This document shows, piece by piece, positions 1 through 37,030 of a DNA stretch of 37,030 nt. Source of the DNA: Chlorobiaceae bacterium (GTDB taxonomy: Bacteria; Bacteroidota; Chlorobiia; Chlorobiales; Chlorobiaceae); the NCBI GenBank assembly GCA_013335115.1, contig JAAXWQ010000016.1, forward strand, positions 1 to 37,030. Reading direction: 5' to 3'. The stretch's first letter is position 1. The number at the start of each line of letters is the position of its first letter. The notes below the pieces were generated by a model that ran no database searches, was not told the origin of the DNA, and worked only from the letters and a program-made list of their open reading frames with translations. A program made the position numbers and the translations under genes.

Positions 1-111
1 GCGCAGATCCTTGACCTGAGGACCGGTGAGCTGCACGTGATCCAGATGGACACAGGCGAACTGACGGAAAGCCTACTTGACAAGATTGGTGGCTCCGAGT
101 TTTCGCACTAA
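1..111 (+). CDS. C-terminal fragment of an unidentified protein
   Basis: Frame 1 is open from the first base to a TAA at 109-111 and gives 36 residues ending in GGSEFSH. The start lies outside the window. I do not recognise the family from this tail, which is hydrophilic with no membrane segment. The reading frame runs directly into the stem of a strong terminator, which supports it being a real gene end. It is followed by msbA on the same strand after a 165-bp gap, so the two are probably separate transcription units. Confidence 0.6.
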   Translation, partial: AQILDLRTGELHVIQMDTGELTESLLDKIGGSEFSH

Positions 112-139
112 ATGGCGAACTCAGGAGGGCTTTTTTTTT
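92..139 (+). terminator. Rho-independent terminator after the first gene
   Basis: An imperfect stem starts inside the last codons of the upstream gene (GCTCCGAGTT and CGC on the left; GCG, AACTC, GGA and GC on the right, with small bulges). It is followed at once by nine T at 131-139. The stem spans the stop codon, so the end of the gene and the terminator are fused. Confidence 0.7.
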
Positions 140-276
140 GCCGTGTTCGGGGTTTGGCCCGAAGATGCTTTTTGTGTGTCTTTTTGAGGCAAAGCGGTTA
201 TTTTGGGCTGACGTGAGGTGGTGTTGGGTGGAAATTCTCGGGGTAATGGCCTTAAATGTATTGAGTAAGATAAATT

Positions 277-2157
277 ATGCGTCATCTCGTTAAGCTTCTG
301 CGGTTTCTGGCGCCGGTGAAAGGGCGGATTGTGCTGGTTGTGTTTCTGAGCATGCTTACGTCGGTGCTCGGTGCGGTGTCAATCTATTCGATTCTCCCGC
401 TGTTGAACGAAATATTCAGGCGGGAGCCGCAGGTGGCGGCGGCGCCAGCGGTGCCTGCTCCATCGGACGTGTCGGGCGGTCTTCTTTCCGGTCGGCTGAT
501 TGATGCCGCCGAGCTCCAGCATTGGGCAATCGGGGTGTTCCATAATCTGTTCGCTGCCGAAACCAGGCCGCAGACCCTGTTGAAGATCTGCATGTTCCTG
601 ATTGCCGCGTTCGCACTGAAGAACTTTTTCCTGTATCTGAATGATCAGTTGATCTACCGCATCCAGACCAGGGTGTCCAAGGATCTTCGGGACAGCGTCT
701 TCCGCTCCATCATTGAGATGCATCTCGATTATTTCAACAAGCAGCGGGTCGGCGGGTTGATGAACAATGTTTTCAACGATGTGGAGAGCGTGAAGGCCAC
801 GGTCAACGTATCGTTCGTCAACTTCGTCAAGAACCCCTTTTCGATTGTTGTCTACCTCGGTGTGCTGTTGGTGCTGAGCTGGAAGCTCACCCTGTTCGCC
901 TTCGGTGTCTCCATCCTGATTCTGATTATCATCCGCTTCATCGGTGAACGGCTGAAGAGCCTTGCGCACATGTTTCGCTTGCGGCTGGGGGACATGAATT
1001 CCGTCCTGAACGAGAAGTTCGGCGGCATCAAGCTCATCAAATCGAGCGCGTTCGAGGATGTTGAGCTGGAGCGGTTCAAGGTATTCACGCGTGATTTCAG
1101 GCGGCTCGATATCCGGATCTTCAGCCTCCAGAACATGATCAGCCCGTTGAACGAAACGATGCTCATCGGCGCCGTGGCCATGGTGCTCTGGTTCGGCGGA
1201 CTGCAGGTGTTTGAGGGCAGCATGGCCGCCAACGAGCTGCTGGTCTTCGCGTTCAGCCTCTATTCTGTGATGGGGCCGGTGAAGTCGCTCGGCGAGGCTT
1301 TTTCAGGGATCCAGACGGGCTCGGCCTCGGCTGAACGGCTGCTCGAGGTGATGGAGGCGGAACCGGCGGTGAAGAACGGGACGAAAGCGATTACGGGTTT
1401 TTCGAAAAGCATTTGTTTCGAGGATGTCAGCTTCAGGTATCGTCACGACGACGGTTCGCGCCCCGTGCTCGACAGGGTGTCGTTCGAAATCCTGAAGGGG
1501 GAGGTGGTGGCGTTGGTCGGCCAGTCCGGATCCGGAAAGTCCACGGTGGTGGACCTGCTGCTTCGATTCTACGATGTCGACGAGGGTCGCATCACGATTG
1601 ATGGGGTGGATATCAGGGAGTTCGATTACAAGCAGCTTCGGAGCATGATCGGCGTTGTGAGCCAGGAGGTCATCCTGTTCAACGACACCATTGAACGGAA
1701 CATCGCTTATGGAGTACATGGAGAGGTTGGCCACGACCGGGTCGTGCAGGCAGCTCGCCTGGCCAATGCGCATGCATTCATCGAGGAGAAGCCCGAGCAG
1801 TACGGAACCGTCATCGGCGACCGCGGCGTGCAGCTTTCGGGCGGCCAGCGGCAGCGGCTGGCGATTGCACGGGCGATGGTCAAGAACCCCGACCTGCTGA
1901 TCTTTGATGAGGCGACCAGTGCTCTAGACAACGAGTCCGAGAAGGTGGTCCAGGACGCCATCGACCATGCCCTCAGCGACCGTACCGCGCTGGTCGTGGC
2001 CCATCGGCTGTCGACCATCAGGAACGCGAACCGCATCGTCGTGCTGGAGCGGGGGCGGGTGGTCGAATCGGGAAGCCATGAAGAGCTGCTGGCTGTCAAC
2101 GGGCTGTACAGGAAGTTTTACGATATCCAGTTTTCCGGCCAGCCTGCCGAGGCGTGA
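277..2157 (+). CDS. msbA: MsbA-type lipid A export ABC transporter (fused membrane and ATPase half-transporter)
   Basis: A 626-aa half-transporter with an N-terminal membrane domain (about residues 1-330) and a C-terminal ATPase. Visible ATPase motifs are Walker A GQSGSGKST (about 414-422), the signature LSGGQRQR (about 518), Walker B LLIFDEATSALD (about 541) and the H-loop VAHRLST. Proteins of this type flip lipid A-core or other lipid-linked products across the inner membrane as homodimers. It is longer than E. coli MsbA (582 aa); the extra length is an Ala/Pro-rich stretch and following segment between the first two membrane helices (about 48-98), on the periplasmic side. Its 3' end faces a polysaccharide biosynthesis operon only 9 bp away, consistent with an LPS role. 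Start: ATG at 277 without a convincing ribosome site. Another lipid exporter of the same family remains possible. Confidence 0.88.
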   Translation: MRHLVKLLRFLAPVKGRIVLVVFLSMLTSVLGAVSIYSILPLLNEIFRREPQVAAAPAVPAPSDVSGGLLSGRLIDAAELQHWAIGVFHNLFAAETRPQTLLKICMFLIAAFALKNFFLYLNDQLIYRIQTRVSKDLRDSVFRSIIEMHLDYFNKQRVGGLMNNVFNDVESVKATVNVSFVNFVKNPFSIVVYLGVLLVLSWKLTLFAFGVSILILIIIRFIGERLKSLAHMFRLRLGDMNSVLNEKFGGIKLIKSSAFEDVELERFKVFTRDFRRLDIRIFSLQNMISPLNETMLIGAVAMVLWFGGLQVFEGSMAANELLVFAFSLYSVMGPVKSLGEAFSGIQTGSASAERLLEVMEAEPAVKNGTKAITGFSKSICFEDVSFRYRHDDGSRPVLDRVSFEILKGEVVALVGQSGSGKSTVVDLLLRFYDVDEGRITIDGVDIREFDYKQLRSMIGVVSQEVILFNDTIERNIAYGVHGEVGHDRVVQAARLANAHAFIEEKPEQYGTVIGDRGVQLSGGQRQRLAIARAMVKNPDLLIFDEATSALDNESEKVVQDAIDHALSDRTALVVAHRLSTIRNANRIVVLERGRVVESGSHEELLAVNGLYRKFYDIQFSGQPAEA

Positions 2158-2166
2158 CCGGTCCCC

Positions 2167-3033
2167 TCAGGGTTTGAGCGGGAGGAAGTGCTTCTTGCTC
2201 AGCTCGAGCCCGAACAGGCGTTCGAGTTTCAGCATGAGCCGGTGCTTCTTTTCGCGTCGGGTGAGCACGTGGGCCGGGTTTGCCTGGTAGATTCCCTTCT
2301 CTTTCGGCAGCCACTCGCGTATCGTTGCGGGATGCGAACCGGTGAATTCGCGGATGATGCTCTGGTCGATCTCGCGGTAGTCGATTTGCTTGTGGTTGTT
2401 GCTCCAGTACTTCTGCACGTTTTCGGACTTGCGGTTCATCTCCTCCTCGCTCCTCACCCAACCATAATGGTAGATCCTTGCGCCGGTGTGGGCAGCCCTC
2501 GGGTAGCGGCTGACCCGGCCCCTGTCGGCAGGCACGTGCCAGAAGAGCCCGTCCGGGGCGTAGCTCCTGATGGAATTCCTGATGATCCTCGCCTCCCTTC
2601 GGTACCATCCCGGGGAATCGAGGTAGCTGTTCGCGTTGCCGTAGAAATGGAGGTAGTCGAAGGTCAGTGCCTCGACCCGCTCGTCGCCGAGGTGGGTCCG
2701 GCAGGCGTCGACGATCTTCTGCAGGTCGTTTTCGTGCACCACCTCATCCCCCTCAAGATAGAACGCCCAGTCGCCCGTGCAGTTGAACTGCGCGATCATC
2801 TTCTGCTGGCCATAGACGTACCCGCCGGCCTTCATCCGGTCGTTCCAGCGCGACTCGACGATGCGGATCTTCGGGTCGCCGATCGCCCTGATCCGTTCGA
2901 GGGTGTCGTCCTGGCCCTCGCCGACGTTGACCAAGAACTCGTCGACGATCGGCAGAACCGAGCGGATCGATTCCACAAAGGGGAATCCGAAGATCGAGCC
3001 GTTCCTGATGAAGGTGAATGCGCTGATGTTCAT
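2167..3033 (-). CDS. Glycosyltransferase family 2 protein
   Basis: A 288-aa GT-A type enzyme. The N-terminus MNISAFTFIRNG, the acidic motif LEGDEVV near residue 90 and the segment DEFLVNVGEGQDDT fit a family 2 nucleotide-sugar transferase. The sugar and acceptor cannot be told from sequence. The frame stays open upstream of the chosen start, but the ATG at 3033 overlaps the upstream stop as ATGA and places the conserved beta strand at the N-terminus, so translational coupling is likely. It is the last gene of the minus-strand polysaccharide operon and ends 9 bp from the end of msbA. Confidence 0.82.
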   Translation of the reverse strand: MNISAFTFIRNGSIFGFPFVESIRSVLPIVDEFLVNVGEGQDDTLERIRAIGDPKIRIVESRWNDRMKAGGYVYGQQKMIAQFNCTGDWAFYLEGDEVVHENDLQKIVDACRTHLGDERVEALTFDYLHFYGNANSYLDSPGWYRREARIIRNSIRSYAPDGLFWHVPADRGRVSRYPRAAHTGARIYHYGWVRSEEEMNRKSENVQKYWSNNHKQIDYREIDQSIIREFTGSHPATIREWLPKEKGIYQANPAHVLTRREKKHRLMLKLERLFGLELSKKHFLPLKP

Positions 3034-3848
3034 GGTCGTTGAATGGCCAGGTGTTTGTCGATGCCGTTGCTGCATCTTGTCCGATGTTCCGAGATGGCCT
3101 GTTCGAGCAGGCGGTCGTTTTCAGGTAGGGCATTGCGGGTGTTTTCCCGGTGCCAGAGATGGGCAGCAATGGCGCTGAATCGGACGTTGCGACGCAGGAT
3201 GCCGCTGTTGAACATGCGTACGACGAACTCGCTGTCCTCGCGGCCCCAGCCGATGAAATCCTCGTTGAAGCCGTTGACGCGGAGGCAGTCATCTTTGAAG
3301 AATGAGATATTGCAGCCCCGTATCCCCTTTAACGATCGGGTTCCGGTAGCGAGCCACTGCGACAGGTGCGGCAGTCGCAGCGCGTTCTTGCGGTTACCCA
3401 GCCCGGTCTCGAAGAAGGAAATGCTGATATCCTTGTCTCTGAGTCGCCTTGACGTGTTCTCCTGCGAAAGAAGTAACCTCGATCCCTGGATGAAGCTCCC
3501 CCTGTGTGCCATTTGATGGTGGTCGCGGATGAAGTCCCTGTGGAGTAGCATGTCGCCGTCGACGATCACGATATAGTCGCCGCGGGCGGTTGCGATGGCG
3601 CGGTTCCGCGACGCAGACAATCGATATCCGAGATCCTCCTGCCAGGAGTGCAGCACCGGTACCGCGCTCGCGATGCGGTGACGTGCGATCAGCTCTGCGG
3701 TTTCGGAGGTGCTACCGTCGTCCGCCACGATGATCTCGCACGGCGGTTTCGACTGGTCAAGCGCACTCCGCATGACCAGGTCGAGCGCTTCGGGCCAGTT
3801 GTAGGTCGTGATGACGAGGCTACAGGTGATCGGTGCGGTCGGCTTCAT
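3030..3848 (-). CDS. Glycosyltransferase family 2 with C-terminal galactosyltransferase-like region
   Basis: A 272-aa protein. The N-terminus has SLVITTYN and VADDGSTSETAELI, and the middle has IVIVDGDMLLH, the DxD-type metal/nucleotide site. The C-terminal half carries GWGREDSEFVVRMFNSG, typical of the Glyco_transf_7C module found with chondroitin-polymerase-like enzymes. It probably adds a hexose or N-acetylhexosamine to the core or O-chain. Its start overlaps the upstream glycosyltransferase by 29 bp and its stop overlaps the next start by 4 bp, so the three GT2 genes form one coupled block. Confidence 0.82.
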   Translation of the reverse strand: MKPTAPITCSLVITTYNWPEALDLVMRSALDQSKPPCEIIVADDGSTSETAELIARHRIASAVPVLHSWQEDLGYRLSASRNRAIATARGDYIVIVDGDMLLHRDFIRDHHQMAHRGSFIQGSRLLLSQENTSRRLRDKDISISFFETGLGNRKNALRLPHLSQWLATGTRSLKGIRGCNISFFKDDCLRVNGFNEDFIGWGREDSEFVVRMFNSGILRRNVRFSAIAAHLWHRENTRNALPENDRLLEQAISEHRTRCSNGIDKHLAIQRP

Positions 3849-4578
3849 AGAGCTTGATGTATTTGTAGAACGCGCCGTTCGCGTTCGATACCGAGATGAG
3901 CAGCCCCTCGTAGCCGTACTTCCAGCCGTTCTGGAGCAGGTAGGACTTGAAGAAGGTGGCGAGCCCGCTCAACACTGCGCCTGTGGGGCTGGTTTTCCTG
4001 CGGCCCCGGTTCTCCTCGGCCCAGAGCGTCGAGTAGTGCTGCATCTTCTGCAGCAGTTGCGAGGCTTCGTCGTAAGGGTAATGTTTCAGGTGGCCCTTCA
4101 TGGGTTCCGTCTTCATGATGTCCTTCCTCGTGAGCCCTTCGTGGATCAGCTTGTCGTTGAACCGTGTCGTATTCCTGTTGAACAGCCGCTGGACCCGGTC
4201 GTTCGCCCATCCGCACCCCTTGATGAGCCTGCCGTGGTAGTAGTTGTCGCGTTCGACCTCATAGACGAGGCTGGCGTCGAGGTCGAGCGAAAGGATCTCG
4301 CGGGCCAGTTCAGGGGTGACGACTTCGTCACTGTCGATCGAAAGGATCCATTCGTTCGAGGCCTTGTCGACCGCAAGGTTTTTCATCGGGCCGAACCCGA
4401 TGAAGGGGTGTTCGTGCACGACCACGTTCGGGAAGCGTTTCGCGATGGCGATCGTATCGTCGGTCGAGTCGTTGTCGAGCACGACCACCTCGTCGAAGGC
4501 GGAGAGAGCGCCAAGGCATTCGGGGAGGTACTTCGCCGAATCCCGGGTCAGGATGGTCACCGAAATGTTGTTCGCCAC
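3820..4578 (-). CDS. WaaE/KdtX-like family 2 glycosyltransferase (GTG start)
   Basis: A 252-aa enzyme starting at NNISVTILTRDSAKYLPECL, with VVLDNDSTDDT, the metal motif SIDSDEVVTPE and an Arg-rich RVQRLFNRNTTRF segment. This is the layout of small WaaE-type beta-glucosyltransferases that modify the inner LPS core. The frame continues upstream inside the previous gene, but the first credible start is GTG at 4576-4578, with AGGAAG seven bases before it. The gene therefore begins 22 bp before the previous stop. The assignment to the WaaE group is inferred from length and motif order; the sugar is unknown. Confidence 0.75.
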   Translation of the reverse strand: MANNISVTILTRDSAKYLPECLGALSAFDEVVVLDNDSTDDTIAIAKRFPNVVVHEHPFIGFGPMKNLAVDKASNEWILSIDSDEVVTPELAREILSLDLDASLVYEVERDNYYHGRLIKGCGWANDRVQRLFNRNTTRFNDKLIHEGLTRKDIMKTEPMKGHLKHYPYDEASQLLQKMQHYSTLWAEENRGRRKTSPTGAVLSGLATFFKSYLLQNGWKYGYEGLLISVSNANGAFYKYIKLYEADRTDHL

Positions 4579-5645
4579 TGCTCGACTTCCTTGAAGATGG
4601 TGTCCGGTTCGATACGGTAAAGGCAATCGCTCACGCCGTGATGGTCGTCGCAGCCGGATTTGCCGCAGGCCACGCAGGGCATGTCGGCCTGAAAGACCGT
4701 GATGTTGCCGTAGGTCTGCACCGGCCTGTTCGTCCTGGTGCCGGTCCGGAGCTCGTTGCACCACGGCGACCACATACTGAGGATGGTCGGCCCGTAGATG
4801 GCGAAGATGCGCTTGTCCTGCGCTGCAGCGATATGCATGTTCAGCGTGTCCGCCCCAATATAGGCAATCGACCGGTCACTCAGCGCAATCAGCTCGTCCA
4901 TGCTGGTCTCGCCGATGAAATCGTGCACGTTCGTGAGCTTCGGAAGCGACCACTTGATGGCCAGGTCGACCGCGTTCTTCGAGCCGGTGACGACGAGCGG
5001 CACCCCGAGGGTGTCCAGCCGTTCGAGCAGCTCGTTCCGCAGCTTTTCGGGATAGACCTTGTACTCGTATTGCGCGCCGGGGTGGAAGATGATGAACTCC
5101 GAAATGCCGCGGTCGGCCAGCATGCGGTTGACGCTTTCGGCGGCTGCCCTGGTATGGTATGCCGATACCTTCGGCTTGCCGGAACCGATACCCAGGAGGT
5201 CAAGGGCCGTGGTGTTGTTTTCGATGATGTGCCGGTTCGAATCGAACTCGTAATGGGCATGCAGGAGCAGGCGCTTCCACCACGACTTTTTCCGGCCGGC
5301 ATCCACGGCGCTGATGGCCCTGAGCGCGGCGGCGAGGGCGAAAAGCACCGAGCGATCGCTTCCTGTAAGGTTGATGCTCAGGTCGTACTTTCGGAAGATT
5401 TTCCGCAACAGCCTGGCCACCTGGCCGGCTTTGCCCCCTGCTTTGTACGAGAACTGATGGATCTCCCCGACGTGCGGCAGCGTCCTGGCCAAAGCGGCGG
5501 TGTCGTCGTTGACCAGCAGGTCGATGCGCGGACCTCCGTAAGCGCGGTGCAGCCCTTCGATGAGCGGCGAACTCAGGAACACGTCGCCGTTCGAGCGCTG
5601 GACGATGACGAGGATGCTGCGCGGGGAGCGCTCAGGCATGGTCAT
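4557..5645 (-). CDS. Glycosyltransferase family 9 (heptosyltransferase-like)
   Basis: About 362 aa. ILVIVQRSNGDVFLSSPLIEGL at the N-terminus, FIIFHPGAQYEYKVYP in the middle and YIGADTLNMHIAAA then IFAIYGPT near the C-terminus are the standard landmarks of ADP-heptose:LPS heptosyltransferases. A Cys-rich tail (PCVACGKSGC and DCLYRIEPDTI) matches the tail seen in many members. It probably adds a heptose or related sugar to the LPS inner core. Two in-frame ATGs (5645 and 5639) are both possible; both overlap the 3' end of the upstream ligase-like gene. Neither has a clear ribosome site, which suggests translational coupling. Confidence 0.82.
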   Translation of the reverse strand: MTMPERSPRSILVIVQRSNGDVFLSSPLIEGLHRAYGGPRIDLLVNDDTAALARTLPHVGEIHQFSYKAGGKAGQVARLLRKIFRKYDLSINLTGSDRSVLFALAAALRAISAVDAGRKKSWWKRLLLHAHYEFDSNRHIIENNTTALDLLGIGSGKPKVSAYHTRAAAESVNRMLADRGISEFIIFHPGAQYEYKVYPEKLRNELLERLDTLGVPLVVTGSKNAVDLAIKWSLPKLTNVHDFIGETSMDELIALSDRSIAYIGADTLNMHIAAAQDKRIFAIYGPTILSMWSPWCNELRTGTRTNRPVQTYGNITVFQADMPCVACGKSGCDDHHGVSDCLYRIEPDTIFKEVEQWRTTFR

Positions 5646-6879
5646 GGTAAAGAATGGCGCTGAAATAGATGAACAGCACGGTGGTGAAATGCCCGAGGAG
5701 GTAGCTGTCGCTGAACATGATGACGGCGAACAGCACCGGAAGGGCAAGCCCAAAATATTTGGGTAATGGCTCGCTTGAGGAGGTTGCCAGCCTGATCTGG
5801 CTGTACAAAATCCAAAGGATAGATGCGAGCCCGATAATTCCAAACTGCGCTAACTCGAGCAGGTACATGTTGTGCGGATGAAAGGCGTCAGTGTATCCCG
5901 GGGTATTTCGTTTGGCAACCTCGGCGAACTCGCTTTTGAAGTCGCCGGTGCCTACTCCGATAATGGGATGCTTACGAATTATTTCAATGGCATTTCTCGC
6001 CATGATTATTCGTTGGCCGGTCGCCCCGGCTGACTTGCTGTTATGGCTGTAACCGTTGACATCTTCAATTACATCGGTTATCCTGTCGCTGAATCGGTCA
6101 CTGCTTTTGTACGCGATGAATATGATCAGGGGGATGGAAACGACTGCAAGGATCAGGGCGCGAAGCAGTTGTTTGTTGTAGTATTGAAAGATGATGAGCC
6201 CGATCATCATGAAGAACATGACTTGGCCGGCCCGGCCGTTTGAGATGAAGATGACGACGGCCATGGCTGTTGCGATGATGGCGGACAGGGTTTTTTTCTG
6301 CCAGCTTGCAGATTGATCCAGCAGAAGGGTATACAGGGATATGTAGGCGGCAATTACCAGGTACGGGGTGTAGGAAATGTGGCTCATGAACGGGGCAAAG
6401 TCTTGAGGACAGTCATAAACGAAAAATGCCGTGTTTATTCCGAGATAGAGCATTATTGAAAGGATTGCGCTCAACATCATTGACGCCATGAAACTTCCTA
6501 TCGCCGCATTGACGTGTTCATCGCGCAGAACCATCATGAACAACGGGATGAGCATCAGGAGCGATTCCCTGCCGGCTACTTGCCATCCGTTGTCTACATC
6601 GGATGTCCAGAGGAACCCGACGAAGTTCAATGTCACAAAAGCACTGACTGCCCAGACCAGTTTGTTGTTGCGTACCTTCTCAAAGTCTGCTCTGTAATCT
6701 CCCTGGATCAGCCAAAGCAAGAGAATAAGCCCTGCAAGGATGTTTGTCGGGGCCACCCACATCGGCATGATAAAACCGAATGCTACAACGAGAAGCGAAT
6801 TGAGTTGCCGGATTTTTTCCCTGAAATTACCTGGTTGGTTCATCTGGGTTTCAGAAGCGGCAATCTGATTGGTTTCCAT
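5632..6879 (-). CDS. O-antigen ligase/polymerase-like membrane protein (Wzy_C type)
   Basis: A 415-aa protein with around ten to twelve hydrophobic segments and a large polar loop at about residues 245-330 containing GQRIIMARNAIEIIRKHPIIGVGTGDF and HPHNMYLLELAQFGIIG. That loop signature (H-x-H/N and GVGxGxF) is typical of the Wzy_C family, covering WaaL O-antigen ligases and Wzy polymerases; the two cannot be separated by sequence alone. Either way it acts at the periplasmic face of the inner membrane on lipid-linked glycan. Base composition differs sharply from its neighbours: 6421-6480 has 23 G/C in 60, against 41 in 60 at 7261-7320 in the next gene. It starts 10 bp after the upstream stop. 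Confidence 0.8.
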   Translation of the reverse strand: METNQIAASETQMNQPGNFREKIRQLNSLLVVAFGFIMPMWVAPTNILAGLILLLWLIQGDYRADFEKVRNNKLVWAVSAFVTLNFVGFLWTSDVDNGWQVAGRESLLMLIPLFMMVLRDEHVNAAIGSFMASMMLSAILSIMLYLGINTAFFVYDCPQDFAPFMSHISYTPYLVIAAYISLYTLLLDQSASWQKKTLSAIIATAMAVVIFISNGRAGQVMFFMMIGLIIFQYYNKQLLRALILAVVSIPLIIFIAYKSSDRFSDRITDVIEDVNGYSHNSKSAGATGQRIIMARNAIEIIRKHPIIGVGTGDFKSEFAEVAKRNTPGYTDAFHPHNMYLLELAQFGIIGLASILWILYSQIRLATSSSEPLPKYFGLALPVLFAVIMFSDSYLLGHFTTVLFIYFSAILYHDHA

Positions 6880-6889
6880 GAGGATGTGG

Positions 6890-7894
6890 TTAGTATGCTT
6901 GGTTTGAAGAGAGTTTCCCGATCATGTTCCGGACGGCTTCCGTCACTACGGCATTGTCCAGGTCCACGACGTCCTCTGTCGGCGAGACGATGACCTCCTG
7001 GAGCGTGCTCAAGGGGGCGAAGAGCCGGCTGTCGGCCGGGTTGAAGCGGTAGAGCGCTACGAGTGGCCGGTCTGAGCAGGCGGCGACGTGGACCAGGGAG
7101 GTGTCGGGGGTGACGAGCAGCTTGAGGCGGTCGACGATCTTCCAGACTTCGTACATATTGCGTGTCGAGGGCGTCGCGAGCACGTTCGGGTGCGGAGCTT
7201 CGAGTTTCCGCTTGGCTTCGAGGTCTCCGGGGGAGGAGAAGATGACGAACCGTTCGTCGGGGAAGCTCCGGATGAGGTCCGACCACTGTTCGAAGGTGCG
7301 GTGGCCGCCGGGCGTGCCAACGCTGATGTTGATGCCGATGTACGAATCCTGCGGCATTTTCCCGAGCAGGTCGGCGACCTCCTTCGAAACCGGCATCTCC
7401 GGGATGTATGGCCTGACGGTGGCAGGCATCTGGCCATCGATGGCCTTCAGGAGGGCAAGGTTCCTTTGGGATTCGTGCGTCCCGGGCGGCATGTCGATGA
7501 GGTAGTCGAAGAGCTGTTCGTTGCCGTTGTTGCGGTAGCCGACCTTGTGGCGGGCCCTGATGAGGCGGGACTGCATCAGGAACGAGGTGGATCGGTGGTC
7601 CTTGGAGTTGAACAGCACGTCATACCGCTTCGGCCAGAATTCGAGGAAGTAACGCTTCAGGTCGCGTTTGGCGTGGTAGACGGCGGTGACGTTCCGGTCG
7701 GAGCTGAAAAAGTCGAAAATGATCTGCCTGAAGGCGATGACGTAGATGGCGGCATCCGGATGGCGACGTTTCAGGGCGGCGATGAGGGGGGTAAGCATGA
7801 TGGCGTCGCCGAAGCACTCCCGGGCGAGGATCACGACGCTACGGAGCGGTCCCTGAAATGCTTTGTTCGGGCGGTCGTTGGGGGTGCTGCTCAT
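6890..7894 (-). CDS. Glycosyltransferase family 9 (heptosyltransferase-like), second in operon
   Basis: A 334-aa protein. SVVILARECFGDAIMLTPLIAALKRRHP at the N-terminus, YIGINISVGTPGGHRTFEQW in the middle and LLVTPDTSLVHVAACSDRPLVALY near the C-terminus are family 9 landmarks. The inferred role is transfer of heptose or a related sugar to LPS core. Its sequence differs enough from the other GT9 in the operon to be a distinct enzyme rather than a recent duplicate. It follows the epimerase gene after 9 bp and precedes the ligase-like gene by 10 bp. Confidence 0.82.
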   Translation of the reverse strand: MSSTPNDRPNKAFQGPLRSVVILARECFGDAIMLTPLIAALKRRHPDAAIYVIAFRQIIFDFFSSDRNVTAVYHAKRDLKRYFLEFWPKRYDVLFNSKDHRSTSFLMQSRLIRARHKVGYRNNGNEQLFDYLIDMPPGTHESQRNLALLKAIDGQMPATVRPYIPEMPVSKEVADLLGKMPQDSYIGINISVGTPGGHRTFEQWSDLIRSFPDERFVIFSSPGDLEAKRKLEAPHPNVLATPSTRNMYEVWKIVDRLKLLVTPDTSLVHVAACSDRPLVALYRFNPADSRLFAPLSTLQEVIVSPTEDVVDLDNAVVTEAVRNMIGKLSSNQAY

Positions 7895-7903
7895 GGAACG
7901 GCT

Positions 7904-8956
7904 TCAGGCGTTGAAGAATTCGCGGTACCAGGCGATGAACCGCCGGACGCCTTCCTGGACGGGCGTTTCCGGCTTGTAACCGAAGTCGCGTACGAGGTCG
8001 GCGACGTCGGCGTAGGTGGACGGCACGTCGCCCGGCTGGATGGGCAGCAGGTTCTTTTCGATGCTCTTGCCGAGGGCTTGCTCGATGGCCGAGATGAAAT
8101 CCATCAGCCTGACCGGCTGGTTGTTGCCAATGTTGTAAACGCGGTATGGCGCGGACGAGGAGCCGGGATCGGGCGCTGCTCCCGACCAGTCGGGGTTCGG
8201 CTGCGCAGGGTTGTCGATGACCCTGACGATACCTTCGACGATGTCGTCGATATAGGTGAAGTCGCGCTGCATCTCGCCGTAGTTGAAGACGTCGATCGGA
8301 CGCCCTTCGAGGGCCGCCTTGGTAAAGAGGAAGAGCGCCATGTCGGGGCGTCCCCAGGGGCCGTAGACCGTGAAGAACCTGAGCCCGGTGGTCGGGATGC
8401 CGTACAGGTGGCTGTAGGTGTGCGCCATGAGCTCGTTTGCCTTTTTGCTGGCTGCGTAGAGGCTGACGGGGTGGTCGACGTTGTGGTGCACGGAGAATGG
8501 CTGAAGCTCGTTCAGGCCGTAGACCGAGGAGCTCGAAGCGTAGCTGAGGTTGTGCACGCCGTTGTGCCGGCAGGCTTCGAGAATGTTCAGGAAGCCGACG
8601 ATGTTGGCGCTGATGTAGGCCTCGGGGTTGCTCAGGGAGTATCGCACGCCGGCCTGGGCGGCAAGGTTGCAGACCGCGTCGAACTTTTCGGTGCGGAACA
8701 GCTCGTCGATGCCGGTTTTGTCCTCAAGGTCGAGTTTGACGAAGCGGTAGTTGCCGTGTTTCGAGGAGTGGACGAGCCTGCCGTAGCCGATGGCGTCCCC
8801 GTCGATACCCGAGAATGCCAGGCGGCCGTACTTGACCCGCTGGTCGTAATAGTCGTTGATGTTGTCGAGCCCGACCACGTCGTCGCCCCTCGAGGCGAGG
8901 CGCTCGGCCAGATGGAACCCGATGAATCCGGCCGTGCCGGTGACGAGGATTTTCAC
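7904..8956 (-). CDS. NAD-dependent UDP-glucuronate 4-epimerase-like protein (GTG start)
   Basis: A 350-aa extended short-chain dehydrogenase. It has the Rossmann motif GTAGFIGF (7-14), SSSVYG, the catalytic YAASKKANE and the segment DNINDYYDQRVKYGRL, which is typical of UDP-glucuronate epimerases of the Cap1J/LspL group. It would convert UDP-GlcA to UDP-GalA in the cytoplasm, feeding uronic acid to the glycosyltransferases below it. It is the promoter-proximal gene of the minus-strand operon. The start is GTG at 8956; no in-frame ATG lies near the Rossmann strand. Substrate preference is inferred from similarity within the GalE superfamily. Confidence 0.85.
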   Translation of the reverse strand: MKILVTGTAGFIGFHLAERLASRGDDVVGLDNINDYYDQRVKYGRLAFSGIDGDAIGYGRLVHSSKHGNYRFVKLDLEDKTGIDELFRTEKFDAVCNLAAQAGVRYSLSNPEAYISANIVGFLNILEACRHNGVHNLSYASSSSVYGLNELQPFSVHHNVDHPVSLYAASKKANELMAHTYSHLYGIPTTGLRFFTVYGPWGRPDMALFLFTKAALEGRPIDVFNYGEMQRDFTYIDDIVEGIVRVIDNPAQPNPDWSGAAPDPGSSSAPYRVYNIGNNQPVRLMDFISAIEQALGKSIEKNLLPIQPGDVPSTYADVADLVRDFGYKPETPVQEGVRRFIAWYREFFNA

Positions 8957-9007
8957 GCGTATCGAAGATGTGCCCTACAAGAGTGCGGTGTTCGAAGTTA
9001 TTCCGCA

Positions 9008-9036
9008 ATATAAGCATTTAGCCCCCTTTCAGTAAC
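9008..9036 (-). promoter_or_regulatory. Candidate promoter of the polysaccharide operon
   Basis: On the minus strand a TATATT (-10-like) at 9008-9013 lies 17 bases downstream of TTACTG. It is about 50 bases upstream of the epimerase GTG. The -10 is good and the -35 is poor. The upstream edge of the site abuts dispersed repeat copy 1, which starts at 9034. Confidence 0.3.
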
Positions 9037-9126
9037 TTGGGGACGTTCATGAAAACATTAACTTAGTGTTTTAAAGCTTTGAGGCTCAGGGTGTTTCCTC
9101 TTCCGACTGTTCCATTTTCTTTTCCA
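9034..9126 (+). repeat. Dispersed repeat copy 1 (long form)
   Basis: AACTTGGGGACGTTCATGAA then AACATTAACTTAGTG and TTTTAAAGC. Similarity to copy 2 (10189) extends through a CTCTTCCGACT and TCCATTTT tail for about 90 bases, giving a direct repeat about 1155 bp apart that frames the waaF-like gene. It lies in the divergent gap between the epimerase and waaF. The remainder of this gap (9127-9254) shows no gene. Confidence 0.85.
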
Positions 9127-9254
9127 ATGGCTTGACGTTCAAAGGTCAAGATCTGGGGAAATCTCTGTTCTGCCTCTTTTGGGCCACTTTTTCGGATCGC
9201 GCTAATCGATGGGCTGTTTTGGATTATGGCGTATCGCGTGGTTACATTGCTGGC

Positions 9255-10208
9255 ATGTCATCCTCACTTATCGTCATGCCGAACTGGATCGGCGACCTGC
9301 TCTTGGCGCTTTCGGTCGTCATGGAGCTTCCGACCGGGCGGTTGTCGTCCACGACGCTGCTTGTGCCTGAGCCGATGGCCGGGCTGGTGCGGATGCTGAG
9401 TCCTGCCAAGGTGCTGCCTTACGACCGGAAGGATCGCCTGAAGCGCAGTGATGCGCTTTGCGCTGTCCGCAGTCTCGGGTTCGGGTCCGTCTATCTCCTC
9501 CCTTATTCGTTTTCAACGGCATGGTTCGTATTCCGGGCGGGGATTCCCGTGCGGCGTGGGTTGTCGCTCGATTTTCGGCGCCTGCTGCTGACCGATCCCT
9601 TACCGGGCAGGTTGCGGGATCGCTCACGGCATATCCTGTATGAGTATTCGGAGATCCTCGGACAGCCGTATCGGGCGCCCGGGTCGTGGGGCGGGGCGTC
9701 GGCGACTCCCGATCCTGCGTATGCGGGGGCGGTGGTGTTCTGCCCGGGTGCCAAGTTCGGACCGGCCAAGCGGTGGCCCCATTTTGCCGATCTGGCGCGT
9801 CAGTTACCTGATGAAAGGATCGTAATCCTGGGGACGGTCGAGGATCGCCAGGCTGCGGCGGAGGTCGTGCGCGTCGCCGGGGATCGGGCGAGCGACCTGA
9901 CGGGGCGGACATCGTTGGCAGGCGCTGGCGCCATCATGGCTGGCGCTAGGGCGGTTGTTTCCAACGATTCAGGCCTGATGCATCTTGCGGGTTTTATCGG
10001 CGTGCCCGTCGTCGGGATTTTCGGCTCGACCAGCCCGGTGTGGACCGGTCCGTTGGGAGCCCGGACGGTGGTGCTCACCAGCAGGGAGGCATGTTCGCCC
10101 TGCTTCCGGCGTACTTGCCGTTACGGCCATTACCGTTGTCAGGCAGGAATCGGGGTCGATGCGGTCGTCGGTGCGCTTGCTTCGAGGGAACTTCGGGGAC
10201 GTTCCTGA
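9255..10208 (+). CDS. waaF: ADP-heptose:LPS heptosyltransferase II-like protein
   Basis: A 317-aa family 9 enzyme. SSSLIVMPNWIGDLLLALSVV at the N-terminus, FCPGAKFGPAKRWPHFADLA in the middle, VSNDSGLMHLAGFIGVPVVGIFGST then the tail CSPCFRRTCRYGHYRC match heptosyltransferase II (WaaF), which adds the second heptose of the LPS inner core. The frame is open from 9132, but the ATG at 9255 is the start that puts the conserved strand at the N-terminus. The stop TGA (10206-10208) and the last residues (RGRS) come from repeat copy 2, so the native C-terminus may have been trimmed or replaced. It is transcribed away from the main operon and lies between two direct repeat copies. Confidence 0.83.
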   Translation: MSSSLIVMPNWIGDLLLALSVVMELPTGRLSSTTLLVPEPMAGLVRMLSPAKVLPYDRKDRLKRSDALCAVRSLGFGSVYLLPYSFSTAWFVFRAGIPVRRGLSLDFRRLLLTDPLPGRLRDRSRHILYEYSEILGQPYRAPGSWGGASATPDPAYAGAVVFCPGAKFGPAKRWPHFADLARQLPDERIVILGTVEDRQAAAEVVRVAGDRASDLTGRTSLAGAGAIMAGARAVVSNDSGLMHLAGFIGVPVVGIFGSTSPVWTGPLGARTVVLTSREACSPCFRRTCRYGHYRCQAGIGVDAVVGALASRELRGRS

Positions 10209-10274
10209 AAACATTAACTTATTATTTTAAAGCAAAGAGGGTCTCCTCTTCCGACTTTTCCATTTTTTTCCAGG
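10189..10274 (+). repeat. Dispersed repeat copy 2 (long form), overlapping the waaF stop
   Basis: AACTTCGGGGACGTTCCTGA then AAACATTAACTTATT and TTTTAAAGC, with a TCTCCTCTTCCGACT and TCCATTTT tail shared with copy 1. The TGA inside the core ends waaF. It lies between the convergent ends of waaF and pgl. The rest of the gap to 10328 holds a short GGGCT/AGCCC hairpin (about 10308-10319) and no gene. Confidence 0.85.
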
Positions 10275-10328
10275 TTTTGCCGGTGCCTGCTGAAGAGGTG
10301 AGCGGCGGGGGCTGAAGCCCGGGACGAT

Positions 10329-11153
10329 TCAGCAACCGGCGGTTCTTGCCGTTCCGGTGAACCAGTGGAGGCGTCCCTGGTGTGGCCTGACCATTCCTGC
10401 AGGAAGCTCCGGGTGCAGGCCTTTGTGGATCGAGAGGGCCAGATGGTAACGCTTCGCCGGCACGAGGAACATGACGCATGCCGCTTCGTTGATGACCGGG
10501 AGGGTGAGCGTGAGGCGCGTTCCCGGGGGGTTTCCGTTCGGGGCGTCCACGGCGATCACCCACCTCGAGGTTTCTTCCAGCGCTTTCCGGTCGCCCGGGA
10601 ACAGCGAGGCGGTGTGGCCGTCGTCGCCGAGGCCGAGCATGACCAGGTCGAACTTGGGGTATCCCTCCTTCGAACACTCCCCGGGCTTGCGGAACAGGCT
10701 CCTCAAGAGGGCTTCGTAGCGCTGGGCGTCGTCGGCGGCATCCCCCGATTCGACCGGCATCCTGACGATATGTTCTGGGGGGATGCGGATATGGCGGATG
10801 AGGGACTCCCTGGCCATGCGGAAGTTGCTGTCGGGGTGGGTGGCGGGCACGTAGCGTTCGTCGCCCTGGAAGAGCAGGGTGTGCCGCCAGGGCAGGATGA
10901 CGAGTTCGGGGTCCGCCGGCGACCTTCGGGCGTCGGGAGGCACGTTGCAGCCTGGTTCGGCGAGCCTCGATTCCGGGATGCCCCTGGCGAGCAGTTCGTA
11001 GAGTGGGCGAGGGGTGCTGCCTCCGGCGAGCACCAGGGTGAAGCGCCCGCGAGCCTCCACCGCGCGGTAGGTGGCCCTGGTGACGAATGCTGCCGCTTTT
11101 TCGACGACCTCCTGTTCGCTGCCGGTGATCCAGCCGTTCCTTTCCTGCGCCAT
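10329..11153 (-). CDS. pgl: 6-phosphogluconolactonase
   Basis: A 274-aa protein of the NagB/SugarP isomerase-like fold. FTLVLAGGSTPRPLYELLA near residue 45, LLFQGDERYVPATHPDSNFRMA and FDLVMLGLGDDGHTASLFPG are diagnostic for 6-phosphogluconolactonase (DevB type), which hydrolyses 6-phosphogluconolactone in the oxidative pentose phosphate pathway. The frame is open further upstream within tkt, but the ATG at 11153, 8 bp after the tkt stop, is the sensible start. An operon with tkt is likely. zwf and gnd are not in view. Confidence 0.9.
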   Translation of the reverse strand: MAQERNGWITGSEQEVVEKAAAFVTRATYRAVEARGRFTLVLAGGSTPRPLYELLARGIPESRLAEPGCNVPPDARRSPADPELVILPWRHTLLFQGDERYVPATHPDSNFRMARESLIRHIRIPPEHIVRMPVESGDAADDAQRYEALLRSLFRKPGECSKEGYPKFDLVMLGLGDDGHTASLFPGDRKALEETSRWVIAVDAPNGNPPGTRLTLTLPVINEAACVMFLVPAKRYHLALSIHKGLHPELPAGMVRPHQGRLHWFTGTARTAGC

Positions 11154-11161
11154 GCCGGGTG

Positions 11162-13192
11162 TCAGTTTTCCGGTTTTACGAGATTCCGTGCGGCTTCGGC
11201 GATGTGCCGGGCGGTGAAGCCGAAGGCCTCCGCCAGCTTGGTGCCGGGTGCCGATGCCCCGAAGCGGTCGATGCCGAGGATGGATCCCTGTGGGCCGGCG
11301 ATGCCCTCCCATCCGAACGGCGAAGCCGCCTCGACGACCAACCTCGCCCCGATTTCGGGAGGGATGACTTCGTTCCGATACTCTTCCTGTTGCTGGCCGA
11401 ACAGCTTGCGAGACGGCATCGAGACGACCCGGACGGCGAACCCCTCCCGGTCGAGCATGGCTTTGGCCTCCAGCGTTGGGTGCACCTCCGAGCCGGTCGC
11501 AACCAGCAGCAGGCGCCTTGCCGCCGCCGGGCCGCGATCGGGCCAGTCGGCTAGGACATAGGCGCCCCTTGAGGTGCCGTTCATCACCAGCTCCCGTCCG
11601 GCATCGAGGCAGGGGAGGGTCTGGCGCGTCAGGACCATGGCCGTCGGCCCCCTGCGCAAAAGCGCCAGTCGCCATGCGGCCAGGGTTTCATGGGAGTCCG
11701 CCGGGCGAACGACCTCCAGCCCGGGTATCGCCCTGAGCATGGCCAACTGCTCGACTGGCTGGTGGGTCGGGCCGTCCTCGCCGAGGCCGATGCTGTCGTG
11801 CGTGAAGATGAAGATGACGCGCTGGCGCATCATGGCGGCGAGCCGTATGGCCGGCTTCATGTAGTCGGAGAATATCAGGAAGGTGCCGCCGAAGGGGATC
11901 AGCATGCCCGAAAGGGCCATGCCGTTCATGATGGCGGCCATGGCGTGCTCGCGCACACCGAAATGGATATTCGTGCCCTCGAAACTGCCCGCCTGGACTT
12001 CTGCCGCCCCTTCGATGGCCGTGCCTGTCGATGTGCCGAGGTCGGCCGACCCGCCGACCAGGAAGGGGGCCTTTGCGCAGATGGCGTTCAGCACCGCTTT
12101 CGATGCCTGTCGTGTCGCCTGCGGTTTGCCGTCGTCGAACAGCCATTCCGGGGGGAGCCATTCCTCCGGGAATCCGCCTTCCAGCAAAGTGTCGAGCGCA
12201 CCGGCGCTCTCCGGCCTTCCGGCGGCGAACTTCCGCCAACGCTCCTGCCATTCCGCTTCGAGGGCGGCACCCCGGGCCATGGAGCGGCGGAAGTGAGCCT
12301 TCACCTCTTCGGGGACGACGAAGGCTTTGTCGGGGGGGAATCCGAAACGCTCCTTGAGCAGGCGGGTCTCTTCCGGGCCGAGCGGCTCGCCGTGGGCTGC
12401 AGCCGTCCCGGCCTTGTGCGGGCTCCCGTATCCGATGGTCGTCTGCACGATGATCATCGACGGGCGTTCCGTTTCTTTCTGTGCCCCGAGCACCGCCTGT
12501 TCGATGCCTTTCACGTCGTTGCCGTCGACCTCGTCGACATGCCAGCCGTAGGCTTCGTACCTCCGGCGGACATTTTCCGTGAAGCAGAGCCCGGTCGGGC
12601 CGTCGATCGAGATGCCGTTGTCGTCGTACAGGCAGATCAGCTTGCCAAGCTTCAGGTGCCCGGCAAGCGAGGATGCTTCCGAACTCACGCCCTCCATCAG
12701 GTCGCCGTCGCTACAGATTACGTAGGTGAAGTAATCGACGACGGCAAGTCCCTCGCTGTTCAGCCTCGCGGCGAGCAGGCGTTCGGCGATCGCCATGCCG
12801 ACCGCCGTGGCGATCCCCTGGCCCAGCGGGCCGGTAGTGGTTTCGACGCCGGGGGTGTGGCCGTACTCCGGGTGGCCGGGGGTCCTGCTGCCGAGCTGCC
12901 GGAAGGACTTGAGGTCGTCCATGCCGAGGTCATAGCCGCAGAGGTGCAGGAGCGCGTAGAGCAGCGCCGAACCATGGCCTGCCGAGAGCACGAACCGGTC
13001 CCGGTCCGGCCATGCGGGGTTCGCCGGGTTGTGGCGCATGATCTTCGTGAAGAGGGTATAGGCCATCGGCGCCGCGCCGAGCGGCAGGCCCGGGTGGCCC
13101 GAGCGGGCTTTCTCCACCATGTCGACCGCCAGGAGCCTGACGGTGGCGATCGCTTCCGCATCGATGATGCCGGTAGAGCAGGATGTGTTCAT
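11162..13192 (-). CDS. tkt: Transketolase
   Basis: A 676-aa thiamine-diphosphate enzyme, the usual length. Visible landmarks are [31 protein letters not shown], the ThDP motif [13 protein letters not shown] running to [24 protein letters not shown] with the catalytic Glu, and [19 protein letters not shown]. It moves two-carbon units between sugar phosphates, which green sulfur bacteria need for pentose synthesis. ATG at 13192 is preferred, giving [21 protein letters not shown]; an upstream in-frame Met at 13231 adds 13 residues and cannot be excluded. pgl follows after 8 bp. Confidence 0.93.
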
Positions 13193-13328
13193 GCGTGTCC
13201 GGTTTTCGGGAAGGGGGCTTTTCCATAACATACGTACCTGCGGGGCCTCAATCAAGTCGTGGTTTTGGTGATTGGTTCGTGCGGCGCTACCTTGCATGAG
13301 GAATGCTCCGCAACCGACCTACTGTGCC

Positions 13329-13925
13329 ATGCCCCTCAACGATGGTTACGGCGTGCTTGTCGGCACGCTCCTGAGTTATTCGTGCGATGCCGGCCACACC
13401 AACGGGCACTACTACCACTGTACCCTGATGGTGAAGACCCGCTTCGCGCACTACCGTTGCCCGGTCGATCTCGACAGCAAGGAGCAGGCGACCGGTATCG
13501 AGTGGCGCATCATCGAGCTCGGCGATGCCCAGGCTTTTCCCCTGTCGGCGATGGGGAATGGATGGCACCGGCTCGAGTCGCACCCGGGCTCCGGGGCGCT
13601 CGATTACTGCCGGAGCTCACTGTTCCCTGCCGACGGCATCTGGGAGCGCGGGACCGGAAGGCGGGCATTCATGAGCATGGAACCATTGCTCTCGCAGGCC
13701 TCTCGGCTCTTCATCTTCGGTGAGCCGTTCAGGACTGGCAGGGGTGTGCACAACATCCACCAGAACCAGGGAGACCCGCCATCGAGCCGCTGGGCTCCTG
13801 AAAACGGACCCTGGCAGGATGGCGCGATCGTTGTCGAGCGCAGGGACGGCACGGTGGCGGCGTTCCTCTGCAGGTTCCGCTCGCAACGGCCCTGCGAGCC
13901 TGATGCCGGAAGCCTGCCTGCCTGA
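13329..13925 (+). CDS. DUF2278 (YukJ-like) protein
   Basis: A 198-aa protein of unknown function. The order of GYGVLVGTLLSYS, HYYHCTLMVKTRFAHYRCPVDL, LDYCRSSLFP, FGEPF, GVHNIHQNQGDP and WQDGAIVVE running to AAFLCRFRSQ matches the DUF2278 family, whose conserved GIHDIHMNQGN-like motif is clear here. No signal peptide or membrane segment is seen. ATG at 13329 gives the family-like start MPLNDGYG; an ATG at 13296 in frame is possible. It stands alone, divergent from tkt. The last residues (EPDAGSLPA) extend beyond the conserved region. Confidence 0.78.
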   Translation: MPLNDGYGVLVGTLLSYSCDAGHTNGHYYHCTLMVKTRFAHYRCPVDLDSKEQATGIEWRIIELGDAQAFPLSAMGNGWHRLESHPGSGALDYCRSSLFPADGIWERGTGRRAFMSMEPLLSQASRLFIFGEPFRTGRGVHNIHQNQGDPPSSRWAPENGPWQDGAIVVERRDGTVAAFLCRFRSQRPCEPDAGSLPA

Positions 13926-14105
13926 GGCTTGCGCAGTCCTGAAAATCGACCGTGCACCGGTTTCCCGGATTTGGTTTTTCGGCTACGCTGATTAATTTTT
14001 TTACAGTTGCCGTCGTCGTCCCCTGCCTTGAAGGGCGACCGGCGCAGTTCGTCCATGATGCATGACTAACACGCCGTGAATTCATCGCGGCAAAATCCTG
14101 AACCT

Positions 14106-14762
14106 ATGGCAGCGTTCGATTTCGGCCGGAAACTCGACCAGGGCACCGTCGATGCCCTGGTGGGCCGGGAGTACCATCTCGACATGAAGTCCGCCATCAC
14201 CGGGGGATGGACTCTTTTCAAGGCGCACTCCGGGGAGTTTATCGGCTTCACCATCATCCTCTTCCTGGTCTCCGCGATCTCTTCGCTGTTCTCCAACGCC
14301 GGGTCCCTGATCGTTTCGGCCGTATTCTCGCCGCTCTCGGCCGGCTTCCTCATTGCGACTTTCAGGATCCTGGCCGGCAAGGAGTTCCACTTCAACGACC
14401 TGTTTTCGGGCTTCAACCATTTCCTTCCCCTGCTCCTCGCGGGACTTGCCACCGGTTGCCTCGTGGCCGCAGGTTTCGTGCTCCTGATCGTGCCCGGCAT
14501 CTACTTCATGGTCTCCTACCTGTTCGCAAGCGCCATCGTCCTCGATTACGGCGTCGAGTTCTGGCAGGCCATGGAGATCAGCAGGCGACTCGTCGGCAAG
14601 CACTGGTTCCGCCTGTTCGGCTTCATGGTCCTCCTGGTCCTCATCAACCTGCTTGGACTCCTGGCCCTGGGCATCGGCATGCTGGTCTCCATTCCCGTGA
14701 CCTCCTGCGCCTTGGCGGTCGCCTACCGGGGCATCGTGGGGGAGCACGACGGAGCGTGGTGA
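14106..14762 (+). CDS. Integral membrane protein, DUF975-like, function unknown
   Basis: About 218 aa with four to six hydrophobic segments: one at about 45-65 (IGFTIILFLVSAISSLF), a cluster at about 105-145 (LLLAGLATGCLVAAGFVLL, then VPGIYFMVSYLFA), and a C-terminal one (FMVLLVLINLLGLLALGIGML). The IVPGIYFMVSYLFASAIVLDY motif followed by a charged WQAMEISRRLVGKHW segment is common in DUF975/UPF0259-like membrane proteins. An in-frame GTG at 14076 would add 10 residues. Neighbouring genes give no functional link. Confidence 0.68.
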   Translation: MAAFDFGRKLDQGTVDALVGREYHLDMKSAITGGWTLFKAHSGEFIGFTIILFLVSAISSLFSNAGSLIVSAVFSPLSAGFLIATFRILAGKEFHFNDLFSGFNHFLPLLLAGLATGCLVAAGFVLLIVPGIYFMVSYLFASAIVLDYGVEFWQAMEISRRLVGKHWFRLFGFMVLLVLINLLGLLALGIGMLVSIPVTSCALAVAYRGIVGEHDGAW

Positions 14763-14978
14763 GCCCTGAGTTTTTCCCCAAGGAAAAAAGGGTTATCTTG
14801 ACGGAATTTCATTAATGGATATCCGGTAGCCAGGCTTCCAAGCCTCAGGCTTTATCCGGTGCCCGATGCTGGCCGCTTCGGCCCGCAGGGTAGCCTTTGC
14901 GCCGTATGGTTACATCCGGCCGTGCGGTAGCTCGACTGTCGAGAAATACGGCTTTTCCCCCAAATGAGGACGATACAT
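14763..14978. other. Intergenic region with small hairpins
   Basis: No gene seen. It holds a perfect AGGCTT-CC-AAGCCT hairpin at 14832-14845 between two direct ATCCGGT copies, and CTCGA-CTG-TCGAG at 14931-14943. A TTGACG at about 14798 could be a -35 element but no good -10 follows at the right distance. The end supplies GAGGA before the next ATG. Confidence 0.4.
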
Positions 14979-15710
14979 ATGAATAGAGTTGTCTCCGGAC
15001 TCCTGTTGTCGTTATTCCTGTTCCTGACCTCTCCGGTCTCGAGCCGTTCGACCACTTTTTCCGATTTCGATGACATGAGCCGGGAGCCCGCCAGGCCGCA
15101 ATCCGGAAGCCTGATCAGCGATATCAACCCCAAGGCGCTCGACATGGCCATGAGGGGATACGACAACCTCAAGCGCCAAGGGCTCATCAGGCGCGAGGGG
15201 ATCATCACCCTGATCGATTTCGACAAGCCGTCGGTCAGCGAACGGCTCTACATCATCGACGTCAACAACGGCACGGTGCTCCAGTCGTCGCTCGTGGCCC
15301 ACGGAAAGGGGAGCGGGGATGTGATGGCGACGAGGTTCTCCAACAGGCCGGGCTCGAATTCGAGTAGCCTCGGGTTCTACCTGACCGATACCACCTATTC
15401 CGGAAAAAATGGTTATTCCCTGGTGCTCAAAGGGCTTGACCACGGCATCAATGACAAGGCCGAAAGCCGGAGCATCGTGATCCATGGCGCGGACTATGTT
15501 TCGCAGGCGTATATCAGCAGGTTCGGTCGGCTCGGCAGGAGCCAGGGATGCCCGGCGATCTCCTTCGACAACTGCCAGCAGCTGATCGACACGATCAAGG
15601 ATGGCACCTGCCTGTTCATCTACCATACCGGCAATGAGTACGCCTCGAGGTCCGGCGTGCGCCAGCACAAGGCAGCTTCCAGGAACGGCCGCCACTCGCG
15701 CCGGGCCTAA
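14979..15710 (+). CDS. Exported L,D-transpeptidase catalytic-domain protein (YkuD_2-like)
   Basis: 243 aa with a signal peptide (VVSGLLLSLFLFLTSPVSS). The catalytic region holds IVIHGADYVS (His169) and GRSQGCPAIS (Cys191), the HG...S-x-GC-P arrangement of the YkuD_2 branch of murein L,D-transpeptidases. Such enzymes act in the periplasm on peptidoglycan stem peptides. The C-terminus is a basic tail (ASRNGRHSRRA). Start: GAGGA sits eight bases before ATG 14979, which decides it over the ATG at 14964. The next gene, also an L,D-transpeptidase but of another subfamily, begins 22 bp downstream, so the two are probably co-transcribed. Confidence 0.85.
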   Translation: MNRVVSGLLLSLFLFLTSPVSSRSTTFSDFDDMSREPARPQSGSLISDINPKALDMAMRGYDNLKRQGLIRREGIITLIDFDKPSVSERLYIIDVNNGTVLQSSLVAHGKGSGDVMATRFSNRPGSNSSSLGFYLTDTTYSGKNGYSLVLKGLDHGINDKAESRSIVIHGADYVSQAYISRFGRLGRSQGCPAISFDNCQQLIDTIKDGTCLFIYHTGNEYASRSGVRQHKAASRNGRHSRRA

Positions 15711-15732
15711 CAACATTATTCCGTATCGTTCT

Positions 15733-17511
15733 ATGTCCCCGATCTTCCTGCTCTGGTTCGCCCTACTCCCCGCGATACAGCCTTCATCCTCCGCTTTGGC
15801 CGCCGACGAAAGCCGCAGGGTGGAGGATCGTGCCGGTTCGGGCATGCAGGTCAACAGTTTCCTCCGGCAGTACGTCGCCCGCCTCGAAAGACTCAGCCTG
15901 AAGACGACCGGCCCTGACCGCGCTTCGATCATCCGCCACACCAAGCGCTTCTACGAGGCGCTGGGGTACCGCCCGGCCTGGACCAACCGGCTTGCGGTCG
16001 CCCGCCTTATCGAGGTGATCGACGATTCGGCAAACGACGGACTGCTTCCTTCCGACTACCATCTCGACGAGATCCGCAGCTTCTACCAGAATCCGCCTGA
16101 ATCGCCGGCGCTGAGGGCAAGGGCGGACCTGCTGATGACCGACGCCGTGTTCACCCTCATGTCGCACATGCGTTCCGGAAAGGTCTATGCGCGTTCGATA
16201 GAGCCCGACTGGAACATCGAGCCTCCGGAACCGGGAGCAGATTACGCCCGCACGCTCATGTCTGCAGTCATGGCGAGCCGGTTCCCCGAGATCATCCAGG
16301 CCTTGCGGCCGGCATCCCGGGAGTATGCCTCCTTGCGCAAGGGTCTGATCCGGATGAAGGAGATTGCCGCCGCAGGAGGTTGGGAAAGCGTGCCTGCCGG
16401 CCGCCCGATCGACAAGGTCGGTGTCGTCGACCCCCGAATTCCCGAGATCCGCCGTCGCCTGGCCGTATCGGGTGACTATATCATGCCGCCAGCCGCATCG
16501 GACGTCGAAACCCAAGATGCCAGTGCGAAGGAAAAGCAGCACCGCGACTCCCTGGCAACGGCAGATTCGCTTTCGACCCCAGCCCCGGATTCCGCCCGGG
16601 TTTACGACCAGGACCTTTTCGATGCCGTCAAGGCGTTCCAGAAGCGGCATGGCCTGGACGCGGACGGTGTGATCGGCAACGAGACCGTCAGGGCCATGAA
16701 CGTGCCCGTCGGCCAGCGGATCGACCAGATACGCATCAACCTCGAACGTTACCGCTGGTACCTCAACAGCCGTGGTTCGAATTACATTTCGGTCAACATC
16801 CCCTCGTTTACGGTTGAACTGGTACAGAACAACGCCCGCCGCTGGAACTCCAGGGTCATCGTCGGCAAGCCCGATACCCAGACGCCGGTGTTCAGGGCCG
16901 AGATGCAGTACATCATCCTCAACCCGCACTGGGTGATCCCCAGCGGCATCCTGGTCAAGGACAAGATCATTTCGAGCATCCTCAAGGACAACACCTACCT
17001 CGACAAGAAGAACCTTGCCGTCGTCGACAACGAAGGGCATACGATCAGCCCGGCGTCGGTCGATTGGGCCAGGTACGTCAACGGCGGATTTCCGTACCGC
17101 CTGGTGCAAGCCTCCGGTGACGAGGGCTCCCTCGGCAGGATCAAGTTCATGATGCCCAACCGGTTCACCGTCTACATGCACGACACGCCATCCAAGGAGC
17201 TGTTCGAGAAAAGCCGGAGGATCTTCAGCCACGGATGCGTGAGGGTGGACAAGCCGATCGAACTCGCCGAGATCGTCCTGCAGGACAGGGTCCGCTGGAG
17301 CAAGGGCAGGATACTGGAGGCTATCGATACCGACAAGACCCGGACGATCAGCCTCCCGAAGAGCATCCCGGTCTACATCCTCTACCAGACGGCATTTGCG
17401 GAAGGGACCAGGCTTGAATTCAGGACCGATGTCTACGATCGCGATGCGCGACTGCTCAAGGTGCTCCAGAGCCCTGCCAGCAGCAGGTTCGTCGACGAAC
17501 TCCTCCGCTGA
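15733..17511 (+). CDS. L,D-transpeptidase, YcbB/LdtD type
   Basis: 592 aa, near the 615 of E. coli LdtD (YcbB). Order: signal peptide (1-24, ending SSALAA), scaffold domain with YEALGYRPAWTN and DGLLPSDYHLDEI, a peptidoglycan-binding repeat (FDAVKAFQKRHGLDADGVIG, about 295-315), then the YkuD domain with the YMHDTPSKELF and FSHGCVRV motif; catalytic Cys is residue 502. It makes 3-3 crosslinks or attaches proteins to peptidoglycan in the periplasm. The frame is open upstream into the previous gene, but ATG 15733 starts the signal peptide directly. The low-complexity Asp/Ser stretch at about 255-285 is a linker. Confidence 0.88.
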   Translation: MSPIFLLWFALLPAIQPSSSALAADESRRVEDRAGSGMQVNSFLRQYVARLERLSLKTTGPDRASIIRHTKRFYEALGYRPAWTNRLAVARLIEVIDDSANDGLLPSDYHLDEIRSFYQNPPESPALRARADLLMTDAVFTLMSHMRSGKVYARSIEPDWNIEPPEPGADYARTLMSAVMASRFPEIIQALRPASREYASLRKGLIRMKEIAAAGGWESVPAGRPIDKVGVVDPRIPEIRRRLAVSGDYIMPPAASDVETQDASAKEKQHRDSLATADSLSTPAPDSARVYDQDLFDAVKAFQKRHGLDADGVIGNETVRAMNVPVGQRIDQIRINLERYRWYLNSRGSNYISVNIPSFTVELVQNNARRWNSRVIVGKPDTQTPVFRAEMQYIILNPHWVIPSGILVKDKIISSILKDNTYLDKKNLAVVDNEGHTISPASVDWARYVNGGFPYRLVQASGDEGSLGRIKFMMPNRFTVYMHDTPSKELFEKSRRIFSHGCVRVDKPIELAEIVLQDRVRWSKGRILEAIDTDKTRTISLPKSIPVYILYQTAFAEGTRLEFRTDVYDRDARLLKVLQSPASSRFVDELLR

Positions 17512-17638
17512 GGCGGCGGGACGGGCGGCCTGTGGATGAGGGTGGCTACCTGAAGTTTTGTCGTATTTACTGGACGCTGACGTATATTGATGAATAAGAT
17601 CCCTAGCCGGTCCTGACAACCATCAATACACCGTTCCC

Positions 17639-18109
17639 ATGTCGTTCACCGTCAACATTTCCGTATCCCGCCAGTTCGAATCCCCGGCGCTTCCCGACAA
17701 GGTGTTCGAACTCCTCGCTGATGTTCCCCGTTCGGCCGCACATTTCCCCGATGTCGAGAAACTCGAAGACCTCGGCGGTAACTCCTTCCGTTGGGTCATG
17801 GAGAAGATCGGCATCGGCGACTACACCCTGCAGCAGACCATCTACGCCTCCACTTACCGGAGCGACCCGGAGCAACTGCGGGTCGACTGGGTTCCGGTAG
17901 CGGGCGTCGGGAACGCCTCGGTCGAAGGTGGCTGGACGCTCTCGCCAGCCGCCGCCGGCACCAAAGTGCGGCTCGACACCAAAGGCCGCCTCGATGTCGA
18001 CTTTCCGGGCTTCCTGCAGTTCCTGCTCTCCCCGCTGATCGAGATGGCCTTTGCCCAAAAGATCGACCGCTACATCTCGAACATCGCCGAAACCCTCAGG
18101 AAGATGTGA
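17639..18109 (+). CDS. SRPBCC (START-like) superfamily protein
   Basis: A 156-aa single-domain protein. An early strand (FTVNISVSRQFESPALPDKVFELLADVPRSAAHFPDVEKLE), a run of beta strands, then a C-terminal amphipathic helix (FLLSPLIEMAFAQKIDRYISNIAETLRKM) give the polyketide cyclase/START helix-grip fold. These bind hydrophobic ligands; no catalytic residues can be assigned. No signal peptide. It starts at ATG 17639, 127 bp after the transpeptidase, so it probably has its own promoter. Confidence 0.7.
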   Translation: MSFTVNISVSRQFESPALPDKVFELLADVPRSAAHFPDVEKLEDLGGNSFRWVMEKIGIGDYTLQQTIYASTYRSDPEQLRVDWVPVAGVGNASVEGGWTLSPAAAGTKVRLDTKGRLDVDFPGFLQFLLSPLIEMAFAQKIDRYISNIAETLRKM

Positions 18110-18120
18110 CGGGGCTGTAG

Positions 18121-18145
18121 ATGTCGTGCCCCGGCGGGCCGACAT
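18121..18145 (+). terminator. GC-rich hairpin after the SRPBCC gene
   Basis: ATGTCG-T-GCCC-CGGC-GGGC-CGACAT is a ten-base-pair stem with one bulged T, 11 bp after the stop and followed by a weakly T-rich stretch (TTCTGTTTCC). It may terminate transcription. Its GCCCCGG core resembles the palindrome at 18373. Confidence 0.45.
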
Positions 18146-18167
18146 TTCTGTTTCCGATCTGTATCCC

Positions 18168-18351
18168 GGGTTTGCGGACTTGGTCGTGAATTCGGGCTTT
18201 GTGGTGAAGCGTACTTTGTGTCAGTAAGTTAATGTTTTCAGGAACGTCCCCAAGGTTACGGGTTTGCGGACTTATTTGCGTGTTCGTGCTTTGTGGTGAA
18301 GTGAGCTTTGTGTTGGTAAGTTAACGTTTTCAGGAACGTCCCCAAGGTTAT
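18168..18351 (-). repeat. 92-bp tandem duplication carrying dispersed repeat copies 3 and 4
   Basis: Two units, 18168-18259 and 18260-18351, share GGGTTTGCGGACTT, CTTTGTGGTGAAG and the reverse-oriented core TAAGTTAA(T/C)GTTTTCAGG continuing to AACGTCCCCAAGGTTA, all at a constant offset of 92. The cores are at 18225-18257 and 18317-18349. The arm beyond the core differs from that of copies 1 and 2, so this is a second subfamily. It lies between the convergent SRPBCC and metH genes. The whole 18110-18439 gap contains no gene. Confidence 0.9.
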
Positions 18352-18372
18352 TACTCCGGGGGTGTTGATTTC

Positions 18373-18426
18373 GGGCCCCGGAGGGGCCCAATATTGGTAG
18401 CGCGGGGTGACGCGAAGCGAATTCGC
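18373..18426. repeat. GC-rich palindrome and short inverted repeat near the metH 3' end
   Basis: GGGCCCC-GGA-GGGGCCC at 18373-18389 is a perfect 7-bp stem, followed by ATATTGGTAGCGCGGGG and the palindrome GCGAATTCGC (18417-18426). There is no T run on either side, so it is a repeat-type palindrome rather than a typical terminator. It could still stop or stabilise metH mRNA. Confidence 0.55.
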
Positions 18427-18439
18427 CCCTTTCCTGAAA

Positions 18440-22120
<3,681 letters not shown>

Positions 22121-22253
22121 GCAGCGGCTCACTGGTTAGGTTTGTTGGCTAAGGCAGCCTTCCGGCGGTAGTCGAAAAATCAGTACTCAAAGTAATAAAA
22201 AAGAGGCGAATTACCCTTGCCGAAGCCGTTGTGGGCGTCCCGTCCGACGGGTG

Positions 22254-22282
22254 TTGTAGTGACGGGGTAAATGCGCTAAATT
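22254..22282 (+). promoter_or_regulatory. Candidate promoter of the outer-membrane protein gene
   Basis: TTGTAG (22254-22259), a 17-base spacer and TAAATT (22277-22282), about 60 bp upstream of the ATG. It lies in the divergent gap with metH, next to a CCCG/CGGG hairpin. Confidence 0.4.
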
Positions 22283-22341
22283 GAACCGGTTCCGCTTTAC
22301 TCCCGAGATATCCACCCATACAGCCGAAAGGAGTGTCCCCC

Positions 22342-23184
22342 ATGGTGCGCAAGATTACCGCCGTATTTCTGTTTTTACCACTTTCCGCCGGCCTCTTCCA
22401 GGTCGCACAGGGCGCCGAGCCGCGCTTCGAGGCTGGGCCTTACGTGTCGAGGATCGTGTACGAGGAGCCCGGAACCATGAAGGATACCGGGGTGATGTAC
22501 GGCGTCGGAGCTTCGGCAATCTGGAAGGCCAGGTACCTCTCGCTTTTCGACTCCTTCAGGATCGATGCGGTTGCGGGCCGGGGGGCAATCGATTACACCT
22601 CCAGTTCCTCAGGCTCGATGTCGGGAGTCGATAACACCATGATCGAAGCCCGGGCGCTGCTCGGCCGGGATTATTCCCGGAGCGGGTCGGAAACCGTTTC
22701 GACCTACACCGGATTCGGCTATCGCCGCCTGACCGACAATTCGGGGGGGATGGTATCAACGACCGGGAAGCGCGGGTACGACCGCGAGTCCCAGTACCTC
22801 TACCTTCCCATGGGCATGGCGATCACTTCGCACTCAGGTTCGGGATGGACGTTCGACGGCACGCTCGAGTACGACATCCTCCTGAAAGGCATCCAGAAAA
22901 GTGCCCTCACGCAGGCGAGCAGCACCACCTACACCTTCAGGAACAACCTGACCAACGACCAGTACGACGGTTACGGAATCAGAGCATCGGCAAGGTTTTC
23001 GAAACGGGTCTCGGGTTCAGCCAATCTCGAATTTGAACCCTTTGTCCGCTACTGGAACATCAGCGAGTCGAGGAGCGCCTACTCCCTGGAGGGCTCTTCA
23101 TCCGCGAATCCCTCGACGGTGTGGTACGTCGAGCCCGCGAACCACTCCACGGAGTACGGCATCAACCTCCTCCTGGTCTTCTGA
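22342..23184 (+). CDS. Predicted outer-membrane beta-barrel protein
   Basis: 280 aa. A signal peptide (KITAVFLFLPLSAGLFQVAQG) is followed by alternating strands rich in aromatic and small residues, turns with SSSSGS or NNLTNDQ, and a final strand STEYGINLLLVF ending in Phe, the typical barrel terminus. No known family was recognised; it resembles generic outer-membrane or autotransporter-type barrels of about ten strands. AAAGGAG precedes ATG 22342 by eight bases and decides the start over a GTG at 22333. It is divergent from metH and convergent with the esterase. Function unknown. Confidence 0.75.
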   Translation: MVRKITAVFLFLPLSAGLFQVAQGAEPRFEAGPYVSRIVYEEPGTMKDTGVMYGVGASAIWKARYLSLFDSFRIDAVAGRGAIDYTSSSSGSMSGVDNTMIEARALLGRDYSRSGSETVSTYTGFGYRRLTDNSGGMVSTTGKRGYDRESQYLYLPMGMAITSHSGSGWTFDGTLEYDILLKGIQKSALTQASSTTYTFRNNLTNDQYDGYGIRASARFSKRVSGSANLEFEPFVRYWNISESRSAYSLEGSSSANPSTVWYVEPANHSTEYGINLLLVF

Positions 23185-23198
23185 AGACTTCGGGATTG

Positions 23199-23239
23199 CT
23201 CAGGCTCCGATCAGGTCGAGCTTTGCCTTAAGCCATAAA
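23199..23239 (-). pseudogene. Decayed duplicate of the esterase gene 3' end
   Basis: On the minus strand this reads LWLKAKLDLIGA followed by TGA at 23202-23200. The live esterase ends SWLKGKIDLIES and TGA. At nucleotide level 33 of 40 bases match (23199-23238 against 23344-23383), with the stop codons in register. The 105-bp segment between the two contains dispersed repeat copy 5. No ribosome site or start goes with it. Confidence 0.8.
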
Positions 23240-23283
23240 AACTCGGGGACGTTCCTGAAAACATTAACTTAGTAAATTAAAGT
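23240..23283 (+). repeat. Dispersed repeat copy 5
   Basis: AACTCGGGGACGTTCCTGAA then AACATTAACTTAGTA and ATTAAAG. It lies between the convergent outer-membrane protein gene and the esterase, just after the duplicated esterase tail. The rest of the segment to 23344 has no other recognised feature. Confidence 0.88.
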
Positions 23284-23344
23284 ACCTGGCGTTACGTATC
23301 CCGAGCGGGTCGGGGATTGACAGGGTCTGTTTTTGCGGGCTTTC

Positions 23345-24016
23345 TCAGGATTCTATCAGGTCGATCTTTCCCTTGAGCCATGAGGCTGCCAGGTCGAGGG
23401 CGTCGCCATCGATTTCGTGGCCCATCGGGTACTCGCGGTAGGTGAGGTCCGCAACGTTCGCCTGCAGCCAGCGGTCGGCTTCGCGTCCCTTGTCGATCGG
23501 GAGGACTTCGTCGTACAGCCCGTGGACCACGAGGAATGGCAGCTCCTTGAGGACTGCCGGGTGCGCCGGGACTTGCGGCGGGCTGTCCGGAAGCTGGCCG
23601 CTCAGGGCGATGACGCCGTGCAGCAGTTCGGGTGAGCTGAATGCGGTCAGGTAGTTCATGACTGCCCCCTGGCTGAACCCCATCAGGAAGACCTTGCCGC
23701 CGGCAGGCCTTGCCGTCTCGATTTTTTCGCGGAGGAACTTCGCCAGGAGGTCGCGGGCCCTTACCGCTGCGTCACGATCGACGGTGATTCCTGCATCGGT
23801 GAAGGCGATCGGGAACCAGCCGTACGATTCGCAGCCCATCTCGATGGGGGCCTGGAGGCTCATGACGCGCAGGCGCCGGTCGAGCATCGGGGCGAGGCTG
23901 ATGAGGTCCTTCTCATTGCTTCCGTAGCCGTGCAGCATGATCAGTAGGGGCGCCCCTTCGGCGGATCCGGCGGAGTAGTCGAGGTGGTTGATGGTGTCCT
24001 GTTTGCGTTCCAGCAT
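23345..24016 (-). CDS. Alpha/beta hydrolase, carboxylesterase/phospholipase family
   Basis: A 223-aa single-domain hydrolase. Oxyanion region LLIMLHGYGSNEKDL, nucleophile elbow GFSQG with Ser115, acid Asp169 in VVHGLYDEVLP and His200 in YPMGHEI form a full triad of the abhydrolase_2 (carboxylesterase/acyl-protein thioesterase) type. The natural substrate cannot be told. It starts 12 bp after mnmA, so it is probably the last gene of the mgtE-mnmA-esterase unit. A mutated copy of its last dozen codons lies 145 bp downstream. Confidence 0.85.
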   Translation of the reverse strand: MLERKQDTINHLDYSAGSAEGAPLLIMLHGYGSNEKDLISLAPMLDRRLRVMSLQAPIEMGCESYGWFPIAFTDAGITVDRDAAVRARDLLAKFLREKIETARPAGGKVFLMGFSQGAVMNYLTAFSSPELLHGVIALSGQLPDSPPQVPAHPAVLKELPFLVVHGLYDEVLPIDKGREADRWLQANVADLTYREYPMGHEIDGDALDLAASWLKGKIDLIES

Positions 24017-24028
24017 CTTGTGTCTTGT

Positions 24029-25114
24029 TCAGGGTTGCGATGTCTTGAGGATACCGGTGATCGTGCCGCCTCCCAGCAGTTCGTCGCCGCGGTAGAAGAC
24101 GACGGCCTGGCCCGCGGCGACGGCGCTCTTCGGTTCGGCGAACGAAACGATGGCCGAACCGTCGTCCTGCGGCCGGATGATGCATCGGCTTTCGCGGTCG
24201 CGGTACCGGATCTTCGCCGACGCTTCGACCGGGTCCACGGGAGGGTCGATGCCGATCCAGTTGAGTCCTTCGGCCCTGAGTGCATGGCATTCGAGGGCTT
24301 GCTTCGGGCCGACGTATATCCGGTTGTGGATGGCATCGATTTCGGTGACATAGGAGGGCTCTCCCGTCGAGATGCCGAGCCCCCGCCTTTGGCCGATCGT
24401 GTAGAAGGGGTAGCCTCGATGCTGCCCGACGACCCTGCCCGACACGTCGACGATCTCGCCGTCGGCCACCCGTTCGGCAAGCCCCGGCAGGGCGCTTTCG
24501 AGGTAGCCGCAGTAGTCGTCGTGAGGTACGAAGCAGATCTCCTGGCTCTCCTTCTTCTCTGCGGCCAGCACTCCGAACGACCGCGCCATCTCGCGCACCT
24601 CGGGCTTGGTATGCTCCCCGAGCGGGAACAGCGTCTTCGAGATTTCGTGGCGGCCCAGCATCCAGAGGAAGTAGCTCTGGTCCTTCTGCGGATCGACACC
24701 TTTGTAGAGTCGATGGCGTCCGTCGACGAGCGATGTGCGGGCGTAATGGCCGGTCGCCACGAAGTCGGCGTCCAGGAGGTTCACCGCCTCGAAGAGCCCG
24801 AACCATTTGATGGCCTTGTTGCACACCATGCAGGGGTTCGGCGTCCTGCCCGCAAGGTAGGCTTCGTGGAAGTACCCCATTACTTCATGCCTGAACCTGC
24901 CGCTCAGGTTGAAGGTGAAGGTCGGAAACTCGAATTCGGGAAGATCGCTTACGCGCAACGGGGATGGGGCGAGTGCCGGTTCGTGGTCCGGGTCGTCGAG
25001 CACCCTGATGTTCAGGCCGGTGACCCGGTAGCCTTGCCGTGAGAGCAGGCAGGCGGCGACGGCCGAATCCACGCCCCCCGAAAGGCCGACGATGACATGT
25101 GGACGTGTGTTCAT
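24029..25114 (-). CDS. mnmA: tRNA-specific 2-thiouridylase MnmA
   Basis: 361 aa. The PP-loop GLSGGVDS (10-17) binds ATP; TPNPCMVCNKAIKW holds the catalytic Cys98, and KKESQEICFVPHDDY holds the partner Cys. FVATGHYAR and DQSYFLWML are also typical. It makes 2-thiouridine at the wobble base of Lys, Glu and Gln tRNAs, using sulfur from a persulfide relay. The frame is open well upstream, but ATG 25114 puts the PP-loop at the normal distance. It lies 29 bp downstream of mgtE. Confidence 0.94.
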   Translation of the reverse strand: MNTRPHVIVGLSGGVDSAVAACLLSRQGYRVTGLNIRVLDDPDHEPALAPSPLRVSDLPEFEFPTFTFNLSGRFRHEVMGYFHEAYLAGRTPNPCMVCNKAIKWFGLFEAVNLLDADFVATGHYARTSLVDGRHRLYKGVDPQKDQSYFLWMLGRHEISKTLFPLGEHTKPEVREMARSFGVLAAEKKESQEICFVPHDDYCGYLESALPGLAERVADGEIVDVSGRVVGQHRGYPFYTIGQRRGLGISTGEPSYVTEIDAIHNRIYVGPKQALECHALRAEGLNWIGIDPPVDPVEASAKIRYRDRESRCIIRPQDDGSAIVSFAEPKSAVAAGQAVVFYRGDELLGGGTITGILKTSQP

Positions 25115-25143
25115 CTGCTTGGTGTCATGTGTTGTGCCGCCGG

Positions 25144-26526
25144 TCAGAGCAGGACCCCCCGAAGCACCAGTGAGGCGACCGTGAAATAGATGACGATTCC
25201 GGTGACGTCCACCAGCGTTGCCACGAACGGCGCCGAGGAGGTCGCCGGATCGAGGCCGAGGCGTTTGAGCAGCAGCGGGAGCATCGAGCCGGTGATGGTG
25301 CCCCAGAGCACGATGCCCACGAGCGATGTGCCGACCGTGATGCCGATCAATAACCAGACCTTCGTGAATTGCCCGAGGATCATCGACCACAAGACGACCC
25401 TGAACAGGCCGAGCAGGCCGAGCATGCCCCCGAGCAAAAGGCCCGACAGCAGTTCGCGACGCATGACCGACCACCAGTCCCTGATGGTGATTTCGCCGAG
25501 GGAGAGCGAACGGATGATGAGCGTCGCGGCCTGCGAGCCCGAGTTGCCGCCGCTGGAGATGACCAGCGGGATGAAGGTGGCCAGGACGATCGCCTTGGCG
25601 AGCTCGCCTTCGAAATAGGACATGGCCGAAGCCGTCAGCATCTCGCTGAGGAAGAGCACGACGAGCCAGACGCCGCGTTTCTTGACGAGCTCAAGCAGTG
25701 GTACGTCGATGTACGGCTCTTCGAGGGCCTCGATACCGCCGAACTTCTGGATGTCTTCGGTCTCCTCCTCTTCGGCGACGTCGAGCATGTCGTCGACGGT
25801 CACGATGCCGATCAGGTAGCCGTTCGAATCGACGACGGGAAGCGCGACCCTGTCGTACCGCTTGAACTCTTCGAGCGCGTCCTGCTGGTCCTGCGTGGCC
25901 ATCAGGGTGATCAGCTTGTCTTCGGAGATGATGTCGCCTACTTTCCGGTCCAGCGGCGAAAGCAGGAGGTCGCGGGCTACCATTTCGCCGGCGAGCTTGC
26001 CGTGGTCGTCCACCGCGTAGATCACGTTCAAGGTCTCGCTTTCATGGCCGAAGGTCCTGATGTGTTCCAGCACCTGGCCGATGTTCCAGTCCTGCTTGAC
26101 GCTGAGGTAGTCCGGCGACATGAGCCTTCCGACGCTGCCTTCCGCATAGGCGAGCAGGGTCTTGGCAATCTTGAACTCCTTGAAGCTGAGCAGTTTGATG
26201 AGCTCCTGGGCGACCGCGCCGGGAAGCTCCTCGAGCAGGGCCGTGCGGTCATCGGCCGACATGCTGTTCAGGATGTGCGTGACATCCTTCTGGGTGAGTG
26301 CGTTGAGGAGGTTCTGCTGGGCGTCGAAGTCGAGGTACTCGAAGGTTTCCGTGGCGACATCCCTCGGTAGAAGCCGGAAGAGGATCGCCTGGTCGCTTTC
26401 GGGGAGGTCGGAGATGAGCTCGGCAAGGTCGACAGGAATCCAGTCGTTGAAGAGCCGCTGCAGGGCGCTGAAGTTGCGCTTTTCGATCAGCTCGCGTATT
26501 TCTGGAAATATTGGGGTCCCGATCAT
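25144..26526 (-). CDS. mgtE: Magnesium transporter MgtE
   Basis: 460 aa. The N-domain consists of helical repeats ([35 protein letters not shown]), followed by two CBS domains (about 140-255, with [22 protein letters not shown]) and five membrane helices at 280-460 including [23 protein letters not shown], the conserved pore signature. MgtE is a Mg-gated Mg channel of the inner membrane in which the cytosolic domains sense Mg. Start ATG 26526. The 73-bp upstream gap is too short for an M-box riboswitch. Confidence 0.94.
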
Positions 26527-26599
26527 GGTGCCTGAGGCTGCTTGGTGATTGATTCCTCGTCTGACCCGACAGAACGTAAAAAAGGAAATTTATTCAACT

Positions 26600-27223
26600 T
26601 TACCACATGCCGGAGCCCTTTTTCCGGCCTGCCGGAGGGCGGCTTTTCGAAATGTGGGGAGATCCGGTGACGAACTTCCGCCAAGGCAGTCCGATGCTTC
26701 TTGAAATGCCGATGCGAGGGCTGGTGCCGATCATCTCCGGCGGCAGCTCCGGGGCGTCCTCGATCCAGCATCGATGCCCGAAAAGCGGTTCCGCGTCAAG
26801 GTCGGGGCCGATACCGAGGGCCTGGGTCAGCCTGCCAGGGCCGCTCATGAGCGAGCGCAGCTCTTCGGTGCGACGGTTCATGCGCATCCGTTCGATGCCT
26901 TCGACGGGTTCCATGGCCCGCAGGAGCACCGCGCCGGCCGTTCCGACCGGTTCGGAGACGATGTTGGCCAGGTGGTGGCAGCCGTAGGAGAAGTAGATGT
27001 ACAGGGTGCCCGGCTGGCCGAACATGGCGCGGTTCCGCCGGGTTATGCCCCTCCATGCGTGGCTTGCCTCGTCATCCTCGCCGAGGTAGGCTTCGGTTTC
27101 GACGATCCGGCCCTTCAGCAGGAGTCCTCCAGGCCCCTCGCTGCGCACGAATACCTTGCCCAGCAGGCGCTCGGCGAGCACCAGTGTCGGCACTTCGAAG
27201 AAATCAGGGCCCAGATGTTCCAT
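26600..27223 (-). CDS. 3-methyladenine DNA glycosylase (AAG/MPG family)
   Basis: 207 aa. LAERLLGKVFVR, the catalytic RIVETEAYLGEDDEASHAWRG (Glu activates the water), MFGQPGTLYIYFSYGCHHLANIV and SGPGRLTQALGI are the diagnostic blocks of the alkyladenine glycosylase family. It removes alkylated purines from DNA. The tail ends KSRPPAGRKKGSGMW. It is divergent from parA and may be transcribed together with mgtE. Confidence 0.92.
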   Translation of the reverse strand: MEHLGPDFFEVPTLVLAERLLGKVFVRSEGPGGLLLKGRIVETEAYLGEDDEASHAWRGITRRNRAMFGQPGTLYIYFSYGCHHLANIVSEPVGTAGAVLLRAMEPVEGIERMRMNRRTEELRSLMSGPGRLTQALGIGPDLDAEPLFGHRCWIEDAPELPPEMIGTSPRIGISRSIGLPWRKFVTGSPHISKSRPPAGRKKGSGMW

Positions 27224-27250
27224 GATCGTTAAATAGAGGTACCCTTGAGT

Positions 27251-27278
27251 TTGTAAAAGTTTTCGTATCTATTATAAT
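27251..27278 (+). promoter_or_regulatory. Candidate promoter of the parAB operon
   Basis: TTGTAA (27251-27256), 16-base spacer and a consensus TATAAT (27273-27278), about 60 bp before the parA ATG, in an AT-rich pocket between divergent genes. Confidence 0.6.
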
Positions 27279-27339
27279 TAAGCAGGTTGAAAGAGATTGG
27301 TGAACCACGCGAAAATTTTTCATTTCCCCGGCTATTTTC

Positions 27340-28149
27340 ATGGGTAGAGTCATAGCAATTGCAAACCAGAAAGGTGGCGTCGGCAAGACGACCACGGCGG
27401 TCAATATTGCGGCTTCCATAGCGATTTCCGAATTCCGTACCCTCCTGATCGATATCGATCCCCAGGCGAACGCCACCTCCGGATTCGGGATCGAAACCGG
27501 CGACGAGATCGAGAACACCTTCTACCACGTCATGGTGAAGGGCGGGGAGATACGGGACGCGATCAAGTCCTCCGGCCTGGAGTACCTCGACGTGCTGCCC
27601 TCCAACGTGAACCTCGTCGGCATGGAGGTCGAACTGGTCAACATGCGCGAGCGGGAGTTCGTCATGCAGAAGGCCCTGAAGCAGGTCAGGGAGCAGTACG
27701 ACTACATCATCATCGACTGTCCGCCTTCGCTCGGCCTTATCACGCTCAATTCGCTCACTGCGGCCGACTCGGTGCTCATTCCGGTCCAGGCCGAGTACTA
27801 CGCCCTCGAGGGGCTTGGCAAACTGCTGAACACCATCAGCATCGTGCGCAAGCACCTGAACCCCCGGCTCGAGATCGAGGGTGTGCTGGTTACCATGTTC
27901 GACTCCCGGCTGAGGCTCGCCTCCCAGGTGGCCGAAGAGGTGAAGAAGTTCTTCAAGGACAAGGTCTACAAGACCTGCATCCGCAGGAACGTCAGGCTCT
28001 CCGAGGCGCCGAGCCATGGCAAGCCGGCCCTGCTGTACGATGCCCAGAGCATCGGCTCGAAGGATTACCTCGACCTCGCCCAGGAGATTTTCGAGCGTGA
28101 CGGCAACATCAGGAAATTCAATGTAAGGCAGCAGCCGCTGCCCGGTTAA
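27340..28149 (+). CDS. parA: Chromosome partitioning ATPase ParA
   Basis: 269 aa. The deviant Walker A motif [17 protein letters not shown] (Lys11 is the signature lysine), Walker A' DIDPQANAT and [13 protein letters not shown] are those of ParA/Soj. It binds DNA as an ATP-dependent dimer and is released by ParB. Start ATG 27340. parB begins 11 bp downstream. I found no good parS match (TGTTTCACGTGAAACA) in the window. Confidence 0.95.
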
Positions 28150-28160
28150 CCGGGGAACAT

Positions 28161-29048
28161 ATGTCGAAAAAAGCATTGGGCAGGGGATTGAAGGCCTTGA
28201 TCTCCGAAGAGGGCTTCGCGGCCGCCGAGAAGGCGGAGGTGACCGAAAAGCTCCAGGATGGCGCCATAGGCAGCCTGCCGGTCGACAAGATCAGGGTCAA
28301 CCCGTTCCAGCCCCGCAAGGAGTTCGACGAGGCTGCCCTCGAAGAGCTTCGCAACTCCATCATCGAAAACGGCGTCATCCAGCCGGTGACGGTCTGCCGG
28401 GACGGCGACGGTTACCAGCTCATCAGCGGTGAACGACGACTTCGCGCCGTCACGGGCGCGGGCTTCAAGTTCATTCCGGCTTACGTCATCGAGGCGCCCG
28501 AGGACGCCACCAAGCTTGAACTCGCCCTCATCGAAAATATCCAGCGCGAGGACCTGAACGCGATCGAAGTAGCCCTTGCCCTCAGGAGCCTGGTGACCAA
28601 GTGCAACCTCACCCAGGATGAGGTGGCCCAGAAGGTCGGCAAGAACCGCTCCACGGTCAGCAATTTCCTGCGCCTGCTCAAGCTGCCCCGCCAGATCCAG
28701 GATAGCATCCGGTCGAGGGAGATCTCGTCCGGCCACGCCCGTGCGCTGATCAACCTCCCGAACGAGCAGCTTCAGCTCAAGGTGTGGCGCCAGATCATGT
28801 CGCGCCAGCTTTCGGTGCGGCAGACCGAGGCACTGGTCAACAACATGTTCAAGGACCAGCCCAAGGAGGCGCCGAAGCAGCCCTCCCACCGGACCGTCCA
28901 GCTCGGGGAGATCGAAGGCATCCTCAGGGACCGCCTTGCCACCAAGGTGAAGGTCGTCGAGAAGAACGGCGGCCAGGGCGAGATCCATATCAGGTATTTT
29001 TCAAACGATGATCTTGAACGAATCCTTGACCTGATGGGTAATGACTGA
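28161..29048 (+). CDS. parB: Chromosome partitioning protein ParB
   Basis: 295 aa. It starts MSKKALGRGLKALIS and has IRVNPFQPRKEFDE, the CTP-binding GERRLRA at residues 90-96, a helix-turn-helix (TQDEVAQKVGKNRSTVSNFL, about 152-171) and a short C-terminal dimerisation tail after LRDRLATKVKVV. It binds parS and spreads as a CTP-dependent clamp. It overlaps the next gene by 8 bp. Confidence 0.95.
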   Translation: MSKKALGRGLKALISEEGFAAAEKAEVTEKLQDGAIGSLPVDKIRVNPFQPRKEFDEAALEELRNSIIENGVIQPVTVCRDGDGYQLISGERRLRAVTGAGFKFIPAYVIEAPEDATKLELALIENIQREDLNAIEVALALRSLVTKCNLTQDEVAQKVGKNRSTVSNFLRLLKLPRQIQDSIRSREISSGHARALINLPNEQLQLKVWRQIMSRQLSVRQTEALVNNMFKDQPKEAPKQPSHRTVQLGEIEGILRDRLATKVKVVEKNGGQGEIHIRYFSNDDLERILDLMGND

Positions 29049-29637
29049 ACTTCACAACCGTATCCGACGCTTTTCGGCGACCCTGTTGCTTGCCTCGTGC
29101 CTCGGCATGGCAATCCCCTCCGTGAACGTCATGGCGGCGCCGGGCGGCATGCTCTCGACCTCCTCCTCTTCGACGGAGGTTCGGGGTTCCCTGGTGGCGG
29201 AAGACTCGACCGCGGTCAACCGTCAGGTCGAGGCGGAAAACGGCTATCGCCACTCCCCGTGGAAGGTCGCGGCGATCTCGGCCGTCCTGCCCGGTTACGG
29301 ACAGGTCTACAACCATGCGGCCTGGAAGCTGCCGATCTACTACGGCCTCATGGCTTACTTCGCCAAGAACGTCATCGACGACAACAAGAAGTACAACGAC
29401 TACCGCTCGCAGTTCCTCGCCGAGCCCTCTGCCGCGACCGCCACGAGCCGCGACGATTACCGGACGAAGCGCAACACCCAGATCGTCTGGCTGTGCCTCA
29501 CCTACATTGCCGGTATCGTCGATGCCTACGTCGATACGCAGCTGTACGACTTCGACAGGATCATCGACGAGAAGGTCGGCGCGACCGTCGCCCCCCCGGG
29601 CCCGGCGCCGCTCGTCACCGTTTCAATGAAATTTTAG
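29041..29637 (+). CDS. DUF5683 envelope protein
   Basis: 198 aa. An N-terminal signal-like segment (FSATLLLASCLGMAIP) ends before a Ser/Thr-rich stretch; the core HSPWKVAAISAVLPGYGQVYNHAAWKLPIYYGLMAYF and NDYRSQFL then IVWLCLTYIAGIVDAYVD is the DUF5683 pattern. Function unknown. The same order, parB-DUF5683-dapB, is known from Bacteroidota and Chlorobiota. ATG 29041 overlaps the parB stop by 8 bp, indicating coupling. Confidence 0.8.
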   Translation: MTELHNRIRRFSATLLLASCLGMAIPSVNVMAAPGGMLSTSSSSTEVRGSLVAEDSTAVNRQVEAENGYRHSPWKVAAISAVLPGYGQVYNHAAWKLPIYYGLMAYFAKNVIDDNKKYNDYRSQFLAEPSAATATSRDDYRTKRNTQIVWLCLTYIAGIVDAYVDTQLYDFDRIIDEKVGATVAPPGPAPLVTVSMKF

Positions 29638-29652
29638 TACCAGTTCCAAACC

Positions 29653-30402
29653 ATGAAGATCACTCTCGTTGGTAACGGCCGCATGGGCCGGCAGATCACC
29701 GACATCGTCACCCGTTCCGGGGAGCATACCATCCTCCGGGTGCTCGACGCCGTGGATACCATCGACGCCGCAGCATTCGCCGGCACGGATGCCATCATCG
29801 ATTTTACGGTCAGGGAGGCCTTCCTTGCCAACTATCCGGCGCTCATCGCCTCCGGCAAGCCGGTGGTTGTCGGCACCACGGGCTGGGATGACGTCATGGA
29901 CCGCATCAAGGGCGAGGTGGTCGCCTCCGGGGCATCGATGCTCTACTCGGCCAACTTCTCCCTCGGCGTGAACATCTTCCTCAGGACGCTCCGCGAGGCG
30001 TCACGCCTCATCGCACCGTTCAGGCAGTTCGATATCGCCCTCTGCGAGCAGCACCATACCGGCAAGGCCGATTTCCCGAGCGGCACCGGCCTGAAGGCTG
30101 CCGAGGTGGTCCTTTCGGCCAACCCGCGCAAGAGGTCGGTGGCGAAGCAGCTCGAGGAGGGCCGCAAGATCAGGGAGGACGAGCTGCAGGTGGCGGCGCT
30201 CCGCCTCGGCTCGGTGTTCGGCGTCCATACCGCGTTCATCGACTCAGATGCCGATTCGATCGAGCTCACCCATACGGCCAAGAACCGCAACGGATTCGCT
30301 TCCGGGGCCGTCCATGCCGCAACATGGCTCGTCGCCCGCCACGTGATGCGGCCCGGCTTCTACACGATGGACGATTTCCTGAACGACCTTTTCGCCGAGT
30401 GA
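29653..30402 (+). CDS. dapB: 4-hydroxy-tetrahydrodipicolinate reductase
   Basis: 249 aa. The nucleotide-binding loop VGNGRMGR (6-13), VVGTTGW, the catalytic and substrate loop [20 protein letters not shown] (about 130-150) and a C-terminal [13 protein letters not shown] define DapB. It makes tetrahydrodipicolinate for lysine and diaminopimelate (peptidoglycan). Note EQHHTGKAD where many homologues have E-x-HH-x-x-K-x-DAPSGTA; the PSGT loop is intact. It ends at a TGA overlapped by a possible GTG start of the next gene. Confidence 0.94.
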
Positions 30403-30407
30403 GCCAC

Positions 30408-30923
30408 ATGGGACCCGTTACGATTGAACGCCACCCGGGCAGGCTTCCTGAGGTGCTCCTTGGAGCCATCCTGATCGTCCTGACGACGACCGTGCCCTAC
30501 CTGAACCTGATCAACGCGCTCCTTTTTTCCGGCATCATTTTTTCCGGTGGAGCCGCTGCATGGTACTACATCGTTCGCCACCAGATTCCGCTGACCTACC
30601 GCCAGGCCTTCGTCATCGGCTCGCTGAGCGGGCTTGCCGGCGGGGTGCTTTCGGTGGGCGTGGAGTACTTCCTGCTCCAGGTGTTCGGCTATCGTCCCGG
30701 CCTGGAGAGCCTGCGCCTGCTGATCGACTGGGCGACCCGCATGGCTCCCGAAGAGGCTCCGACCTTCCGGCAGCTGCTTGCCATGGTGACGGCACCCGTG
30801 GAGATCACCGTGGCCGACCTGGTGGTGAGCATGCTACTTACCGGCGCAATCTACGCCCCCTTCGCCGGTGTCGGCGCCAGGCTCGCCGTGCTGATCCTGA
30901 AATGGCAGGCGAGGAAGAAATGA
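30408..30923 (+). CDS. Membrane protein, function unknown
   Basis: About 171 aa with four hydrophobic segments (LLGAILIVLTTTVPYLNLINALL; FSGIIFSGGAAAWYYIV; AFVIGSLSGLAGGVLSVGVEYFLL; and one near 135-160). The order of helix pairs recalls DUF4199-type proteins, but I do not assign it. A GTG at 30399 overlaps the dapB stop as GTGA and would add three residues. The last residues RKK and TGA run into the heptamer inverted repeat. Operon with dapB. Confidence 0.65.
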   Translation: MGPVTIERHPGRLPEVLLGAILIVLTTTVPYLNLINALLFSGIIFSGGAAAWYYIVRHQIPLTYRQAFVIGSLSGLAGGVLSVGVEYFLLQVFGYRPGLESLRLLIDWATRMAPEEAPTFRQLLAMVTAPVEITVADLVVSMLLTGAIYAPFAGVGARLAVLILKWQARKK

Positions 30924-30993
30924 TGAATGATGAATTATGAATTATGAATGATGAGGGATAAGAAAAATTCAGCACTCATCATTCATAATTCAT
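30921..30993. repeat. Heptamer-built inverted repeat between convergent genes
   Basis: ATGAATTATGAATGATGAG (30937-30955) pairs perfectly with 30975-30993 across a 19-base loop. The arms are built from 7-base units ATGAATT/ATGAATG; the left arm has about two more units than the right. The arm provides the TGA of the upstream gene and, on the other strand, the last codons and TGA of menE. It could act as a bidirectional terminator. Confidence 0.85.
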
Positions 30994-32400
30994 CACTTTC
31001 TTCCGGTACCACTCCCGGTCGATCTTGGCTGAGCCGGCAATAGTCACCCATTTGTCGACCCGCCTGAAGGCGACCGGTCGCTTCAGGCCGCCGAGGGCTG
31101 CCCCTGCCATCTTCGCAATCGCCGTGTCGTCCGGCCCGCCTTTTTTCGATACCTTCACCCAAGCCATCGGCCTCTCACCGTATTCCCGGTCCCGGATCGG
31201 CACGACGAGCGCTTCCTCGATGCCCGGCAGGGAGGCGAGTGCCTGCTCGATCTCTTCCGGGTGGATGTTCTCCCCTCCCGAGATGAACATGTTGTCGCGC
31301 CGTCCCAGCACGGTGAGCCGCCCCTCGTCCGACAGCGAGCCGATGTCGCCCGTGTGGAGCCAGCCGTCGCCGTCCCTCGCCGGGTCCAGGCCGTCGTGGC
31401 GCAGGTATCCCATGAACAGGCAGGGGCCCTTGACCAGGATCTCCCCGTCGGGGGCGATGGCCGCCTCGCGGTAGGGAAGGAGCGTGCCGCTGTCGTCCGA
31501 TACGGCATCGAGGGGATGCGGGGAGGTGGAGACTTGCGAGCCCATCTCGGTCGATCCGTAGGTCAGGTGGATGGGAAGGCCGGCCTCGACGGCCTCTTCG
31601 AGCAGGGCCCTGCCTGCCGCGCTGCCGCCGAGCAGGATTGCCTTCAGCCTCCGCAACGTGACTGCGCCGCCGGGTGCGCGAAGCATCCGGTAGAGCTGCG
31701 TTGGGACCAGCGAAAGGTGGGTCACGGGGAGTTGCGACAGTGATTCCTCAAGGGACGCGCCTGCCGGAGGGAGCGCAAGGGCGCCGCCGCCGAGCAGGCA
31801 CCTGAAGAGCATCGAGTAGCCGCCGACATGGTAGATCGGCAGCGACAGGAGCCAGCAGTCGCCGGGGGCGAACGGCAGGTTCGCCGCAGAGCCCATGGCG
31901 TTGTGCCAGTGGTTCGAAAGCGAGTGCATGGCCGCCTTGGGCCTGCCGGAGCTTGCCGAGGTATGGATGACCGAGGCCGGTCGGTCGGGATCGTCGGCAG
32001 CGGTGAACGTCGTCGATGCGGCCGCGTGCTTCACCTCATCGAGGGTTTCGAAGGTGATGGCCCGTTCCACGGTGAGGCCCGGGCAGGCGTCCGGATCGTA
32101 CACGGTCAGTTTCGGCCGAAGCCGGTCGAGCATCCCGCCGACATGGGCCGGGGTGAACCGGTGGTTCACCGGCGCGGCTACGGCGCCGATGCGCAGGAGC
32201 GCCATCATGAGCAGCAGTGCTTCCGGTCCGTTCGGGGCGGCGAGCGCTACGACGTCTCCCTGGCCGATGCCCAGCGAGGTGAGCGCCGCGGCGATCAGGG
32301 CGCTCTGGAGGTCGCCTTCGGCGAAGGAGAGCCTCCCTTCAGGCATGACGAGCGCCGGATGCCCGCCGAACCGTTCCGATGCCTCCCTTACCAGGTCCAT
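30979..32400 (-). CDS. menE: o-succinylbenzoate-CoA ligase
   Basis: 473-aa acyl-adenylate ligase. HTSASSGRPKAAMHS is the ATP loop (usually TSGSTGxPKG, so its glycine and threonine are replaced), LTYGSTEMGSQVS the A5 motif, GWLHTGDIGSLSDEGRLTVLGRRDNMFISGGENIHPEEIE the hinge and C-domain, and GSAKIDREWYR the catalytic Lys. It joins CoA to o-succinylbenzoate in menaquinone synthesis; identity rests also on menC and menB beside it. It overlaps menC by 13 bp. Its last residues VMNYE and the stop lie in the inverted repeat. Confidence 0.9.
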   Translation of the reverse strand: MDLVREASERFGGHPALVMPEGRLSFAEGDLQSALIAAALTSLGIGQGDVVALAAPNGPEALLLMMALLRIGAVAAPVNHRFTPAHVGGMLDRLRPKLTVYDPDACPGLTVERAITFETLDEVKHAAASTTFTAADDPDRPASVIHTSASSGRPKAAMHSLSNHWHNAMGSAANLPFAPGDCWLLSLPIYHVGGYSMLFRCLLGGGALALPPAGASLEESLSQLPVTHLSLVPTQLYRMLRAPGGAVTLRRLKAILLGGSAAGRALLEEAVEAGLPIHLTYGSTEMGSQVSTSPHPLDAVSDDSGTLLPYREAAIAPDGEILVKGPCLFMGYLRHDGLDPARDGDGWLHTGDIGSLSDEGRLTVLGRRDNMFISGGENIHPEEIEQALASLPGIEEALVVPIRDREYGERPMAWVKVSKKGGPDDTAIAKMAGAALGGLKRPVAFRRVDKWVTIAGSAKIDREWYRKKVMNYE

Positions 32401-33485
32401 GTCCCGCGTATTTCGAGCAGTTCTTCGCGAAGTTGCTGCCCGTTGCGCCAGGCCGCTTCAGGGTCGGTCGCGCCCTTTTCGGTCGAGAACGGGACCTCCG
32501 TAAGGTCGTGATCCAGGAAGCTGGAGGTGTCGAGGCCGCAGGCTGCCGGCTCGGCAGGGCCAACGGCCGCCATCAGGGCGTACATCCCCAGGCTGATGCC
32601 GCTTTCGAAGGCCGAGCTGAAGACCGCTTCGATCCCGAGTTGCGCGGCCACGGCGGCGAGCTCCATCGATTGCAGAAGGCTGCCGATCCGGTTCGGTTTC
32701 AGGACCAGCGCGCCAAGCGTCGACGGGGGGAGCTTTTCGAGGAGGTCGGGGCGCTGCCAGAGCGTTTCGTCGAGCGCCGAGGGGATGCCGGTCCTTGCAT
32801 GGAAGAGGGGGATTTGCGACGCGTCCGCAAGCGGCTCCTCGATGTAGGAGACGCTGCCGGCCGGGATCGCCTTGCCGAACGCTACCGCCTCCTCAAGGCC
32901 GAGCGACTGGTTGGCGTCGAGCCGGAGCCTGGCCTTTCCCCGGAACTGCCGGTCGACGGCGCGGATGGCGGCGATGGCCTCATCGGTCCGGCCGGGCCGC
33001 ACCTTGAGCTTGAATGTCCTGAACCCGTCGAAAAAAGCGATGGTCGCCCGTTCGATGACGACGTCGGGAGTGCCGTCGAGCAGGGCGTTCACCGGAACAA
33101 GCCGCGCCGGGGTGCTCATGCCGGGAAACGGGGGCAGGGTGCCGGAGCATGCGGCCCGCCAGTTCAGCACCGCCATCTCGATGCCGGCCGCCACCGAGGG
33201 CGGGAGCCCTTCGGCCTCGATCCGTGCACGGAGTTGCGGAACAGGGCAATCAATGAGTGCGGGAAGCTTTGGTACAAGTGCCGAGAGGGAGCGTTCGGCT
33301 TCGTCGAGCGTTTCGTCGTGCAGGCCTGGGAGCGGGGCGACCTCGCCGATGGCGAAGGCACCGCCATCGGATGCCCTCAGGCGGAGCAGGAGGCCTTCGC
33401 GCCGTTCGACGCGAACGCCCCTGACCTGGACCGGGACGGAAAAGGGGATGCCATAGCGGCAGATGTCGGCATGGATCGGACTCAA
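32388..33485 (-). CDS. menC: o-succinylbenzoate synthase (TTG start)
   Basis: 365-aa enolase-superfamily enzyme. [11 protein letters not shown] carries the first catalytic Lys, [14 protein letters not shown] and SALDE the three metal ligands, and LVLKPNRIG the second Lys. It dehydrates SHCHC to o-succinylbenzoate. The start appears to be TTG at 33485, overlapping the menB stop as TTGA; no ATG or GTG lies near enough, so translation is probably coupled. Confidence 0.88.
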
Positions 33486-34303
33486 GGGCGTTTCGGGAAC
33501 TTGCCGAAATCGGGCTTGCGCTTCTCGACGAAGGCGTTGCGGCCCTCCTGGCCCTCTTCGCTCATGTAGTAGAGCAGCGTGGCGTTGCCCGCGAGCTCCT
33601 GCAGACCAGCCTGCCCGTCGCAGTCGGCGTTCAGTGCCGCCTTGAGGCAGCGGATGGCCAGCGGCGAGTTGGCGAGGATCTCACGGCACCACTGCACGGT
33701 CTCCGCTTCGAGCCTTTCGAGCGGAACGACGGTGTTGATCAGCCCCATGTCGAGCGCCTCCTGCGCATCGTACTGGCGGCAGAGGTACCAGATCTCGCGG
33801 GCTTTCTTCTGGCCGACGAGCCGGGCCATGTAGCTGGCGCCCCAGCCGCCGTCGAACGAACCCACCTTCGGGCCGGTCTGGCCGAAGCGTGCGTTTTCGG
33901 CTGCGATGGTCAGGTCGCAGAGCATGTGCAGCACGTGGCCGCCGCCGATGGCGTAGCCCGCAACCATGGCGATGACCGGTTTCGGGCAGGTGCGGATGTC
34001 GCGCTGGAAATCGAGCACGTTCAGCTTGTTGACACCCTTGCTGTCGGCATAGCCGGCGTTGCCGCGGATTTTCTGGTCGCCGCCCGAGCAGAAGGCCAGG
34101 TCTCCCTGTCCGGTCAGGATGATGACGCCGATCTCCTGGTCGTTGCGCGCATCCTGCAATGCCTCGATCATCTCGTCCACCGTCTGCGGGCGGAACGCGT
34201 TGCGGCGCTCGGGGCGGTTGATGGTGATTTTGGCGATGCCCTCGGCCTTGTGGTAGAGGATGTCGGTGAACTCGCCGGCAGGTATCCAGTTGACAGTGCT
34301 CAT
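33482..34303 (-). CDS. menB: 1,4-dihydroxy-2-naphthoyl-CoA synthase
   Basis: 273-aa crotonase-fold enzyme. [20 protein letters not shown], the oxyanion loops [12 protein letters not shown] and [19 protein letters not shown], and [21 protein letters not shown] with its DGG are the MenB hallmarks. It closes the second ring of the naphthoquinone. ATG 34303 is one base after the menH stop (TGATATG); the open frame extends far upstream but within menH. Confidence 0.95.
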
Positions 34304-34304
34304 A

Positions 34305-35126
34305 TCAGGAGAATCGATGGTTGTTGATAAAAGACTCGAGGCACCCGACGAAACGGGCGCGGTCCTCGACATGCAGGGTATGGCCGCAGCCGGGGAAGGT
34401 TTCAAGGGCTGATCCGGGGCACAAATTAACCATTCGACGGCCGATTTCCACGAATTTGGCGTCTTTTTCGCCGGCACAGAACAGGATGGGCAGCCGGTTC
34501 CCGGGGAGTTCGTCCCATAGCGAAGGCTGGTTGCCGGTGCCCAGCGCCCGAAGGCACGAAGCGAGGGCTGCAGGGTTACCCGCGCGCCGGGAGGCAAGCA
34601 TCTCGTCGAACGAAGGATCGGCTTTCAGCGTCGCGAAGAGCGGCAGGTCGTACCAGCGTCCGAGGAAGGCGTCGAAATCCTGTTCGAGCTCCCTGGCAAG
34701 GGCATCGTCGCCGAGGCGTCGCAGCCGGCGCTCCTCTTCGGTAGGCAGGCCGGGAGATGCGGAGACGATCACCGCCGACGAAAAGAGTTCTGGATGGCGA
34801 AGCGCAAGCGCGAGGGCGATGCGGCCACCCATCGAGTAGCCGGCAAGGCCGCAGGGGCCCGGCGCCTGACGGCGCAGGAGGTCGGCGAGCGAGTCGACGG
34901 TCTGCATGAAGAATCCGGCATGATCGATCCTTTCCGGCATGCCGGCGCTGCCATGCCCCGGAAGATCGACGAGGAGTGAGCAGTAGCGCTCCCCAAGCAT
35001 CCGCGCGACCGGTAGCCAGTCACGTCCCGACCCCAGGAATCCGTGCAGGAAGAGGATCCCCGGGAGGGCGCTGTCGCCGACGGTGACGAGATGAAGCGGA
35101 GGATGCTGTGATGTGGAGTATGTCAC
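34305..35126 (-). CDS. menH: 2-succinyl-6-hydroxy-2,4-cyclohexadiene-1-carboxylate synthase (GTG start)
   Basis: 273-aa alpha/beta hydrolase. [17 protein letters not shown], the nucleophile GYSMGG (Ser98), an Asp in GEKDAKF and His in [10 protein letters not shown] fit MenH, which eliminates pyruvate from SEPHCHC to give SHCHC. Position at the head of a menH-B-C-E unit supports this over a generic hydrolase. It starts with GTG at 35126. menD and menF, often just upstream, are not present here. Confidence 0.85.
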
Positions 35127-35259
35127 CTGTTGTTCGGGGTTTCACGATCGACGAAGTTGCTGCCTGTGCCGTTCGGATGAAATATAACAAGCGCAGCCGG
35201 TACCCGTTTGCCGCTTTCTATTCTTCCCGTAGCATACTCGGTATTTTACTTCGAATACT

Positions 35260-35287
35260 TTGCAAATTCTTAAAATTGTCTTAATAT
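35260..35287 (+). promoter_or_regulatory. Candidate promoter toward the cytochrome-porin gene
   Basis: TTGCAA (35260-35265), 16-base spacer and TAATAT (35282-35287). If used, it would give a leader of about 365 bases before ATG 35660 and place the dyad at 35451 inside that leader. Confidence 0.35.
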
Positions 35288-35450
35288 ATCGATATATAAC
35301 TACGTCGTCCATTAAGGCCATGCGGAATCGGAACCGGTTCCCAGCATGAACGGGCATAGAATTCCGCGCCGAAACTGTCCTGTTGCCCGAATAAGAACAA
35401 CCGTCCAGAGAAGCATTTCACGGCAGTGTAGCTGAGAACTGCAGTCATTC

Positions 35451-35475
35451 GTCATGATGTTGCTGACATCATGAC
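35451..35475. promoter_or_regulatory. Perfect 10-5-10 dyad, possible operator
   Basis: GTCATGATGT, spacer TGCTG, ACATCATGAC. The arms are exact inverted complements. No T run follows, so an operator for a dimeric regulator (or an RNA hairpin in the leader) is more likely than a terminator. It is 184 bp upstream of the cytochrome-porin ATG. Confidence 0.6.
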
Positions 35476-35659
35476 CTGATAAGGGACGGACAGGTAAGCG
35501 TACGTTCTCCTTTCACTTTACGGGTCCGGTTCACCATCGTTATATCCCGGGCAGGGAAACGGTCAAGCGATGGCTTGCCGCTCCAGGGCTTTCAGTTGCT
35601 CTCCAATCTTTTACTGTCGAAATACCTCTATCACCAACCTCCACAAATAAGGAGTGCTT

Positions 35660-36940
35660 ATGAGAAGAATCCACCTTGGATCAGCCGCCATGCTCGTTAT
35701 GGTACCCATGCTTTTCTGGAGCAGGGATGGCTCGGCTTTGCCGGTTTTTGCACGAAAATACCATACAGCATGTTCGACCTGCCATACCGCGTTTCCGATC
35801 AGGAACGGATTCGGCGAGGCGTTCAGGAACAACGGCTACCGGTTCCCCGGGGGCCAGGATGAAGACATGGTGAAGGAGGAGCCGATCAAGCTCGGGCAGG
35901 AAGGCTACAAAAAGCAGTTCCCCGATGCCATCTGGCCCTCCGACATGCCGAACATGCCCTCGCTCGGCTTCCTGGGCAAGATCAGGGCGTACACCCCGAA
36001 AGACGCTGTCACCGGCAACTTCAGGGATACCAAGATTGTCGAGGACCTCGAAACCTTCTTCGCCGGCACGATCACCGACAATATCACTTATTTCGGTGAC
36101 TTCGCCATCAACGCCGGTGACGAAGCAGGAAAAGGGCAGATCGAATGGGGCAAGCTCAACCTGATGTGGACGTTCAAGCCGGGAGTCAACCTTGTCTTCG
36201 GCGAAGTGGGTCCCACGGAGCGCATGGTGCTCGTCTCCGCGCGTCCCGGATGGAAGCGTGACGGTTATACTTCCACCATGCCGGCCGTCGGCAGGGGCGT
36301 TGAACTCCGGATTGCCGGCGATACGGGGGCGACCGGAGGCTACTCGCTGGTGGCCGGCGTCGGCAAGAATGGTACCGAAACGCTTGAAACCGGGAGCAAT
36401 TTCACCGACACCAAGTTCGCAAGGGCGACCTTCAAGATCGGTGGCCACGGGCTGCTCAGCGGTACCGGAGGTTCCCATGGGGTCGACCATGTCGGTATGG
36501 ACAACGGAATTACCTTCGGGGCTAACGTCGTCAACTCGATCAACGGAAGTACGCCGGCTTCACAGGAGGGCCTTGCTGGCCTGACCAAGACCGCATACTC
36601 CGGCGACGTCGAGGCAATCTATGGTTCGATGCGTCTTCTCGGCCAGTACGCACGCTTCAATGAAGTAGTCAACGCCAGAGTGGACTATGGCAAACGGACT
36701 GCATACTCCCTCGAAGGCGACTACTGGTTCTATCCGTGGCTGGTCGGGGTGGTGCGTTATGAGTACCTGAAAGATGATCTGAATGGTGAAATCAAGAAGG
36801 TCATTCCCGCTGTTGCGTTCATGCTGAGGCCTAACGCCAAGATTGGCCTCGAATACGTTGACGTCACGCATAAGAACAAGCCAGTCGGTGGATATAATGC
36901 GCCCACTTCGTTCCAGCTGTTCACGCAGGTTGGCTTCTAA
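35660..36940 (+). CDS. Cyc2-like outer-membrane monohaem cytochrome-porin
   Basis: 426 aa. A signal peptide (1-26, ending DGSA) is followed by LPVFARKYHTACSTCHTAFP, with one haem motif CSTCH (38-42), then NGFGEAFRNNGYRFPGG. The remainder is a run of beta strands with Gly/Asn turns ending FQLFTQVGF, a barrel terminus with final Phe. A single N-terminal CxxCH fused to an outer-membrane barrel of this length is the architecture of Cyc2 iron oxidases; similar proteins of unknown role occur elsewhere. GGAG five bases before ATG 35660 decides the start over a GTG six bases upstream. Iron oxidation is only a hypothesis. Confidence 0.7.
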   Translation: MRRIHLGSAAMLVMVPMLFWSRDGSALPVFARKYHTACSTCHTAFPIRNGFGEAFRNNGYRFPGGQDEDMVKEEPIKLGQEGYKKQFPDAIWPSDMPNMPSLGFLGKIRAYTPKDAVTGNFRDTKIVEDLETFFAGTITDNITYFGDFAINAGDEAGKGQIEWGKLNLMWTFKPGVNLVFGEVGPTERMVLVSARPGWKRDGYTSTMPAVGRGVELRIAGDTGATGGYSLVAGVGKNGTETLETGSNFTDTKFARATFKIGGHGLLSGTGGSHGVDHVGMDNGITFGANVVNSINGSTPASQEGLAGLTKTAYSGDVEAIYGSMRLLGQYARFNEVVNARVDYGKRTAYSLEGDYWFYPWLVGVVRYEYLKDDLNGEIKKVIPAVAFMLRPNAKIGLEYVDVTHKNKPVGGYNAPTSFQLFTQVGF

Positions 36941-36982
36941 GCGGACCAGCAGGGGCTGAAGCGACCCGAAAGGTCACATGAC

Positions 36983-37028
36983 ATGACTGCAGGCAGAATC
37001 TCCGGATTCGCCTGCAGTCATTTTTTTT
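36983..37028 (+). terminator. Strong rho-independent terminator
   Basis: ATGACTGCAGGC, a bulged A, GAATC, loop TCCG, GATTC, GCCTGCAGTCAT, then eight T (37021-37028). The stem is 17 bp with one bulge and the loop is of the stable UNCG type. It ends the cytochrome-porin transcript. Confidence 0.93.
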
Positions 37029-37030
37029 AC

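Follow-up and report, generated by a model that had tools for sequence, protein, structure and literature searches.

A second esterase gene end beside a solo terminal repeat of a RAYT-like element in a Chlorobiaceae genome

Results

Two esterase ends with a repeat between them

Two homologous 3′ ends of one esterase gene lie in the same orientation on either side of a dispersed repeat in the genome of a Chlorobiaceae bacterium. The second end is absent from the relatives, its edge falls at the outer terminus of the repeat, and the same joining point recurs elsewhere. We consider, with a probability of about one half, that the double end is left over from a tandem duplication of the BIME type, which took place locally and had the repeat's outer terminus as its anchor. 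The window, which is the whole stretch of 37,030 nucleotides analysed, is one complete contig (C26) of the 2.1-Mb genome, which falls in or near the genus Chlorobium, and its features are collected in Table 1.

Table 1. Positions in the window of the esterase locus, of the repeat copies discussed and of the tandem array
Feature	Position	Strand	Remarks
Convergent gene, 283 aa	22333..23184	+	outer-membrane-protein-like by eye
Distal esterase end	23191..23236	-	stop in register; upstream edge abuts the repeat's outer terminus; absent from all 20 relatives
Repeat copy 5, whole, with a conserved tail that ends near ..TTAAAG	23237..23288	+	
Repeat copy 5, outer terminus AAAAACTC	23237-23244	+	
Repeat copy 5, core GGGGACGTTCCTGAAAACATTAACTTA	23245-23271	+	
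Tail between repeat copy 5 and live end	23289..23335	+	not clearly common to other copies
Live esterase end	23336..23381	-	38/46 ungapped against distal end
Esterase, Abhydrolase_2, phospholipase/carboxylesterase type, intact 223 aa	23345..24016	-	PF02230 90.6 bits
Repeat copy (core)	9039..9065	+	
Repeat copy (core)	10195..10221	+	
Unit 1 of 92-bp tandem array (repeat + flank)	18259..18350	-	
Unit 2 of 92-bp tandem array	18167..18258	-	86% to unit 1, exact abutment

Positions 23199-23238 and 23344-23383 are identical at 33 of 40 sites, the stop codons of the two ends are in register (TCA on the plus strand at 23200-23202 and 23345-23347), and the 105-bp spacer between them holds the core of repeat copy 5; a recount confirmed all three of these points, which had been made in the earlier note. 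The best alignment without gaps is slightly longer, so that the duplicated segment comprises the last ~37 nt of the esterase, including the stop, and ~9 nt beyond. This match scored 30, whereas none of 300 shuffles scored above 16, and the binomial probability of at least 38 identities in 46 positions is ~6e-15 at a background identity of 27%. A pattern in which the differing positions were left open matched these two sites only in the window. In 437 kb of the genome (twenty 20-kb stretches and the window), 333 gene ends were predicted; apart from the esterase, no protein-coding gene among them had a second end, and the sole higher score came from a tRNA array.

The esterase is present in 21 of 21 genomes of the genus. 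All 20 relatives have a single esterase end, with best downstream match scores of 7-14 against 30 here, and no repeat of the family of copy 5 was seen in those stretches downstream of their esterases that were inspected. The convergent gene, for which neither Pfam nor NCBIfam gave a match, also adjoins the esterase in G016, G018, G006 and G013, and none of these has a repeat of this family between the two genes. The relatives named here are Chlorobiaceae MAGs; a search among named genomes for a closer relative returned only this same set, and a search of viral contigs gave no match. These comparisons bear out the earlier note's expectation that relatives lacking the repeat would have a single end, and double end and repeat thus occur together at the esterase locus.

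As DNA or RNA, the spacer folded no better than shuffled sequences, and a stable hairpin was rejected; a search for known RNA families also found no match. The tail between copy 5 and the live end had no significant match among the tails of other repeat copies, and a longer element reaching the live end directly was rejected on this ground. A mosaic esterase gene was also rejected, as no break was found in comparison with the relatives.

Which of the two ends is older? The earlier note had called the distal end decayed, a label that does not fit: over its 12 codons it has neither a frameshift nor an early stop, and it is nearer to the G016 ortholog, from which it differs at 5 of 36 positions, the live end differing at 8. 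The distal end is no more decayed than the live one, although so small a sample does not establish it as the original. The two ends differ from each other at 6 of the 36 positions and have bases in common that G016 lacks; they therefore look like siblings of one lineage. Because they are 17% apart while the repeat core of copy 5 is identical to the consensus, the age and order of the events are uncertain.

The repeat family and its transposase

The repeat core, GGGGACGTTCNTGAAAACATTAACTTA, has 20 copies scattered in the genome and none in a reversed control. Two inverted copies, GGGGACGTTC(C/A)TGAAAACATTAACTTACG, at C22:1254 (+) and 2328 (-), flank a 324-aa gene on contig C22 that resembles Y1_Tnp, or REP-associated tyrosine, transposases, with 43.4 bits to PF01797 (cut-off 23) and 59.7 bits to NCBIfam REP_Tyr_transpos, the latter under its cut-off of 80. 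With GGGG placed on the left, the copies share a conserved outer terminus of ~7-8 nt (AAACTTC/AAAACTC). The genome contains three more intact Y1 genes, each with GGGGACG..CGTCCCC-type ends of its own. In most relatives the family is absent or represented by few diverged copies, and several relatives carry related transposases. On these features, we identify the repeat as the terminal inverted repeat (TIR) of a transposase element that is RAYT-like (Y1/IS200-type) and closest to TIRtron/TIRYT. Copy 5 is one such terminal repeat of a RAYT-like (TIRYT) element, standing alone in the convergent space between the esterase and the outer-membrane-type gene.

Other repeats were also seen. A sister family (GGGGACGTTGATGACT..) forms perfect 66-bp palindromes, each of two inverted ends, at G000:C2:14833-14898 and G000:C25:250856-250921. 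An intergenic inverted repeat of the TGATGAATTATGAAT type lies at 30919-30995 of the window, and similar ATGATGAAT strings are found at other gene ends (L145, L138).

How does such a family avoid damaging genes? Several copies lie at or just past gene ends. In the window, the stop codon (TGA, 10206-10208) of a heptosyltransferase II-like gene (9132-10208, +) falls inside a repeat copy. Comparison with G010 revealed that at two loci the repeat has taken the place of the final codon(s) and the stop of a gene: at L002 (G000:C7:187668), the end seen in G010, ATC GGC GTG GAT TGA, was replaced and the frame now continues into the repeat, whose TGA terminates it (GGGGACGTTCCTGA), and at L020 (G000:C19:12704) a stop was formed at the repeat junction. 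At L012 the open frame likewise ends at the TGA of the repeat. The family thus looks to spare genes by sitting at their ends, some copies providing the stop codon themselves. GTAG REPs are also known to provide flanking genes with stop codons (PMC3733652).

Duplication of a gene end is not the general route. No gene-end duplication was found at the other 19 copies in the genome or at about twenty copies that belong to sister families and to relatives, and no target duplication at L002, L006 and L020, where comparison with the empty site of the nearest relative, G010, revealed small replacements. Direct repeats flanking insertions were thus lacking both at other copies and in the three filled/empty comparisons, and target duplication as a rule of insertion was rejected. 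Nor does the locus resemble an attachment site used by an integrase: the 105 bp between the esterase ends contain no gene. The proposal in the earlier note that the double end is linked to the repeat therefore stands for this locus, where all 20 relatives lack the second end, and its extension to a way in which the family inserts is essentially refuted by the 19 other copies. The duplication looks like a one-off local event.

A joining point at the outer edge of the repeat

Counted from GGGG placed on the left, the distal esterase end extends to -9, the first position beyond the 8-nt outer terminus. The two units of the 92-bp tandem array join exactly at -7/-8, the unit starting 7 nt outside GGGG, and a 146-bp array in the relative G012 (G012:C12) starts at -9; the spacing of the double esterase end is 145 bp. 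Short duplications at -4 to -11 were also seen at L012, L118 and L129. Overall, a local repeat with a boundary between -4 and -11 accompanied 6 of ~40 copies and 7 of 300 random windows (p ~0.002), a statistic that mixes true tandem duplications with repeat copies lying side by side, which are alike from the terminus onward in any event. Taken by itself, the esterase is not significant in this count, and it is the sole instance where non-repeat sequence was duplicated. Tandem units of repeat and flank are clear at 18167-18350 and at G012:C12, and the esterase locus displays the gene-end part only.

The surroundings of the 92-bp array have features of their own. A 29-bp GC-rich direct match (18109-18137 and 18358-18386, 24/29) flanks it, and may be either a second duplicated edge or two terminator-like palindromes. 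Downstream of orthologs of window 17639-18109, in the same intergenic region as the array, L071 (G016) and L074 (G013) carry GGGGACGTT-type repeats of different families, as if this spot had been hit repeatedly.

Discussion

How might the second esterase end have arisen? Under the tandem duplication that we favour, the duplicated unit would run from the outer terminus of the repeat (8 nt outside GGGG) through the tail and into the esterase segment, of which it would include the last 46 nt. The proximal unit would be continuous with the coding sequence, and the esterase would have stayed intact for this reason; the distal unit would have kept the esterase-end part only, or only that part would have been copied. 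The process may have begun with a nick by the transposase at the terminus, followed by re-primed synthesis, an order of events that is itself conjectural. Counting against a tandem unit is the single repeat copy between the two ends; the full second unit must therefore have been lost or never made. A more specific proposal, that the transposase cuts ~8 nt outside GGGG, that the freed end re-primes nearby and that host gene ends are copied as a by-product, strikes us as unlikely. If it is true, cutting and re-priming would have left their traces in the double esterase end and in the arrays that share its joining point, and these traces would mark the cut site in vivo.

The order of live end, element and distal end would also be expected if the element had inserted near the esterase terminator with a target duplication of ~46 bp, the gene end being copied to both sides in one event, which was the first option of the earlier note. 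The distal end abuts the outer terminus of the element and continues into the neighbouring gene in the manner expected of native sequence, the live end is followed by the tail and the element, and relatives without the repeat lack the distal end. However, large target duplications are not known from enzymes of the Y1/IS200 (IS200/IS605) type (PMC2817692). Neither a gene-end nor any other target duplication accompanies the other copies in the genome, including the three with an empty site in G010, and the ~47 bp between the live end and the conserved repeat match no other copy. We regard this explanation as possible, though doubtful.

Plain replication slippage or template switching at hairpins, formed by the repeat and a terminator, would give the transposase no role. 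Short tandem duplications are common at hairpin and terminator sites, terminator-type inverted repeats lie downstream of the esterase in G016 and G018, and the apparent left arm of such a terminator (AAGCCCGC) persists after the live end. However, this process accounts neither for an edge at the outer terminus nor for a joining point shared by two arrays, no comparable event occurred at the 332 other gene ends, and the spacer folds no better than shuffled sequence. We consider it quite improbable.

Alternatively, one gene end might be foreign, carried in or picked up by the element, or recombination with an incoming esterase allele might have left the old end in place. The smaller distance of the distal end from the G016 esterase would agree with such an origin. 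Against it, the two ends have the appearance of siblings, the esterase is free of a mosaic break while its last 56 nt vary fast among all relatives, and no esterase-like end is found at any other repeat copy; we hold it to be very improbable. Chance similarity, which has nothing in its favour beyond the short length of the match, can practically be dismissed in view of an ungapped match with stops in register that shuffles never reached.

The reading of the locus as an insertion that repairs a gene end is thus corrected, and the repeat is tied to its transposase. The locus also shows that repeats of this kind can leave extra copies of host gene ends in their wake. We consider the shared joining point near -8 the most useful lead, since a common join ~8 nt outside GGGG predicts the cut position of the little-studied TIR-type Y1 transposases.

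Comparison with known systems

The repeat belongs to a known kind, and the duplication of a gene end has precedents. Two kinds of repeat were considered and rejected. GTAG REPs (REPtrons) do not fit: their mark is a GTAG (or GTGG) foot adjoining a hairpin, and the copies here start with GGGGACG and lack a GTAG foot. CGTC REPs (PMC3733652) carry CGTC at one end, followed by a stem of 8-9 bp, and have no link to a transposase gene; here CGTC occurs inside CGTCCCC, no 8-9 bp stem follows, and the repeat flanks a transposase gene.

The closest system is the TIRtron/TIRYT (Di Nocera et al. 2013, PMC3733652). A RAYT-like Y1 gene is there flanked by terminal inverted repeats that are long and bear no relation to GTAG REPs, and the TIRs begin with GGGG and form a moderately abundant family with dimers and clusters. 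We found the corresponding parts here: a RAYT-type Y1 (HUH) gene encoded by the element, long non-GTAG TIRs, and a dispersed TIR family (20 copies). The motif given there, for some TIRs only, is GGGGWSAS, with which GGGGACGT agrees at 6 of 8 positions; the sections consulted describe no gene-end duplication.

For the duplication itself, the nearest parallel is provided by four BIMEs that include the 3′ terminal part of the neighbouring rayt gene, for which nicking by the transposase and re-primed synthesis were proposed (Nunvar et al. 2010, PMC2817692). There, as here, the 3′ end of a gene and the stretch up to the repeat were duplicated together with the repeat in a local array; in contrast, the gene was rayt itself and the repeats were gammaproteobacterial GTAG REPs, whereas the present case involves an unrelated host gene and one repeat. 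Ordered REPIN clusters are likewise typically tandem repeats that include flanking sequence (Bertels and Rainey 2011, PMC3116915), and resemble our case in this tandem duplication of repeat and flank, although they consist of GTAG-type hairpin doublets, whereas most copies of the present family are single TIRs.
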